A DNA stretch of 56,447 nucleotides, taken from the IMG/VR virus record IMGVR_UViG_3300023181_000034, positions 1 through 56,447 of that record; one strand, given 5' to 3'. Below are positions 1 to 56,447 of this stretch, piece after piece (the first letter of the stretch is position 1; the number at the start of each line of letters is the position of its first letter). The DNA comes from a virus. A program made the position numbers and the translations under genes. Under the pieces are notes generated by a model. That model made no database searches, was not told where the DNA came from, and saw only the letters and a list, made by a program, of their open reading frames with translations.

Positions 1-134
1 CAGTCACTAGGAGGCTAATCTCTCAACTTTAAAACGTAAAAAACCAATAAAAATATGAGGCGATTAAACAGTATTCAAAACTTAGATGATATGCTTACGG
101 GAGTATATTATGATGAGTCAAAAGGAGCATTTCA
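1..134. repeat. Left copy of terminal direct repeat
   Basis: Bases 9-134 match 56322-56447 exactly, and bases 1-8 match 56313-56320. The only difference is one extra A in the right copy (AAGGAGG instead of AGGAGG). The last gene of the window ends inside the right copy and overlaps the first gene by ATGA. This is what a circular or circularly permuted genome looks like after assembly; the short length suits an assembler overlap better than a biological terminal repeat. The single-base indel near the outer edge is probably a contig-end error. Confidence 0.9.
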
Positions 135-360
135 TGTGTGCTCAAGAACCAAGGTAGTTGAAAATAAAAATTATGTAATGGTATGTGGCACACATCCAAA
201 CATAGCAGACTCTTTTGTTAGATGGGCATCTAAACTAAATAATTTATCTAATCAACCTGACAAGCCAATTGATTTCGTTGGAGAAAAGCCGGATATATTT
301 AAGATTGACTGCGATTGGCAATTGTTTAAATCAGTTTATCTATCAATAACTATCAAATGA
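55..360 (+). CDS. Hypothetical early protein, 101 aa
   Basis: I do not recognise this protein. It has mixed charge, no membrane segment and no cysteine motif, although it holds a VMVCGTHPN stretch in the middle. Its ATG overlaps the stop of the DCL/HNH gene across the contig junction (ATGA), and its own stop overlaps the next ATG (ATGA at 357), so it sits inside a translationally coupled early operon that leads into the replication genes. Confidence 0.75.
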   Translation: MRRLNSIQNLDDMLTGVYYDESKGAFHVCSRTKVVENKNYVMVCGTHPNIADSFVRWASKLNNLSNQPDKPIDFVGEKPDIFKIDCDWQLFKSVYLSITIK

Positions 361-809
361 ATTCAGAACAGATTTTGAAATCGGTTAATGAAGAATTTGA
401 AATAGCTAGTCCTACATGGGTGCCCTCTGAATTTAGAATCTTCATATTTTATATGATGAAACACGGCAGGCATGTGTATAACGATACATGGATTAAAAGT
501 GATGATGTTTCAGAGCTGATTATAAACAAAAAAATACGATGTGAGGGTGAACACTTCCATCAAGGGGAAAAATGCATTAGGTACAGCTTTATAGGGTTTA
601 AATACCCAACTAAATATTACCGATGCATACCAAGAGAAATGAGAGACTTAATACTGGACAGAGATAACAATTCTTGCGTAAAATGCAACGCCTATTATAA
701 GCTTTCAATTGATCATATTTTCCCATGGTCGCAGGGTGGATGGACAGAAATATCCAATCTACAAGTGCTCTGCAGAAAATGTAATTCAGAAAAAAGTAAT
801 AAATATTAA
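357..809 (+). CDS. HNH endonuclease, 150 aa
   Basis: The C-terminal third is a clear HNH nuclease module: a CxxC pair (CVKC), the core IDHIFPWSQGG with the catalytic His, an Asn in ISNLQVLC, and a second CxxC (CRKC) followed by NSEKSN. The N-terminal 90 residues are unassigned and may bind DNA. HNH proteins of this kind nick or cut DNA and are often free-standing homing endonucleases in phages. It is coupled to the upstream gene by ATGA and lies 4 bases before the replication organiser gene. A packaging or recombination role is less likely given its distance from the terminase. Confidence 0.85.
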   Translation: MNSEQILKSVNEEFEIASPTWVPSEFRIFIFYMMKHGRHVYNDTWIKSDDVSELIINKKIRCEGEHFHQGEKCIRYSFIGFKYPTKYYRCIPREMRDLILDRDNNSCVKCNAYYKLSIDHIFPWSQGGWTEISNLQVLCRKCNSEKSNKY

Positions 810-813
810 CGCA

Positions 814-1452
814 ATGAGTAAGGAACTTCCATTTTTTAAATTTTACCCAAGCGAATGGTTGATAGGTAAAATTTCGTTCCAACCACTAGAGATCCAAGGG
901 GCATTCACTCAGTGTGTTTGTATGTATTGGCAAAACAACTGCACCTTAAGAGCAAGTGATGTTGACTTCAGAATAGGTCAAGACAACTTGAAAAAACTTA
1001 TTGATTTAGGCTTTGTATCTGAAGATGAAAACGGTTTAAATATTAAGTTTTTAAACGAACAGTTCTCTGATTTTGAAGGAGTTAGAAAGATTAGAGCTGA
1101 AGCAGGTGCTAAGGGTGGTAAAGCAAGTGCTAAGCAAACCGAAGCAAATGCTAAGCAAAATGAAGCAGAGAAGAGAAGAGATAGAGAAGATAAAGAGAAA
1201 GAAAAGAAAAGAGAAGAAGAGATAAAAGCGCCAGCGCTGTCTGATGTCCTCTCTTATTTTAAAGAAAAGGGTTATAAAGCGGATATTGCTGAAAAGGCAT
1301 TTAATTTTTACAACGGAAATAACTGGATTGACGGTAAAGGCAATAAAGTACGGAACTGGAAAATGAAGATGCAGTCAGTTTGGTTTAAAGAAGAAAACAA
1401 AACAAGACCAGAATTTTACGCAAGTGGTATACCTAGCAAATTTGTACCATGA
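814..1452 (+). CDS. Replication initiation/organiser protein, 212 aa
   Basis: I chose the ATG at 814, which gives the family-like start MSKELPFFKFYPSEWL; a longer frame from 709 would run backwards through the HNH gene. The N-terminal 90 residues look like the winged-helix domain of phage replisome organisers. A very charged linker (AKGGKASAKQ, then runs of E, K and R) follows, and the C-terminal segment has the FYNGNNWIDGKGNKVRNWKMKMQSVW pattern family in abbreviated form (Trp-rich DnaD/DnaT-like tail). It probably binds the origin and loads the primase-helicase encoded immediately downstream (ATGA overlap). No origin iterons are obvious inside the gene. Confidence 0.75.
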   Translation: MSKELPFFKFYPSEWLIGKISFQPLEIQGAFTQCVCMYWQNNCTLRASDVDFRIGQDNLKKLIDLGFVSEDENGLNIKFLNEQFSDFEGVRKIRAEAGAKGGKASAKQTEANAKQNEAEKRRDREDKEKEKKREEEIKAPALSDVLSYFKEKGYKADIAEKAFNFYNGNNWIDGKGNKVRNWKMKMQSVWFKEENKTRPEFYASGIPSKFVP

Positions 1453-3221
1453 GAGATAAATTTTCCGACCTGGGCATTGAATTAAAAAGCATAAAAGAGA
1501 ATGGAAAAACCATTTGCCCGAAGTGCTCTCATGATAGAAAAAAGAAAACAGATCCTTGCTTATCAGTTGACGTAACCAAAGGAGCTTACAATTGTCATAA
1601 CTGCGGTTGGTCCGGTTATGTTGGAGAACGAGAAACAACTGAAAAGGAATACTCAAAACCTGCATTCAATAACAGAACTGAGCTTAGTGAGAATATTGTT
1701 AATTGGTTTTTTAAAAGAGGTATATCTCAACAGACACTTATAGATTTCAAAGTTACCGAAAGTTCAGAGTGGATGCCTCAGACTAGTAAAAATGAAAATT
1801 GCATAAATTTTAATTATTTCAGATCTGGTGAATTGGTTAATATCAAATACCGGGATGGCGCTAAGAGATTTAAGCTATTTAAAGATGCTGAATTAATCAT
1901 GTACAACATTGATTCTATATTTGATTCTAAGTCGTGCATAATTTGCGAAGGAGAGATTGATGCAATGTCATGGCATGAAGCTGGATTCAAAAATGTAGTT
2001 AGTGTTCCAAATGGCGCAAGCAAAAATCAAAAGATGCAGTATCTAGATAATTGCTGGAAGTACTTTGAGGATAAAGAGAAATTTTACTTATCAACTGACA
2101 ACGATGAACCAGGCATTAGGCTTAAGGATGAACTTATAAGAAGATTTGGAGCTGAAAGATGTTTTAGAATTGATTTAAATGGATTCAAAGACGCTAATGA
2201 AGCATTAACAGAAGCAGATCAAGGGTCGTTATTTTTAGTTGAATGTTTTAATAAAGCTAAAGAGATTCCAATTGAAGGTGTTTTTTCAATAATGGATATT
2301 GAGGATGATCTGGATAACATTTATCTAAATGGACTTCCGATAGGAGATAAAACAGGAGATGAGCAGTTAGATGATCATATTGGATTTATGCCTGGGGAAC
2401 TGACTGTAGTAACAGGTATTCCGGGTCATGGTAAGTCAATTTTCCTTGATCAAATTAGTATTGGCCTTGCTAAAAATGCTGAATGGAGATTTGCAATATG
2501 TTCACCTGAAAGTTATCCTTTAGCTTTCTATTACTCAAGACTTATAAAACGAATTGTAGGTAAAAAGTTCAGTCACGTCAACATTGATAGAAGCGACTAT
2601 ACTGAAGTTAAGAACTGGATTAAGGACAGGTACGATATAATCTTACCAGATGAAGGATTTAGTCTGGATGTGATTTTAGATAAAGCTAGATCGCTTGTTT
2701 TAAGGAAGGGGATAAAAGGATTGATTATAGATCCATGGAACAGAATTGAGGCTAATTTACCTCCAAATTACAACGAAGGTAAGTTTGTAAATGAGCAGCT
2801 AACAAAACTTATAAAATTTGCTCAAAAAACTGGTGTCCATGTGTTCCTGGTTGCGCACCCTACCAAAATGCAAAAAGAGAAGGATGGATTTAATTATGCA
2901 GTTCCAAATCTCTATAACATTTCAGGATCTGCAAACTTCTTCAATATGACTCAAAACGGTATGACAGTATACCGTAACTACGTGGAAGGAACTACTGAAG
3001 TTCATATCCAAAAAGTTAAATGGGAACATTTAGGTAAGCTTGGAATGTGTAGATATGTTTACCAGCTTGATAACGCAAGATTTGTTAGGGAAGGCGCTGA
3101 AGATTCAACCAACTGGATAAAACAGATAAGGCAGTCAGCTATCACTCCAAACTATCAATTTGATTACCCAACACCATTAACCATAAGGGCTGATGTAACA
3201 GAAGATGAACCTCCATTTTGA
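1449..3221 (+). CDS. DNA primase-helicase (T7 gp4/Twinkle type), 590 aa
   Basis: This is a single-chain replicative primase and helicase. A zinc-binding domain covers residues 22-55 (CPKC, C37, CHNC). A Toprim fold follows, with the catalytic Glu in ICEGEIDAMSW (about 163-175) and an acidic motif in YLSTDNDEPG (about 213-222). The C-terminal half is a DnaB-like RecA fold with Walker A GIPGHGKS (about 323-330) and Walker B LIIDPWN (about 425). The length is typical of the family. Such proteins unwind DNA 5' to 3' and lay down primers at the fork. The gene overlaps the organiser by ATGA and is followed within a few bases by an SF2 helicase, so it is part of the replication operon. Confidence 0.93.
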   Translation: MRDKFSDLGIELKSIKENGKTICPKCSHDRKKKTDPCLSVDVTKGAYNCHNCGWSGYVGERETTEKEYSKPAFNNRTELSENIVNWFFKRGISQQTLIDFKVTESSEWMPQTSKNENCINFNYFRSGELVNIKYRDGAKRFKLFKDAELIMYNIDSIFDSKSCIICEGEIDAMSWHEAGFKNVVSVPNGASKNQKMQYLDNCWKYFEDKEKFYLSTDNDEPGIRLKDELIRRFGAERCFRIDLNGFKDANEALTEADQGSLFLVECFNKAKEIPIEGVFSIMDIEDDLDNIYLNGLPIGDKTGDEQLDDHIGFMPGELTVVTGIPGHGKSIFLDQISIGLAKNAEWRFAICSPESYPLAFYYSRLIKRIVGKKFSHVNIDRSDYTEVKNWIKDRYDIILPDEGFSLDVILDKARSLVLRKGIKGLIIDPWNRIEANLPPNYNEGKFVNEQLTKLIKFAQKTGVHVFLVAHPTKMQKEKDGFNYAVPNLYNISGSANFFNMTQNGMTVYRNYVEGTTEVHIQKVKWEHLGKLGMCRYVYQLDNARFVREGAEDSTNWIKQIRQSAITPNYQFDYPTPLTIRADVTEDEPPF

Positions 3222-3226
3222 TCAAT

Positions 3227-4471
3227 ATGAAAACATTTGAATTAAGAGATTATCAAAGTGAACTTGCTGATAAGTCAGTCGCTATACTACAGGATTATAA
3301 AATTGTTTGTCTTGCTGCAGAAGTAAGATCCGGGAAAACATTAATCAGTTTAGAAACAGCTAACCGATACAAAGCCAATCATGTTTTATTCATTACGAAA
3401 CTGAAAGCTATCAGTAGTATTGAATCTGATTACGAATTGTTAAGCCCTGGTTTTAAACTCCAGGTTGTCAATTACGAATCGCTTCATAAAATTACTGAAC
3501 TAGACTTTGATTTCGTAGTGGTTGATGAATGCCATAAGCTAGGAGCATTCCCTAAGCCAGGAACCCAGCAAAAACTAATCAAACAACTGATAAAAGATAA
3601 ACCGTGTATTTTTATGAGTGGAACATTTACACCGGAATCATATAGCCAAATTTATCACATACTATCAGTTTCTGAAAATAGCCCTTTCGCTGAATACACA
3701 TCGTTTTACAAATGGGCTAAAGACTTCGTTACCCTTAAACATAAATTCCTATACGGAAGGCAGATAAACGACTACTCATGTGCTTTGAAGGAATCGATCG
3801 ACGAAAAAACAAAGCATCTGTTTTTATCACTTACCCAGGTGGAAGCCGGTTTCAATCAGGAAATAACAGAGAAAATATTTGAGGTACAAATGAAACCAGA
3901 AACTTATGATCTTGCAAAGCGATTAAAAAGAGATAAAGTTCTTATCGGTAAAACAGGGACCCTCCTTGCTGATACTGCAGTCAATATGATGAATAAACTC
4001 CATCAGTTATACTCAGGAACAATTAAGTTAGAGGAAGGTAATGCAATAACAATTGATGAAAGTAAAGCTGAATTTATCCGTGATAACTTTGGATCTAATA
4101 AGATAGCGATACTTTACAAATTTGTTGAGGAAGGTAATTTGTTAAGGGCTATGTTTAGCAATCATACGTGCTCGCCAGAGTATTTTAATGAAGGTAATGA
4201 CTCAGTGTTCATCGGACAAATACAAAGCTTTAGAGAGGGCGTAAATCTATCTTCAGCTGATTACCTGATCATGTACAACATTGACTATTCCGCAGTGAGT
4301 TATTTTCAGGCCCGGGCAAGGATGCAAAGTAAAGACAGAATTAAGCCTGCATTAGTCTATTGGATATTTGCAAAGAATAGCTTGGACCATAAAATTTACG
4401 ATATGGTTGCTAATAAGAAAAACTTTACCTTATCGCATTTTAAAGGCGCTTTAAACAAAATGTATGCTTGA
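3227..4471 (+). CDS. SF2 DNA helicase (DECH box), 414 aa
   Basis: Superfamily 2 motifs are clear: a Q-motif-like start (FELRDYQ), Walker A AEVRSGKT (31-38), a DECH box in VVVDECHK (about 100), motif III SGTF, and motif VI QARARMQS near the end. I use the ATG at 3227; the upstream in-frame TTG at 3218 overlaps the previous stop but gives no better start. It resembles the compact SNF2/DEAD-like helicases seen beside primase-helicase genes in phages of Bacteroidota and probably serves fork restart or branch migration. It overlaps the VRR nuclease gene by 8 bases. Confidence 0.9.
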   Translation: MKTFELRDYQSELADKSVAILQDYKIVCLAAEVRSGKTLISLETANRYKANHVLFITKLKAISSIESDYELLSPGFKLQVVNYESLHKITELDFDFVVVDECHKLGAFPKPGTQQKLIKQLIKDKPCIFMSGTFTPESYSQIYHILSVSENSPFAEYTSFYKWAKDFVTLKHKFLYGRQINDYSCALKESIDEKTKHLFLSLTQVEAGFNQEITEKIFEVQMKPETYDLAKRLKRDKVLIGKTGTLLADTAVNMMNKLHQLYSGTIKLEEGNAITIDESKAEFIRDNFGSNKIAILYKFVEEGNLLRAMFSNHTCSPEYFNEGNDSVFIGQIQSFREGVNLSSADYLIMYNIDYSAVSYFQARARMQSKDRIKPALVYWIFAKNSLDHKIYDMVANKKNFTLSHFKGALNKMYA

Positions 4472-4733
4472 ATCCCCGGTCCAAACCAAAATCATGAAGG
4501 ATCTAAAAAAACGAGGCTTCTTTGTTAGGAAGATCATTCAAACGAACAAACCTGGAGATCCTGATTTATATGCTTTCAAGGAGGGTAGAACGATTTGGAT
4601 TGAATGCAAACGGCCCGGGAAGGCAGCAAGACCATTGCAAGAGTATAGAGGCGAAGAAATAAAGATATCAGGTATGGAATGGTATCAAGCAGATAGTTAC
4701 GAGAAATATGAATCGCTAAATCTTTTCCAATGA
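4464..4733 (+). CDS. VRR-NUC domain nuclease, 89 aa
   Basis: This is a minimal VRR-NUC (PD-D/E-K) nuclease. The motifs are GDPDLYAF, then IWIECKRPG with the catalytic E-x-K, then a Q-x-x-R in PLQEYR. The length is normal for free-standing phage VRR-NUC proteins, which cleave branched DNA such as Holliday junctions. The start ATG overlaps the helicase stop, and the stop overlaps the next ATG, so helicase and nuclease are probably made together and act on replication or recombination intermediates. Confidence 0.9.
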   Translation: MLESPVQTKIMKDLKKRGFFVRKIIQTNKPGDPDLYAFKEGRTIWIECKRPGKAARPLQEYRGEEIKISGMEWYQADSYEKYESLNLFQ

Positions 4734-4954
4734 CTGACATTCAAAAACTATACTTCGACAACATGCTGCCAGGCGCACACATAACGACCACGAGCGTGAA
4801 GGATCCAGATGCCCTCATCAAAGCAGGAAAAGAATACATCGATCAAGGTGGATTCGCATATTTTAGCGATGATTACTCAGAGTTCGTGAAGGAAGATGCA
4901 TGGGTGCCAGTACGTCACATTACAATCCTAGTCGACGGACTGCCGCTATCGTGA
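4730..4954 (+). CDS. Hypothetical protein, 74 aa, end of replication operon
   Basis: I do not recognise this small acidic protein. It overlaps the nuclease stop by ATGA and is the last gene before the late promoter at 4986. It has no motifs, membrane segments or cysteines. The coupling supports it as a real gene. Confidence 0.7.
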   Translation: MTDIQKLYFDNMLPGAHITTTSVKDPDALIKAGKEYIDQGGFAYFSDDYSEFVKEDAWVPVRHITILVDGLPLS

Positions 4955-4985
4955 GTAGGTCGCGCACCACACAAATCTTTTTTCT

Positions 4986-5023
4986 ATAACAATTTGTTAT
5001 TGTAGTAATAATTCGTATGTTTG
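4986..5023 (+). promoter_or_regulatory. Palindromic operator-promoter (copy 1) ahead of packaging genes
   Basis: ATAACAATTTGTTAT at 4986-5000 is a perfect inverted repeat (ATAACAA/TTGTTAT around one base). Its TTTG (4993-4996) lies 19 bases from TATGTTTG (5016-5023), an exact match to the Bacteroidota -33/-7 consensus. The spacer carries GTAATAAT, also seen at other copies. It is well placed to start transcription of the terminase and head operon. Confidence 0.85.
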
Positions 5024-5072
5024 TGTTCAGGAAGGTCTATAGGGACACCATGAGCACCAACCACCCAAGAGC

Positions 5073-5558
5073 ATGAAAGCAGAAGTTTACGCAGCTAGAA
5101 TTTTGAGGTATACTGATCCAGGTCGGTATGAAGAGTTTGTTCGCAAAGCATCACCAATGCTGAATGCTAAGCACGTGGGTAGGGTGAAGCAGATCTACGA
5201 CAACACAGTGGCACTGTACGCATCCACCCATCCAACTCAGGAAGTTAACGATATTTTCATTGGAGCAACTTACAGCGTATTTTGCCCGGTATCATTTATC
5301 CCTGCTCACAAGACAGATGGTAAAGACGCAACTGCAGTCGGAAAGCTACCTGTTGGTGTTCGTGATATCATGGCTGAATGTATTGGTTTGAAACATGCTG
5401 AGGAAGTGAATAGATTAAAATCCTACATCAGTTCCTGGTTACGGCCATTCTATACTGGGCCGAAAAGACCGTTCGAGTTGAAGGTAGACGCTGTTGTCGA
5501 TACAATGCGCCCTTACTCAATTAACAAATGGGATCATCAATATGAAATGGCGATATGA
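5073..5558 (+). CDS. Hypothetical protein ahead of terminase, 161 aa
   Basis: I do not recognise this protein. It is soluble, mildly basic and largely helical in appearance, with a central VGKLPVGVRDIMAE segment. It is the first gene behind operator-promoter copy 1 and lies 33 bases ahead of the small terminase gene, so a role in DNA packaging or head assembly is a guess from position only. Confidence 0.75.
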   Translation: MKAEVYAARILRYTDPGRYEEFVRKASPMLNAKHVGRVKQIYDNTVALYASTHPTQEVNDIFIGATYSVFCPVSFIPAHKTDGKDATAVGKLPVGVRDIMAECIGLKHAEEVNRLKSYISSWLRPFYTGPKRPFELKVDAVVDTMRPYSINKWDHQYEMAI

Positions 5559-5591
5559 GTACGGGGAACTGTGATATGACTGTGATTACCT

Positions 5592-5906
5592 ATGGCAAAT
5601 AGTAAACCTAACACTTCAGGATTAAAGCCCTTTAAAAAAGGCAATGACGAACGTCGAAACTTAGCAGGAGGACCAAAAAAGCTACCTGAGATAGATGCGC
5701 TATTAGCTGACGTATTAGGCTCTGAAGATGATGATAAGTCAGAAGCTAGGCAAGTTATTAAATCTTTGCTTACACAAGCTAAAAAAGGCAATGTGAGAGC
5801 AATTGAAGTTTTGCTAGATAGGGCCTACGGTAAGGCAAAGCAAACCATAGATAATCAAGTTACCATGGTTAAGCCATTGATAATTGATTGGGGAGAAGGT
5901 GAGTAA
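5592..5906 (+). CDS. Terminase small subunit-like protein, 104 aa
   Basis: The N-terminus (KPFKKGNDERRNLAGGPKK) is the basic Gly/Pro-rich start seen in DUF5681-like phage proteins, and the rest is helical. It lies directly before the large terminase, with a TAATG overlap (stop 5904-5906, start 5906), the usual place for the small subunit that recognises phage DNA and regulates the motor. The assignment rests on position plus this N-terminal pattern; the HTH is not obvious by eye. Confidence 0.7.
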   Translation: MANSKPNTSGLKPFKKGNDERRNLAGGPKKLPEIDALLADVLGSEDDDKSEARQVIKSLLTQAKKGNVRAIEVLLDRAYGKAKQTIDNQVTMVKPLIIDWGEGE

Positions 5907-7318
5907 TGTTACCAACAGAAGTAGAGCCAATAATTTTCAGGCCAACTCCAAAACAAAGAGAAGCTAAAGTACTTCTACAGAAAAACAGGATACTTTTATA
6001 CGGTGGCGCAATTAGAGGCGCTAAGAGCCATTTTGGATGCATGATGATCATATCGCTATGCCAGATGTATCCTAATAGCAGGTGGGTGATGTTACGTAAG
6101 GATAGCGTTGTATTAAAGGCCACACTCCTAAAGACATTCAAAGAAAACTTTATTGATAAGGGATGGCAGCAGGAGATTGAGCAATTCAATCAGACTGACT
6201 TGGTGCTTACCTGGAAGAACAAAAGTCAAATCCTATTTATGGGTGAAAACTTTGATCGAGATAAGGATTTGAATAGGTTTAAAGGGCTTGAATTCAATGG
6301 AGCGTTTATTGATGAGGTTAACGAGGTTCAAGAGCTTACACTTGACAAGATTATTGAACGTGCAGGATCTTGGTTTCATAGTCCGGGATGCCCTACTAAA
6401 ATACTAATGAGTTGCAACCCTACTCAAAATTGGGTTAAGAAACGTTTCTATGATAAATTCAAGGCAGGAACATTACCTGAAGGTGTAGCGTATCTGCAAG
6501 CTAAGATATTTGACAATCCACATATACCACAAGACTACTTAGATGCTCTAAAATTACTTCCTGTACATCAGTACCGGATTTTTGTCGATGGAGAGTGGGA
6601 TGTAGCAATGAAAACAGGTAATGAGTTTTTGCGAGAATTTGATACGGATAAGCATATACGACCTAATTCATGGGATATCAACAACCTATTCCACATAAGT
6701 ATTGATAATAACGTTTACCCGTACATTGCGGTTACCGTATGGCAGTTTGAAAAGAATGGATTAGGCTGGAAGATTAAGCTAGTTAATGAACTACCTGCTG
6801 TTGATCCTATAAATACAGCAACTAAGGCCGGGCGTAATGTTGGGCTATGGTTAACTAAAATAGGGTATAGCTCACGAGTTCTGATCTATGGCGATAAATC
6901 TACTAAAGCCCGGACCACAATAAGTGATGATAAGAAATCATTCTTTGACTTATTCACTGAAGCAATAGCGAAGGAAGGTTTTAAGATCGAAGATAAGATG
7001 TTAAAATTTGCTCCACCTGTTGCCGGAATCGCGGATTTCTGCAATGCTATATTCGCTGATGAAATACTAGGTCTTAATTACGAAATAGGCGAGAACTGCA
7101 AAGAGACGATCAACGATCTTATAGAAACAAAAACAGATCGTGATGGAACAATGCTAAAAAAACGTATTACTGATCCTAAGTCTGGAGTAAGCTACGAGCC
7201 TAATGGGCATTTGGTGGACACAATAAAAGATATGACAGTCTCAGCTTTCAACAAAGAATATATGGCATTTATCAATAAGAAAAAAGGACTTGGAATACGG
7301 GCTTTGTCAGGGATTTAA
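5906..7318 (+). CDS. terL: Terminase large subunit, 470 aa
   Basis: This is the packaging ATPase-nuclease. Walker A is LYGGAIRGAKS (31-41), Walker B and the catalytic acid are in FNGAFIDEVNE (about residue 135), and the motor coupling motif MSCNPTQNW lies near 170. The C-terminal nuclease half contains VLIYGDKSTKAR with a likely metal-binding Asp. The length suits the family. It binds the portal vertex and translocates DNA. The GIY-YIG gene behind it separates it from the portal, with which it is usually contiguous. Confidence 0.95.
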   Translation: MLPTEVEPIIFRPTPKQREAKVLLQKNRILLYGGAIRGAKSHFGCMMIISLCQMYPNSRWVMLRKDSVVLKATLLKTFKENFIDKGWQQEIEQFNQTDLVLTWKNKSQILFMGENFDRDKDLNRFKGLEFNGAFIDEVNEVQELTLDKIIERAGSWFHSPGCPTKILMSCNPTQNWVKKRFYDKFKAGTLPEGVAYLQAKIFDNPHIPQDYLDALKLLPVHQYRIFVDGEWDVAMKTGNEFLREFDTDKHIRPNSWDINNLFHISIDNNVYPYIAVTVWQFEKNGLGWKIKLVNELPAVDPINTATKAGRNVGLWLTKIGYSSRVLIYGDKSTKARTTISDDKKSFFDLFTEAIAKEGFKIEDKMLKFAPPVAGIADFCNAIFADEILGLNYEIGENCKETINDLIETKTDRDGTMLKKRITDPKSGVSYEPNGHLVDTIKDMTVSAFNKEYMAFINKKKGLGIRALSGI

Positions 7319-7320
7319 TT

Positions 7321-7355
7321 ACATATTGATATACAAGTAATAATCCGTATATTTA
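7321..7355 (+). promoter_or_regulatory. Degenerate operator-promoter (copy 2) ahead of GIY-YIG gene
   Basis: The same layout as copy 1 but with a weaker palindrome (ACATATTGATAT). TTG at 7326-7328 is followed after 19 bases by TATATTTA (7348-7355), and the spacer contains GTAATAAT. The homing nuclease gene starts 25 bases downstream, so it appears to have its own promoter inside the late operon. Confidence 0.7.
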
Positions 7356-7380
7356 TGTTTCAATACCAACTTCACAACAC

Positions 7381-8133
7381 ATGATCGGGATATATAAAAT
7401 TACTTGCTTAAAAAATAAGCGTGTCTACGTTGGGCAGTCTATTGATGTAGATTTAAGACGTAGTTTTTATCAAAGGATAGACTGCAAAGGCCAGCCTAAG
7501 TTGTTTAATTCCCTTAAAAAATACGGTTGGTCGTGCCATAGTTTTGAAGTCGTTACAGAGTGTGATGTTGACGACCTAAATAAGTGGGAAAGATATTATC
7601 AGGATTTGTATTCGGCATGTGGAAAGAATGGATTAAACTGTAAATTAACAGGATATTCAGATCGAAGCGGTAGTCATTCAGAAGAGACTAGATTAAAGAT
7701 GTCTGAGGATAGAAAAGGTATTAACAGAAATACTCCTGAAAGAATTGCTTTATTAATCGAGTCAAATAAATCCAGAGTATGGAAGCAAGATTCTATTGAG
7801 AAGATGAAAAAATCAAAGACAGGAGTTAAGCTTAATTTGTCACCAGAACAACGACAAAAATTAAGGGATACATGGCTAGGTAGAAAGCATACACCAGAGA
7901 CAATAGCAAAAATGACTGGTAAAGTTAGATCAGAACAACATAGAATAAATAACATGAACGCTAACAAAGGAAAAACATCATTCAGTATGAGTAAAATAGT
8001 TTTACACGAAGCAACAGGGATATATTACACCAGCGCAAAAGAAGCCGCTACTCTTAATAAAATTACTTACACTTCTTTAATTAGTAAACTTAATGGCAGA
8101 AAAGAGAATACAAGCGGGTACATTTACGCTTGA
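7381..8133 (+). CDS. GIY-YIG homing endonuclease with NUMOD-type tail, 250 aa
   Basis: The N-terminal 90 residues are a GIY-YIG nuclease: IGIYKIT (GIY), RVYVGQSID (YIG), then a conserved basic residue in DLRR and the later Glu in RYYQDLY context. Residues 100-200 hold repeated NUMOD3-like DNA-binding motifs (SEETRLKMSEDRKG; TPETIAKMTGK; SEQHRINNMNANKG). The C-terminal 50 residues (LHEATGIYYTSAKEAA) look like a NUMOD1-type HTH. It sits as an insertion between terminase and portal with its own promoter. No intron is evident; it appears free-standing. Confidence 0.92.
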   Translation: MIGIYKITCLKNKRVYVGQSIDVDLRRSFYQRIDCKGQPKLFNSLKKYGWSCHSFEVVTECDVDDLNKWERYYQDLYSACGKNGLNCKLTGYSDRSGSHSEETRLKMSEDRKGINRNTPERIALLIESNKSRVWKQDSIEKMKKSKTGVKLNLSPEQRQKLRDTWLGRKHTPETIAKMTGKVRSEQHRINNMNANKGKTSFSMSKIVLHEATGIYYTSAKEAATLNKITYTSLISKLNGRKENTSGYIYA

Positions 8134-8134
8134 C

Positions 8135-8160
8135 GCTTACTATCATACTATAGTAAAAGC
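8135..8160 (+). terminator. Hairpin after GIY-YIG gene
   Basis: TTACTAT (8137-8143) pairs perfectly with ATAGTAA (8150-8156) just behind the GIY-YIG stop codon. There is no strong T run, so it may be a transcript-end stabiliser or attenuator rather than a full terminator; it would keep the nuclease transcript short of the portal gene. Confidence 0.35.
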
Positions 8161-8201
8161 AAGTTTCATTTTACCACATCTACCTACGGTAAATTTACAA
8201 A

Positions 8202-9647
8202 ATGGAGCAGATTGAATTACAGGAGCTTTTAAAAACACCCACTAAGTTAGTTGATAAGATTAAAACCCTTGCTCCAACTATACCAGATGATGCTATTAAT
8301 TTTGAGCCTGAACAGCATAAAATTGTACTTGATAAAACTTATAGGCCTGATAGAAAAGTTGAAACACCTACTGGTAAAGATGCAAGTACTGGGGAAGTTA
8401 CTTATACGACAAACTACATACCTGTTCACCGTATACCCTCAGCTACACAAAAGCTGATAATTGACTGGAGTGTTTTCTTTGCGCTTGGAAATGGAGTTAA
8501 CATTGACGCTACACCAAGAGAAAAGGTAGCCACCGATCAAGTAATGATTGATATGCTGCAGCGTACGCTTGATGATAACAAATTTAGTTTTTTGGCTCAG
8601 GAGATTGAGAGAATTAAACAAAGGTTCCTTACTGTTCTATTGGTCTGGTATTCGGTTCCAGCAGAAGAAGGGTTTTGGTCCGATATCGCTTCATCAGCAT
8701 CTAAGTTTAAAATGCGTTGCACGATCCTATCTCCTAAAGATGGGGATACGATTGTGCCTATCCGGGATCAATATAAAGATATGATAGGTGCTGCCAGGTA
8801 CTACGTCGTAAAGGTGGATGATAAAGAGGTCAATAAGATGGATTTATTCTTACAGGATAAGTATATGACCTTTAAACAAGATAGCGCAGGATGGGTAGAA
8901 GAAAAGAGTACAGCTATACCATATGGTAAAGCTAACTTTATTTTAGATGAGCAAGAACGTACCGAATGGGCTGATGTTGCAGCGAAAATAGAGCGATTAG
9001 AGGAAATTGACAGTGACAATTCTGATGAAAATCAGCAAAGCGCTTTTCCAATTTTAGTTGCTACAGGAGATATATTGGCGGCTACTGGAGGCGGTGCATC
9101 GAATACCAGAAAGACATTTGAAATGTCTGGAGAAGGTGCGGACCTTAAGTATGTTGAATCTAAAGGAGGTCAAGAAAGCGCAAGTAATGAGCGCAAAAAT
9201 GTTCGTGCTGATGTCTTTATTGAAACTGCAACTCCAGATTTTAAGTTCGAAGATATAAGCGGAGATCTTCCAGGGGTTACAGTTGAAATGATGTTATTGC
9301 CTACTACAAACAAAGCTAAAGGTAAGCAACAAGGTTCTATTGGCATGTTTCACCAACGTAACTTTAACTTCCTAAAGGCAGCAATGGCAGTCATTAATGT
9401 ATCAGTTAAACCTAGTGTATCATTGCCTATTAAGCCACTGTTCTCAATTCCATTGCCCCGTAACCTCACGGAAGAAAGTAACAGAGCTATTGCACTTGTA
9501 GGAGCCGGGTTAATGTCAACACGGACTGCGGTCACTTCCTTAGGTTTTACAAAGGATATAGATGCCGAGATTGAAGCCATCGAGAAAGAAGTCGCAGCAC
9601 GGGCGCTGTTAGTAAAACCCGTAACACCACCTCCCGTCACAATATAA
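8202..9647 (+). CDS. Portal protein (SPP1 gp6-like), 481 aa
   Basis: The size, position directly after the terminase block, and features such as an N-terminal helical part, RIPSATQKLIIDWSVFFALG (abbreviated from residue 77) and a C-terminal helical crown rich in Glu/Ala (DAEIEAIEKEVAARALL) fit SPP1-type portal proteins. The portal forms the dodecameric ring through which DNA enters and to which connectors attach. Assigned by position and general pattern; no single diagnostic motif exists. Confidence 0.85.
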   Translation: MEQIELQELLKTPTKLVDKIKTLAPTIPDDAINFEPEQHKIVLDKTYRPDRKVETPTGKDASTGEVTYTTNYIPVHRIPSATQKLIIDWSVFFALGNGVNIDATPREKVATDQVMIDMLQRTLDDNKFSFLAQEIERIKQRFLTVLLVWYSVPAEEGFWSDIASSASKFKMRCTILSPKDGDTIVPIRDQYKDMIGAARYYVVKVDDKEVNKMDLFLQDKYMTFKQDSAGWVEEKSTAIPYGKANFILDEQERTEWADVAAKIERLEEIDSDNSDENQQSAFPILVATGDILAATGGGASNTRKTFEMSGEGADLKYVESKGGQESASNERKNVRADVFIETATPDFKFEDISGDLPGVTVEMMLLPTTNKAKGKQQGSIGMFHQRNFNFLKAAMAVINVSVKPSVSLPIKPLFSIPLPRNLTEESNRAIALVGAGLMSTRTAVTSLGFTKDIDAEIEAIEKEVAARALLVKPVTPPPVTI

Positions 9648-9650
9648 TTT

Positions 9651-9690
9651 ATAACATATTGTAATAAGTGTTATAAAATTGGTATATTGC
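9651..9690 (+). promoter_or_regulatory. Palindromic operator-promoter (copy 3)
   Basis: ATAACATATTGTAAT (9651-9665) is an imperfect copy of the shared palindrome, starting 3 bases after the portal stop codon. TTG (9659-9661) is followed by TATATTGC (9683-9690) with 21-base spacing, one or two more than the others. It drives the small secreted-type protein gene at 9760. Confidence 0.7.
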
Positions 9691-9759
9691 ATGCACAGGC
9701 CCACATCAGCGCCATCACACGCAACCACTTAACAAATTCCCTAAAGGGCATATAATATT

Positions 9760-10080
9760 ATGAAAAGAAGCAAACTAAGCATGTTAGGCGCAGGATTCGC
9801 TATGGCATTAGCAGGATTAATGGGATCAGCGCAAGCGGGGCAACCTACACTAGTCACAAGTCAGAACGTTAACGACTTCAAAGGAGTCAGAGAAACCAAA
9901 CGTGAAACAAAGAATATCGAGATTAATAATACAGGTGGTCTTGACTTCCCACCAATTTACCTGCCAGAGCCGGGACTTACCCCTATGCAGTACGGCTTGC
10001 GTTATGGTACTGGAGCTAGTAGGAAGGGTAAGTCGAATAGGCTTCGTTTGTCACACAATGCCAAGGTGGGGCGAAGATGA
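9760..10080 (+). CDS. Small basic protein with signal-peptide-like N-terminus, 106 aa
   Basis: Residues 1-27 look like a Sec signal peptide: MKRSK, a hydrophobic stretch (AGFAMALAGLMG), then SAQA before Gly. The mature part has no cysteine and a very basic tail (RKGKSNRLRLSHNAKVGRR). It has its own promoter and lies between the portal and the tmRNA. If exported it would reach the periplasm, so an accessory role in host modification is possible. An unexported minor virion protein with a helical N-terminus is the alternative. I do not recognise the family. Confidence 0.7.
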   Translation: MKRSKLSMLGAGFAMALAGLMGSAQAGQPTLVTSQNVNDFKGVRETKRETKNIEINNTGGLDFPPIYLPEPGLTPMQYGLRYGTGASRKGKSNRLRLSHNAKVGRR

Positions 10081-10331
10081 ATCTAAAGACACCATTTGAA
10101 TTACAAATCTACTGGAAGAATGATCAGGCATGCCAGTTAGAAGAATTAGGTATCAGTGTAACTATTGAAGAAACACAGCCTATCATGTTTTATAGCGTTG
10201 ACATAGTCAGTAAAGGAACTATTGAAGGATCAGATAAAGAGATTGGATATATTGGTGTAGGTGGCGAAGAATATGCTACCACATTATCGTATGAGGAATT
10301 GAATGAATTGGTGATGAAAAATATGGGGTGA
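10077..10331 (+). CDS. Hypothetical protein, 84 aa
   Basis: An unrecognised acidic protein, coupled to the upstream gene by an ATGA overlap. It is beta-rich in appearance, with GYIGVGGEEYATTLSYEELNEL near the end described here only in part. It is the last coding gene before the small RNA and the tmRNA. Confidence 0.65.
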   Translation: MNLKTPFELQIYWKNDQACQLEELGISVTIEETQPIMFYSVDIVSKGTIEGSDKEIGYIGVGGEEYATTLSYEELNELVMKNMG

Positions 10332-10342
10332 AAATAAATCTT

Positions 10343-10380
10343 ATAACAATTTGTTATATTAGTAATAATTACTATATTGC
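10343..10380 (+). promoter_or_regulatory. Palindromic operator-promoter (copy 4) for a small RNA
   Basis: ATAACAATTTGTTAT (10343-10357) is identical to copies 1 and 6. TTG at 10351-10353 is followed after 19 bases by TATATTGC (10373-10380), with GTAATAAT in the spacer. The next 80 bases hold no ORF but end in a terminator, so this copy seems to drive a non-coding transcript. Confidence 0.75.
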
Positions 10381-10386
10381 ACTATG

Positions 10387-10460
10387 CTAACGCACCAATA
10401 GCCAGCCACCCTGCTAGGTAGGCACACACAGATCCAACGCTTAATCGGCTTGGATTTTTT
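10387..10460 (+). ncRNA. Predicted 75-nt small RNA upstream of tmRNA
   Basis: The transcript is inferred: a start about 7 bases after the -7 element of copy 4 and an end at a Rho-independent terminator (GATCCAA 10431-10437 pairing with TTGGATT 10450-10456, then a T run to 10460). It contains no ORF with a start codon of useful length. It is poor in structure 5' of the terminator and C/A-rich (CACCAATAGCCAGCCACC), like many antisense-acting small RNAs. The target is unknown. Confidence 0.5.
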
Positions 10461-10489
10461 GGGTGTCGGATGTACGGTAAATATATTTC
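10458..10489 (+). promoter_or_regulatory. tmRNA promoter
   Basis: TTTG (10458-10461), inside the T run of the preceding terminator, lies 20 bases from TATATTTC (10482-10489). The mature tmRNA 5' end begins at the very next base, so processing by RNase P or a start very near the mature end is implied. There is no palindromic operator here, so the tmRNA may be expressed independently of the other promoters. Confidence 0.6.
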
Positions 10490-10836
10490 GGGGGCGGTTA
10501 TGGATTTGACTGAGTAAGAAGTAATTAATGTCATGCACAGGAGTATCTACTGTTAAATGGATGCAAAGCTATAAAAGGCAAAAACACAGAAGCGAAAGTT
10601 ATTCAACTAGGTTCAATGACTTTCAATGATGCAATTGAATTGGTTTCTAACGACATTATTGTTAGAGAAGCAGCTTAGAACTGTAAAACGGATTGTCTGA
10701 TCTTTAAACAGAATGGTGGAACCCTTGCTTTTCCAAAGCGAGCCCTTTACTAATCAGGTAAAACAGATTGAAAGCATGTAGTAACGCATTAATCAACTAG
10801 TACGACAGGACAAGGGTTCGACTCCCTTCGCCTCCA
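10490..10836 (+). ncRNA. ssrA: One-piece tmRNA (transfer-messenger RNA), 347 nt
   Basis: The tRNA-like half is unmistakable: 5' GGGGGCG (10490-10496) pairs with 3' CGCCTCC (10829-10835, one G-U), followed by discriminator A10836, and the T arm AAGGG-TTCGACT-CCCTT lies just before. The degenerate D region reads GGTTATGGATTTGAC, as in other tmRNAs. ATTAATG near 10530 pairs with CATTAAT near 10790 (long P2 helix). CCA is not encoded. An internal ORF opens at about GGC 10577 and ends in GCA GCT TAG (10678), giving a tag that begins GKNTEAKV and ends NDIIVREAA. The role is to rescue stalled ribosomes and tag the nascent protein for proteolysis. The tag is about 33 residues, longer than the usual 8-15, and ends REAA rather than ALAA. 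Confidence 0.92.
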
Positions 10837-10910
10837 AGATTACGATGTTAAACTACCTCCACGCGGTGTAGTCTGGGTAACGCCAAATGTTTAACGAACA
10901 ATAAAAAGAT

Positions 10911-11339
10911 ATGGAAAGATTCTATTCAAAAGTACAAAAGACAAATTCATGTTGGAACTGGATCGCTGCATCTAGGGGAAACGGTTATGGTGCGTTTAGA
11001 TTAGGTGGTAAGATTATAGACGCTCATCGAGTATCATTCACTTTAAATAATGGAGAAATACCTGATGGACTTTATGTTTGCCATAAATGTGATAATAGAA
11101 AATGTGTTAATCCTGACCATTTATTTTTAGGAACACCAAAAGTTAACCATCAAGACGCTGTTGACAAAGGTAGAATTGTACTTCCGGTTATGCACGACTT
11201 GATTCACGGTACTAAGAGTGGATATATTAAACACAAATGTAGATGCAAACTGTGTTCAGATAATAAACTGACATACTACAAACTAAAGCAAAGGGAATAT
11301 CGAGAACGTAAAAAAGCGAGATCGCTAGAGACTGCATGA
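10911..11339 (+). CDS. HNH endonuclease, 142 aa
   Basis: A phage HNH_3-type homing nuclease: [26 protein letters not shown] with the first His, a [19 protein letters not shown] core (CHxCDxxxCxNPxHL), and a C-terminal basic zinc-ribbon-like segment (HKCRCKLC, then a basic helix). The catalytic His residues are intact. It lies 74 bases behind the tmRNA and may share its transcript; a small hairpin (ACTAC/GTAGT) lies between them. Its placement beside ssrA suggests it may promote movement of the tmRNA block. Confidence 0.92.
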
Positions 11340-11516
11340 TACTAAAGCCATCACCACACGGGAATCCGGCACGGTAGAGGCACACAACAAGCCCACATAG
11401 GGCAATTTTTAGTTTAGGTTGCTGCACATGCGGCGTTTAGTGGTGGGTTGTGGCGACTCACCACTTTATTGTACCTGGAGCCGCAGGATGTGTAACTAAT
11501 TGCCGAAAGGCGTAAA
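11340..11516 (+). other. Non-coding gap with hairpins and a likely terminator
   Basis: No ORF is supported here. GCCC (11391-11394) pairs with GGGC (11400-11403), followed by AATTTTT: a weak terminator for the HNH gene. AGTGGTG (11439-11445) pairs with CACCACT (11459-11465), and a small GCCGAAAGGC hairpin lies just before the start codon at 11517. No consensus promoter is seen. Confidence 0.45.
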
Positions 11517-11855
11517 ATGAATATGGAATCACTAAGTGAAGTTTTAAAGAAAAGGGATCATTTGAATGATCTAGTTAACATTCATACTAATATGGATAAG
11601 ATATTCGAGGACTGCATAAAGGATAAAAGTAATTACGATTACATCCTGAAGGATGCTGAATTATCAAGTAACTATTTGATATTAAAGTTCCCTACTGCAA
11701 ATAAGGAATGGTCAGATGATATTTTACGAATTGCTATGAGGTTATGTGAATTAGGATCGTATATAGCCGTTCATTCGGGGGATAAATTGGGGCATATTAG
11801 GATTGATATTACCGACTGCATCAATTTTCTAACAACAAATAATCCAAATGATTAG
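11517..11855 (+). CDS. Hypothetical protein, 112 aa
   Basis: An unrecognised acidic, helical protein. It opens a long series of tightly packed small genes (11.5-15.7 kb) that resembles the accessory region of other phages of Bacteroidota. Its stop overlaps the next small gene. The start at 11517 follows a GCCGAAAGGC hairpin by a few bases. Confidence 0.7.
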   Translation: MNMESLSEVLKKRDHLNDLVNIHTNMDKIFEDCIKDKSNYDYILKDAELSSNYLILKFPTANKEWSDDILRIAMRLCELGSYIAVHSGDKLGHIRIDITDCINFLTTNNPND

Positions 11856-11961
11856 CGGGGCAATAGTGGGCACCCTCCTTTGGCTATGGCTGTTCTGGGA
11901 GGCTAAGAATGCACCGCAAGATCCTGAGGAATTGACACCAATAAACGAAAACAAGATATGA
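11848..11961 (+). CDS. Small single-pass membrane protein, 37 aa
   Basis: ATG at 11848 lies inside the end of the previous gene, and the stop overlaps the next ATG (ATGA, 11958-11961). The product starts MISGAIVGTLLWLWLFW, an obvious membrane segment, followed by a short acidic tail (PQDPEELTP). Double coupling supports it as a real gene. The function is unknown; small membrane proteins of this type can act in exclusion or lysis timing. Confidence 0.6.
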   Translation: MISGAIVGTLLWLWLFWEAKNAPQDPEELTPINENKI

Positions 11962-12308
11962 AAGTAGAAGAAATAGCTGAACAACTTTGGGATAAGTATT
12001 CAGAGCACATTGACGACAATTTGTTTTCATTGGATAGTGTTGCAGGAACATCTGTAATAACAAGTAGGAGATTGTTCTTAAAAGCAGTAAACGAAGCTGT
12101 GCAAATATCCAATGAATCACAATGGATTGATGTAAAACAACTACTACCTGAAGAAAATGTCGTAGTGCTAGTTCTGACCTTAGGGTGCATTGAAACTGCA
12201 TCATTTTATCACACTTCATTTTACAGCACAGTAGAAGGAACGTTCAGTTTTGTAACACATTGGATGCCTTTGCCAGATAAACCAACTAACAACCAAAGTC
12301 CCGAGTAG
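11958..12308 (+). CDS. DUF551-type protein, 116 aa
   Basis: The C-terminal half has the DUF551 pattern: SQWIDVKQLLPEENVVVLVLT near residue 54 (shown in part), then an aromatic strand (FYHTSFYS), and the ending FVTHWMPLPDKP, which is the family signature. DUF551 proteins are common in phage accessory regions and have no established function. It is coupled to the membrane peptide upstream. Confidence 0.8.
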   Translation: MKVEEIAEQLWDKYSEHIDDNLFSLDSVAGTSVITSRRLFLKAVNEAVQISNESQWIDVKQLLPEENVVVLVLTLGCIETASFYHTSFYSTVEGTFSFVTHWMPLPDKPTNNQSPE

Positions 12309-12348
12309 GGCACACACGAACCGCCAGCGATGGTGATAAATAAACAAT

Positions 12349-12630
12349 ATGAAAACAGATTTCTTTTTAACAATCAACTCCAGAGGTGGAGTCAAAACAA
12401 CCAAAAATAGACCGGGATTAGATTTTGATGAAGTAGCTATCAAAATGACTATGGAAGTTCCTGACATGCTTTTCAAAAAGCCTCAGTTAACGGCAAGCAT
12501 TATTATCCCTGAATCTGCAGCAACTCCTAAAGAGATTGATGTTGAAATGAGAGATAACATTCAAGATGCCATTGAGACAGTGACAGGCATGGAAGTTAAA
12601 TTAACAATTCAATCAGAAGGGGAAGCGTAA
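12349..12630 (+). CDS. Hypothetical protein, 93 aa
   Basis: An unrecognised beta-rich acidic protein, with KMTMEVPDMLFKKPQL and a VTGMEVKLTIQSEGEA end. Similar short proteins are found in phages of Bacteroidota, but I know of no role. Its stop overlaps the next ATG (TAATG). Confidence 0.7.
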   Translation: MKTDFFLTINSRGGVKTTKNRPGLDFDEVAIKMTMEVPDMLFKKPQLTASIIIPESAATPKEIDVEMRDNIQDAIETVTGMEVKLTIQSEGEA

Positions 12631-12830
12631 TGGACCAGATCACACTATTAAAAAGAGATATAGCCTTGCTAAAGCAGCAACAGGCGGAGAGTACGAGACT
12701 ACTGAAAGCCTGTAAGGGGCACGTAGGCATGATGCTCGGAGAGGACATCGAATTACACTTAGCAGAAGTAACAGGAACCTACTTCAATGCTAAAGATTAC
12801 CATTCGGAAAGATTGCCCGGTGAACAATGA
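12630..12830 (+). CDS. Hypothetical coiled-coil protein, 66 aa
   Basis: The first 30 residues form a heptad-like coiled coil (ITLLKRDIALLKQQQ). The rest is unassigned. It is coupled on both sides, to the previous gene by TAATG and to a tiny membrane protein gene by ATGA. Confidence 0.65.
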   Translation: MDQITLLKRDIALLKQQQAESTRLLKACKGHVGMMLGEDIELHLAEVTGTYFNAKDYHSERLPGEQ

Positions 12831-12904
12831 TCATTAAAACCATCCTCATCCTGATCGCTCTAGGACTAATCTATTATCTAGCGAAGGCATTAGGTAGGTG
12901 GTAA
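12827..12904 (+). CDS. Tiny membrane protein, 25 aa
   Basis: MIIKTILILIALGLIYYLAK is a single membrane helix and makes up nearly the whole product. The start overlaps the previous stop (ATGA). It is short, but the hydrophobicity and coupling argue for translation. The function is unknown. Confidence 0.5.
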   Translation: MIIKTILILIALGLIYYLAKALGRW

Positions 12905-12942
12905 ACTATTAAACCCATAAACGTCCGCGAGGGCATAGAAGT

Positions 12943-13155
12943 ATGAAAAAAAGAGAATTATTGCCTTTAGTGGCTCTTATCTTATTCCAGATAGCATTAC
13001 CAATCCTATTAGTTTGGGGTGAAGTATTATGCATCTACAAGTTTGTGAAATGTGATTTTTCAGATGCTACGAGTTATAAGCCTGAAATAGTTTATGGTAT
13101 CGGAACCTTTACGGGAACAGGTATTATCATTGGTTGGATGGATTTAGGTAAATAA
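12943..13155 (+). CDS. Small membrane protein, two helices, 70 aa
   Basis: There are two hydrophobic segments, LVALILFQIALPILLVWG and a second IVYGIGTFTGTGIIIGW (each given in part), joined by a short polar loop. It could be holin-like by size, but it lies far from the endolysin, so I leave it unassigned. Confidence 0.65.
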   Translation: MKKRELLPLVALILFQIALPILLVWGEVLCIYKFVKCDFSDATSYKPEIVYGIGTFTGTGIIIGWMDLGK

Positions 13156-13162
13156 ACGGGAT

Positions 13163-13369
13163 ATGAACAACTGGCAATTATGTCCTAAATGTAATGGGCA
13201 AGGAACAAACTACAATAATAACGCTATAACGACATCTTGCATATGCGATTTATGCAATGGTCATAAAGTTATATCAGCATTTACAGGGAAACCACCTCAA
13301 TCGGTGAGCATTCAAGAATTTAAACCAAATCCATTTTTCAAAGAAACACAAGACACAACCAGAGGGTAA
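13163..13369 (+). CDS. DnaJ-type zinc-finger protein, 68 aa
   Basis: Two CxxCxGxG-like motifs (CPKCNGQG at 7-14; CDLCNGH at about 28-34) form one zinc-binding hairpin as in the DnaJ cysteine-rich domain. There is no J domain. Free-standing proteins of this kind are common in phages, usually of unknown role. Confidence 0.75.
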   Translation: MNNWQLCPKCNGQGTNYNNNAITTSCICDLCNGHKVISAFTGKPPQSVSIQEFKPNPFFKETQDTTRG

Positions 13370-13370
13370 C

Positions 13371-13862
13371 ATGAAAGACCAAAAAACAGTATCAAACGAG
13401 TTCCATGAACTGGAATACGTTGCAAAGAAATTTAACTTGCCTGTGTGGCAAGTAATGAAAGCTAAGGAGGAGTTAGGCACGAATGATAGGAAGTCAATCT
13501 ATCAGGAGTTGGAGAAGGTAGCGAACGGTGAAACCGTTTATTCTAAAGCTATGTTTTGGCTTAACAATGGGCAAACTGGAAGCAGTTCTGAAACAATGTG
13601 GAATTGCTTAATGGGTAACAAGGATTTCAGTATCAGTTTTCCTTACGATCCATCGGACTTCAATAGGTGTTATGGTTTACTTGAAATGGTTCCTGAATGG
13701 AAAAGCCGATTGAGTGAAGTTGCTGTATTAAGCCCTGAATGGAAAGGTATTATTGAAAATTGGGATAAGCTAGTGGCTTATTTGGAAGATCAAAAGAATA
13801 CAGGTAATCTTAACGGAATGTATCAGTTCATGCAGGATTTGAGAGGGGAGGCTAAATCATGA
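13371..13862 (+). CDS. DUF3606-like protein, 163 aa
   Basis: The first 50 residues (HELEYVAKKFNLPVWQVMKA) resemble DUF3606, a short helical domain found in many small proteins of Bacteroidota. The remaining 110 residues are unassigned and Trp-rich (MFWLNNG, VPEWKSRL, SPEWKGII). It overlaps the next gene by ATGA. The function is unknown. Confidence 0.65.
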   Translation: MKDQKTVSNEFHELEYVAKKFNLPVWQVMKAKEELGTNDRKSIYQELEKVANGETVYSKAMFWLNNGQTGSSSETMWNCLMGNKDFSISFPYDPSDFNRCYGLLEMVPEWKSRLSEVAVLSPEWKGIIENWDKLVAYLEDQKNTGNLNGMYQFMQDLRGEAKS

Positions 13863-14494
13863 TCAGCAAAATAAACAAAGGCGAAAAGTTCGTGTGTGTG
13901 AACAGCCGCCCCAACGTGCACACAACAGTCGGTAAAGTCTACACATCACATGCTGATGGAGAACTTTATACTGACAACAATTTCAGAGTACTAGTTGACC
14001 TGAGCGATATTGCTTGCCAGACAACATTCTCGTTGGACTTCATCCTCTACACCTATGCCGCAGTTTCAGCGCATTACAGCACGCTCAAATCAATGGATGA
14101 AGCTGACCCCTTCGCAATGCTATTGCTTGACCTAGAACCTACGTTGGCTAGTGAGGCGTGTTCTTGTGGTGAGCATAGTCCTAATGGGATATATTCAGGC
14201 AAGGGTGGGTTAGGCTTCGTAACACCTGAGCAGATGAAAGAGGTGGATAAAAAAATCAATTGGAGGGATCAAGACCTGACGTATGCTAAACATACACCAG
14301 CAGCCAACCTCCCACCCTACTACGACAACACCAACGGTTCACTATACAAGATCGCAGAACAGAGGGGGTGGAACTTCTATCAGAGTGACTGCGTTAAAAG
14401 GATTGATCGTTGCTTAAAGAAAGGTAATTTCAAACAGGACATAGAGAAAACGATTGCATTATTAAACCTTTGGCTGGAGGAAACTAAATCATGA
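13859..14494 (+). CDS. DUF3310-like C-terminal protein, 211 aa
   Basis: The C-terminal 60 residues (GWNFYQSDCVKRIDRCLKKG, then a helix ending LWLEE) follow the DUF3310 pattern seen in phage proteins often annotated as nucleotide kinases, although no kinase fold is present. The N-terminal 60 residues form a beta-rich domain, and the middle holds a CSCGEH stretch. It is coupled to both neighbours by ATGA. Confidence 0.6.
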   Translation: MISKINKGEKFVCVNSRPNVHTTVGKVYTSHADGELYTDNNFRVLVDLSDIACQTTFSLDFILYTYAAVSAHYSTLKSMDEADPFAMLLLDLEPTLASEACSCGEHSPNGIYSGKGGLGFVTPEQMKEVDKKINWRDQDLTYAKHTPAANLPPYYDNTNGSLYKIAEQRGWNFYQSDCVKRIDRCLKKGNFKQDIEKTIALLNLWLEETKS

Positions 14495-14892
14495 CCATCA
14501 AGAAAATAATTGGCTGGACAATCATAGCGTTCTTCTGGATTGGAATGATCTATTTTTATGCGACACAGGTGCCTTGGTATGCAATATTGATAGGCATAGG
14601 TGGACTAACTTTATTTACCGGAGGCATGGCGTTAGTTATTTGGTTGATATCAGATCCAAAAGCGGAAGATAATAAAACAGAAAATAACATGAAAGGATTA
14701 ACAGGAGGGCTTGAAAAATATAGATTCCCTTTCAGAGTCGGAAGAAAACAGAAAAGAGCGTTACTTGATGCTGATGGATTAGAGATTGTTATTTTTCCTA
14801 TCGGCAATGAAGAGATAGCTAGAATCACATGCGATATGTGGAACGATTGGCATAAAGAGTTATGTAAAAGTTGGGGGGATTTGGCATCATGA
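14491..14892 (+). CDS. Membrane protein with RVGRKQ domain, 133 aa
   Basis: Two membrane helices (about 5-25 and 30-52) are followed by a soluble domain, FPFRVGRKQKRALLDADG, then FP(I)GNEEIARITCDMWN. The same soluble domain makes up the protein at 42356-42643 without the membrane part, so this is a fusion or the other has lost its anchor. The domain is seen in phages of Bacteroidota; its function is unknown. Confidence 0.75.
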   Translation: MTIKKIIGWTIIAFFWIGMIYFYATQVPWYAILIGIGGLTLFTGGMALVIWLISDPKAEDNKTENNMKGLTGGLEKYRFPFRVGRKQKRALLDADGLEIVIFPIGNEEIARITCDMWNDWHKELCKSWGDLAS

Positions 14893-15236
14893 TCCGTAAA
14901 ATACAAGTCACACAAGCTAAAGTTCCAGCAATACTGCGTTCTCTCAGTCTCGTTAAGATAGCAACTGACGTAGCGAACATTGAATACACTCAGTATCTCG
15001 ATCACAATCTAAGATCCCCAACTATCCACGCTAAACTAAACACAGCATCAGCGAACCTGGAATATGCTGGTAAACAAATTGCAAGCGCATTCCTGACCGT
15101 TCCTAACGAGGATGTAACAGAGGGGATCACATTCAAACTTCACGAGATCATGCAATTGATTATGAAACTAGATGAGCCAACGGTTGATGAGTTGTTGGGC
15201 AATCTGCAGAAGGTAACAACGGAGGCGCAATCATGA
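14889..15236 (+). CDS. Hypothetical helical protein, 115 aa
   Basis: I chose the ATG at 14889, which overlaps the previous stop; an upstream TTG is less likely. The protein is Ala/Leu-rich and helical with no recognised motif. It is coupled to the next gene by ATGA. Confidence 0.65.
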   Translation: MIRKIQVTQAKVPAILRSLSLVKIATDVANIEYTQYLDHNLRSPTIHAKLNTASANLEYAGKQIASAFLTVPNEDVTEGITFKLHEIMQLIMKLDEPTVDELLGNLQKVTTEAQS

Positions 15237-15376
15237 CCAGACCCAAATCAATGTTTATCGCAATAATTATTACAATAATCATATACCTATCAGTAAAGAC
15301 AGCGCTTGAGTTGGGTGAACAAGATAGGGTGGATTGGTTCCCGAATCACTCACGTATTCCAGAGCAGACAAGATGA
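15233..15376 (+). CDS. Small membrane protein, 47 aa
   Basis: MTRPKSMFIAIIITIIIYLS gives one membrane helix, followed by a polar tail (ELGEQDRVDWFPNH). Both ends overlap neighbouring genes by ATGA, which supports translation. The function is unknown. Confidence 0.6.
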   Translation: MTRPKSMFIAIIITIIIYLSVKTALELGEQDRVDWFPNHSRIPEQTR

Positions 15377-15741
15377 AACCAAACAGACAAGCCATCCTAG
15401 AAAAATACGCTAATCGATGCGGCTATTGTGGCATCCCTATAACATTAAAAGAAATGCAGGTTGATCACATTATTCCTCAGTATTGGATTGAGTGCAATCA
15501 AGCAACTAAGGAGCAGGTTTATTGCATTGACAACCTTATGCCAGCATGCAGATCATGTAACGGTTTTAAAGACACCTTTAGTTTAGAAACATTTAGATCA
15601 GAAGTTTCAGAACAACCCAACCGATTAAGAAAATACAAACACACCTTCCGACTAGCCGAACGTTTTGGATTGATATCGTGCACACCTAAGCCTATTGTAT
15701 TTTGGTTTGAAAAGTATGAGTTGGAGCATACCAATAAATAA
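15373..15741 (+). CDS. HNH endonuclease, 122 aa
   Basis: A compact HNH: CGYCG, then MQVDHIIPQYW with the catalytic His, then DNLMPACRSCNGFKD completing the zinc ribbon and the Asn. The C-terminal region (RLRKYKHTFRLAERFG) is basic. I start at 15373, the ATG overlapping the previous stop. It is probably a free-standing homing or nicking enzyme. Confidence 0.9.
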   Translation: MKPNRQAILEKYANRCGYCGIPITLKEMQVDHIIPQYWIECNQATKEQVYCIDNLMPACRSCNGFKDTFSLETFRSEVSEQPNRLRKYKHTFRLAERFGLISCTPKPIVFWFEKYELEHTNK

Positions 15742-15754
15742 AAACACATAATAA

Positions 15755-15784
15755 TTGAATACCAATTAAAAGTTAGTATATTGC
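15755..15784 (+). promoter_or_regulatory. Operator-promoter (copy 5), weak palindrome
   Basis: TTG (15755-15757) lies 19 bases from TATATTGC (15777-15784). The palindrome is degenerate (ATAATTGAAT), but the -7 element and spacing match the other copies, and the transcript begins with a kissing-loop leader. Confidence 0.65.
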
Positions 15785-15790
15785 ATTATA

Positions 15791-15889
15791 TTAACGAAGC
15801 GGAATTTCGTTAGGCATATTAAAGAACTTTAGAGGCTATTTGAACATGGTTGCAGGATTCCGCCCTGATCCGGTTTAAGTAGCTTTTTT
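15791..15889 (+). promoter_or_regulatory. Structured kissing-loop leader RNA, locus L5
   Basis: Hairpin 1 is TAACGAA (15792-15798)/TTCGTTA (15806-15812) with the 7-base loop GCGGAAT. That loop is the exact complement of ATTCCGC (15857-15863), which lies inside hairpin 2 (AGGCTATTTGAA 15833-15844 with TTTAAGTAGCTT 15874-15885, some G-U). The conserved linker AAAGAACTTTA is at 15821-15831. The same architecture recurs at four other loci with different paired sequences. The 3' stem ends 20 bases before the start codon, so translation control is plausible. Confidence 0.7.
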
Positions 15890-15904
15890 AATTGGATAGG
15901 AATT

Positions 15905-16465
15905 ATGAAATTGGAATTACGCCACTTAGCGCCCTACTTGCCTTATAAACTTAAAGGTAGATTTAAATTAAAGGATGTGGTTAACACATATAAAGACGAA
16001 GTAAGAGAAAAAGAGTTGAACACTGATAGTGCAACTTTTTTCTTGCTTTATTGTAAACCGATACTAAGACCTTTATCAGATATGATTATTGATATTACTT
16101 CGAATGGTAAGACAGTAGTTCCAATGATTGAAATACTTAAAATAAGTGAGCCATATTCCGCATTTACTTTGGATGATATAGATCGATTAAGACTAAAAAT
16201 TACACATGAGCATTACAGCACTTCAATTGGTGAAACTGATACTTATACCGCTGAATATGTAATAAAAACTGGAAATATGGGTGATCTTACTCATCATTTT
16301 CAATACTGGGAGCAATTACAAAGATTTTCAAAACGTGACGTTACTAGAGACGTAACGCTTGGTACCGCAAGGCAGCTAGAAATGTTCCAAAAACTATTTG
16401 AATACCATTTTGATGTTTTCGGACTGATTGAACAAGGATTAGCTATTGATATAAACATAATGTAA
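15905..16465 (+). CDS. Hypothetical protein behind leader L5, 186 aa
   Basis: The N-terminus (MKLELRHLAPYLPYKLKG) and the C-terminus (HFDVFGLIEQGLAIDIN) match the ends of the 130-aa protein at 47652 (MKLELKHLAPYLPYGL; HFDVFGLIHAGLAIDIN), so the two are paralogs with different middles. This family is frequent in phages of Bacteroidota and has no known function. Here it stands alone behind its own promoter and structured leader. Confidence 0.8.
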   Translation: MKLELRHLAPYLPYKLKGRFKLKDVVNTYKDEVREKELNTDSATFFLLYCKPILRPLSDMIIDITSNGKTVVPMIEILKISEPYSAFTLDDIDRLRLKITHEHYSTSIGETDTYTAEYVIKTGNMGDLTHHFQYWEQLQRFSKRDVTRDVTLGTARQLEMFQKLFEYHFDVFGLIEQGLAIDINIM

Positions 16466-16475
16466 CAGGAATATT

Positions 16476-16712
16476 ATGGAACCAATAGGTAAATATATTG
16501 AAGGCACTGATATGGAACAATTCGAGCATGTACCTCAGATAAGTGTTTACAATAATAATTATTACAAAGGATTCGATAATGATGTGTTATTCGCTCATTC
16601 TGACGATGACAATACAACCGAATGGTATTTAGTGAATAAAGGAGGCGGGCTTAAATTTATTAAGATTGGTCTATCTTTTTGTGACAAAGAGGAATTATGT
16701 TTAATAGATTAA
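16476..16712 (+). CDS. Hypothetical acidic protein, 78 aa
   Basis: An unrecognised protein, acidic and aromatic-rich in the middle (VYNNNYYKGFDND), probably beta-structured. It lies 10 bases behind the previous gene and so is in the same transcript. Confidence 0.65.
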   Translation: MEPIGKYIEGTDMEQFEHVPQISVYNNNYYKGFDNDVLFAHSDDDNTTEWYLVNKGGGLKFIKIGLSFCDKEELCLID

Positions 16713-16778
16713 ATCATACCCCCTATAACGTGCCGCCCTGTAAAGGCAGCATTTTGTGGTACAAAGCAAATAAGAATC

Positions 16779-17180
16779 ATGGGTTACGAAGTAAGAAGTA
16801 GAGATTTAAAAGGCATTTCAAATAGCGGAATGTACGCACAAGAATCATATAAGGACTATAAAAAGTACATTATATCAAAGGATTCCACTATGTACGGCTA
16901 TCTATTAATTAAAACGAAACAAGTAAAACAAGGATTCGTTGTTAAATTTAGATTTCATACACGTGGTATTTGGTATTGGAAACCTGACCTTAGATTCCGT
17001 TGGAAGTGGGAAGGTATAATGATTAACTGGCTATGCTTCTTTATCCATATCGAACCTATTTTCACTGATGTAACCGATAAGGTTGTTGGCGACCATTTAG
17101 GTGAACTAGAGGGTAATTCTTTAGTAGGTAAAACCATAAAACAAAGCAGATTTAATTTCAAAACTAAAATAGTAAACTAA
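16779..17180 (+). CDS. Hypothetical protein, 133 aa
   Basis: Unrecognised and basic, with a Trp-rich stretch (GIWYWKPDLRFRWKWEG), possibly membrane-associated in the middle (WLCFFIH). It overlaps the next gene by one base (TAATG). Confidence 0.65.
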   Translation: MGYEVRSRDLKGISNSGMYAQESYKDYKKYIISKDSTMYGYLLIKTKQVKQGFVVKFRFHTRGIWYWKPDLRFRWKWEGIMINWLCFFIHIEPIFTDVTDKVVGDHLGELEGNSLVGKTIKQSRFNFKTKIVN

Positions 17181-17422
17181 TGAATATACCAACCCAACAA
17201 GAAGTAGAAGAAGCCGCAGAACAGGTGGGAACCAATCGTTTCAGTAAGATAAACGGGAACACGCATCGGGACTTAGCTAATGAAGAACATTACTTCTTTG
17301 AAGGACATAAGGAAGGAGCTAATTGGGCGCTTCAACAACTCGAACCGCTTATCACTGAGTTAGGAATGGAAAATGTGAGGTTGAGGAAGGCGTTGGAAGC
17401 ACGGGATGTGGAAGGAAATTAG
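17180..17422 (+). CDS. Hypothetical protein, 80 aa
   Basis: The C-terminal half (EGANWALQQLEPLITELGMEN) is a helical coiled-coil-like segment of a type often seen in small phage proteins. No function is known. It is coupled to the preceding gene. Confidence 0.65.
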   Translation: MNIPTQQEVEEAAEQVGTNRFSKINGNTHRDLANEEHYFFEGHKEGANWALQQLEPLITELGMENVRLRKALEARDVEGN

Positions 17423-17434
17423 TATATTTAGGGT

Positions 17435-17617
17435 ATGGAAATGACGAAGATAAAAGGAATAGAAACCAAAGAAGACATAGATAAGCTTTTATCTAAAATA
17501 AAAGATTTGTTAGAACACGGATTGAGTGTTAATAAGAAAATCACCTTATCTATTGATAAACCAAGTCAAGATGTTTTTGACGGTTATAAGCCGACAACAA
17601 TTACTATAACTGTATAA
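17435..17617 (+). CDS. Hypothetical protein, 60 aa
   Basis: A short, helical then beta protein with no recognised motif. The ATG at 17435 lies 12 bases behind the previous stop. The real start could be the Met three codons in. Confidence 0.55.
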   Translation: MEMTKIKGIETKEDIDKLLSKIKDLLEHGLSVNKKITLSIDKPSQDVFDGYKPTTITITV

Positions 17618-17671
17618 CGCACTTGCAGCCCTCACTGGGCAAGAGTTGGAATTTAAAGAAAACGCATAGTT

Positions 17672-18277
17672 ATGAAACGAGAGATACCAAAATTAGGAAC
17701 AACCAAGAAAAGTGAAGCAGATTATTCTAAGTTTGCTAAAATGAGCGAACCATCAGAAGAAATGAAAGCAAAAACTAAGCTAATTACGGATAGCATGTTC
17801 GAAGGTATAACCTCTAATTTTAACGCATTTAACGAAGAACTAGATTCTGAATTTTTTAGGGTTGTTAGGGAATTAGATTTACCATTAGATAGAGACGCGA
17901 TCAAAGCTGCTGGAGTTGTAATTGAGAGAGGTGAAACTCAGATATTCATGGAAGACAGACCGACTCCTTATTCATCAATGGACCAAACAGCAGTAATCAC
18001 ACGATACGGTAAGCCTATTTCTCGAGTTATTAAGATGACCGATAGTCGTATTGATTCAAATTGCTTAAGTCCAACACTCAAAGATTCACTTATCAAAGGA
18101 GGCGCCTTATGTGAGGTATTAGATGATTTAAAACGCATGACCTCCGATGCTACCAAAACATTACAGCAATTGTTAGATGAACCTAAACAACCCGATCATA
18201 ATTGCACAGAAATTGAAGTAGATCCAAAGAATCATAAAATTAACAGAGTTGTTTGCTTAGGTATAGAATATAAGTAA
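17672..18277 (+). CDS. Hypothetical protein, 201 aa
   Basis: I do not recognise it. It is acidic, helical in the first half and ends with a short beta segment (NHKINRVVCLGIEYK). It is the last gene of the rightward accessory block before a bidirectional terminator. Confidence 0.7.
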   Translation: MKREIPKLGTTKKSEADYSKFAKMSEPSEEMKAKTKLITDSMFEGITSNFNAFNEELDSEFFRVVRELDLPLDRDAIKAAGVVIERGETQIFMEDRPTPYSSMDQTAVITRYGKPISRVIKMTDSRIDSNCLSPTLKDSLIKGGALCEVLDDLKRMTSDATKTLQQLLDEPKQPDHNCTEIEVDPKNHKINRVVCLGIEYK

Positions 18278-18299
18278 CTACCTCCTGCACTTACGACCT

Positions 18300-18325
18300 A
18301 GCCTTCCATAACCGGAGGGCTTTTT
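18300..18325 (+). terminator. Rho-independent terminator between convergent genes
   Basis: AGCCTTCC (18300-18307) pairs with GGAGGGCT (18314-18321) with one G-U, followed by TTTTT. It ends the rightward transcript and, read the other way, falls at the 3' end of the leftward gene whose stop is at 18324. Confidence 0.75.
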
Positions 18326-18524
18326 ACATTTCATAATCCTCTATAAGCTCACCGATCTGAGCAACCAAATCCAAGTCAGCAACACCGGTTACCAATCCCC
18401 AGGTAACGCCTAAATCATTTAAGAAAGGCTGGATTACTATATCTAAGTCAGGACCAACAACACCAAAGGTTTCGTCCTCATTGTCCGTCACGCTGTAAAC
18501 AGCATCATCTATTGTTATTTTCAT
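18324..18524 (-). CDS. Very acidic small protein, 66 aa
   Basis: About 15 Asp/Glu against a single Lys and no Arg give a strongly negative protein with no recognised motif. It is the second gene of a two-gene leftward unit embedded in the rightward late region, and its start overlaps the end of the previous gene. Highly acidic small phage proteins are sometimes DNA mimics that block host nucleases, but nothing specific shows that here. Confidence 0.6.
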   Translation of the reverse strand: MKITIDDAVYSVTDNEDETFGVVGPDLDIVIQPFLNDLGVTWGLVTGVADLDLVAQIGELIEDYEM

Positions 18525-18735
18525 ATTCTTCTATTCTATCTGAAATTGCATCCATATCATCGGCATCCATAAGCTCAGGATCTTGCAGCAACACTACCCA
18601 TTTGTTATTACGTAAGCAAATCTGCCCCCAGTAATGATTATCAATATAGATATGGTAATACCCACCCATAAGTTTAGATAGCACAACTGTTTTGTCATGA
18701 TCACCGAAAGCCGCTAGGAAAGTAATGTCTGGCAT
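18505..18735 (-). CDS. Small acidic protein, 76 aa
   Basis: The first gene of a leftward pair, unrecognised. The middle is aromatic (GGYYHIYIDNHYWGQ), and the end is acidic (DADDMDAISDRIEEYE). It lies opposite to the late transcript and is closed off by a shared terminator, the usual arrangement of a moron (independently expressed accessory gene). Confidence 0.6.
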   Translation of the reverse strand: MPDITFLAAFGDHDKTVVLSKLMGGYYHIYIDNHYWGQICLRNNKWVVLLQDPELMDADDMDAISDRIEEYENNNR

Positions 18736-18894
18736 AGGTATGTAACAGCGTTTGTGTCGGTTTGTTTACTTACGATGCGTAGTAAGCTAACCTGTTTCGG
18801 TGGGCGTTATGCGCGAGGTAATTTCGTATCAAAGCGAGGTGTAGCACGAGTAATTAACGGATGCAACTCAGCTAAAAAACCAAAACGAAATTAT

Positions 18895-19566
18895 ATGTCA
18901 CTTAAAATTAAGATTGCAGCACGACTGAAAGCAAAAGCAGCAGGAGTGAATCTATCTCAAAAGCGTATTGATGCTATTGTAGCAAAAGCAGAAAAGGGAT
19001 TAACGGACGAATCGGACGACACCGCTATTGATGCTAATTTGGATGCTATTAATGATCTGACTCCGTTTACGGAAATCGCATCATTTGATGATCACCAAAG
19101 AGCAAAAGCAACCAAAGACGCAGCAGAGAAAGAAGCTGCAAGACTAAAGGCCATTGAAGAAGGTAAAACTATCGAACCAGAGTTGCCAGCCGATACGCCA
19201 GAATGGATGAAAGTATTCATGAAGCAACAAGCTGACACTAACAAAGCTCTGCAAGATCAGATTGCCAAATTCGGTCAAAAAGAAGTGGCAACAACCCGTA
19301 GGGAACAATTCATTAAGTCAATGGAAGGAACTTCCAAAGAATACCAAGCGAGAGAGTTAAAGAAATTTGATAGGATCAGTTTCAAAGATGATGCAGATTT
19401 TACTTCATTCATTGATGATACCAAAGACGATCACGCAACTGCTATTCAGGAAGAAGCTAATTCAGGACTTGGTGGAGATAAACCAGCGGGTGGTGCAGGT
19501 GGTAACGCCACAAAACAAAAGGTAGCATCCAAGGAAGAGCTTGATGCAATCATGAACTCAATTTAA
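18895..19566 (+). CDS. Probable head scaffolding protein, 223 aa
   Basis: I use the ATG at 18895 (MSLKIKIAARLKAKAAG); upstream in-frame codons have no protein-like composition. It is Lys/Glu/Ala-rich and helical, with charged coiled-coil segments, a Gly-rich linker near the end and a short helical C-terminal tail (KEELDAIMNSI), the layout of scaffolding proteins that guide procapsid assembly. It lies directly before the capsid genes. Confidence 0.65.
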   Translation: MSLKIKIAARLKAKAAGVNLSQKRIDAIVAKAEKGLTDESDDTAIDANLDAINDLTPFTEIASFDDHQRAKATKDAAEKEAARLKAIEEGKTIEPELPADTPEWMKVFMKQQADTNKALQDQIAKFGQKEVATTRREQFIKSMEGTSKEYQARELKKFDRISFKDDADFTSFIDDTKDDHATAIQEEANSGLGGDKPAGGAGGNATKQKVASKEELDAIMNSI

Positions 19567-19579
19567 ACTAAAAACAACT

Positions 19580-19975
19580 ATGTACGCAGATTTAAGCAAT
19601 GCACTCGTAACGGTTGACACATCGAAAGACAGTGTTATTATCGTTGACAGGTTCGCAACAGTGAGGGGAGGCCGTACGCTTGATGTTACAGGATTTACAC
19701 CTGATGTTATTTACGCTGGTCATCCGATCATTGTAGAGACAGCAACAGGTGTTCATAAGCCTCTACCATTGAACGGAGGTGCAACCGCTTACGGAACCCT
19801 ACCAGCAGGACATACCTATACAGGTGTTCTTAATGGTTCAATATTAAAAACTAAGCCTTTCGCTGGTATTCTAACGCAAGGAACTATTAACCCAACAGCA
19901 GCCTACTATGACTTTGCTACAATTGCAGCAGCGTTCAAAGCAGCAGTGCCGTTAATTGATCAGAGGGCCGATTAA
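19580..19975 (+). CDS. Probable capsid decoration protein, 131 aa
   Basis: A beta-rich protein with many Thr/Gly (GATAYGTLPAGHTYTGVL) placed between scaffold and major capsid, where many phages encode the small protein that stabilises the expanded head. The assignment rests on position and composition. The stop lies two bases before the capsid start. Confidence 0.6.
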   Translation: MYADLSNALVTVDTSKDSVIIVDRFATVRGGRTLDVTGFTPDVIYAGHPIIVETATGVHKPLPLNGGATAYGTLPAGHTYTGVLNGSILKTKPFAGILTQGTINPTAAYYDFATIAAAFKAAVPLIDQRAD

Positions 19976-19977
19976 TC

Positions 19978-21066
19978 ATGGATTATAAAAAGTATATACA
20001 AGACGGAGGCCAGTTAAATGGCGTAATCCAGAGAACAATCGAAACCATCAATGGTACCGATGCGACTCCAACACAATACTACCATTTGAGAATGCTTAAA
20101 AAAGTGTTATCAATCAGTGGGAATTGGGAAAGTATCACCACTGCATATAGCCAGATAATGGCTCATGTTGTAGCGATGAACTCAGATCTTCCATTAGGTA
20201 AGATGGATAGTTTATCTATTGCAAGCGGTAAAATTCCTAAAATGGGTTTACAGTATGCATTAGACGAGCAGCAACTGACCGACATTGATTACATGATCCA
20301 GACAGGTGTTGTCGGAGCAAAGATTTCAGCTTTATTGTTAGCTCATGCTACTAAATTATTGAAAGCTGTTCCTGAAAGAAACGAAGAGATTTTCCTAAAA
20401 GGATTGTCAACTGGTTTCGCTATCGTTAATGACGATGAAAACACTGGAACTGGTATTCGTTTAGACTACGGCTACCTTTCGGCTAACAAATTCGGTGTAA
20501 CTACTCTATGGAGTAACGTAGCATCTAAACCGTTTGATGATATTCAACGTGTGCTTGATAAAGCGGCATTGGATGGTAATACCATCACAAATGTAATGTT
20601 GGATAGAACTGCATTTAACAACATGGCTAAGACTACTCAAGCTAAAGAGTTGTTTGCATTTAACCAGGGCTTTGTTGGTGCTAACATTCCAACTCCATCA
20701 TTGACTCAATTAAACGGATTCACTTCAGATCGTTACGGATTCACTTTCGAAATTATCACTAAGTCATTCCGTTATGAGAAAAATGGACAACAAACAGTTG
20801 TGACTCCATGGGCTTCAGGTGCAGTTGTATTCTTAACTCAAGAGGAAGTTGGAACATTGACTTACGCTCCATTGGCTGAGTCTAATCCGGCTCATCAAGT
20901 GGCGGGTGTTACTTACAATTTAGTTGACGACTATATGTTGTTCTCTAAATGGGGCCAGAACAAGCCATATCTAGCTGAATTCTCATCTATCCAATCAAGA
21001 GTAGCACCAATCATCAACAACGGTGATCAAATCTACTTATTGGATTCAACAACAGTTCAAGCGTAA
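19978..21066 (+). CDS. Major capsid protein, 362 aa
   Basis: Its size, position after scaffold and decoration genes, and pattern fit phage capsid proteins of the HK97 fold, E-like group: an N-terminal helical arm, a central AKISALLLAHATKLLKAV helix (spine-like), and a C-terminal beta-rich part. Codon use is smoother than in neighbouring accessory genes, as expected for an abundant protein. It overlaps the next gene by one base. Confidence 0.85.
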   Translation: MDYKKYIQDGGQLNGVIQRTIETINGTDATPTQYYHLRMLKKVLSISGNWESITTAYSQIMAHVVAMNSDLPLGKMDSLSIASGKIPKMGLQYALDEQQLTDIDYMIQTGVVGAKISALLLAHATKLLKAVPERNEEIFLKGLSTGFAIVNDDENTGTGIRLDYGYLSANKFGVTTLWSNVASKPFDDIQRVLDKAALDGNTITNVMLDRTAFNNMAKTTQAKELFAFNQGFVGANIPTPSLTQLNGFTSDRYGFTFEIITKSFRYEKNGQQTVVTPWASGAVVFLTQEEVGTLTYAPLAESNPAHQVAGVTYNLVDDYMLFSKWGQNKPYLAEFSSIQSRVAPIINNGDQIYLLDSTTVQA

Positions 21067-21395
21067 TGGAAAATTTCAATAAAAATTCACTAAAAGCAGC
21101 CGTTGCAAAATACGGCTCGCTTGTTTCAGACGGGAAGTCTGAGGTGGAGATTAAAGAATTATTAACGGCTGATGAGAAAGGTTATTATGCAGAACAGGTT
21201 GATTTGATCTATGATGCAATGATAGCCTCCCCAGAAGATAAGGATAAAGTGGTTTACAAAGTAGTCGAAGGTTTTTCGTTCCGTGATAAGGATGATTTTA
21301 CTAAAGAATATAATGCTGAATCGGATCTGAGTCATTTGGAACAAGATCGTATTGATCACCTTATCAGTATTGGATACGTACATATCGCAGACTAG
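21066..21395 (+). CDS. Head-associated protein, 109 aa
   Basis: An acidic helical protein, coupled to the capsid gene (TAATG). Proteins of this size between capsid and connectors often have a winged-helix or Ig-like role at the head, but no motif is clear here. Confidence 0.6.
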   Translation: MENFNKNSLKAAVAKYGSLVSDGKSEVEIKELLTADEKGYYAEQVDLIYDAMIASPEDKDKVVYKVVEGFSFRDKDDFTKEYNAESDLSHLEQDRIDHLISIGYVHIAD

Positions 21396-21397
21396 CC

Positions 21398-21715
21398 ATG
21401 ACCATAAAAGAAGCCCTTACCACCAAAGTTGCACCTCTATCCATTAGTGATGCAGCACTTGACTTAGCTTTACTTGAAGCTGGACTGGACGGTTCGTCCG
21501 ACTATAGCCCGAGCACGGATGGTAAAGCAGTTGATATGGTATGGGCGGGGCTTCTTTTAACTACTATTCAGGTAGTGGAAGTAAAAGAGGATGATGTGTC
21601 GATAAAATACGCAACGAATTTACGAGGCATATACAGCATGCTCATGCTACGTTGGGGCTTACCTGATCCGTTTGCTATTGCTAAACCGACTGTAACACAA
21701 AAACTGTTTTGGTAG
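21398..21715 (+). CDS. Head-tail adaptor-like protein, 105 aa
   Basis: A helical protein of the size and position of the HK97 gp6/SPP1 gp15-type adaptor that docks on the portal. The sequence motifs (YSMLMLRWGLPDP) resemble a family common in phages of Bacteroidota. Assigned mainly from order: capsid, adaptor, stopper, completion protein, terminator, tube. Confidence 0.65.
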   Translation: MTIKEALTTKVAPLSISDAALDLALLEAGLDGSSDYSPSTDGKAVDMVWAGLLLTTIQVVEVKEDDVSIKYATNLRGIYSMLMLRWGLPDPFAIAKPTVTQKLFW

Positions 21716-21717
21716 CC

Positions 21718-22041
21718 ATGGTACGCAAACACACCCTAACATTTACTTTACCCGGTACGGGTGGTGGTGAAGATCCCGTAACAGGGTTGCCACTTCCAGA
21801 AGTTCCAGGCGAGTCCGTACAAGTTTCTTGCAGATTCCACCAAAACAGCACTAAGGTGTTGAAAAATGAGGACAGCACAGAATCATTGCAAGTAGGACGT
21901 ATTAGGGTGGCTATTGGATCAGTAATGCCGAAGATGTGGCAGACGGTAGTTGTGAGTGAGGGAGATATAGTGCATTTCAGCGGACCAGTTAGGTACGTAG
22001 ACAGAACAGGAACATTGCTAAGTTGGAGGATTGACGTATGA
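21718..22041 (+). CDS. Head closure (stopper)-like protein, 107 aa
   Basis: Beta-rich with a Gly/Pro-rich loop (PGTGGGEDPVTGLPLP), as in SPP1 gp16-type stoppers. I start at the ATG at 21718; an in-frame TTG at 21709 lies inside the previous gene. It overlaps the next gene by ATGA. Confidence 0.65.
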   Translation: MVRKHTLTFTLPGTGGGEDPVTGLPLPEVPGESVQVSCRFHQNSTKVLKNEDSTESLQVGRIRVAIGSVMPKMWQTVVVSEGDIVHFSGPVRYVDRTGTLLSWRIDV

Positions 22042-22484
22042 TAACGATAACTGCAGACTTTGATATAGCGCAAATCGAGGCTTACATCAACGGTGAAGAA
22101 GAAGCTTGGTATGATGAGATTGTTGATTCGCTAAGAAAGCTTGGTGAACGCCTTGTTGATAAAGCACGTAGACAGACTAAGCAGGATGGAGGATTCGGTA
22201 ACATTACATGGAACCTACGCTCGTCAATCGGGATGTGTATAGTTGATGAAACCGGACTAATCAGAGAAACCTACTTCCCGCCAATAGGTAAAGGCGAACA
22301 TGGGAATAAAATAGGTAGAGAAATGTCAGAGGCAATAGCATTGTATGGACGGGAAGCGCAAGAGATATGTATGGTTTTCGTAGCTGCTGAGCAGTATGCA
22401 ACTTTCGTACAGGCCAAAGGTAAGGATGTAATTAAACACGTGATTGGGGATAGCCTGGAATCAGAATTAGCTAAAATACTATGA
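22038..22484 (+). CDS. HK97 gp10-like tail completion protein, 148 aa
   Basis: The order, size and pattern (ERLVDKARRQTKQDGGFGN, then NLRSSIGM, then AEQYATFVQAKGKDV) fit the HK97 gp10-like family, where the short SxxSI motif follows a long helix and the protein joins tail to head. Coupled on both sides by ATGA. Confidence 0.75.
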   Translation: MITITADFDIAQIEAYINGEEEAWYDEIVDSLRKLGERLVDKARRQTKQDGGFGNITWNLRSSIGMCIVDETGLIRETYFPPIGKGEHGNKIGREMSEAIALYGREAQEICMVFVAAEQYATFVQAKGKDVIKHVIGDSLESELAKIL

Positions 22485-22897
22485 AAGATTCATTCGATAT
22501 AACTATTGACGTTCGGGGGTTATTGAATGTGTCAGCCATTACTGCTTTACTTGGTGCTGATGGTAAAATCTTCCAAACAGAAAGGCCAACAGGTCGTACT
22601 ACTTTTACTGACATAGTTATCAACGCACTTGGGATCACTAACACCACATTGCAGAAGGGATCAGGAAACGTTAATTGTTACGTTCCAACGGTTACTTCCG
22701 GAAGCGTGAAAGTAGCAGACCAAGCTAAGATGATGTTATTATCAAGGGCAGTGATTGCGCTTATAGATGAACAATACAAGACGACCTTCCAAACGTGGAT
22801 AGAAGACAGCCAAAATATACTGCAAGATACCGATGGGAGTTACTTTGTGAACATACCATTTGAATATCAATCAGTACAAAATTATAAGAATATTTAA
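22481..22897 (+). CDS. Tail terminator-like protein, 138 aa
   Basis: It lies directly before the tail tube gene and has the mixed alpha/beta look of tail terminators, which cap the tail tube. The segment PFEYQSVQN near the end is like the closing strand of the family. A positional assignment. Confidence 0.6.
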   Translation: MKDSFDITIDVRGLLNVSAITALLGADGKIFQTERPTGRTTFTDIVINALGITNTTLQKGSGNVNCYVPTVTSGSVKVADQAKMMLLSRAVIALIDEQYKTTFQTWIEDSQNILQDTDGSYFVNIPFEYQSVQNYKNI

Positions 22898-22927
22898 CCG
22901 CCTTAGGGCATAAAAACAAAATAGATT

Positions 22928-23494
22928 ATGGCAACTTATGTAGTTGGTGGTGTCGAAAAAATTGAGGTTTGTCCAGCCTTTTTTACGGAAGCAGGCGTAA
23001 GCACAGCCGTATGGACGCAGGTAGAGTATATAGCTCCTGACACCGTAGTATACACTAGAAATAGTGACTCAGAAACAGATTTAGTACCGGAGGACAAAGA
23101 CACAGCATTCTTGACGTTTTATACTCCTGGAGAACCTGATACAATCGCATTTGGTATTCTGCAGCAGTATCCTACTATTATGGCAATGTTGTTCAATCAG
23201 GAGTATGTAGCCGCAACATCCAAAACTACGATACTTGCTAAACGTAAAATTGCAAACTTGGGGGTTCGCATAACTACGCGTAGTATGAAAGATTCGAGAA
23301 AACAAACAATTGTTCTGCCGAATGTGAACTTCACAACTACTTTCGTGAATAACCTTTCTAAAACGACCGTTCAACAATTGCTTTTAATAGGTAAGGTTGG
23401 AAGTTTCAAAACTACGACCACCCTATTGGATGCCCTAAGTATCAAAACTTTCATCACCGATGCTGGAGCAGTAATTGATTCAACTACACCATAA
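22928..23494 (+). CDS. Major tail (tube) protein, 188 aa
   Basis: Beta-rich, of the usual size for tail tube proteins, and placed between the terminator and chaperone genes. Segments such as VVYTRNSDSETDLVPED and NLGVRITTRSM fit a beta-sandwich. A small GCCTTAGGGC hairpin lies just upstream of the start. Confidence 0.75.
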   Translation: MATYVVGGVEKIEVCPAFFTEAGVSTAVWTQVEYIAPDTVVYTRNSDSETDLVPEDKDTAFLTFYTPGEPDTIAFGILQQYPTIMAMLFNQEYVAATSKTTILAKRKIANLGVRITTRSMKDSRKQTIVLPNVNFTTTFVNNLSKTTVQQLLLIGKVGSFKTTTTLLDALSIKTFITDAGAVIDSTTP

Positions 23495-23513
23495 CTGAAA
23501 GGAGGTTAGTTCT

Positions 23514-23741
23514 ATGAATAGCATTAAAGTAAAGTTTTTAGAATCGCTTCATGTTGAGCAGAACAGCACAACTTATTTGAAAGGCGCAGAGGTTGAAGTA
23601 CCTCAATACATTGTAGACAGACACGGACCGGAAGGCACAGGACTCTTAGAGTTGTTGCCTGAAGATACAATCCTACCACCTGTTGAAGTTGTAAAGGAAC
23701 CGCTTCAAGTCGATAAGCCAACGAAGAAGAAAGCAAAATAA
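23514..23741 (+). CDS. Small protein behind tail tube, 75 aa
   Basis: A short protein with a conserved-looking N-terminus (IKVKFLESLHVEQNSTTY) and a basic tail (VDKPTKKKAK). An AGGAGG-like stretch (GAAAGGAGG) precedes it, one of the few clear Shine-Dalgarno matches here. Function unknown; a terminator follows. Confidence 0.65.
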   Translation: MNSIKVKFLESLHVEQNSTTYLKGAEVEVPQYIVDRHGPEGTGLLELLPEDTILPPVEVVKEPLQVDKPTKKKAK

Positions 23742-23746
23742 ACCTG

Positions 23747-23773
23747 AAGCCCTAGCAAATCGTTAGGGCTTTC
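23747..23773 (+). terminator. Rho-independent terminator behind tail tube
   Basis: AAGCCCTA (23747-23754) pairs perfectly with TAGGGCTT (23764-23771), followed by T-rich sequence. It probably attenuates transcription so that tube protein outnumbers the chaperone and tape measure. Confidence 0.75.
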
Positions 23774-23799
23774 TTATCAAGCCAATACGGGACTGAATT

Positions 23800-24375
23800 A
23801 TGGAAGACAAACAAGTACTCAAAAATATAGCTAATACGCTGACACAGGCACCGATTCATGAAATGGATCTAGTTGTTAGGTATGTGCCCGAGCCGCATCC
23901 TGTCATTGTTCCAGAGAGAACATTTATGGATAAGTTGTTACGTAGGCCAATACCAGAAGTACCGCCTGTACCTGAACCAGAAAGGGTGAGACATCTTGTG
24001 TTCCATGAAGCAGTTGTCGCTAATCAAATTAGGATTGCAGGTGAAGCCGCTTTGTTGCCTGACACCATATTTCAGGACAATTCATTCAACGTTGGGTTGG
24101 TCAGCGAACATATGCCCCGGATTGTCTACATGATCGCTTGTGCTTTGCAGAATGATCATAAAGAGCCTGCCGCTGAATTGATCACCTTCCTAACCAACAA
24201 CCTAACGGGATCCCAACTACGTGATGCCTTAGTGGCCTCCTTCCAATCGTTAAACATGGAGGCTTTTACCGATTCTATCATCTTAATGAAAGGGACAGTG
24301 AAGATACTGATGCCGGAAGAGATGAGTCCAACAGAAGGGAGCGAGTTGATAGCCTCCCACAACGCAACATCCTAA
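23800..24375 (+). CDS. Tail assembly chaperone, short form (G-like), 191 aa
   Basis: It lies immediately before the tape measure gene, where lambda-type phages encode the G/GT chaperones, and is acidic and helical as expected. A second open frame (-1) overlaps its 3' end and continues to 24533 without a start codon of its own, which suggests a longer frameshifted form. The chaperone coats the tape measure during tail assembly. Confidence 0.75.
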   Translation: MEDKQVLKNIANTLTQAPIHEMDLVVRYVPEPHPVIVPERTFMDKLLRRPIPEVPPVPEPERVRHLVFHEAVVANQIRIAGEAALLPDTIFQDNSFNVGLVSEHMPRIVYMIACALQNDHKEPAAELITFLTNNLTGSQLRDALVASFQSLNMEAFTDSIILMKGTVKILMPEEMSPTEGSELIASHNATS

Positions 24376-24533
24376 GTTTATGCAAATATTCGGAGGGAGC
24401 ATTCACCCCAAATTCAATTTTATACGAAACCACCTGGAATAACTACATACTTTATTTAGCATCTATACCCAAGACGGGAGGTGGGGATAAGAAAGAGAAG
24501 ATTGAGGTTAAGGATTCTGATGATATATTCTAG
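24225..24533 (+). CDS. Frameshifted extension of the tail chaperone (T-like)
   Basis: The -1 frame is open from 24225 (after TGA at 24222) to TAG at 24531-24533 and has no ATG. Past the short-form stop it encodes CKYSEGAFTPNSILYETTW and an acidic end (VKDSDDIF), typical of T-domain tails. A candidate slip site is G-TTA-AAC at 24249-24255, in phase with the zero frame; it would give a fusion of about 244 residues. The site is inferred. This stretch also explains the 226-base gap before the tape measure gene. Confidence 0.6.
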   Translation, partial: CLSGLLPIVKHGGFYRFYHLNERDSEDTDAGRDESNRRERVDSLPQRNILSLCKYSEGAFTPNSILYETTWNNYILYLASIPKTGGGDKKEKIEVKDSDDIF

Positions 24534-24601
24534 ACTTACCACCACAACGCAGTAAGCACAAAGACCCCACTACGCGCGAGGCTTAATCTACTTTTGTTAT
24601 T

Positions 24602-27600
24602 ATGGCGAAAGGCAAAGGCTTACAGTTTCAAACCACAGTAGATATATCTCAATCCAAAGCTAGACTTTTGGAGCTTAAACGACTGATTAGCGAGGTTGGT
24701 GGGATATCAATGTCTGGTGGAAATTCAGCAAACTTCACTGCTGCCCAAGCGGCAATGACACGAACAATGCGAGCTTCATTGTTAGAAACTGAAAGGTTAA
24801 GACAGGAAGGTGTACGTTTAAGGAATGAATATGAATCCGGACGTATTTCAGCACAACAGCTTGCAGCGCAAACACGGGCTTTAAATGAGCAACGTAGACA
24901 AGAAGCGGCAGCACTAAGAGCAGCCCGTACTGTTCAAACAGCAGCTAACGGATCCTATCAAGAAGCGCAAAATAGACTTAGGCAACTAAGTGTACAGATA
25001 CGTAGTGTTGAGGGTGGATTCAGTGGACTTGGCCGTGTTCAGCAAGCTAGGATTGCCGAATACCGTAGGCTTAATGACTCTTTAACTGAATTCGACAGAC
25101 GTATGGGTAACAACCAGCGGAACGTCGGCAACTACTCTAGTGCCATATCAGGTGTTAAAGGTCAATTGACCGGGTTAATTACAACCTACGTTTCAGCAGC
25201 AGCAGCAATTGGTTTAGTAACAAGCGCATTCAGCCAATCCCTCAAATCATCTGCAGTTCGCACTTCTTTAGAATTTACATTCGGTTCAGTTGATTTAGCT
25301 GATGCTAAGCTGGAGCAATTGCTTGACACAGCAAATCGGTTGGGGGTTAATTACAACGCTCTCACAAGTTCGTACAAGTCATTTACAGGTGCAGTAGTAG
25401 CGTCTAATTTTGATTTCCAAGAAGGTGAAAGAATATTCAATGCGGTTGCCGGGGCATCATCTAAACTGAAGTTGTCGTCCGAAGATACCGAAGGTGCGCT
25501 TCGTGCCTTGCAACAAATGATATCTAAGGGAAATGTCCAAGCGGAAGAGCTGCGCGGACAGTTAGGTGAGCGTATTCCAGGCGCATTCAGTATTGCAGCA
25601 CGAGCAATCGGAGTTACCGAAACGCAGTTGAATAAAATGCTTCAGAAAGGGGAGGTATTAGCGGCTGACTTATTACCAAAACTAGCTACTGAATTAGAAA
25701 AAACATTTGGTCTTGAAAGTACTACAGCTGTTGAGGGATTGAATGCTGAAACAGAACGTTTCTTTAACATGTTCTCAGGGGCTGTTGCTGAAAGCTCAAA
25801 TATCAATAAATTCTTTGCAAATGTTGTTGGTGGCTTCAATGAAATATTCGGCACCATATTTAAAATGGTTAACTCTGATACCTGGGGTGAATTTTGGACG
25901 AGGTTAATTGATGGAGCAGGACCAGCAGAAGCAATTAAAAATATCGGCAAATCATACGACCAAGCCAGTAAAGCGATAAAGAATTCATTAAATATTACTG
26001 CCGGAGATAGTAAGAAAGCGTTATTCGCCTTAGAGGAAGTTAGAATAGGGTATGATAAAGCAACTAAGGCATTAGAACAATATAAGGCAGGGGTAAAAGA
26101 TGGCTCATTAAAAGATGGTGGTGACGTTACTATTTCAGCGTTAGAGAATACCGTAAAAGTTGCTGAAGCAAGATTAAAGGCGTTAGAGAAATTGCAGCCT
26201 GCTAAAAAATCGGTAGTGATCGGGGAAACAGCCTCTGAGAAAGCGGCACGATTGAAGGCAGAAAGAGAAGCAGAACGCGAACTAAATGCACAACGCATTT
26301 TACAAAAGAAAATTACCGATTTGAAAAACGAGGCCAACCGAAAAACTCTGACTAAGGATGAGGAAGAAGTTCAGACGGTACGTGATAAGTTTTCAAAGAT
26401 TGCTGAAGAAATACGTTTGTTTAATGCGAATCCAAAAAACAAACTAAAAGTTGACGGTAGCGGATTGGAGCCCGCGATGAAAGCTCAAATCGTATCGATT
26501 GAATATAAACAGGATACCGACAAGCTAAAGGAAAGTTTAGAGGTTCAGAAGGGTTTATATGAACAATATGAGTCGTACCGTACTGAATTAGGTAAAAAAG
26601 CAGCAGATGATCGTTTTGGTGCTGAAATCGATACTACCAAAAAATACGGGGATGTTCTGCAGGCTGAGTATTCAAAGGTGTTAGAGCAAGGATCCAAAAC
26701 AGGATTTACAGGTGCAATGACCGAAAGAATGAAAGTCCTGGAAAAACAGATACGTGAAGAAGGAGTAGTCGAGAATAAAAGGCAGGATGATTTAATGAAG
26801 TCCATTATTTCATTTGATAATGAAGTTAAATCCCTAAACGAAAAGTATGAGCAGGACCGGATTGATGTATTAGCAAAAGGAGGTGGTAAAGATTTAGAAG
26901 TATTAACGAAAAACCATAACCTAAAACTCGCTGCCCTAGGTGATGCTCACTTAAAAGAAATCGATGCATTCAAAGAACTGTATAACGGTATAGACAGACT
27001 CAGTGACCAGAATGCGCGTAAAGTTATTGGTAATGCTGAGGATGCACTGAAAGCGCTTAAGGCTAAAGGTGTGGTCATATCCAAGGAATTGGAAGCCGAA
27101 TTGAAGCGCCTATTTGCTGACTCAAAGTTAGCCATTGCAGATAGATTACCGGAACGCCTCATTGCATTAGCTAATCAAATTAGTAATGTTGCCTCTTCAG
27201 TATCAGGAGTTGACGAAAACTTTGGTAAGGTATTAGGTACCGTAGGAAACATTGTAGGTCAGGTTGGTAATATCAAGAAAGGATTGCTAGACTTTAATAA
27301 ACCTGGAGCGACTGGACTAGAGAAATTAACAGCAGGTCTTGGTATATTTAGTTCTGGGGTAGGCATTTTCTCAGCTGGAATATCTGGCATTAAAACCATA
27401 TCTAACCTGTTTGGAGATCTTAAGGCAGGCGCAGAACAGCAAGCTTATGCGATGGAACTTCAAAACAAACAAAGTGATGCATTGAATAAATCTTTGCAAC
27501 GTCAAATTGAGTTGTTAGATGATGTTTACGGGACAAAGCGAATAGCTGAATATGAAATAGCCAGGAAGAAAGCTGAAGAAAACAGATTACAATATCTATC

Positions 27601-28501
27601 TGATCTTAGCGGAAAATATTTAAGAACAGGAGACAAACAGACCGATGAGATCATAAAAGTCCTTAACGAAGGAGGTAGCCTACCGGGTATGTCTCGTGAG
27701 TTTGTAGATAAAGTGTTAGGAAATGCTGGGGCCAAAAAAGTAGGTGATTTGTCAAAGCTTACATTGAGACAATTAAAGGATTTATCAGATAGCATTAATA
27801 TAGATGAAATAACATCTAAAACACTAGCAAATCTTATTGAATCAGTTCAAGCCGCACAAGACCTAGACAATGCGCTTGCAGCGGATCGCATAGGCGCCGG
27901 GCTCGATACCATTGTAGACGAATTCATGACGAACCTGGAAGATGGGGTCGGAGGTATTGAGGATGTGCTGACCAAAGCAATACGTCGTGGGCTACTGAAT
28001 TCACTTAAGGGTGATATTACAGATAAGTTCTTACAGGATTATTATACTATGCTTGATAAGGCTCTTACTGATGGGAACATTAGTGCTGATGAAGATGCTT
28101 TATTAAGAGAGCAGTTGAAGAAAGCTGATGAATACGGAAAAGCTAGGCTGGATTACATCAATAAAGCAGCGCCAGAGGTTGCAAGCGGTGCATCTAGCGC
28201 AACGTTGGCAGGGGCAATTCAAGCGATCACGCAAACACAGGCCGATAAATTGGTTGGTGTATTTACCGGGGTTCAGGTTGCTACGATAAAGACTAACGCT
28301 GCGATTGGGGTGAGTAACGATTGGTTGGGTCGCACGTACAGCCTACTTACCGATAACCTTAGATCAATCCAAGCCAACACCCTACGTACAGCCAATAATA
28401 CTGACAGGCTGCAAGCGATGGAGGGTTACTTGTCTACGTTGGTACGGAAAGCAGATGACAACAAGAATGCGTTGGGGGGATCGGGTAGGCCTGTGATATA
28501 A
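24602..28501 (+). CDS. Tail tape measure protein, 1299 aa
   Basis: A very long helical protein with a tape-measure N-terminal domain (the region around AQAAMTRTMRA and the later TALTSSYKSFTGAVV-like segment), long charged coiled coils (residues 500-800), and a Gly/Ala-rich hydrophobic part (about 850-950; GLGIFSSGVGIFSAGISG). At about 0.15 nm per residue it predicts a tail near 195 nm. The stop codon TAA (28499-28501) lies inside operator-promoter copy 6. Short segments of both ends recur in the 225-aa protein at 41076. Confidence 0.93.
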   Translation: MAKGKGLQFQTTVDISQSKARLLELKRLISEVGGISMSGGNSANFTAAQAAMTRTMRASLLETERLRQEGVRLRNEYESGRISAQQLAAQTRALNEQRRQEAAALRAARTVQTAANGSYQEAQNRLRQLSVQIRSVEGGFSGLGRVQQARIAEYRRLNDSLTEFDRRMGNNQRNVGNYSSAISGVKGQLTGLITTYVSAAAAIGLVTSAFSQSLKSSAVRTSLEFTFGSVDLADAKLEQLLDTANRLGVNYNALTSSYKSFTGAVVASNFDFQEGERIFNAVAGASSKLKLSSEDTEGALRALQQMISKGNVQAEELRGQLGERIPGAFSIAARAIGVTETQLNKMLQKGEVLAADLLPKLATELEKTFGLESTTAVEGLNAETERFFNMFSGAVAESSNINKFFANVVGGFNEIFGTIFKMVNSDTWGEFWTRLIDGAGPAEAIKNIGKSYDQASKAIKNSLNITAGDSKKALFALEEVRIGYDKATKALEQYKAGVKDGSLKDGGDVTISALENTVKVAEARLKALEKLQPAKKSVVIGETASEKAARLKAEREAERELNAQRILQKKITDLKNEANRKTLTKDEEEVQTVRDKFSKIAEEIRLFNANPKNKLKVDGSGLEPAMKAQIVSIEYKQDTDKLKESLEVQKGLYEQYESYRTELGKKAADDRFGAEIDTTKKYGDVLQAEYSKVLEQGSKTGFTGAMTERMKVLEKQIREEGVVENKRQDDLMKSIISFDNEVKSLNEKYEQDRIDVLAKGGGKDLEVLTKNHNLKLAALGDAHLKEIDAFKELYNGIDRLSDQNARKVIGNAEDALKALKAKGVVISKELEAELKRLFADSKLAIADRLPERLIALANQISNVASSVSGVDENFGKVLGTVGNIVGQVGNIKKGLLDFNKPGATGLEKLTAGLGIFSSGVGIFSAGISGIKTISNLFGDLKAGAEQQAYAMELQNKQSDALNKSLQRQIELLDDVYGTKRIAEYEIARKKAEENRLQYLSDLSGKYLRTGDKQTDEIIKVLNEGGSLPGMSREFVDKVLGNAGAKKVGDLSKLTLRQLKDLSDSINIDEITSKTLANLIESVQAAQDLDNALAADRIGAGLDTIVDEFMTNLEDGVGGIEDVLTKAIRRGLLNSLKGDITDKFLQDYYTMLDKALTDGNISADEDALLREQLKKADEYGKARLDYINKAAPEVASGASSATLAGAIQAITQTQADKLVGVFTGVQVATIKTNAAIGVSNDWLGRTYSLLTDNLRSIQANTLRTANNTDRLQAMEGYLSTLVRKADDNKNALGGSGRPVI

Positions 28502-28536
28502 CAATTTGTTATTGTTGTTATATTTAACTATATTTG
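28498..28536 (+). promoter_or_regulatory. Palindromic operator-promoter (copy 6)
   Basis: ATAACAATTTGTTAT (28498-28512) overlaps the tape measure stop codon. TTTG (28505-28508) lies 20 bases from an exact TATATTTG (28529-28536). A kissing-loop leader follows. Confidence 0.85.
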
Positions 28537-28540
28537 AATA

Positions 28541-28637
28541 AGCTAAGGAGGTGAGATCAAATTAGCGGTTCAAAAACATTCATGAAAGCCTGTTAGCAGA
28601 GTAGGAATCTCACTCCGAAATGCTGACAGGTTTTTTA
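28541..28637 (+). promoter_or_regulatory. Structured kissing-loop leader RNA, locus L6
   Basis: Hairpin 1: GCTAA (28542-28546)/TTAGC (28562-28566), whose loop holds GTGAGAT (28551-28557). Its exact complement ATCTCAC (28607-28613) lies within hairpin 2, AAAGCCTGTTAGCA (28585-28598) with TGCTGACAGGTTTT (28621-28634). The linker CAAAAACATTCA (28571-28582) sits between. The gene starts 13 bases after hairpin 2. Confidence 0.72.
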
Positions 28638-28649
28638 AGTAAAAGGAGT

Positions 28650-29177
28650 ATGGAAAAGCAATACAGAGATATTGAAATCACAGAAGGACTACGATTATTT
28701 AATCCTAGATACGGGGAGGGAGTAGTATCTATGGTAGCTAAAAATGCAGGAGTAATGCTAATAGATTATGGTGAAAATAATTTAGAAAGTCATACATCCA
28801 ATGCTAAAGATATTCTACTTATTGATGGGGATTTTTGGCTAAGTAAAAGTGAATACCTAAACAAAATTAACGCTTATAAGGAAGCAGGTGATAGGGTAAA
28901 AGATAAAAAATTTCGTATTGTCGAGCAATGGTTAGTCCGGGGTGGGAAAGAGTTTTACAACGATATTTACCAAGAATTATCTTACCAATTAGAAGAAGAA
29001 GTTGATTTTTTTTCTTTTTCGAAACTAAGAAAGTCTAAAAAATGGAAGGCAGTCGATCAGGAAAAAATAAAGTACTTTATCCCGCCTGTTTGGTATTCAT
29101 TTGGTATTAGGGAAATAAAAGAGGTAGATATGAATGATAAAATCATTTTTTATTCAACTCGAAAAAAACCATTTTAA
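28650..29177 (+). CDS. Hypothetical protein behind leader L6, 175 aa
   Basis: I do not recognise it. I take the ATG at 28650 because an upstream ATG (28620) lies inside the leader stem and adds residues unlike the rest. The N-terminal part (LFNPRYGEGVVSMVAKNAG) has the look of a small beta-barrel, and the C-terminal half is basic and helical. It is AT-rich compared with the tape measure gene, as expected for an inserted accessory gene. Confidence 0.7.
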   Translation: MEKQYRDIEITEGLRLFNPRYGEGVVSMVAKNAGVMLIDYGENNLESHTSNAKDILLIDGDFWLSKSEYLNKINAYKEAGDRVKDKKFRIVEQWLVRGGKEFYNDIYQELSYQLEEEVDFFSFSKLRKSKKWKAVDQEKIKYFIPPVWYSFGIREIKEVDMNDKIIFYSTRKKPF

Positions 29178-29179
29178 TC

Positions 29180-29275
29180 ATGCTACAACCAGAATATTTT
29201 CTCTGTATCTTATTAGTATTAGGGTTCATAAAATTTTTGAGGGTATTAAATAGACATGATAAGGAATTTCAATAA
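29180..29275 (+). CDS. Small membrane protein, 31 aa
   Basis: MLQPEYFLCILLVLGFIKFL is mostly one membrane helix with a polar tail. It starts 2 bases behind the previous stop. Function unknown. Confidence 0.45.
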   Translation: MLQPEYFLCILLVLGFIKFLRVLNRHDKEFQ

Positions 29276-29294
29276 AGTAATCAATAAATAATCT

Positions 29295-29462
29295 ATGCGA
29301 AGTAAATATCATATCGACCTATTTTATGTAATAATGGCCGTAGGAATAAGTTTGAGAGTTTTATTGATGTGCTTATACGGATTAGATTGGGATAGCTTTA
29401 CTATAATCACGCTATGCATATTCTTAATGGTGGCAAAATCAAAAAATAATAAATATGGATAA
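29295..29462 (+). CDS. Small membrane protein, 55 aa
   Basis: Two hydrophobic segments (IDLFYVIMAVGISLRVLLMC region and FTIITLCIFLMVA) with a basic end. The start follows the previous small gene by 19 bases, and the end overlaps the next ATG. Function unknown. Confidence 0.5.
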   Translation: MRSKYHIDLFYVIMAVGISLRVLLMCLYGLDWDSFTIITLCIFLMVAKSKNNKYG

Positions 29463-29586
29463 TCTTAAATTAGCGTATAAGCAGTGGTGCAAGGAAACCA
29501 AGCGCAACGGAGGCGTGCTAGTTGGTGGTTCAATTAACGAGTTCTTTGATTGGCTATATAAACAAGGCTACAACCTAATTAAATAA
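29455..29586 (+). CDS. Small hypothetical protein, 43 aa
   Basis: A soluble, short protein (YKQWCKETKRNGG, then INEFFDWLYKQGYN). It overlaps the upstream small membrane gene by 8 bases and is followed by a terminator, so it closes the leader-L6 transcript. Confidence 0.5.
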   Translation: MDNLKLAYKQWCKETKRNGGVLVGGSINEFFDWLYKQGYNLIK

Positions 29587-29607
29587 TCCATACCCAAATA
29601 TACCTAT

Positions 29608-29637
29608 AGCCTTACCCTAATCCGGTAGGGCTTTTTT
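29608..29637 (+). terminator. Rho-independent terminator
   Basis: AGCC-T-TACC pairs with GGTA-G-GGCT across a short loop and is followed by six T. It ends the accessory block (28.6-29.6 kb) inserted between tape measure and tail tip genes. Confidence 0.75.
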
Positions 29638-29708
29638 GTGCCTTACCAACCCCCTCACGTAAACCATCACGTTAGTCTACGCGCGACAGTCACGGTACTT
29701 TTACATAC

Positions 29709-30152
29709 ATGCAGGCGACTATCAATACACTTGACTTTGAGACCATTTACGGGGTAACATTCCTGAATGGATTGAAGGATATGGAACAGCCTGCACCGAT
29801 GAAAGAAGCGGAATCATATGATTGGCCTGAACGTGATGGACGCGAATACTTCATGTCAGGCAAGGTGGAGGATTACGATGTTTCATTAGATGTGGTTCAA
29901 GTGGGTGCTGATATGTCGGAGTTCTTGGCGCGTAAGGCGGCCTTGGTCGGAGTACTTCAATCCCCAATCTTCCATGCTATCTATGTAGCATCAACGGGGG
30001 TCAGCTATTCAACTAAATACAAGAGCATAACAAGCTACCAACACCTGACAGGACTCGTGGGTCAGGTAGGTGCAAAATATACGATCAATTTAACGGTACT
30101 CACAGGGGGGCAGGTTGCACCACTATTTATTTTAGACGGAAATGGCAACTGA
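29709..30152 (+). CDS. Distal tail-like protein, 147 aa
   Basis: It lies behind the tape measure, where siphoviruses encode the distal tail protein, and is beta-rich with a segment (GREYFMSGKVEDYDVSLDVV) fitting such a fold. Its end overlaps the fibre gene. A positional assignment. Confidence 0.6.
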   Translation: MQATINTLDFETIYGVTFLNGLKDMEQPAPMKEAESYDWPERDGREYFMSGKVEDYDVSLDVVQVGADMSEFLARKAALVGVLQSPIFHAIYVASTGVSYSTKYKSITSYQHLTGLVGQVGAKYTINLTVLTGGQVAPLFILDGNGN

Positions 30153-33120
30153 GTTTAGTAGAATATTAATGCGACGCAAGTCAGCGGCAGAATGGAACGC
30201 TATCAATGAAATATTGATGGAGGGTGAATTTGGAATCGTTTTAGGTACCAACCCGGTCTCGTTCAAGATAGGTAATGGACTAAAGGCATGGTCTGAACTT
30301 CCGTTCGTGTTGAACAACGAAGCTATTCAGGCTATGATTGATGCGTTAGAGGCTGGTCAGATTAATGCTGTTATCGGAGTTGCGCCACCCTCAAATATAG
30401 TTGTAGCAAACGTTACGGAACCAGGTACTTATCCATTATATGGTGGATTAGTGGTTTCTTCAGGCGATCTGTCTGGAAATTTAGTTCAATTTAGAAAAAT
30501 ATCAGGGGCTTGGAGCAAAATTCTAACGCCTGTGTTAGCTCCAGCGCCTATTGATAGCCTTACGTCAAGCGCAACTAACTTGCCGTTATCAGCTAACCAA
30601 GGCCGTGTTATTGGATTGTTCAAGGCCGAGTCAGAAGACAAATCAAACTACGTAATTAAAAAAGCAGATGTTTTAGCCCCTATTACTCAGAACACATTAC
30701 TTACATCAGTTAAAAATGCCCAGATTATACTAGCCGCCGTTTCGGCAGCTACTGCATATTTAGTTGGGAAAAATTTTTATGATACTTTTTGGGTAACTGG
30801 AGGACAACAAACATCGTTAATAAGCCAAGGAATAAATTCAATTGATGTAAATGTAACAGCCGGTAACTTTAGAAATGTTATTCTAAATAATAAACAAATC
30901 CCATCTGGAGAATTTACAGTTTCAATTGAATTACTCTTGTTAAGCGGTACGGTTAATGTTCTGCCAAGTTTATATTTTTATCGTGCTGGACAGTCGCAAA
31001 TTGTTGTTAATGCTACGTATGATTCGGCATCAGGATTATATAAAGCAAAAGCCACTTTTACAAATCTAACTCAGCTTTTATCACACATAGAAATTCAATT
31101 TTCTACTGGATCAGCCACAAATGCAACAACTTGGCGCTTAACAACTCAGATAGAATCTGGGGCTTTAAATACTACAATTGTTCCATATATTGGACTTACG
31201 CAAGCCATAGGAGCTAATAGTCAGGTTAGTATTCCAAGGGGGGTATATCAGTATATTTTTGGTACTGGATTTGATTTGAAATATACTTTTTATGGACTTG
31301 AGTGCGCTAATGATTTAAAAACAGATTCTGTAACCACTCCGCTTAGTGCTCAGCAAGGAAAAGTATTAGGAGACTTTAAAGATTTAACCGAGTATAAGTT
31401 AAATTCAATATCTGCTGAAAAAACAAATAGCTTAGTTCTTGCTGGTCTTGAAGATATATCTAGTTTAGATGCTGGTACAATACTAAAATTGTTATCAACT
31501 AGTGGCTCAACAGCAAGACTTCGGGGAAAGAATCTGTATGATACCTTTTGGGTCACAGGAGGAGAAAGCACATCACTCCTTGCACAAGGTGTGAATTTGA
31601 TCGACGTTAACGTTACTGCTGGTGTTTCCCGTTCGGTTAGAATGGTTACTAAGAGACTTCCAGCAGGTCAAGTAATTGCGTCTATTGAAATGGAAATTTT
31701 AACAGGGGTGGTAAACATAACCCCTGTGTTAAATATAATTAGACCGTCCCAAACGCCCACTGCTTCAGGATTGCCGATGACCTTAGTTAATGGTATATAT
31801 AAAGTTAGCGTTACGGTAACAAATCCAGTAGAATTAGATGCGAGGCTTGAAGTTCTATTTTCAAATGCTACAGCTACAAATGCCTTGACTGTTAGGATCA
31901 AAACCCAGATAGAAATAGGAAATGTGGCGACAATACCAAAAGTGCCTTACATAGGTCAGGATATTACTTTAGCCGCGGGTGTAGCACAATCAATTGTTAA
32001 TCCTGGGTTTAAAATTGCATTTGGGGCTGGTTACGTTCTGTCTTATAGCACGATAAGCTTAAAAAGCGGGTCTAAGGAAATCACCGTCATCAGCGACTCA
32101 TTAAGCGCAGATCCTGGGGCTACTACAGGCAAACACTCATCAGATACTAACGTTGATGGGTCATGGCCTGGCGTGTTGGGTCGCGCATTAGGCTCCGACT
32201 ATAAAGTTAACAATATGGGTGTCGGTGGCGAACCTTCGTGGATGATCGTAGGTAGGCAGGGCGGGATACCTGTTAAAATCTTACCTACGACAATTCCTTC
32301 TGAAGTAATTGCAACCAAAGTTGATTTACGAGGACAAGAAGCTAATTATCTTTATGACGGTTCAAAATGGACCTACGCGCCAAATAGTCTTCGATATAAC
32401 ATATCCACAGATATTGGCAAAGGTGTAAATCCATGCATTATCAATGGAATCAAAGGCAACTTGTCAAGGGTAAAAGTTTCCAGCGGTGTACCAGATCCAG
32501 TAACAGGAGAAACAACAAAAAGTGACGTCTACGAATTTTACTTTACCAGGCAGGTTGCAGGTGAGGCCAGTACATTTGTAATTGAAAAAGAGCTTATAAC
32601 TTTTGCTTCTATAAATTACAATAGAAGTATTTTGATCACCTACTTCGGAACTAATGATGGGGAGGTTGTTAGCGGAGCGACCATTGTTCAGACTGGCGCT
32701 ATTCAAAGAGCAAGAAGAGCCATCGATTTATGGAAAGCTACAAATGGAAATAGATTTTTGGTTATGAGTCCCCCGGCGGGGAATAATGTGAGCAATGCTA
32801 TTTCCGATCAACAGTACGGTTTAGAATTTGGACACAATTACATAAATACCCGATTAATGATGGTTAAATATGGCGTTGCAATTGCTAATTCTTTAGGCTT
32901 GGGATACTCTTTTTCTAACAGTTCACCAAACGCTTATCCAATTGGCGCTCCCAACAACGGAGGCGTCCCAGATCCAACCTATCCTACTGTAGGAGATGCT
33001 CTTGCATCTGGTGTTGTTCCTAGAATATTTAAACGAGACGAACCACATAACAATTGGATAGGCGATCAAGTGCTGGAAAAAATTGTTGAGTCAGCAGGTC
33101 ATGAATTGGGATATTGGTAA
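30142..33120 (+). CDS. Tail fibre with SGNH/GDSL hydrolase domain, 992 aa
   Basis: The N-terminal 60 residues are the tail-attachment type (RKSAAEWNAINEILMEGEFG, then FKIGNGLKAWSELP). Two homologous middle units (about 205-395 and 455-635) both start KN(F/L)YDTFWVTGG and end near VPYIG, with tail-fibre linkers of the type LPLSANQGRV between them. The C-terminal 350 residues hold SGNH blocks: SDSLSAD (Ser about 651), NMGVGGEPS (Gly), TYFGTNDG (Asn about 836), and DEPHNN (Asp and His about 967-970). It should deacylate a surface polysaccharide and set host range. Confidence 0.88.
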   Translation: MATEFSRILMRRKSAAEWNAINEILMEGEFGIVLGTNPVSFKIGNGLKAWSELPFVLNNEAIQAMIDALEAGQINAVIGVAPPSNIVVANVTEPGTYPLYGGLVVSSGDLSGNLVQFRKISGAWSKILTPVLAPAPIDSLTSSATNLPLSANQGRVIGLFKAESEDKSNYVIKKADVLAPITQNTLLTSVKNAQIILAAVSAATAYLVGKNFYDTFWVTGGQQTSLISQGINSIDVNVTAGNFRNVILNNKQIPSGEFTVSIELLLLSGTVNVLPSLYFYRAGQSQIVVNATYDSASGLYKAKATFTNLTQLLSHIEIQFSTGSATNATTWRLTTQIESGALNTTIVPYIGLTQAIGANSQVSIPRGVYQYIFGTGFDLKYTFYGLECANDLKTDSVTTPLSAQQGKVLGDFKDLTEYKLNSISAEKTNSLVLAGLEDISSLDAGTILKLLSTSGSTARLRGKNLYDTFWVTGGESTSLLAQGVNLIDVNVTAGVSRSVRMVTKRLPAGQVIASIEMEILTGVVNITPVLNIIRPSQTPTASGLPMTLVNGIYKVSVTVTNPVELDARLEVLFSNATATNALTVRIKTQIEIGNVATIPKVPYIGQDITLAAGVAQSIVNPGFKIAFGAGYVLSYSTISLKSGSKEITVISDSLSADPGATTGKHSSDTNVDGSWPGVLGRALGSDYKVNNMGVGGEPSWMIVGRQGGIPVKILPTTIPSEVIATKVDLRGQEANYLYDGSKWTYAPNSLRYNISTDIGKGVNPCIINGIKGNLSRVKVSSGVPDPVTGETTKSDVYEFYFTRQVAGEASTFVIEKELITFASINYNRSILITYFGTNDGEVVSGATIVQTGAIQRARRAIDLWKATNGNRFLVMSPPAGNNVSNAISDQQYGLEFGHNYINTRLMMVKYGVAIANSLGLGYSFSNSSPNAYPIGAPNNGGVPDPTYPTVGDALASGVVPRIFKRDEPHNNWIGDQVLEKIVESAGHELGYW

Positions 33121-33133
33121 TAAACTACAATAA

Positions 33134-35572
33134 ATGAACTACACCATATACCGTAACACCTATCCAATCCACATCTGCCGACCAACAGGGCAGCAGGAAC
33201 GCGCGATCATGGAGAAAGACCTCGTGTCATTCAGCTTCTCGTCACCAGACCCCGTACAACTGCAAATTGGCGACTACATCGACGTTTGGGGTAGTAGGTA
33301 TGAATTGCAGGTGGCAGCCAACGTGACTAAGGACAGCACCCAACAGTATGTATATGAATGCGCGTTCGTTGCTGAATACTACAAGTTGTCCAAATGGAAC
33401 ATGCTTGGGTACGACGCTACGAACACGCTGTCATTACCCGAATGGGAGTTGCAGGGTTCTCTAACCGACTTCCTAGAGATAGCTGTTGCCAATGCAAACC
33501 GCAAATCAACGGGATGGGTAGTAGGCGACGTAGACCCTGCTACGGCTGGCATCATGAAGTACCTGACATTCACACAAGAAAACAACATCCTGTTATCCCT
33601 ATCCCAAATTGCAGCAGCGTTTGATACTGAATGGTGGGTGGTTGGACGTACAATCCATTTCACGAAAAGGCAGGAAGTATCAGGACATAGCTTTGAGTAT
33701 GGGTACGATATGGGTCTCCGTGGTGGACTTCGAAAAACCGCAAGCGATACATCAAATGTATTCAGTCAGTTATTCGTTCAGGGGTCAGAGCAGAATATAC
33801 CGGCCTCATACCGTAGTGGGCAAAGGAGACTACAGCTTCCCACAGGAACGGATTATCTCCAAGGCACCAAATGGGGGCAGGATGAGATTGAACGTTGGAT
33901 TACATTTGACGATATCAGACCTGAAAGAATAGGAACGGTTACGGCATCGACGGGCACACTCTCTTTCACAGACTCAGGTATTGACTTTGACTTAAATGCA
34001 CCTGGAACTTTGCTCCCCGGTGTCAGCGCCAAAGTATCATTTCTGACTGGTAACCTTAGTGGGTATAACTTCGAGATCGCAAAGGGGGGGTATGATCATG
34101 CAACGCGTACAGTTCGCATAGTGACCAACGAACAGGAGAAAGGAAACATCCTACCTGACGACACACGCAGACCAGAAGTTGGAGATACTTATTTCTTCTT
34201 TGATATCGTGATGCCTGATAGCTATGTGACAAGCGCGGAATCACGTTTGTTAGCAGCAGGGACAGCACATCTATTCAAAAACGGATCACCTAAGTTTGCC
34301 TTTGAAGTACCACCAGATCATTTCTTTTTCACGCGAAACAGCACGTTGCTAACATTAGGTGACACGGTTCACGTGAAAGATTTAGATTTGGGACTCGATA
34401 ACGATATCAGAATCACGGCCTACACACGCTCACTACACAACGAATTTGAGTACACTAGCATGAGCCTGTCCGATTTCGTGACTACTCCCGCTATTGTTAG
34501 ACAATATGCAGCAGCAGAAATCACTAAGAAAGCACTGGAAGCTGGAAAGGTGTACGATATCAAAAGGGCACGTAACAATTGGAGGACGACTGCAGAACTG
34601 TCAACACTACTCGATACCGTTCGGGCTGAAATGCTGTTGATTGTTACTGATGGAGGATCTTATACCACCACAATAACCGCAACGCTTACAACGACTGATT
34701 TCACAACTACAGGAGGGCAACTCACTCAGGAGCAATATTTGGGAGATACAAATGGTATTTGGACAGTCGCACCGTTTACCGGGTCGGTTACGGGTGGAGC
34801 AAAGTTCGTCTACATTCGTGCTAGTAAAACAGCCAATACAGCTAACATAATACTATCTGACACTAAAATTGGTGTTGAGTCAGTAAGCGGTGTTTATCAT
34901 TTCCCTTTAGGCATAATCTCCAGCGTTATCGACAGCGCAAGGACTTTTACCCGGTTATTTGGCCGAACATCAATTACAGGTGGACAGGTAGCAACTGGGG
35001 AGATCGTATCAAATAGCGGTGACTCACGCATAAATTTAGATGATGGTACATTTAGCTTTGAGAACACGCTTGCCTCCATTAAGTTTACAGATGCCGGGGT
35101 TATATTGGAAGGAACCATAATCGCTACTAGTGCGGAGTTTATTAATTTGATTGTGCAGAACTTACGGACTGCGAACGTTGGAGAAAAAAGGGTTGTTATT
35201 GATGCCGATCAAAACAACATCAGATTGTACAATGCTGCAAATCAAGTGTTATTGGAAGTGGATGACGATGCAGCGGTTGAGGGCTTTGGTGATGCTATCC
35301 CGGCTATGGGTCCAGGTCTTAGGGTTGGACTTCATGATGGTAATAGAGCAACAGTAAGCAACCGTGGGTTTTATGTGGTAAATGGAACAACTGGAGAGAA
35401 GTCTTATGTAGCTTCTGACAGAATAGTAACTGAGGGCGATTTACTTGTAGGTGGTGATGTAACGTTCATAGGTAGCATGAAGTCAGGCTCAGATACAGGC
35501 GCTACATCAAATATAGATGCGGGTGGTGCTCATATGAGGTTTGTTAACGGACTTTACGTTGGAGTTTGGTAG
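33134..35572 (+). CDS. Tail-tip/baseplate hub protein (Tal-like), 812 aa
   Basis: The N-terminal 400 residues resemble the gp27-like hub of prophage tail-endopeptidase proteins: beta-rich, with LQIGDYIDVWGSRYEL early on. The C-terminal part (GSMKSGSDTGATSNIDAGG, then a short trailing strand) resembles fibre or receptor-binding stems. It lies at the end of the tail operon. Peptidase residues are not obvious. Confidence 0.75.
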   Translation: MNYTIYRNTYPIHICRPTGQQERAIMEKDLVSFSFSSPDPVQLQIGDYIDVWGSRYELQVAANVTKDSTQQYVYECAFVAEYYKLSKWNMLGYDATNTLSLPEWELQGSLTDFLEIAVANANRKSTGWVVGDVDPATAGIMKYLTFTQENNILLSLSQIAAAFDTEWWVVGRTIHFTKRQEVSGHSFEYGYDMGLRGGLRKTASDTSNVFSQLFVQGSEQNIPASYRSGQRRLQLPTGTDYLQGTKWGQDEIERWITFDDIRPERIGTVTASTGTLSFTDSGIDFDLNAPGTLLPGVSAKVSFLTGNLSGYNFEIAKGGYDHATRTVRIVTNEQEKGNILPDDTRRPEVGDTYFFFDIVMPDSYVTSAESRLLAAGTAHLFKNGSPKFAFEVPPDHFFFTRNSTLLTLGDTVHVKDLDLGLDNDIRITAYTRSLHNEFEYTSMSLSDFVTTPAIVRQYAAAEITKKALEAGKVYDIKRARNNWRTTAELSTLLDTVRAEMLLIVTDGGSYTTTITATLTTTDFTTTGGQLTQEQYLGDTNGIWTVAPFTGSVTGGAKFVYIRASKTANTANIILSDTKIGVESVSGVYHFPLGIISSVIDSARTFTRLFGRTSITGGQVATGEIVSNSGDSRINLDDGTFSFENTLASIKFTDAGVILEGTIIATSAEFINLIVQNLRTANVGEKRVVIDADQNNIRLYNAANQVLLEVDDDAAVEGFGDAIPAMGPGLRVGLHDGNRATVSNRGFYVVNGTTGEKSYVASDRIVTEGDLLVGGDVTFIGSMKSGSDTGATSNIDAGGAHMRFVNGLYVGVW

Positions 35573-35573
35573 T

Positions 35574-35900
35574 TTAATGAACCACATCTAATGTATGAAC
35601 AGCCTTTCCTCCATTCATACACATAGATTTTATCTCCTTGTAAGCTACCTTACCATTGATTATTATTTTGACTTCAGAGTCTGAATTCCCTTCCGTAATT
35701 ACGGTAAGTTTTGATAAATGGTTTGTGTCTAAAATGGTAGAATCTTTAGCGACAGTCATTTCTTTAAATCCATTTTCAGTCTCAATTTTTGCTATGCAAT
35801 TTTCGCAATGTATCAGATACTCTATGTTGGATGTTTGAGTTTCTTTTTTGCAGCCTAGTAAACTTGCGGCAACTGTCAGGGTAAGTAGTAATTTTTTCAT
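35574..35900 (-). CDS. Phage-encoded lipoprotein, 108 aa
   Basis: I start at the ATG at 35900, which gives MKKLLLTLTVAASLLGCKKE, a clear lipoprotein signal with lipobox LLGC. The mature part has four more cysteines, including HCENC and MCMNG. It is transcribed against the late genes, between tail and lysis. Surface lipoproteins in this position are known in other phages to block superinfection (family inference). A perfect palindrome, ACGGG-TT-CCCGT (35952-35963), lies upstream and could be an operator. Confidence 0.8.
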   Translation of the reverse strand: MKKLLLTLTVAASLLGCKKETQTSNIEYLIHCENCIAKIETENGFKEMTVAKDSTILDTNHLSKLTVITEGNSDSEVKIIINGKVAYKEIKSMCMNGGKAVHTLDVVH

Positions 35901-36095
35901 AGCGTTATATTTGGATGTGCTAATGTACTGATAATTAATTTGGTATTCTTTACGGGTTCCCGTAGTTGGGATCAACCTGCTCTTATATAATTTGCCTTTG
36001 TTTTCATACTTCAAAGGTATGATCACCCACTATACCAAACAATCCCAAATAACTACTAGATGGAATGTACTACATAGGGGCGTGGTTTACGTGGT

Positions 36096-36314
36096 ATGCG
36101 TGGTAAGTTAGCGAGTAGTTTTCTCGCACGCGCAAGGCATACTTTTGCTTACATGATTAAATCGTATGAGCCCTATTCACAATATGTTCCTATCATAATG
36201 GCGACAGTTCAGTCTTTACAGCTTGTAGCCTTATGTATAATTATGGTATTGCTAGTGGTGCAAAACAGACAGAATAAAAAGCTGGAAGCAAAATTAGACA
36301 GATTGATCGGGTAA
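36096..36314 (+). CDS. Small membrane protein, holin-like, 72 aa
   Basis: A basic N-terminus is followed by one long hydrophobic helix (LQLVALCIIMVLLVV) and a basic coiled tail (QNKKLEAKLDRLIG). It opens a cluster of four or five small membrane genes around the endolysin, so a lysis role is likely, though which is the holin is unclear. Confidence 0.65.
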   Translation: MRGKLASSFLARARHTFAYMIKSYEPYSQYVPIIMATVQSLQLVALCIIMVLLVVQNRQNKKLEAKLDRLIG

Positions 36315-36317
36315 TGA

Positions 36318-36614
36318 ATGTCACAAGAGGAAAAAGCGAAGATGGAACTACCAAACGGATGGAAGAAAATAAACTTCTATTCCCTAAACCTTGCTTATTG
36401 CTTTTTCGTGCTATTTGTTCCTTTACAAGTGGGTACGGTTAAGACGATACTGATAAAAGCATTCAATGAAAGCATGTATGATGCTCTAAATGGATGGATA
36501 TTGATAGGACTTCTCATCACAGCGAGCGGAGCCGGAATATTAGGATTTATCAGAATGATAAGTGTAAAGAAGATTATTAGCGCATTGGAAAATAATGATA
36601 GAGAAAACAATTAG
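36318..36614 (+). CDS. Membrane protein, two helices, 98 aa
   Basis: Two membrane segments (LAYCFFVLFVPLQVG and LIGLLITASGAGILGF) with a charged N-terminus and an acidic end. It lies in the lysis cluster and could be part of the holin system. It overlaps the next gene by 20 bases. Confidence 0.65.
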   Translation: MSQEEKAKMELPNGWKKINFYSLNLAYCFFVLFVPLQVGTVKTILIKAFNESMYDALNGWILIGLLITASGAGILGFIRMISVKKIISALENNDRENN

Positions 36615-36990
36615 TTTCGGAATCTTCATGCTGATTGAGAACTTAATCATTCTCACATTACTTGGGGATCTTATTCGTAGGGTTGCGACTAAAGTATATT
36701 TCATCAGGCACCCACATATCTATTGGACAGGAGGTGTAATATTCCTGGCATATCTGATTTGTGTATTCATTGGGAATGCATCTGAGACTTATACCGGACT
36801 TATGGCTTATGTTTTCGGAGATAAACCGATAGAAACGATGACAGTTGCAGCAAGGGTATTTAATAGATCAATGTTCTTATGCGCTAAATCCCTGCTTTGG
36901 TATTATACAGTGAATCATGGGTTTGAAATATTCTCTCGTAAAAGTAATCACAGCGATGATTTAGGAGATAGTAAAGGATATAAATTATAA
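36595..36990 (+). CDS. Membrane protein, three or four helices, 131 aa
   Basis: Hydrophobic segments near 5-25, 45-65 and 95-115 separated by charged loops. The C-terminal tail is polar (KSNHSDDLGDSKG). It stands directly before the endolysin gene; function unknown, lysis-related by position. Confidence 0.65.
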   Translation: MIEKTISFGIFMLIENLIILTLLGDLIRRVATKVYFIRHPHIYWTGGVIFLAYLICVFIGNASETYTGLMAYVFGDKPIETMTVAARVFNRSMFLCAKSLLWYYTVNHGFEIFSRKSNHSDDLGDSKGYKL

Positions 36991-36997
36991 AAATGAT

Positions 36998-37561
36998 ATG
37001 GCAAAATTTGAAATAGCAGAAAGCATAACCGGAAGGAATGAGGGAGGTTATGCGAACAATCCAGCAGACAGTGGAGGGGAAACTTACGCAGGTATAGCCC
37101 GTAATTATTGGCCTAAATGGGAGGGTTGGAAGTATTTAGATGTGTTTAAAAAGGAATTTGTTTTCACAAACAAAAGAAACCCAACAGCCAAAGAAATTAA
37201 TAAAGCTATGTCTGCTTCGTCTTATATAAAAGAGGCTATTTCTAAATTCTACAAACAGAACTTCTGGGATGTAAATAAGCTTGATCAGATCAATGATCAA
37301 CAAATTGCTAATACCGTTTATGACTTTGGAGTAAATTCCGGTACGGGTAGAGCAGCTAAGTATTTACAACAAGCATTAGGTGTAGCTCAAGATAGTAAGA
37401 TTGGCCCGGCTACGCTTGCTGCAGTCAATAGCATTCCGCCAAAGATTACTCATAATAAATTTAATTCGTTGCGTGAAACATTCTATAGGTCTATTGCTAA
37501 AGGGAATCAGGCGGAATTTCTTCGTAGTTGGTTGAGCAGGCTTAAACCATATCAGGGTTAG
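36998..37561 (+). CDS. Endolysin, glycosyl hydrolase family 108, 187 aa
   Basis: N-terminal GH108 domain with the catalytic Glu in GRNEGGYANNPAD (E15), followed by the family segments GETYAGIARNYWPKW and TVYDFGVNSG. The C-terminal part (LGVAQDSKIGPATL) is a PG_binding_3-like peptidoglycan-binding motif. It cleaves the glycan strands of the host cell wall at lysis. No signal peptide is present, so it needs a holin. Confidence 0.93.
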   Translation: MAKFEIAESITGRNEGGYANNPADSGGETYAGIARNYWPKWEGWKYLDVFKKEFVFTNKRNPTAKEINKAMSASSYIKEAISKFYKQNFWDVNKLDQINDQQIANTVYDFGVNSGTGRAAKYLQQALGVAQDSKIGPATLAAVNSIPPKITHNKFNSLRETFYRSIAKGNQAEFLRSWLSRLKPYQG

Positions 37562-37564
37562 GTT

Positions 37565-37852
37565 ATGGCATCAGAACACGACTTAGATCAAAAGACCAGA
37601 TCAGGGATCGCTTACATATCAACAATATCGTGCTGGCTGATAATTGCCTTTATTGTCTACAGGTATGGTGACAAAACTGAAATCCTTACGCTAATCATTG
37701 GGTTAATCAGCGGTTCTATAGGAACGGTGCTTGCCCTTTACTTTGGCGGGGTGATCAATCCTAAGCCTAAGACTCCAACTATTCCAGGTCAGACTACTAC
37801 TGAGGTGAATATGACCACAACCGAGCCGACACCTATTATTGAAGAGAAATGA
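37565..37852 (+). CDS. Membrane protein, probable holin, 95 aa
   Basis: Two membrane segments (ISTISCWLIIAFIVYRYG and LIIGLISGSIGTVLALYFGG) with a short loop, and a polar Pro/Thr-rich tail. It follows the endolysin by 3 bases and overlaps the spanin-like gene by ATGA, a typical holin setting. Confidence 0.65.
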   Translation: MASEHDLDQKTRSGIAYISTISCWLIIAFIVYRYGDKTEILTLIIGLISGSIGTVLALYFGGVINPKPKTPTIPGQTTTEVNMTTTEPTPIIEEK

Positions 37853-38184
37853 GTGAATTGAAAGATCTTTCCCCCAGAATATCCTTTAACCAAGTTTTAA
37901 AGTCGCCACCAACTTATATGTTGATCGTGGCTGTTTCGCTGTTGTGGTATTTCGTGTATCAGTTTACGGGTTCCATTGATCAGGTAAATATCAATTGTGA
38001 GGCTGAAAAGAAGCAATTGCGTATTGAATTGACTCAAGCTCGTGCTGATAAGGACGCGCTGACTACCGCTTTGCTGGTAAAGAATGGAATCATATTGCAG
38101 CAGGCGCAAGATAAGAAAGAACTAGATAGTACGATAAGGACAACAGTTGGAACAAAAGCAAAGAAAATACTTAAGGAGGAATAA
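37849..38184 (+). CDS. Membrane-anchored coiled-coil protein (i-spanin-like), 111 aa
   Basis: One membrane helix (about 22-40) followed by a long periplasmic coiled coil (EKKQLRIELTQARADKDALT) and a basic end, the architecture of an inner-membrane spanin or Rz-like protein. It lies in the lysis cassette between holin and the 267-aa membrane protein. Confidence 0.65.
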   Translation: MSELKDLSPRISFNQVLKSPPTYMLIVAVSLLWYFVYQFTGSIDQVNINCEAEKKQLRIELTQARADKDALTTALLVKNGIILQQAQDKKELDSTIRTTVGTKAKKILKEE

Positions 38185-38189
38185 TAATT

Positions 38190-38993
38190 ATGAAAAACAT
38201 TAAACTATACATTGTAATTGGCCTCCTGTCAGTAGGGGTTGTATTACTCGTGAGGCAATGCATAAATCAGCATGCTAAGATCACGGCAAAAGAGAAACAA
38301 GATGCCCGGGTGGTTAAAGCAATCGTTACTGAGGCTAAAGAGATAGCCCGTAAGGTTGACGAAAAAGGCATAGAGACAGTTATCTACGACGTTACCGGGA
38401 ATCGGGCTAAGATAGCCCAGATTGAATCAAATGACGCAACCAAAGGTATTATAGACACAACCGCAATGGCGCTGGATATCAGAACTAAGCAATTGAAGCA
38501 GATCCTTGTTGTCAATAGCACATTGGAAGCTGAAAACCTTCGCTTAAAGAGACAGGTAGACGCAAACAATCGCCCATACTATACCTACAAAGGAAATGGA
38601 CTTGATTTACGTTTCACCCCGGCCGATGCCTTGGATAGCAATAGCGTTGCCACCGCAGATTTTAGTGCAAACGTAAAGATCAAAGCAACTCAGTACTGGA
38701 AGCGGTCGTGGTTCTTAGGAGCTAATAAGTCAATTCTAGCCGTATCATCAGACAACCCTATGTTCAAGGTTAACGGTGCCGACTACGTAGAGTTCGAACA
38801 GAAACAACCTGGATTTGGATTACGCCTGCAAGCAAACGGCTCATACAACGTTACCACTGGAGAATTAAGTTATGGTCCTGCGTTACGCGTAGACCTTGGC
38901 AGATTATCAATACAAGGGCGTTACAGTAGGTTTCCTAGCAATGAAAGGTGGGTACCAAGTATTAACGCAAGTTATGATTTGTTGAGGTTTTAA
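38190..38993 (+). CDS. Membrane-anchored protein with beta-rich C-terminus, 267 aa
   Basis: One N-terminal membrane helix, a long coiled coil (about 30-125), and a C-terminal beta-rich domain that ends in SINASYDLLRF. Alternating strands and a terminal Phe are the signature of outer-membrane barrel proteins, although the region is only about 130 residues. It resembles a DUF6808-type protein found beside lysins in phages of Bacteroidota. It could link the inner and outer membranes, as spanins do. A family inference. Confidence 0.65.
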   Translation: MKNIKLYIVIGLLSVGVVLLVRQCINQHAKITAKEKQDARVVKAIVTEAKEIARKVDEKGIETVIYDVTGNRAKIAQIESNDATKGIIDTTAMALDIRTKQLKQILVVNSTLEAENLRLKRQVDANNRPYYTYKGNGLDLRFTPADALDSNSVATADFSANVKIKATQYWKRSWFLGANKSILAVSSDNPMFKVNGADYVEFEQKQPGFGLRLQANGSYNVTTGELSYGPALRVDLGRLSIQGRYSRFPSNERWVPSINASYDLLRF

Positions 38994-38995
38994 TT

Positions 38996-39034
38996 ATTAC
39001 AATTTGTTATATTGGTAATAAATAGTTATCTTCG
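38996..39034 (+). promoter_or_regulatory. Palindromic operator-promoter (copy 7)
   Basis: ATTACAATTTGTTAT (38996-39010; one mismatch to copy 1) with TTTG (39003-39006) 20 bases from TATCTTCG (39027-39034), a weaker -7. The spacer holds GTAATAAA. A kissing-loop leader and an HNH gene follow. Confidence 0.75.
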
Positions 39035-39040
39035 TTTCAT

Positions 39041-39140
39041 GCTTGCCTGATCTGAAGTACGTAAGCCATATAAAGACATTTAAAAGAAGTTTTTCCCCAA
39101 AGTAACCGAGTCAGATCCGGCGAAACAGGGAGAAACTTTT
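39041..39140 (+). promoter_or_regulatory. Structured kissing-loop leader RNA, locus L7
   Basis: Hairpin 1: GCTTGC (39041-39046)/GTAAGC (39061-39066), loop contains GATCTGA (39049-39055). Its exact complement TCAGATC (39111-39117) lies inside hairpin 2, AAGTTTTTCCCC (39087-39098) with GGGAGAAACTT (39128-39138). The linker TAAAGACATTTA is at 39071-39082, identical to locus L9. The HNH gene starts 19 bases further. Confidence 0.75.
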
Positions 39141-39156
39141 TAAGTATAAATGTATT

Positions 39157-39783
39157 ATGGAACCTAAGATATTACAAATAAGAAACACAGTTAATTATTT
39201 CATTTCTAGTGAAGGGTATTGTTTTAAATCAAAAAATGGAAAAGATGTTGAAGTAGAGGTAAATGTGGTTAGAAGAATCCCTTACGTTCTTATTTGCGGC
39301 ATCAAGCATAACTTAGGTTATTTAATGGCTGAATATTTTTTGGCAGAGTCTAGCGATATAGGTCTTTACGATAGAGTTTCTTTTAAGTTTGAGAATAATA
39401 GATTGATTTTAAGTAGCATAAATATAAAAAGGTATTTAGAAAAGAATAGTCATGAACAAAGGCAAATTTTTCAATATGGTTGTGACATTAAGGTTAGTAA
39501 CCACAATAATAGAGTAGATTATCAGAATAGTATTAGCTCTTTAGATATTTTAAATGCGCTAAAAAGATCAAATTTTAAATGTTTGTATTGTGGGGATCCT
39601 ATTAAACCAAAGAAATGGCATTTAGACCATGTAATTCCTTTATCCTTGGGTGGTAAAAATACTTTTACAAATATTGCCGCAACATGCATACACTGTAATA
39701 TGATGAAGGGCGCATTCGGTATGGATAAATTTTTATCCCAATGTAAAAAAATAACTAGATATAATAGTGAAATTATAAGCTGA
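39157..39783 (+). CDS. HNH endonuclease behind leader L7, 208 aa
   Basis: The C-terminal HNH module is clear: FKCLYCGDPIKPKKWHLDHV then IPLSLGGKN, with a second pair in CIHCNMMKG. The N-terminal 130 residues are unassigned. It has its own promoter and structured leader, in keeping with tight control of a nuclease. Two zinc-ribbon genes follow directly (1- and 10-base junctions). Confidence 0.9.
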   Translation: MEPKILQIRNTVNYFISSEGYCFKSKNGKDVEVEVNVVRRIPYVLICGIKHNLGYLMAEYFLAESSDIGLYDRVSFKFENNRLILSSINIKRYLEKNSHEQRQIFQYGCDIKVSNHNNRVDYQNSISSLDILNALKRSNFKCLYCGDPIKPKKWHLDHVIPLSLGGKNTFTNIAATCIHCNMMKGAFGMDKFLSQCKKITRYNSEIIS

Positions 39784-39784
39784 T

Positions 39785-40258
39785 ATGTGTGAATTAGTTA
39801 AAAAATGTACCAAGTGTGAAGAAGAGATGGCGCTAGATTTATTTGGGGCAGAAAAGAAAGGTAAATATGGAGTTAGGTCTCAGTGCAAAAAATGCCGATT
39901 AAAGTTAAAGCAGGAATGGGAAGCTCAAAATAAAGATAAGTCAAAGGTTTATTGGAAAAAAAGCAGAGATAAGAATAAAGTTAAAAACCTAGAAAAAACC
40001 AACTTAAGAAATAAGAAATGGCAATCTGAAAATAAAGATAAATACACTACGGTAAGTCGTTTATCAAATGTTAAATACTACAAAAACAACAAAGATAAAA
40101 TTAATCATCGGCGAAAAGAATATATAAATAACCTTTTAGATCCTTATATTAAGATTCGACTTAAGCTCTCTAATGTGCCTGTTACGCCCGAATTGATAGA
40201 TGTCAAAAGAAATATCATAATGATTAAAAGGCTTACAAAGAAAGTAAATGGAAAGTAA
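39785..40258 (+). CDS. Zinc-ribbon basic protein A, 157 aa
   Basis: CTKCEEEMALDLFGAEKKGK then YGVRSQCKKC forms one zinc ribbon; then come about 80 strongly basic helical residues; and the end is VPVTPELIDVKRNIIMIKRL. The next gene encodes a protein of the same plan. The layout resembles HNH endonuclease N-termini that have lost the nuclease part. It probably binds nucleic acid. Confidence 0.75.
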   Translation: MCELVKKCTKCEEEMALDLFGAEKKGKYGVRSQCKKCRLKLKQEWEAQNKDKSKVYWKKSRDKNKVKNLEKTNLRNKKWQSENKDKYTTVSRLSNVKYYKNNKDKINHRRKEYINNLLDPYIKIRLKLSNVPVTPELIDVKRNIIMIKRLTKKVNGK

Positions 40259-40724
40259 GGTTTGTTCTAAATGTGGGATTGATAAACCATTTGATCAATA
40301 TGGCAAGGCTAAGCTTGGTAAGTTTGGATTAAGAGCAATATGTAAAGCTTGTAAATTTATCCAAGATAAAGAGTGGGCTGAAAATAATAGAGATAAAAGA
40401 TCTGATTCAGTTAGAAAGTATGCTAAAGCTAATAAAGTAAAAGTTAAGGCTGCAAAAAAGAAATGGGAAAAATCAAATCCTGAAAAGCATAAAGCTATCA
40501 AAGATAGATGGGCTGAAAAATATCCTGAGGTAAAAAGGGAAGCGGCTAATAAGTATCGTAAAAAAGTAGTTGATAAATTAGAAGAAACTTACATCAAAGA
40601 TAAATTAGTTAGACAGCAAGTGCCAATAACCCCTGAAACAATAGAATTAAAAAAAGATATAATTTCAATTAAAAGACTAATCAAAAAACAAAATGGAAAA
40701 ACCAACACAACTACCTCCAAGTAA
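40248..40724 (+). CDS. Zinc-ribbon basic protein B, tandem paralog, 158 aa
   Basis: CSKCGIDKPFDQYGKAKLGK then FGLRAICKACK matches the ribbon of the preceding protein; the end, VPITPETIELKKDIISIKRL, matches its VPVTPELIDVKRNIIMIKRL. The middle is a basic helix, about 35% Lys/Arg. The two genes are therefore an ancient tandem duplication. Neither has HNH catalytic residues. They overlap by 11 bases. Confidence 0.75.
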   Translation: MESKVCSKCGIDKPFDQYGKAKLGKFGLRAICKACKFIQDKEWAENNRDKRSDSVRKYAKANKVKVKAAKKKWEKSNPEKHKAIKDRWAEKYPEVKREAANKYRKKVVDKLEETYIKDKLVRQQVPITPETIELKKDIISIKRLIKKQNGKTNTTTSK

Positions 40725-40935
40725 TAACAAAGCTATATTTCACTCATTAGCTAAGATATTCGCTCAAGTAGCAAACGGAGAAATCGACTTAGAATCAGCA
40801 ACTGTATTGATTAATGCGGCTAAGGCTATGCAGAAGTCAATGGAAATTGAGATCAACCTAGCTAAGACTAAACACTTAATAGGACAGACCGACGCTAATG
40901 TCAGAGCTATTGAAATAACTAATCCAGAGGCATAA
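40693..40935 (+). CDS. Hypothetical helical protein, 80 aa
   Basis: A helical small protein (EIDLESATVLINAAKAMQKS) of a type seen beside HNH genes in phages; it may be a regulator but no motif proves it. It overlaps the previous gene by 32 bases. Confidence 0.65.
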   Translation: MEKPTQLPPSNNKAIFHSLAKIFAQVANGEIDLESATVLINAAKAMQKSMEIEINLAKTKHLIGQTDANVRAIEITNPEA

Positions 40936-41063
40936 TGGAAACTAGACCATTCTTAAAAATAGGCATTCATGGAGTGCTGAAAGTTTTTTGGTGGAAGTAT
41001 ACAGAAATAGAAAATAGTAATGATTTTCCTTGGTATCAACATAAATTCATAGGAGCAAATTAA
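40935..41063 (+). CDS. Small hypothetical protein, 42 aa
   Basis: It starts at the last base of the previous stop (TAATG). The sequence is Trp-rich (VFFWWKYTE-like middle) with no recognised motif. The coupling supports it weakly. Confidence 0.4.
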   Translation: METRPFLKIGIHGVLKVFWWKYTEIENSNDFPWYQHKFIGAN

Positions 41064-41075
41064 AAAAAAAATATA

Positions 41076-41753
41076 ATGAACAAAGGGCAAAAAGAAATCT
41101 TGCAAGAGTGCGAGATAGCAGGTATAACGAAAGATTTGGCTGAATTTAGAGCTTACGATAATCAACTATTTAGTTATGAACTTAGGAAAGAATCTGGTTT
41201 AATTCATGGTTTTGAGTTCTGCGGTGATGTTGAGGTAATGGCTAACATGAGAGTTGAGTCATTGGTAGCATTAGAAGGATTGACTTACTTTAAACATTCG
41301 GTTGTATTGGACGAAAAGTTTATCGGAAGTCAAACGGTTTACTTTGCTGAAGAGCGTATAAACAAACTTAAAGGCCGAATTGAGATGATAACAGCAAATC
41401 AAGCAGATAAGTTAGCTGGATATATAAAGAACCATAATGATGGTTTAGATGAAGCTAGAGAGAACACTGAGGCCTTAAGTAATATGTATAAGCAACTTTC
41501 TGATAATCTAAATAAAATACAGGAAAATACTTTACGTCAGGCTAAAGATTTCAGTAAATCTCCTTTAGTTGATTTGCCAGAATCTAAGAGACGCTTGATT
41601 GAATTAAAACAAATGATTGAATCTGTTAGGCCGGAATACTTAGATGCTAGTAAGTCGAGTGTTTTGCGTAATCTAGAATTAATAAAGATTCATGTTCAGA
41701 AGATTATTGATATGTTGAGTGATACGGGTTTAAGTGAAACGGGGAGAGTATAA
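41076..41753 (+). CDS. Protein with segments similar to both ends of the tape measure, 225 aa
   Basis: Residues 105-157 (ITANQADKLAGY; then QLSDNLNKIQENTLRQA) resemble the tape measure C-terminus (residues 1209-1267: ITQTQADKLVGV; LLTDNLRSIQANTLRTA). Residues 165-184 (VDLPESKRRLIELKQMI) resemble its N-terminus (13-29: VDISQSKARLLELKRLI). The order is reversed relative to the tape measure. The N-terminal 100 residues are unrelated. It is not in the tail operon. It may bind tail proteins or be a remnant of an exchange. Confidence 0.7.
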   Translation: MNKGQKEILQECEIAGITKDLAEFRAYDNQLFSYELRKESGLIHGFEFCGDVEVMANMRVESLVALEGLTYFKHSVVLDEKFIGSQTVYFAEERINKLKGRIEMITANQADKLAGYIKNHNDGLDEARENTEALSNMYKQLSDNLNKIQENTLRQAKDFSKSPLVDLPESKRRLIELKQMIESVRPEYLDASKSSVLRNLELIKIHVQKIIDMLSDTGLSETGRV

Positions 41754-41998
41754 TGGAAACAGCGGAAATCTTAGAAGCAATTGGAGATATGTTTTTATTC
41801 AGAACAACAAACCAAATGAGCCGTCGGTTGGAAATTTATTATGGGATACTTGGTTGGTTATTAATAGGAGTTATTATTTGGTCTATTCTTAAAAATAAAG
41901 AACAAAATATTTTAGTAGATATTTTTATTTACATATCTATTGCATCTGTTATACCAATGGTAATTATGGCTTATTATTCATTTAGACCTAAAAAATAA
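41753..41998 (+). CDS. Membrane protein, two helices, 81 aa
   Basis: Two hydrophobic segments (GILGWLLIGVIIWSIL and IFIYISIASVIPMVIMAYY) with a polar N-terminus. It is coupled to both neighbours by one-base overlaps. Function unknown. Confidence 0.65.
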   Translation: METAEILEAIGDMFLFRTTNQMSRRLEIYYGILGWLLIGVIIWSILKNKEQNILVDIFIYISIASVIPMVIMAYYSFRPKK

Positions 41999-42366
41999 TG
42001 AAAACAGCAGAATTTAGAGTTGGGAACCTTTTATTAAAAAATAATGAAGTTGTTACCGTTATGAATATATTTGGGCCAAGCGGTTTAGTGCAATTCAAAG
42101 AGGAACCATTTCAAAGAATACCTTTATTGGTTGCTGATATTCAAGGTATCAAATTAACGGAGGAATGGTTGATTAATTTTGGATATACCTTAATCACTAC
42201 ATCACCTAGTTTTAAAGTATTTCAAGGCCCTAGATACAGTATTTATTTATATAACGACGGTAATATTATTATGAATATGGGTGATTCTCTAAAATATGTC
42301 CACAACTTTCAAAATAGAATTTACAGCTTGACTGGCGAAGAATTGGAGGTGAAAGGTGAAGGATAA
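41998..42366 (+). CDS. GNLL-type hypothetical protein, 122 aa
   Basis: The start (AEFRVGNLLLKNNEVVTV) and the middle (GIKLTEEWLINFGY, then YVHNFQNRIYSLTGEELEV) follow a pattern very common in phages of Bacteroidota. The 156-aa protein at 54473 is a paralog (LRIGNLVSV; IPLTSEWLEKLGF; VHALQNLFYIISGGQEL). Function unknown. Confidence 0.8.
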   Translation: MKTAEFRVGNLLLKNNEVVTVMNIFGPSGLVQFKEEPFQRIPLLVADIQGIKLTEEWLINFGYTLITTSPSFKVFQGPRYSIYLYNDGNIIMNMGDSLKYVHNFQNRIYSLTGEELEVKGEG

Positions 42367-42643
42367 AACAAAAATACCGACAGTAGAAAACCCTATACCT
42401 TATAAGTTCCCATTAAGAGTAGGGAGAAAACAAGGTAGAGCATTGTTGGATGCTGATGGTATTGAGGTAGTTGTTTTTCCTAAAGGCGCAGAATTAATGG
42501 CTAAAATAACTTGCGATCTTTGGAATAATGCTCATGCTAGTATTATAGATAAATACGCTTCTTTAATTTCTAAAATTGATAAAAATGAAGTAGATCCTGA
42601 AATAAAGGAAGTTATCAATAAGAAATTTTGGGATATGCTTTAA
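42356..42643 (+). CDS. RVGRKQ-domain protein, 95 aa, GTG start
   Basis: The domain (FPLRVGRKQGRALLDADG, then EVVVFPKGAELMAKITCDLWN) is the soluble half of the membrane protein at 14491. The start codon GTG at 42356 overlaps the previous gene. The stop lies just before a strong promoter for a non-coding RNA, whose -33 element is inside this gene's 3' end. Confidence 0.8.
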   Translation: MKDKTKIPTVENPIPYKFPLRVGRKQGRALLDADGIEVVVFPKGAELMAKITCDLWNNAHASIIDKYASLISKIDKNEVDPEIKEVINKKFWDML

Positions 42644-42657
42644 GTAGATTAACTTTG
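42627..42657 (+). promoter_or_regulatory. Strong promoter for the orphan structured RNA
   Basis: TTTG (42627-42630), 19-base spacer, TAACTTTG (42650-42657): an exact match to the Bacteroidota consensus. There is no palindromic operator, so this transcript may run in the lysogen. Confidence 0.75.
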
Positions 42658-42661
42658 TGAT

Positions 42662-43012
42662 GCTTAATAAATTATCTGTCATTTAAAACAAAAACATCCT
42701 GCTTGAATGCAGACAGTAACGGAATTCCCTTTATAGTTAGTGTTAAAGTAACCATGGGAGAGCAAGGTTGCCTGTTACAAGATATATCCAATATCTGTTG
42801 TCTGAGGTAGAGTTACATGCAAGAGTAGCAGTGAAAGACTGAAAATCTTTAGCCCTATGATGAAGAGATACTTATATTTCTGAAAAGAATAAGTAGAGGT
42901 AGAGTGTAATCCATTGGAAATTGGACAGAATGTTTTTAAAAGTCTACACGTTTGGCTAGGCGTTGGGATAAATAACCAAGCTAAGCCTACTCTTCATCGG
43001 GTAGGCTTTTTT
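42662..43012 (+). ncRNA. Orphan structured RNA, about 350 nt
   Basis: The transcript is inferred from a consensus promoter at 42627-42657 and a strong terminator at 42983-43012, with no credible ORF between. Local pairings seen by eye: CTGC/GCAG hairpin near 42700, GTAAC/GTTAC enclosing 42716-42778, GATAT/ATATC near 42781-42795, AAAGA-CTGAAAA-TCTTT (42834-42850), and TACTTAT/ATAAGTA near 42870-42895. The segment GAGGTAGAGT occurs twice. I do not recognise the class; it lacks tmRNA, RNase P and SRP hallmarks. It lies between accessory genes and the lysogeny module. Confidence 0.65.
42983..43012 (+). terminator. Rho-independent terminator of the orphan RNA
   Basis: AAGCCTAC (42983-42990) pairs perfectly with GTAGGCTT (43001-43008) across the loop TCTTCATCGG, followed by six T. 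A textbook terminator. Confidence 0.85.
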
Positions 43013-43040
43013 ATTTAAAACGTATTCGCCATATTTGAAT

Positions 43041-43313
43041 ATGTATAGTTATGATGACGAATTGGAAAGAGTTCAGAAAAAGATTGATGCTCTAAAAAAA
43101 GAGTACGAAAGATTAAATATGGATTTGCAAAAGGATGTTATGTCTTTACAGGATATATGCGAATACCTTTCTTTTACCCCATCACAAATTGCAGAATTGG
43201 TAAATAACGAACACATAAACGAGTATGATTTCAGAGATCAAAAAATCTACAGTAAGTTTGAAATAGATTTTTATATAGATATTAATTACTATAAAAAACC
43301 AACTCCAAAGTAA
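43041..43313 (+). CDS. Small HTH-like protein, candidate excisionase, 90 aa
   Basis: I use the ATG at 43041. A short coiled coil (DELERVQKKIDALKKEYERL) is followed by SLQDICEYLSFTPSQIAELV, which looks like an excisionase/MerR-type helix-turn-helix, and a basic-aromatic strand (KIYSKFEIDFYID). Its stop directly abuts the end of the convergent integrase gene. That place and size suit a recombination directionality factor, but this is an inference. Confidence 0.6.
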   Translation: MYSYDDELERVQKKIDALKKEYERLNMDLQKDVMSLQDICEYLSFTPSQIAELVNNEHINEYDFRDQKIYSKFEIDFYIDINYYKKPTPK

Positions 43314-44501
43314 TCACCCAAATATATCATCAGCTGCAGCATCCAATACATCATCCTTCCTCAGGTCGTTTAGGTATGCTTGATGTACAGCAAGCGAACT
43401 ATGCCCAAGCAACTCCATAGTGATCATTGGATTGTTAATCTTATCAATTGCCATACGCGCAAACGTGTGCCGGGCAATGTGGGAGGTAAGAGGTTTTGTT
43501 ATTCCGGCCATGATGGCAACTTGACGCAGATATTTGTTGACAACCGAAGTACAGTTTTCCTTCATCTTGATGCGGGCACGTTCATTTTGGAATGCGGTTA
43601 GTGACTTCATAGGGGCCCACTTGAATAACGAGAATAGCCTTTGGTGACGACGAGCCGCCCACTTATCAACTATCGCCACGGCACTAGGTATGAGCTTTAC
43701 ACTTTCCTCACGCCCTGTTTTATCAGCCTTATAGTAAAACCTACCATCTTTAAATTGAGCGGCACGAGCTTGTAGAACGTCTCCAACACGAATACCGCGT
43801 AAATATACTTGCATTAGAAATATATCCCTTGTAGCTTCAATGTTTGTGTTTTCTTCTAGTTCCAGGTTCTCTATCGCTTCCAATTCTGCCGCTGTCAACT
43901 TCTGCTTTACCGTTCGCGTAGTGGTAATGGTCACGGCTTTCACCTCCCTAGTAACTCCTTTGCTGGAATAGCGCAGTATAACGCCCCTCAACAACTTTAT
44001 CTTTTTCTTAATGGTATTATTGGAATTACCCACCCGAACGCCCCCAAGCATTTTAATAAACTTACCAAACCATTTCTCATCTATGTCCTCGATTGGGATA
44101 TCGCCATCTGTTATTTGCTTCCTAATGGCGCAAATCTTATCATAATACCCTGACTTAAATTCTTTCTCCAGCCTGATTAGCTCTTGATCGAATGCGTCAT
44201 CTAGCGTCATCACGTTCCCGCGCGTTCCCAGTACAGCGCCCGCACCAATCTTACCCTGATTGAAGTCAAAAACAGCTTGTTCAGCCTTTGCGTATTCTGC
44301 AGCAATAGTTGCGTTGATCTTTGCTGAATCACCCGCCCGTGGCCTAACTCTTAACTTGCGTACATCCCAATCTGACTCCAAGCAGGATCCCAACACACGC
44401 TTGCTCCTTTTGCCGTTTATGGTGTGCATCAAAACTATTGGATATGTGCCATTAGAGTACTGTTTAGACGTATATAAGTGGAGCCTTATCGATGCTTTCA
44501 T
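43314..44501 (-). CDS. int: Tyrosine recombinase (phage integrase), 395 aa
   Basis: I start at 44501 (MKASIRLHLYTSKQ), since the 25 residues of the longer frame read through the attP-like repeats. The N-terminus is the arm-binding type of integrases from Bacteroidota, the middle is the SAM-like core-binding domain, and the C-terminal catalytic domain shows Arg in YLRGIRVGD, HIARH (H-x-x-R), LLGHSS, and the nucleophile Tyr in VHQAYL. It integrates and (with a directionality factor) excises the prophage. attP probably lies immediately upstream of the gene. Confidence 0.93.
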   Translation of the reverse strand: MKASIRLHLYTSKQYSNGTYPIVLMHTINGKRSKRVLGSCLESDWDVRKLRVRPRAGDSAKINATIAAEYAKAEQAVFDFNQGKIGAGAVLGTRGNVMTLDDAFDQELIRLEKEFKSGYYDKICAIRKQITDGDIPIEDIDEKWFGKFIKMLGGVRVGNSNNTIKKKIKLLRGVILRYSSKGVTREVKAVTITTTRTVKQKLTAAELEAIENLELEENTNIEATRDIFLMQVYLRGIRVGDVLQARAAQFKDGRFYYKADKTGREESVKLIPSAVAIVDKWAARRHQRLFSLFKWAPMKSLTAFQNERARIKMKENCTSVVNKYLRQVAIMAGITKPLTSHIARHTFARMAIDKINNPMITMELLGHSSLAVHQAYLNDLRKDDVLDAAADDIFG

Positions 44502-44740
44502 GGTGTGCTTGCTTATTTTGTGGACGGTGTGTTCTTGGTGTGCATAAATATAGAAATATATACCACTAAATACCACTAAAAGAATGCGAGAATATGCCTT
44601 TAAATGATAAAGACTAGCAATCTTTGGTAGATGCTAGTCTAATCGGTGGAGCCGAAGGAACTAATTGTAATTTTTGTAACTAGCAATATACCAATCAATT
44701 ACCTGCCATCCTCACATAAGCGGTGTGCTCTAGGTGTGCT
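44502..44740. other. Putative attP region with core and arm-type repeats
   Basis: The core candidate GGTGGAGCCGAAGGAACT (44645-44662) is the reverse complement of a tRNA or tmRNA 3' end (T-loop end, T stem, acceptor stem, CCACC). A perfect 9-bp inverted repeat AGACTAGCA/TGCTAGTCT (44611-44640) lies beside it. Five GGTGTG(C/T) motifs flank it (44502, 44526, 44537; 44722, 44733), and ACTAGCAAT occurs twice (44612, 44680). TACCACTAAA is repeated in tandem (44561-44580). This is the layout of a phage attachment site with arm-binding sites. Confidence 0.7.
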
Positions 44741-45176
44741 TTTTTGGATTTTCCAGCTTATAAATCCGTTCTTCCATCTTCTCCATTTTCGCATCCATCA
44801 TGCTCATCACTTTAGAATAATGGTTGATGTTTGCGTGTAATATTTTGATGGTCTTAAGCAAGTGATTTATATCTGTATGCGCTGCCTGTAGCGAGTTCTT
44901 AGCGGTTTTCTTCTCTTCTATATTACTTTGAGGATCGCCTTCGTCTGCAAGCAGCCAATCGCTATTAAGGTTGTAATCCTTAATCATTCTATCAATCATA
45001 TCAAAAGTAATCGGCCTCTTGCCTTTTTCGATAAATGAAATTAGTGCCTGATGAACACCAAGCTTTGTCGCGGCCTCCGCCTGAGTCTTAGCTATAAACT
45101 TCTTTCTGAAGTAACTAAACCGCTTCGCCTTATCTAAACTGTATTTTGCATTTTTATCGAGTCCTGTTATTCTCAT
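44730..45176 (-). CDS. XRE-family HTH protein with coiled-coil tail, 148 aa
   Basis: I start at 45176 (MRITGLDKNAKYS). A helix-turn-helix (KTQAEAATKLGVHQALISFIEKGKR, abbreviated) spans about 30-60, followed by a long coiled coil at the C-terminus (VMSMMDAKMEKMEERIYKLE), which may hold a dimer or bind a partner. It lies between integrase and the main repressor and is probably a second regulator of the lysogeny module. Confidence 0.85.
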   Translation of the reverse strand: MRITGLDKNAKYSLDKAKRFSYFRKKFIAKTQAEAATKLGVHQALISFIEKGKRPITFDMIDRMIKDYNLNSDWLLADEGDPQSNIEEKKTAKNSLQAAHTDINHLLKTIKILHANINHYSKVMSMMDAKMEKMEERIYKLENPKKHT

Positions 45177-45178
45177 TG

Positions 45179-45625
45179 TTATTGTGTGAAAGTAAATCTG
45201 AAGTGTACGCCAGAATACTGTAGTCCAGTAAAATAGCAATCAGTATGGTAAAAATAATTATCTGCTTCTTGTTCGCTCGTAAAGTGAACACCGTCATAAA
45301 TTGCCTGATCTAGTATAAGGTCAATTTGTTTTGATTGCTTGTAACATCTTGCTCCTGATTTATTTAAAATTTTAAAATATATTGCTTGCCATGTTGGCTT
45401 TCCGTTCTCAAATTCCATTCTTGCCGAATAACGGACACTATCTGATTTATCAAATTCATTTACAAACCCCGCCAAGAAACCGCGCTTGGGCCAAAGGCTG
45501 GTGTCGTATAAGTGAGAGTCGTGTAATAAGTGCATCGCAGCGGAGCACACCCGTGCTATCATCGGTAACTTACGTTCCGTGTCAGCTTTTTTCTGCGCTA
45601 ATATTATCTGTCTTGGGGTGGGCAT
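45179..45625 (-). CDS. Hypothetical protein, 148 aa, lysogeny module
   Basis: A small soluble protein of mixed charge, rich in Tyr, with no recognised motif (the end is VHFRFTFTQ). It lies between the repressor and the XRE gene, all leftward, so it may affect lysogeny or the lysogen. It has no membrane segment or signal peptide. Confidence 0.65.
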   Translation of the reverse strand: MPTPRQIILAQKKADTERKLPMIARVCSAAMHLLHDSHLYDTSLWPKRGFLAGFVNEFDKSDSVRYSARMEFENGKPTWQAIYFKILNKSGARCYKQSKQIDLILDQAIYDGVHFTSEQEADNYFYHTDCYFTGLQYSGVHFRFTFTQ

Positions 45626-45655
45626 ATTAAAACAATAGGGATGATTATTTTAGGC

Positions 45656-46417
45656 TTACAAAGAATTTAAACGTGGCGCTGGTGTCCATCCCTTAATTAA
45701 GTACAACTCTACTACCTGATCGTAATCGATTTCAAAGTCGGGAGCAGTTTTAGATTGGGCTGACTTCAATAGAAAGGGCTTCTTCTTTCCCGGGTAAAGG
45801 TATCGCTCTAAGATGTAATGGTTCATTACAATCACATAGCATTTGCCAGGAACTATCATTTTCTCGTAATCCTCTTTCGGGATCTTCTTAACTCCTATGA
45901 ATGAGTTTTCATCAAAGAAACCTGTCATTGCCGGGTCGCTATGTCTAATCACTAAATCACATCCCTGAAACGCTCCATTTAGAAGCAGGATGTCGGGTAC
46001 TTTTGAGCTGTTAATTAATCCAGCAACACTTCCTGTCGTCAGGTGAACATTGTAGACAGAGGTAACATCGATCTGCTCGTCGATATCCCTGTCCTTGTTA
46101 ATGATCCTTGAGAGTTCTTCCATAATTTTGTTTGGTTTATCATATTGTTTATGCTGCGATTTCGTGGTGGGTAGTGGGCTATTAAGGAATATATCTCCTT
46201 TGCCTTCTGTGATGAATTGTTTACTGATATTGAATTTCTCTTGAAGTTTAATCAAGATCGATAATGTTGGAAGGCGTTTGGTCTCAGCCTCATTTTCTAT
46301 TTTACTAATTGCCGACTTGTCTACATCGATGGCATTTGCCAACTCTACTTGACTTAATTTTAAAGCATTTCTCACTTTAATGAATCTAATTTTCTGAGGG
46401 TTTTCGGCAATTGTCAT
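45656..46417 (-). CDS. CI-like repressor (XRE + S24-like C-terminus), 253 aa
   Basis: An N-terminal XRE HTH (LSQVELANAIDVDKSAISKI at about 20-39) is joined to a C-terminal S24-like fold (QGCDLVIRHSDPAMTGFFDE, then FIGVKKI, then KCYVIVMNHYILERYLYPG). The usual Gly-(Asp/His)-Ser-Met motif is altered (HSDPAM), and the catalytic Lys position appears to hold Glu/Arg (ILERYL), so self-cleavage may be lost. Two operator-like GACAAATGTC sites lie in the divergent promoter region. It probably keeps the prophage silent. Confidence 0.85.
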   Translation of the reverse strand: MTIAENPQKIRFIKVRNALKLSQVELANAIDVDKSAISKIENEAETKRLPTLSILIKLQEKFNISKQFITEGKGDIFLNSPLPTTKSQHKQYDKPNKIMEELSRIINKDRDIDEQIDVTSVYNVHLTTGSVAGLINSSKVPDILLLNGAFQGCDLVIRHSDPAMTGFFDENSFIGVKKIPKEDYEKMIVPGKCYVIVMNHYILERYLYPGKKKPFLLKSAQSKTAPDFEIDYDQVVELYLIKGWTPAPRLNSL

Positions 46418-46459
46418 TATAATATTAAATTATTCTATCTGTCTATCAAGTAGTTATGT

Positions 46460-46519
46460 AATAAAAGTAGACAAATGTCACTTATCTATTGTTGGTGGTG
46501 ACAAATGTCTTTATATTTG
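46460..46519. promoter_or_regulatory. Divergent lysogeny promoters and operators
   Basis: GACAAATGTC occurs at 46470-46479 and 46500-46509, exactly 30 bases (three helical turns) apart; each is a near palindrome (GACA-N2-TGTC). The second lies between TTG (46489-46491) and an exact TATATTTG (46512-46519) of the rightward early promoter. The first overlaps the TTTG of a leftward promoter for the repressor. The layout fits repressor binding and autoregulation. Confidence 0.75.
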
Positions 46520-46584
46520 TATTAGATAACAGAAACAAAGGTAATTATAATCATTTAAAACACATATCCCAAATCCCTACTACA

Positions 46585-46824
46585 ATGAACCCTCTAACAA
46601 ACATCTACGGCGTACCAACATTTGACTTTGAGGTTGGTGCCCTCACTACAAGAGAAATTGAAGTGATGCAAAGGACGTTACTTCCCGACAGAAACATTGC
46701 TATTGATCTTCAGATCAGCTATCACACTGTAATGTCGCATTTGAAAAACATTAGAAATAAAACCGGAATGCACAATAAGGAGCATATGGTCTATTTCGCA
46801 TTAAAGAAAGGATTAATCAACTAA
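46585..46824 (+). CDS. LuxR-type HTH regulator, 79 aa
   Basis: I start at 46585 (MNPLTNIYG). Nearly the whole protein is a GerE-type helix-turn-helix: LTTREIEVMQRTLLPDRNIA, DLQISYHTVMSHLKNIRNKT, then a closing helix with FALKKGLIN. There is no receiver or ligand domain. As the first gene of the rightward early transcript it takes the place of Cro, though of another fold, and may control the shared operator-promoters elsewhere (inference). Confidence 0.85.
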   Translation: MNPLTNIYGVPTFDFEVGALTTREIEVMQRTLLPDRNIAIDLQISYHTVMSHLKNIRNKTGMHNKEHMVYFALKKGLIN

Positions 46825-47036
46825 TGAGTGAACAATTTGCAAAACCCGTAGCCGGGGTATCAATAGCACAGTTGCTAAGAGATATAAAAGAAGGAGAAAT
46901 CAGACCATTTGAAAAGAAGTACACGAATTACCTCAGATCAAAGTCAAGCCAATTAAGGCATGAGTTTCCGGATCGGACTTACAGTGTTACCGAGCTTGAA
47001 AGTAAAACGCAAGTATCCTGGAAGTCAAAAGACTGA
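46824..47036 (+). CDS. Hypothetical basic protein, 70 aa
   Basis: An unrecognised basic protein, coupled to the LuxR-type gene by TAATG. It begins helical (VSIAQLLRDIKEGEIRPFEK) and ends with a Ser/Lys-rich tail. Probably cotranscribed with the regulator. Confidence 0.65.
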   Translation: MSEQFAKPVAGVSIAQLLRDIKEGEIRPFEKKYTNYLRSKSSQLRHEFPDRTYSVTELESKTQVSWKSKD

Positions 47037-47108
47037 ATCAATTAATAAGCCTCTGCCCGTCGGCAAACAAAACAGAGGCCATTTAACCACACCAAAACAA
47101 GTACAGTT

Positions 47109-47240
47109 ATGTCAAAGTTAGAAAAATCATTAGTAATCCACAGGATCATCAGTTCTAAGAAAGCTGGATTGGTTAGTGCTGAACAGTTCAAGTTGAATGC
47201 GCTTCGTTTGCGCACGGATAGGAGGGCAGCGTCATGTTAA
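47109..47240 (+). CDS. Small basic protein, 43 aa
   Basis: Starts MSKLEKSLVIHRIISSKKAG and ends ALRLRTDRRAASC; the stop lies inside the next start (ATGTTAA, 47234-47240). Basic and helical. The coupling supports it; function unknown. Confidence 0.5.
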   Translation: MSKLEKSLVIHRIISSKKAGLVSAEQFKLNALRLRTDRRAASC

Positions 47241-47500
47241 CTAACACCACCTGCAACGATATCAACATTGAGGCCGTTGAACAGTACATCTGCAGGGTAC
47301 AATCATTAACTGCACTATTACGTAAGTCTCAAGACCGCGCCCGTGAGCAGGCATGCTTACCATACTTTGGAATATTCGGTACGGATGCTGAAATGCACCA
47401 GGTAGTTGAAAGGCAGAATGCAGTCACTAGTAGGATCGCTGGTTACCTACTAGCTACGATCAGAAAGGAGTTGGGAAACGTGGGAGGGAATGGAATATGA
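47234..47500 (+). CDS. Hypothetical helical protein, 88 aa
   Basis: An unrecognised helical protein (EAVEQYICRVQSLTALLRKS, then RQNAVTSRIAGYLL). Coupled on both sides. It may be a small regulatory or DNA-associated protein of the early region. Confidence 0.65.
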   Translation: MLTNTTCNDINIEAVEQYICRVQSLTALLRKSQDRAREQACLPYFGIFGTDAEMHQVVERQNAVTSRIAGYLLATIRKELGNVGGNGI

Positions 47501-47655
47501 TTGTTAAAGAAAAATGCCAAATTTTTAAATTAGGAATTAGCCACTTGGGTAACAAAGCTAATAAGAAATGCAAAAGCATTGCGATGCATGAATTAAATGG
47601 TAAAAAAATGTGCGTTAACTGCTACACTAACGCATTAGGAGGGTCTTCGAAATGA
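47497..47655 (+). CDS. Small cysteine-containing protein, 52 aa
   Basis: ATGA overlap with the previous gene and TGA overlap with the next ATG at 47652. It has four Cys and three His residues, with a MCVNC motif near the end, enough for a small zinc site. Function unknown. Confidence 0.6.
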   Translation: MIVKEKCQIFKLGISHLGNKANKKCKSIAMHELNGKKMCVNCYTNALGGSSK

Positions 47656-48044
47656 AATTAGAATTAAAACACCTAGCACCATACTTACCTTATGGTTTAG
47701 TATTTAACTTGACAAGATCACACAATCCGTTTACATGCATTGGTTTGACTGTTCATGAAGACGGAATAATGGCTCATCGTAAAGGCGGATCATCAAACGT
47801 ATCACTTGATAAGTATTACAAGCCAGTATTGAGACCAATGTCGGATTTAACAAACGAAATGGCTCATAAAAGCGGATACAAGAATGCTAACGCTTTAAAA
47901 TTGATGGTGATATCTCATAAAATCCCATATATAGGTATGGATAATTTATTCACTCACCACTTCGATGTATTCGGGCTAATTCACGCAGGATTGGCTATTG
48001 ACATCAACACCCAACCATTATCATTAGGAGGGCTGTTATCATGA
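47652..48044 (+). CDS. LAPYLPY-family protein, 130 aa
   Basis: Starts MKLELKHLAPYLPYGL and ends HFDVFGLIHAGLAIDINTQP; both ends match the 186-aa protein at 15905. The middle (about 20-95) differs. The family is common in phages of Bacteroidota, often near replication genes. Coupled to both neighbours. Confidence 0.8.
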   Translation: MKLELKHLAPYLPYGLVFNLTRSHNPFTCIGLTVHEDGIMAHRKGGSSNVSLDKYYKPVLRPMSDLTNEMAHKSGYKNANALKLMVISHKIPYIGMDNLFTHHFDVFGLIHAGLAIDINTQPLSLGGLLS

Positions 48045-48337
48045 ACGGAGTAACGATTATAGAAACTGACAAGCTTAATGCAATAATAGCAAACATGGAG
48101 CGAATGGTAGCCTACGTACGTGATGCTGCTCAGGAAACTAAGCTAGGTAAGAAAGCCTACTTATCCCTTTCAGAAACCGCAGAATTTACGGGGTACTCAG
48201 TAAAATGGGTTCGTAACAATAAAGATGAAATCGGTTGCAGCAAAGTTGGAGGCGATTACCGCTTCAAACGCACAGATGTGATTGAATTCATGGAACAGAA
48301 TTATTTCAAAGCACAAAACAGAAGGAGAGCATCATGA
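48041..48337 (+). CDS. HTH (excisionase-type) DNA-binding protein, 98 aa
   Basis: A central helix-turn-helix (YLSLSETAEFTGYSVKWVRN) followed by a wing (CSKVGGDYRFKRTDVIEFME) is the MerR/excisionase HTH_17 pattern. The early position fits a regulator of transcription or excision. It competes with the 90-aa protein at 43041 as excisionase candidate. Coupled on both sides by ATGA. Confidence 0.8.
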   Translation: MNGVTIIETDKLNAIIANMERMVAYVRDAAQETKLGKKAYLSLSETAEFTGYSVKWVRNNKDEIGCSKVGGDYRFKRTDVIEFMEQNYFKAQNRRRAS

Positions 48338-48645
48338 AAAGTATTGCTGATTACCTAGCTATGATAGCTAAAGAGACTGAGGTTCTATTTACGGAACTAT
48401 ACGCAAGCGTGGGACGCATTGCTAAGCGGATGTTGGCTAAGTGCAAGAAGGAAACGTTTCCAACCGTCAGGGAGCCAAGTAGCGCCAAACCACAAGGCAT
48501 GCGAAGCACATATTACCCGCCAAACTACGGTGATATCCATTTCTACAGACAACATCAGATGTTAAATAGGGTACTGGAAGAGATAGCGATGGAAAAGGTG
48601 CACTACGAGGCACTAGAAATATTATCAGGTAAAGAAACTAATTGA
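48334..48645 (+). CDS. Hypothetical protein, 103 aa
   Basis: Helical first third, then a basic Pro/Arg-rich stretch (PSSAKPQGMRSTYYPPNYG), then helix. I do not recognise it. It is the last gene before the recombination block. Confidence 0.65.
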   Translation: MKSIADYLAMIAKETEVLFTELYASVGRIAKRMLAKCKKETFPTVREPSSAKPQGMRSTYYPPNYGDIHFYRQHQMLNRVLEEIAMEKVHYEALEILSGKETN

Positions 48646-48691
48646 TTACACACACCCTGACCGAAAGCGAGGGGGTAAAAATATAAAGATT

Positions 48692-49726
48692 ATGATGCAG
48701 TTGAAAAGAGCTTCACGGAAGCAAGTCAAACTTAGATTAAACATATCAGCGCCAGCAGGAGCGGGTAAAACGTATTCAGCCTTATTAATGGCTAAGGGGT
48801 TAGTTAGCGATTGGAGTAAAATAGCGGTAGTTGATACTGAAAACGGATCTTCGTCCCTTTATTCAAACTTAGGGGAATTCAATGTTATTGATATGGAAGC
48901 GCCATTTACACCTGAAAAGTATACGCAAGCAATAAAGGCGTGTGTTGATGCTGGAATGGAATGTATTATCCTTGATAGTACGACTCATGAATGGGTTTGT
49001 TTACTTGAAGAAAATGAAATGCTTGCACAAGCTAAATTCAAAGGCAACACTTGGAGTGCATGGTCTGTAACCACACCTAGACACGATAAATTCTTGCAAG
49101 CAGTATTGCAATGCCCGGCACACGTAATCACTTGTACCCGTTCCAAAATGGATACTGTGCTAGTTGAAAACAACGGACGTAAAGAGGTTAAGAAAGTAGG
49201 ATTGAAAGACGAACAGCGCAGTGGCTGGGAATATGAGCTTACTGTATCATTAAATATTGACAGAGATACCCATTGCGCAATACCGAGTAAAGACAGGACT
49301 AACCTATTCGAAGGTAAAAATCCTTTTGTGATCACTGAGAAAACAGGTGAAATGATAAAGGAATGGTGTGAGTCGGGTGTTGCGGATAAAGCAGGTGATG
49401 TTAAGCTACGTGAAGCCACTACTGTAACTGAATTAGCAAATGTGTTCAAAGGGTTGACACGTGAAGAACAGGAACGCTTTGTTGCTGTAAAGGATGAAAT
49501 GAAAGGCAAATTAGCGCCTGAATTGACTCCTGTTGCCGCGCCTGCCCCCCTTCCTGCTATGCCGGATGATAGGTATAAGAAATTAATCACATCTATTAAG
49601 AAAGTAGATGCTGATATCACGGGGATCCTTAAGTCAGCACGTGAGCAGTTCACCTTCACCCCTGAACAAGAAACAGAGTTTACAAACATCATTGCTACAG
49701 CAGCATCTAAAAAACAAGCGGCGTAA
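48692..49726 (+). CDS. RecA-like ATPase, Sak4-type recombinase, 344 aa
   Basis: N-terminal AAA/RecA-type ATPase domain: Walker A APAGAGKTYSALL (about 20-32), Walker B ECIILDSTTHEW (about 90-101), and arginine-rich sensor segments. The pattern is that of AAA_24/Sak4-type single-strand annealing recombinases of phages, usually found with an SSB, as here (51759). The C-terminal part (about 250-344) is a charged, Pro-rich linker and helix. It may act in recombination-dependent replication. The function is from family knowledge. Confidence 0.82.
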   Translation: MMQLKRASRKQVKLRLNISAPAGAGKTYSALLMAKGLVSDWSKIAVVDTENGSSSLYSNLGEFNVIDMEAPFTPEKYTQAIKACVDAGMECIILDSTTHEWVCLLEENEMLAQAKFKGNTWSAWSVTTPRHDKFLQAVLQCPAHVITCTRSKMDTVLVENNGRKEVKKVGLKDEQRSGWEYELTVSLNIDRDTHCAIPSKDRTNLFEGKNPFVITEKTGEMIKEWCESGVADKAGDVKLREATTVTELANVFKGLTREEQERFVAVKDEMKGKLAPELTPVAAPAPLPAMPDDRYKKLITSIKKVDADITGILKSAREQFTFTPEQETEFTNIIATAASKKQAA

Positions 49727-49914
49727 TGGAAAAGAAAACCGTAGATGCGATTTTAGCTAGGCTAAGATCAAACGCTAAATGCTGCCCCAACTCAACTGCA
49801 ATCGATAGAGCTAGAAAAGGAGCTTATGTTGATTCAATCGTAATCATTGAGCAAATGGTTAGGCAAAGTGAATCGGATGCTTTAACCAAAGCAAAAGGAG
49901 GTAATCATGAATAA
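49726..49914 (+). CDS. Hypothetical protein, 62 aa
   Basis: Helical, with one Cys pair (CCPN) and no recognised motif. One-base overlap with the ATPase gene and 8-base overlap with the next. Probably part of the recombination operon. Confidence 0.6.
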   Translation: MEKKTVDAILARLRSNAKCCPNSTAIDRARKGAYVDSIVIIEQMVRQSESDALTKAKGGNHE

Positions 49915-50353
49915 CAAACTATTAACCCTAAAAGCGGAGGACTTGGCTGTAATGTATGCAGCCTCGTTCTCTAAAAAGGATGCAGAAGCAGCCGGACAAA
50001 ATCTAGCACACGATGTATTTGAAAAAGGAGAGGTAGATCCTTTACATGTGCTGTCCAACCTATCACGTCTTAAGTGCGTAATTGATAGCGCAGAAAAGGT
50101 GTTCCGTTCTCGATTGGTCCTGAATACTGCTGATACCTGGAATGGAGTTTCTTTCACTCCAAAGAATGGATCTGAGAAACTTCAATATTCAGAAGATCAT
50201 GAAGTAGCTGAATTGGAGGAAAAGCTAAAGGAGCGCAAAGAGTTGGTTAAGCTCGCTACCAAATCAAAGGACGTGATCTTTGATAGTACAGGGGCAGAAG
50301 TTCCAAAGGTGTCAACGGTTTATGATAAGTCGTCAATTGTAATTAGCTTTTAG
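49907..50353 (+). CDS. Hypothetical protein of the recombination operon, 148 aa
   Basis: Helical N-terminus, then a charged coiled coil (HEVAELEEKLKERKELVKLA) and a beta end (VSTVYDKSSIVISF). Similar proteins accompany Sak4-type ATPases in phages of Bacteroidota, in my recollection, but the function is unknown. Confidence 0.65.
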   Translation: MNNKLLTLKAEDLAVMYAASFSKKDAEAAGQNLAHDVFEKGEVDPLHVLSNLSRLKCVIDSAEKVFRSRLVLNTADTWNGVSFTPKNGSEKLQYSEDHEVAELEEKLKERKELVKLATKSKDVIFDSTGAEVPKVSTVYDKSSIVISF

Positions 50354-50355
50354 TT

Positions 50356-50535
50356 ATGAGCTCAATCACCAAAGCAAACCGAAAGCTAGATGAGATGCTT
50401 TTCGATTTTGAGGAATTACTAAATGTTCAAATGCTTGAATTGCAATATGGACCTAACTATGTTAGTAATATCCTTGATGATATAATCGCTGAATTGTCAA
50501 CAGATAAAATAATTGGACGCTATGAAAAATACTAA
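50356..50535 (+). CDS. Small acidic helical protein, 59 aa
   Basis: An unrecognised protein of helical look (NRKLDEMLFDFEELL), beginning 2 bases after the previous stop and overlapping the next gene by 14 bases. Acidic. Confidence 0.55.
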   Translation: MSSITKANRKLDEMLFDFEELLNVQMLELQYGPNYVSNILDDIIAELSTDKIIGRYEKY

Positions 50536-50776
50536 ACCCAAACCCCTAGCAACCCTTCCAATCCATATCAGACAAGTGCCACGTACCAACACATTCGTGA
50601 ACTCACATACAGGCGAACGCTATTCCTACACTAAGGCTTTGAGTATTGCCCAAGCGCATGCTCCGCGCATCCAACCCGATCACTCTGCCATCCTTGAGAA
50701 ACGTTGGGATTTGAGAATGGATACTCACGAAATTAATGAGGATGGGTTGTACATAAGGACCGTTCAGGGAATTTAA
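50522..50776 (+). CDS. Hypothetical protein, 84 aa
   Basis: I use the ATG at 50522 rather than the TTG at 50513. Basic N-terminal half (RQVPRTNTFVNSHTGERYSY) and an acidic end. Last gene before operator-promoter copy 8. Confidence 0.6.
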   Translation: MKNTKPKPLATLPIHIRQVPRTNTFVNSHTGERYSYTKALSIAQAHAPRIQPDHSAILEKRWDLRMDTHEINEDGLYIRTVQGI

Positions 50777-50778
50777 TT

Positions 50779-50816
50779 ATTACATATTGTTATATAGGTA
50801 ATAATGTGTATATTGC
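50779..50816 (+). promoter_or_regulatory. Palindromic operator-promoter (copy 8)
   Basis: ATTACATATTGTTAT (50779-50793), TTG (50787-50789), 19-base spacer with GTAATAAT, and TATATTGC (50809-50816). A kissing-loop leader follows. The promoter lies 3 bases behind the upstream stop codon. Confidence 0.8.
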
Positions 50817-50821
50817 ATGAC

Positions 50822-50897
50822 GGTAGTGTGGTAGCTACATAAAAACATTCATTCCATTGGGAGAAGCGACTACCACAATAGCTGATCCCGATGGAAT
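50822..50897 (+). promoter_or_regulatory. Structured kissing-loop leader RNA, locus L8
   Basis: Hairpin 1: GTAG (50823-50826)/CTAC (50835-50838), loop contains GTGGTAG (50828-50834). Its exact complement CTACCAC (50870-50876) lies inside hairpin 2, ATTCCATTGGG (50851-50861) with CCCGATGGAAT (50887-50897, one G-U-type mismatch). The linker ATAAAAACATTCA is at 50839-50851. Confidence 0.75.
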
Positions 50898-50915
50898 TAT
50901 TTATTTAAAGAGAAT

Positions 50916-51674
50916 ATGAAAAAACATGAGTTGCTGAAATATGCGTACGACAATTACCCTAATGGGACGAAATTTAATGCCCTTAGGACATCTGATGTTA
51001 AAGTGTCAGACGGAGATCTTAATTTGATTAAAGAGTTTGGCGATATTATCATCCTTTCAGATAGTAATATACTATATGAAGCTGGATGCTGGGCTAAAGT
51101 TGTAAAACCCTCAATACTAGATGGTAAAGCATTAATAGTTGTCGAAAACTATAGGCAATTTACTTTACTTAATACCTATTTAGGGTTAAATTTAAGTACC
51201 CCTAGCACATATCCAGTTTATTATGATGCTGACAAAAAATATGGCTCTTATTCTTATACTACAAAACAAAAGTTAATCTCATTCGCGGGCTTCGCTAAAG
51301 AAATAGGCATCAAAGTGCCTAAATTTATAATTAAGTCAGAAGATGGAGTTGATTTGTATGAGGGGGATGATCTTTACACTGCCAAATTATGCAACGGAGA
51401 ATGGGTTTATGATGACTATCACGGACAACCATATAATATTAGTAAAAATTCACTTGTTGTAAGGGAACAGGATGAATACAAGGCTTTCTCCACCCGTGAA
51501 GCAGCCGAAAAATGGATTGCAGAAATGAATAAGCCTAAAGATATTGAATTAGATATTAACGCTTATGGTTCAGCTTTAATCAAACCTAGCGAAGTAGTAT
51601 TCAATGGTTACGTCAATAGAATAACAGGGGCGCAAATTGAGTCCATCTACAAAGCCTACCAATCCCTCCAATAA
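50916..51674 (+). CDS. Hypothetical protein behind leader L8, 252 aa
   Basis: The N-terminus (ELLKYAYDNYPNGTKF) resembles that of the DCL/HNH protein at 55727 (TLLKKAKAILNDNPIGTVF). A segment near 190 (KAFSTREAAEKWIAEMNKP) is a motif I associate with phage proteins of unknown role. It is unlike any enzyme I know. It has its own promoter and structured leader. Confidence 0.7.
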   Translation: MKKHELLKYAYDNYPNGTKFNALRTSDVKVSDGDLNLIKEFGDIIILSDSNILYEAGCWAKVVKPSILDGKALIVVENYRQFTLLNTYLGLNLSTPSTYPVYYDADKKYGSYSYTTKQKLISFAGFAKEIGIKVPKFIIKSEDGVDLYEGDDLYTAKLCNGEWVYDDYHGQPYNISKNSLVVREQDEYKAFSTREAAEKWIAEMNKPKDIELDINAYGSALIKPSEVVFNGYVNRITGAQIESIYKAYQSLQ

Positions 51675-51758
51675 CCCCCTACAGTGATTAACAACCGCCC
51701 AATGTTGGGTGAAGCGGGTCACGCGTATGGCGAATAGCATTAAACAAAAACAAAACAT

Positions 51759-52067
51759 ATGTCACAACTTATCAATGGCAGTTTATGCCTCACAGACTTA
51801 ATTGCTAAAGCAAAAGAGCAACATTCATCATTCAGTAAAGCAGCGAATGGTAAGATCTACGCCAACATAACTATGTGGGTTAACGATGAGCCGGATACCT
51901 ATGGAAACACTGTCAGCTTGCAATTAAACAGCACACAAGAGAAGCGAGAAGCAGAAGGTAAAGTTTACGTTGGAAATGGTAAACCTTCAAAGAAAAAAGA
52001 ACCAGAAGCCGTTGCTGCATCTGACTTGGCTACGGTTGAGGACGATTTAAACTCGCTACCATTTTAA
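51759..52067 (+). CDS. Single-strand DNA-binding protein-like, 102 aa
   Basis: Short beta-rich body (GKIYANITMWVNDEPDTYGN) with an acidic C-terminal tail ending DDLNSLPF, like the DDxxPF tip of bacterial SSBs that binds partner proteins. It is shorter than host SSB. It probably coats single strands for the Sak4-like ATPase encoded upstream. The terminal tail is the strongest evidence. Confidence 0.78.
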   Translation: MSQLINGSLCLTDLIAKAKEQHSSFSKAANGKIYANITMWVNDEPDTYGNTVSLQLNSTQEKREAEGKVYVGNGKPSKKKEPEAVAASDLATVEDDLNSLPF

Positions 52068-52261
52068 GAGGATAATCACCCCTATCAACGCCCTGTATGG
52101 AAACATACGGGGTTTGTGGGTACTCGATAACAGTAAAGACCGATAACAGGTATTAACAACTAAACAGAAGGAGGGCACCATGAACAAGTAACCGAATCAA
52201 AAGAACTTACTAAAGACCTGTACAGAGATGTACGGGTTTTTGAGGTACAAGAACATTCATT
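52068..52261 (+). other. Non-coding gap with two similar hairpins
   Basis: CCCTGTATG (52091-52099)/CATACGGGG (52104-52112) and CCTGTAC (52217-52223)/GTACGGG (52230-52236, then TTTTT) are stems with similar sequence (CCTGTA/TACGGG). The second resembles a terminator for the SSB gene. The sequence just before the next start, AAGAACATTCATT, resembles the linker motif of the kissing-loop leaders. No promoter was found. Confidence 0.5.
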
Positions 52262-53032
52262 ATGAGTTTAATTAAAGAAGGAATCACTAAAGATTTATTG
52301 GCTTCCATTAACATGGACAAGCAACATAGTCCTGTACAATTAATGCCAGACGAAACACCTGTAAAGCTTATTAAGTGTGGTACGGGTTATTGGGTAATGC
52401 TTGAATTTGGCGAGTATCTGAAAGACGAAAAAAATAGACTAATTGTCATTTCAGATAAGGATGCTAAGATTGGCAGAGCACGATATATGATTAATTACGC
52501 TACAGAGATCGAGCAGGAAAGGCTTGATAAATTAGAAGAGGCTATTAATTCAGAAATGGATATTCTTAAAGCTAAAGTAGACGAAAAGCTAAATTCTGAT
52601 ATTAAAAAAAGCCGTGAAATACTAGTATTAGCTGGCAAGATTGAATTAGAGGGTATAGAAAAAATACTTACTGATGCTGTTAGGCAAGCTAACGGTAGTG
52701 ATCCATATAATTTAAACTCAAATGATAGTTACAGATACGAACAACGTGCTAAAATAGCAAAAGAATTAGCTACACCAGAATTTGAAGATTCATATAAATT
52801 ATTGCTACGTCTAAAAGAAAACACGCCTTACAATAGCTTATATCAACAATATTTTCAAGAGGGATTACCTTTAGTTGGTTCATTTCAAACCAATAGCCCG
52901 TCTGACCTAGAGGCACTGAAAAAGTTGTTTAGTCGTTCAGCTCTCGATCAAACTTCTGATGACATGCAGAATAAAGATCATTTGTATATGGTGGCTAAAG
53001 TTAATGTAGAAAAACGACTTGCACGATCATGA
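52262..53032 (+). CDS. Hypothetical protein, 256 aa
   Basis: I do not recognise it. A beta-rich first 60 residues, then a long charged coiled-coil region (about 80-125), then helical. Acidic overall. It precedes the methyltransferase operon and overlaps the next gene by ATGA. Confidence 0.65.
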   Translation: MSLIKEGITKDLLASINMDKQHSPVQLMPDETPVKLIKCGTGYWVMLEFGEYLKDEKNRLIVISDKDAKIGRARYMINYATEIEQERLDKLEEAINSEMDILKAKVDEKLNSDIKKSREILVLAGKIELEGIEKILTDAVRQANGSDPYNLNSNDSYRYEQRAKIAKELATPEFEDSYKLLLRLKENTPYNSLYQQYFQEGLPLVGSFQTNSPSDLEALKKLFSRSALDQTSDDMQNKDHLYMVAKVNVEKRLARS

Positions 53033-53325
53033 ACCCTACTCAACTCTTAACCCCCAACGCCATAACCTACTCAACCATAACGGTGCATACGCCCTCCCCG
53101 TATAAGAAGATGCCACCCATAGCGCACACAACAACTTGCGTAATCAGCGTAGGCGAAGATTGGGATGGATGGTTGCGTATGACACGCCCACTGCATGCAA
53201 TGGTACTGGCGCATTTGGGACTGGACAGGGATGCGGAGGTAGTATCGGTGAGCGTGAAGGTGGATTTGGGATGGAGGAATGGGTATAGGCCCGGGGTGGC
53301 GAAAGAATTAAATAAAGAGATATGA
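53029..53325 (+). CDS. Hypothetical protein, 98 aa
   Basis: An unrecognised protein, Thr/Pro-rich at the start and beta-rich later (VSVKVDLGWRNGYRPG). It overlaps both neighbours by ATGA, so it is made with the DNA methyltransferase. Its base composition is more GC-rich than the genes around it. Confidence 0.6.
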   Translation: MNPTQLLTPNAITYSTITVHTPSPYKKMPPIAHTTTCVISVGEDWDGWLRMTRPLHAMVLAHLGLDRDAEVVSVSVKVDLGWRNGYRPGVAKELNKEI

Positions 53326-54044
53326 AACACGGATCATTGTTCTCAGGTATTGGCGGTTTTGATCTGGCAGCAGACTTAATGGGATGGCAAAATATATTTC
53401 ATTGTGAAAAAGAAGAATATCAAAGAAGTGTTTTAAAAAAACATTTTCCAAAAAGCAAAAGCTATGAAGACATTAAAAATTTCAGCGCAACCGAATACCG
53501 AAATAGGATCAACGTCTTATCCGGAGGATTCCCCTGCCAAGACATTTCTGCAGCCAATTTTAAATCAGTTGGAATTGTGGGGAAAAGATCAGGATTATGG
53601 TCGGAATATGCCCGTGTTATACACGAGGTCAGACCTGATTACGTCGTTATCGAGAATAGCCCAAACCTCCTTAAAAAGGGATTTGAAACAGTCTTATTTG
53701 ACCTTTCCGAAATCGGGTACAATGCAGAATGGGAATGTTTCACTGCGGAAGCGTTTGGATTTCCTCACAAAAGAGAGCGGGTTTACGTTATTGCCTACCC
53801 CAATGGCGTCAGACAACCGGGATCGAGGGACATACTTGGTAACATCAGCTATAACCAGGAGAGTAGAGATTGGCAAACAAATAGGGTTATCAATGCTATT
53901 CAACAAAAAACCCTGCCCCCATTGTGTGAGTCAAATAATGGGTTTCCCACCCAATTGCCTCTTACAGGATTAGGTAATGCCATTGTCCCTGCTATAGCTC
54001 ATAGCATATTTAAAGCCATTGAAAAATACGAAAATACTATATGA
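53322..54044 (+). CDS. dcm: DNA (cytosine-5) methyltransferase, 240 aa
   Basis: The conserved motifs are present: I (SLFSGIGGFDLA), IV with the catalytic Cys (SGGFPCQDIS), VI (VIENSPNLL; ENV changed to ENS), VIII (FPHKRERVYVIAY), and X (LTGLGNAIVPAIA). The target-recognition region between VIII and X is very short, so the protein is about 100 residues below the usual length. It methylates cytosine in a target sequence, probably to protect phage DNA from restriction. A second, recognisable ORF occupies another frame of the same DNA. Confidence 0.93.
   Translation: MKHGSLFSGIGGFDLAADLMGWQNIFHCEKEEYQRSVLKKHFPKSKSYEDIKNFSATEYRNRINVLSGGFPCQDISAANFKSVGIVGKRSGLWSEYARVIHEVRPDYVVIENSPNLLKKGFETVLFDLSEIGYNAEWECFTAEAFGFPHKRERVYVIAYPNGVRQPGSRDILGNISYNQESRDWQTNRVINAIQQKTLPPLCESNNGFPTQLPLTGLGNAIVPAIAHSIFKAIEKYENTI
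53464..53973 (+). CDS. Methyltransferase-associated protein overprinted in the +1 frame, 169 aa
   Basis: In another frame of the methyltransferase gene, an ATG-initiated ORF encodes STSYPEDSPAKTF near the start, SLSRIAQTSLKRDL, FPKSGTMQNGN, GFTLLPTPMASDNRDRG and IMGFPPN at the end. These are the marks of a family of phage proteins that I recall lying next to C5 methyltransferases. Both reading frames therefore look functional. Alternatively, the ORF is a relic retained by chance, or the family hides in this frame in many phages. Confidence 0.6.
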   Translation: MKTLKISAQPNTEIGSTSYPEDSPAKTFLQPILNQLELWGKDQDYGRNMPVLYTRSDLITSLSRIAQTSLKRDLKQSYLTFPKSGTMQNGNVSLRKRLDFLTKESGFTLLPTPMASDNRDRGTYLVTSAITRRVEIGKQIGLSMLFNKKPCPHCVSQIMGFPPNCLLQD

Positions 54045-54133
54045 TTACTAGCTATGTTAGGTTAACAGGAAAACCGACTGATATTTCAGTAGACATGCGT
54101 TCGAGGCGGATCCGTAGCTCAATTAATAGTTAA
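54041..54133 (+). CDS. Small coupled ORF, 30 aa
   Basis: Starts inside the methyltransferase stop (ATGA), and its stop TAA (54131-54133) forms TAATG with the next ATG. The product is short and basic at the end (MRSRRIRSS). It is probably a coupling or leader peptide or a minor protein. Confidence 0.35.
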   Translation: MITSYVRLTGKPTDISVDMRSRRIRSSINS

Positions 54134-54246
54134 TGAATAACACAGACCCCCTAACACCCTTCCTCCTTTGGGCTGAAGGTCTTGATTGGGATTACAGCGT
54201 GCCAGTGGAAGTGGAAGTAAGTAAACAATTAGAATTAGAATTATGA
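54133..54246 (+). CDS. Small coupled ORF, 37 aa
   Basis: Starts in TAATG with the previous ORF and ends overlapping the next gene's ATG (ATGA). The product is acidic (FLLWAEGLDWDYSVPVEVEV). Coupling on both sides argues for translation. Confidence 0.45.
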   Translation: MNNTDPLTPFLLWAEGLDWDYSVPVEVEVSKQLELEL

Positions 54247-54476
54247 GAAACGCATTATTTAACACATTAGATGTAATGGCCGATATTGATTGGCATTACT
54301 TCGTATTAGGAAACATAGCTGAGTCAAAGGATATGACAGCTAAAGAAATCCGTAGGCATTCATTCAATCACCTACGTGCAATTATCAAACGTAAAGCATT
54401 GTTAGGCTACGACACGACACCAGATCAAAAGGCATACGATGATCTTAAAGCAGTAAAGGGAGGGGCGGCATCATGA
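54243..54476 (+). CDS. Hypothetical protein, 77 aa
   Basis: A helical protein (MADIDWHYFVLGNIAESKDM) with no recognised motif. Coupled on both sides by ATGA; part of the methyltransferase operon. Confidence 0.65.
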   Translation: MRNALFNTLDVMADIDWHYFVLGNIAESKDMTAKEIRRHSFNHLRAIIKRKALLGYDTTPDQKAYDDLKAVKGGAAS

Positions 54477-54943
54477 ATGAATTAAAAGCAGCCGATCTAC
54501 GGATTGGGAATTTGGTGAGCGTGCCAAGGGAAGATCAGTCACCATTTAGGGTTGACTTAATAGAATATGCATCTGCCACCTATTGTAAGGTTGGAATGAA
54601 TGTACATAAGTTCGATACACCATTTGGTGTTATTGATGGCCACCCTCTTACTTGGGAGTTGCCAGATTTGCGGAGCATTCCATTAACCTCGGAATGGCTT
54701 GAGAAACTAGGCTTCACTACACTATCAGGCACTTACTCAAAATCAACTGAATTGGATATGCATATCATGTTAATCCAATCAACAGATGGGTTTTACCCTC
54801 AATTATTACAAGATGCAGAAATGTCGTGTGATGAAACTCAGTGCGTATCATTACCACGTGCTGAGACAGTCCACGCTTTACAGAACCTTTTTTACATAAT
54901 CAGCGGAGGCCAAGAACTAACGATAGGAGAAACATCGAAATGA
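54473..54943 (+). CDS. GNLV-type hypothetical protein, 156 aa
   Basis: Paralog of the 122-aa protein at 41998: ADLRIGNLVSV at the start, SIPLTSEWLEKLGF in the middle, VHALQNLFYIISGGQEL at the end. This family is frequent in phages of Bacteroidota and has no known function. Coupled to both neighbours. Confidence 0.8.
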   Translation: MNELKAADLRIGNLVSVPREDQSPFRVDLIEYASATYCKVGMNVHKFDTPFGVIDGHPLTWELPDLRSIPLTSEWLEKLGFTTLSGTYSKSTELDMHIMLIQSTDGFYPQLLQDAEMSCDETQCVSLPRAETVHALQNLFYIISGGQELTIGETSK

Positions 54944-55524
54944 TACAATACACACCAAAATACCTAAAACAGAAAGCATTGCGTGAAGCACGTAAAGCAG
55001 CAGGTTTACCAGCAATGACGGAAGAAACTAAAGCCAAAAACGCAGCTAGGTACCAAAAGAAAAAATCAGAAGGCCTGATATCATTCAAAGGTAGGCCAAA
55101 AACAGAGGCGCAGAAGAATTGGAAGCCATCTGGAGAGAAAGGGTTGGCGTTAGCAAGGATAAGAAAGGATAAGGCCAACCAGAAGGACAGAGAAAAACGG
55201 AGGTTAGCTAGGGAGTCAGGTGTACCGGATAAAAGAAAAAAAGAGAATAGGGTTAAGGAACATTACAAAACGGCATTGGCCGCACCAAAACCAGCACCCA
55301 AAGAAACCCGCCTACCTCAATCACCAAAGGTCACGCTGCTACGTAAGGAGAGAAAGCCTCGTGCGCAAGATCCCGTGTGCAAGATCCCGACCCAAGACCC
55401 AACCACCACTAAGACCTGGATTCCTGAATTAAAGATGCATGTATTCTTGCGACCTGGGCAGTCGGTAGCAGATGTGGTCGATAAGTACACACAAAGACCG
55501 GGTGCGAAGATTGGTAAATGGTGA
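54940..55524 (+). CDS. Very basic protein, probably DNA-binding, 194 aa
   Basis: Lys/Arg-rich along its length (KKKSEGLISFKGRPKTEAQK; RKDKANQKDREKRRLARESG), with a Pro-rich linker and a small structured end (MHVFLRPGQSVADVVDKYT). It probably binds DNA or RNA through charge. It ends the operon before operator-promoter copy 9. Confidence 0.65.
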   Translation: MIQYTPKYLKQKALREARKAAGLPAMTEETKAKNAARYQKKKSEGLISFKGRPKTEAQKNWKPSGEKGLALARIRKDKANQKDREKRRLARESGVPDKRKKENRVKEHYKTALAAPKPAPKETRLPQSPKVTLLRKERKPRAQDPVCKIPTQDPTTTKTWIPELKMHVFLRPGQSVADVVDKYTQRPGAKIGKW

Positions 55525-55544
55525 TTTTTTTTTTGCCTAAAATT

Positions 55545-55583
55545 ATAACATATTGTTATTGTTGTTATAAAATTGTATATTTA
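55545..55583 (+). promoter_or_regulatory. Palindromic operator-promoter (copy 9)
   Basis: ATAACATATTGTTAT (55545-55559), TTG (55553-55555), 20-base spacer, TATATTTA (55576-55583). A kissing-loop leader follows. Confidence 0.82.
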
Positions 55584-55592
55584 CACTTCAAA

Positions 55593-55701
55593 TGGGTTGA
55601 CAGCCTAAAGACATTTAAACATTATTCCCCTGTGAACTATCTAAGCGCCTTTAATCGGTGCACATAAGCTGTCAACTTTAAGTTTATGGGGGAGTAATGT
55701 T
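55593..55701 (+). promoter_or_regulatory. Structured kissing-loop leader RNA, locus L9
   Basis: Hairpin 1 is weak (TGGG/CCTA around 55593-55607), and its loop region GTTGACAGC (55596-55604) is exactly complementary to GCTGTCAAC (55668-55676). That complement lies inside hairpin 2, AACATTATTCCCC (55618-55630) with GGGGGAGTAATGTT (55688-55701). The linker TAAAGACATTTA (55606-55617) is identical to L7. An extra hairpin (GCGCC/GGTGC) sits in the loop of hairpin 2. Confidence 0.75.
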
Positions 55702-55726
55702 GTTTACGCTTGAAGAAAGATTAATT

Positions 55727-56371
55727 ATGAATAAATCTACACTGCTCAAGAAAGCTAAGGCTATTCTTAATGATAATCCTATCGGAACTGTATTTGATAA
55801 TACAAGTGAGGATTACAGATTCTTATTAAGAATATTTCAAGGTCACCCGGAATATCATATAAAGGTTGGTTCTGGAATAGCTAACGTATACACTGGTAAA
55901 GGAGAAACTTATAATACGAGATGTTTCTTTCTGACTCGTGTTGATGGTAGTAGTAGTGATATTTCATACATCAGATCTATTAACGGGGCCACAACTAAAA
56001 TAAGTGATATTAAATGTGCTTGCCGATCAGCAATAGATGATATTATAATTCAATTTAAATCATCCGTCCGTTTTGGATTTGATACTTGCCCGATTAGTGG
56101 GCACATTCTTTATACTCAAAATACTCATATCGACCATTATGATAAGAAATTTGATGAATTATTTCAGATATGGATTAAAAGTAAAAATATTGATTCTACC
56201 CATCAGTTATTGAATGACACTACCAAAGATCATGAGCAGAAAATATATTTTGTCTCCAGGTCGATACGTGAAGATTTTATAGCTTTTCACAATGCCAATA
56301 CCAACCTAAGAGCAGTCACTAAGGAGGCTAATCTCTCAACTTTAAAACGTAAAAAACCAATAAAAATATGA
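55727..56371 (+). CDS. DCL/DUF3223-HNH nuclease-like protein behind leader L9, 214 aa
   Basis: I use the ATG at 55727 (MNKSTLLKKAKAIL); an upstream ATG at 55697 lies in the leader stem. Residues 1-90 are the DCL/DUF3223 domain (FQGHPEYHIKVG, RCFFLTRVDGSSSDISY). The C-terminal half contains CPISGHILYTQNTHIDHYDK, an HNH-like metal site. The end reads across the contig junction and overlaps the first gene (ATGA). DCL-HNH proteins are thought to be nucleases. Confidence 0.78.
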   Translation: MNKSTLLKKAKAILNDNPIGTVFDNTSEDYRFLLRIFQGHPEYHIKVGSGIANVYTGKGETYNTRCFFLTRVDGSSSDISYIRSINGATTKISDIKCACRSAIDDIIIQFKSSVRFGFDTCPISGHILYTQNTHIDHYDKKFDELFQIWIKSKNIDSTHQLLNDTTKDHEQKIYFVSRSIREDFIAFHNANTNLRAVTKEANLSTLKRKKPIKI

Positions 56372-56447
56372 GGCGATTAAACAGTATTCAAAACTTAGAT
56401 GATATGCTTACGGGAGTATATTATGATGAGTCAAAAGGAGCATTTCA
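56313..56447. repeat. Right copy of terminal direct repeat
   Basis: Matches bases 1-134 apart from one extra A (56321-56322). It contains the 3' end of the DCL/HNH gene and the 5' end of the gene at position 55. Removing one copy gives a circle of about 56.31 kb. Confidence 0.9.

Follow-up and report, generated by a model that had tools for sequence, protein, structure and literature searches.

Predicted kissing-loop leader RNAs in Bacteroidota phages: a new RNA family of proposed attenuator-like kind

Phage genome

The window analysed here is the whole viral record of 56,447 bases. A direct terminal repeat was observed (positions 9-134 recur as 56322-56447), and the record is therefore probably a complete phage genome. 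Both a terminase gene and a tmRNA gene are present, together with an integrase gene (43314-44576, minus strand) and an HTH repressor-like gene (45656-46417, minus strand). Relatives were found in a prophage of Pedobacter nyackensis (terminase 79% identical) and in IMG/VR (97%). The window phage is a Bacteroidota phage and is temperate-looking.

Five leaders in the window

At five loci the same order of elements was observed: a promoter TATATT(T)G, a 5'-terminal hairpin (HP1), an A/U-rich linker, a GC-rich hairpin (HP2) and a start codon. The apical loop of HP2 is complementary to the loop of HP1 over 7-9 nt; the complementary segments are referred to below as kiss strands. The features are as follows.

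15753-15782, +, leader 1 promoter, palindrome TAATTGAATACCAATTA, -7 box TATATT at 15777-15782
15793-15811, +, leader 1 HP1, AACGAA-GCGGAAT-TTCGTT, loop at 15799-15805
15835-15883, +, leader 1 HP2, kiss strand ATTCCGC at 15857-15863, followed by TTTTTT at 15884-15889
15905-16465, +, first gene of leader 1, phrog_10841 (E 2.9e-28), unknown function
18300-18321, +, intrinsic terminator closing the leader 1 unit
28497-28534, +, leader 2 palindromic promoter, -7 box TATATT at 28529-28534
28542-28566, +, leader 2 HP1, kiss strand GTGAGAT at 28551-28557
28567-28586, +, leader 2 linker, GGTTCAAAAACATTCATGAA
28587-28632, +, leader 2 HP2, kiss strand ATCTCAC at 28607-28613, followed by a U-tract
28650-29177, +, leader 2 gene, without a family match
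29608-29632, +, intrinsic terminator closing the leader 2 unit
38995-39032, +, leader 3 palindromic promoter, -7 box TATCTT at 39027-39032
39041-39066, +, leader 3 HP1, GCTTGC-CTGATCTGAAGTAC-GTAAGC, kiss strand GATCTGA at 39049-39055
39067-39086, +, leader 3 linker, containing AAAGACATTTA at 39072-39082
39087-39138, +, leader 3 HP2, kiss strand TCAGATC at 39111-39117, followed by a U-tract
39157-39783, +, leader 3 gene, HNH endonuclease (HNH_5, E 5.7e-14)
42983-43008, +, intrinsic terminator closing the leader 3 unit
50778-50814, +, leader 4 palindromic promoter, -7 box TATATT at 50809-50814
50823-50838, +, leader 4 HP1, GTAG-TGTGGTAG-CTAC, loop at 50827-50834
50851-50897, +, leader 4 HP2, kiss strand CTACCACA at 50870-50877
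50916-51674, +, leader 4 gene, weak match to phrog_11079
55540-55581, +, leader 5 palindromic promoter, -7 box TATATT at 55576-55581
55593-55607, +, leader 5 HP1, weak stem TGGG/CCTA, kiss strand GTTGACAGC at 55596-55604
55618-55701, +, leader 5 HP2, 20 bp with a side hairpin, kiss strand GCTGTCAAC at 55668-55676
55727-56371, +, leader 5 gene, DUF3223 protein (E 4.4e-15), alternative start at 55697

The window was scanned, blind to the earlier coordinates, for hairpin loops able to pair, over 7 nt or more, with the interior of a strong hairpin further on. The five leaders were the top five on the plus strand (scores from 37.5 to 51, the next being 29.5), and the best score on the minus strand was 33.5. 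Dinucleotide shuffles (n = 100) gave a mean of 0.21 matches at a score of 35 or more, with a maximum of 2. All five loop-complement pairs listed in an earlier sequence-only reading are present in the sequence; the fourth was present but proved one base longer than listed (8 nt, TGTGGTAG/CTACCACA), and the fifth extends over 9 nt. A linker resembling AAARACATTYA had been described for all five, which does not hold for leader 1, whose linker is AAAGAACTTTA.

The five codes are mutually orthogonal, with 7-9 nt of complementarity to their own partners and 3-5 nt across leaders. Within HP2 the kiss strand is closed by a short stem of its own (CAGG-ATTCCGC-CCTG, GGA-ATCTCAC-TCC), so that the predicted contact is a loop-loop one, more than mere complementarity. 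The HP1 of leader 5 is weak, having 4 bp including one G-U. A U-tract of the terminator type follows HP2 in leaders 1-3, a U-rich stretch is found in leader 4, and little of the kind in leader 5. Leaders 1-3 head self-contained units, each ending at an ordinary terminator. The gene behind leader 2 starts at 28650, and that behind leader 5 probably at 55727 instead of 55697. Two of the downstream genes had been taken for HNH-type nucleases; this is clear for the gene at 39157 (E 6e-14), whereas the gene of leader 5 is a DUF3223 gene for which an HNH assignment is unsupported.

Palindromic promoter

One and the same palindromic promoter had been placed ahead of all five leaders. It is common to leaders 2-5, but leader 1 has a different palindrome. 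Palindromic promoter-like repeats lie at 4985, 7317, 9646, 10342, 28497, 38995, 50778 and 55540, the first four being extra copies without a leader. Leader 4 of the window is 98% identical to its counterpart in the close relative G004, but the identity of the promoter palindrome is only 72%; both arms are altered and the palindrome is preserved, pointing to a hairpin or to a regulator site specific to the phage. The palindromic promoter characterises this phage group and stands outside the RNA class, since other members have a plain TAnnTTTG promoter. A search by promoter and linker pattern that used the palindrome of this phage was set aside, as it returned just two chance matches.

Members in other phages

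Further members with the pairing kept, for which the sequence-only reading had proposed a search, were found in dozens of further phages, both in IMG/VR contigs and in cultured phages, and 29 members were delimited by hand. The cultured phages are Flavobacterium phages 11b, morran9-1 and tooticki6-1 (two copies, preceding gp032, a NUMOD4 endonuclease gene, and gp035) and Cellulophaga phage phi19:1, whose leader precedes gp030, upstream of primase/helicase. The IMG/VR pattern scans used the promoter box and the linker only, and further members were recognised afterwards by their pairing. Members in isolate phages were located via proteins; BLAST of the leader sequences against isolate phages gave no match, because the letters change too fast. 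Several contigs carry two different leaders. The leader scan also yielded a few false positives in coding sequence.

In G004, leader 5 retains HP2 and the kiss, with a different gene downstream. A sixth leader was found in G007 (kiss CCGGCAG/CTGCCGG, HP2 of 20 bp), ahead of a gene that is HNH-like by eye and has no Pfam match. The leader scan detected none in the related Pedobacter nyackensis prophage (G006), and homologues of the leader 1 gene (L004, L005, L007) have no such leader at that gene. Matches to the linker pattern were at noise level in 301 bacterial genomes of the family, and one match was obtained in 396 of the phylum; the class is thus essentially viral, within the reach of the exact pattern.

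A covariance model built from hand-cut rows (R1) was too weak because loop and linker lengths vary: leader 4 was recovered well, whereas the remaining leaders were picked up poorly or missed. Pair counts based on these rows were excluded as evidence.

Anatomy of the class

The class promoter is TAnnTT(T)G, and HP1 starts about 3-13 nt past the -7 box, i.e., at the extreme 5' end. The linker measures 7-29 nt and often, though not always, contains TAAARACATTTA. HP2 is mostly 36-54 nt long with the kiss in its middle; in 24 of the 29 members, a distance of 16-24 nt separates the kiss strand from the 5' base of the hairpin. The five exceptions comprise two short HP2s and three leaders with an extra side hairpin (leader 5, L111 and L164).

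A feature missed by the sequence-only reading is the U-tract after HP2, present in about 20 of 23 members and weak in leaders 4, 5 and L111. At positions 1-6 after HP2, T was counted in 22, 23, 20, 19, 18 and 20 of the 23; the trimming rule for HP2 favours T at positions 1-2 and affects positions 3-6 much less. HP2 resembles an intrinsic terminator, as a stable hairpin in the 5' UTR is directly followed by a U-tract. The start codon usually lies 6-21 nt past HP2; the distance stays within 6-25 nt in most members and is 43-48 nt in four.

In these four (L236, L320, L321 and L323), the stretch from the U-tract to the start codon contains another small conserved hairpin, like AGTTATCGGTAATCTTAAAACCG. 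L166 and L169 have an 11-nt 5' segment, TTGCAACATGA, that is repeated across the start codon as GCAACATGA, giving the HP2 loop two possible partners; as a general feature such pairing was rejected, since it fails in other members.

Selection on the loop pairing

The claim of a leader RNA family in which pairing is kept while the letters differ was upheld. Own pairs of at least 7 nt were found in 26 of the 29 hand-delimited members, compared with 11 of 812 swapped pairs. Among curated leaders, own pairing of at least 7 nt was observed in 20 of 23, and 10,000 permutations reached at most 10 of 23. The lists of 23 leaders and 29 members were partly picked by pairing; a further set of 17 was not.

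This set came from candidates gathered by the promoter and linker pattern alone, with pairing unused, and reduced to non-redundant ones. For the 17 candidates with a strong HP2, a complement of at least 7 nt was present in 11 and one of at least 6 nt in 16. The corresponding values in the controls (n = 17) were 2 and 2 for reversed sequences, and 1 and 4 for identity. Candidates with a weak HP2 (n = 40, mostly chance linkers) showed no pairing excess.

L220, L245, L236 and L285 are homologous leaders with the same HP2 backbone, and L218 is a related fifth. Their kiss letters are of four kinds and have changed on both sides, which is covariation in the usual sense. In a few further leaders (L119, L156, L166 and L238), the pairing comes from a 5' segment that is less clearly looped. 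Taken from these comparisons of sequence, the predicted HP1-HP2 kissing is under selection.

Genes behind the leaders

Downstream genes encode DUF6291 and Lin1244-like proteins, which resemble replication-initiation proteins, as well as HNH/NUMOD4 nucleases, a Rha-like protein (weak match), a helicase-like protein (by eye) and small unknown proteins. The earlier statement that the genes are unrelated was borne out. In the L119 group, near-identical leaders stand ahead of at least four unrelated genes, and the role of the leader is thus generic. Its function is independent of the gene, as indicated by this group and by the retention of leader 5 in G004 with the gene replaced.

Mechanism and alternatives

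We propose that the family consists of cis-acting attenuator leaders in which HP1-HP2 kissing would tune terminator readthrough, and give this proposal an even chance of being correct. The 5' end of the RNA would lie at HP1 or a few nucleotides upstream, and HP1 would fold first. As the HP2 loop exits the polymerase, its 7-9 nt would kiss the HP1 loop, the A/U-rich linker spanning between them; HP2 would then close and form, with the U-tract, an intrinsic terminator in the 5' UTR. Expression of the operon would be set by the share of polymerases reading through, and the kissing complex would tune this share, perhaps via a factor or signal that recognises its shape and not its letters. Attenuation is favoured by where the hairpin and its U-tract lie, namely in the 5' UTR: the gap from HP2 to the start codon is too short to hold a second promoter, and any message started at the TATATTTG promoter therefore has to run through HP2. 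Against attenuation, the kiss is compatible with the HP2 stem, and how it would alter termination is hard to see; leaders 4, 5 and L111 have a poor U-tract; and with HP2 so near the start codon, a role in translation or stability would fit as well. Nor was an alternative antiterminator helix found. As a tentative and rather doubtful extension, a 7-bp loop-loop contact read by its shape and not its sequence may decide terminator passage, as a new regulatory principle in Bacteroidota phages, and the changing letters would insulate leaders from one another, within a phage or between competitors.

The sequence-only reading proposed that the 3' arm of HP2 may gate translation. This is less supported, as HP2 usually stops short of the ribosome-binding region and the U-tract comes directly after it. 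More broadly, the leader might act on translation or message life: a compact 5' pseudoknot would shield the 5' end or set the position of the ribosome, and the ribosome or S1 would land on the U-rich stretch. The place of HP1 at the extreme 5' end (about 3-13 nt past the -7 box), the rather constant spacing from the end of HP2 to the ATG and the gene-independent use are consistent with this; the T-run, however, lies exactly at the foot of HP2, like that of terminators and not as general A/U richness, and the start codon is left uncovered by HP2 in most members. We consider this reading unlikely. Rather improbable is a stable small RNA, terminated at HP2, that pairs in trans with other copies for copy counting or immunity, in the manner of plasmid copy-control RNAs or the P4/P1 CI/c4 RNAs. 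It would account for the 5' hairpin, the terminator and the fully complementary loops, for specificities that differ among paralogues and phages, and for the several members ahead of replication genes, but every loop has a partner within its own transcript, and the genes downstream are often HNH or small accessory ones as well.

The two hairpins right after a promoter heading phage operons recall HK022 putL (PMC9378689), and a put-like element, in which RNA polymerase, once bound by the folded leader, would disregard downstream terminators, was considered. Three window units end at intrinsic terminators (18300, 29608, 42983) that such a polymerase would pass, and neither a U-tract nor kissing is described for put in the accessible text of that source, which makes this reading very improbable. 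A chance origin of the hairpins and of the short complements in an AT-rich genome has a negligible probability: the scan does give a few coding false positives, but chance is contradicted by the shuffles, the pairing-free collection and the cultured phages, and is refuted by the swap test.

Relation to known systems

No family in Rfam 15, including riboswitches, c4 and ribozymes such as pistol, matched the leaders in a covariance-model search by E-value, and a ribozyme assignment was accordingly rejected. No description of the class was found in searches of open-access journal literature, in agreement with the earlier statement that no described class matches. We class the kissing-loop leaders as a new RNA family, attenuator-like in kind.

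Terminator-type attenuators and riboswitches (preQ1, crcB/fluoride, pfl) likewise have a structured, often pseudoknotted leader, which overlaps a terminator before the start codon. Unlike these, the present leaders, with a putative terminator, have hardly any conserved letters except in the linker, have no Rfam match and are not bound to a single pathway. In the ColE1 RNAI/RNAII complex, fully complementary 7-nt hairpin loops kiss and the Rop protein recognises the shape; there two RNAs are involved, whereas the kissing proposed here is inside one leader. In the pistol ribozyme, a 5' hairpin loop pairs into a following stem across an A-rich linker, but its partner is an internal strand and here it is an apical loop. 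In the immunity RNAs of phages P4 (CI) and P1 (c4), which are also leaders, an operon is regulated through complementary segments and premature termination. The same is described for the phage leader IsrK of Gifsy-1 in the accessible text of PMC4825925; the present leaders differ from all three in structure. HK022 putL and putR are phage leaders of about 70 nt with two stem-loops that act from the nascent RNA, putL directly after an early promoter (accessible text of PMC9378689). Two hairpins near the promoter are shared with put by all 29 members, but put acts on far terminators, whereas three of the window's leader units are closed by ordinary ones, and the loop-loop pairing and the U-tract are not part of the description of put in that text.

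To our knowledge, little is known about gene timing in Bacteroidota phages. This leader class, which heads replication and accessory operons in unrelated phages, some of them cultured, offers a direct handle on it. The class predicts transcript ends, loop mutations that should change expression and swaps that should restore it, and its swappable 7-nt code would supply orthogonal RNA regulators ready for use.

Other elements

A GIY-YIG/NUMOD3 endonuclease gene (7381-8133, plus strand) adjoins the terminase gene on its 3' side and has its own palindromic promoter. Upstream of gp040 in Flavobacterium phage morran9-1, a DUF805b RNA was identified (RF02914, 52 bits; L320, 800-834). The phage-encoded tmRNA (10490-10836, plus strand) lies downstream of a palindromic promoter without a kissing leader, and its predicted tag is unusually long at 33 residues, GKNTEAKVIQLGSMTFNDAIELVSNDIIVREAA. 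Right after its CCA end begins an HDV-like ribozyme candidate (10837-10894, plus strand) with a P1 of 7 bp (AGAUUAC/GUAGUCU) and a GCCAAA that is catalytic-strand-like; it scored 24 bits against RF02682, under the threshold of 44. Theta ribozymes have been proposed to free the 3' ends of phage tRNAs (PMC10879173), and by analogy the candidate could release the 3' end of the tmRNA.
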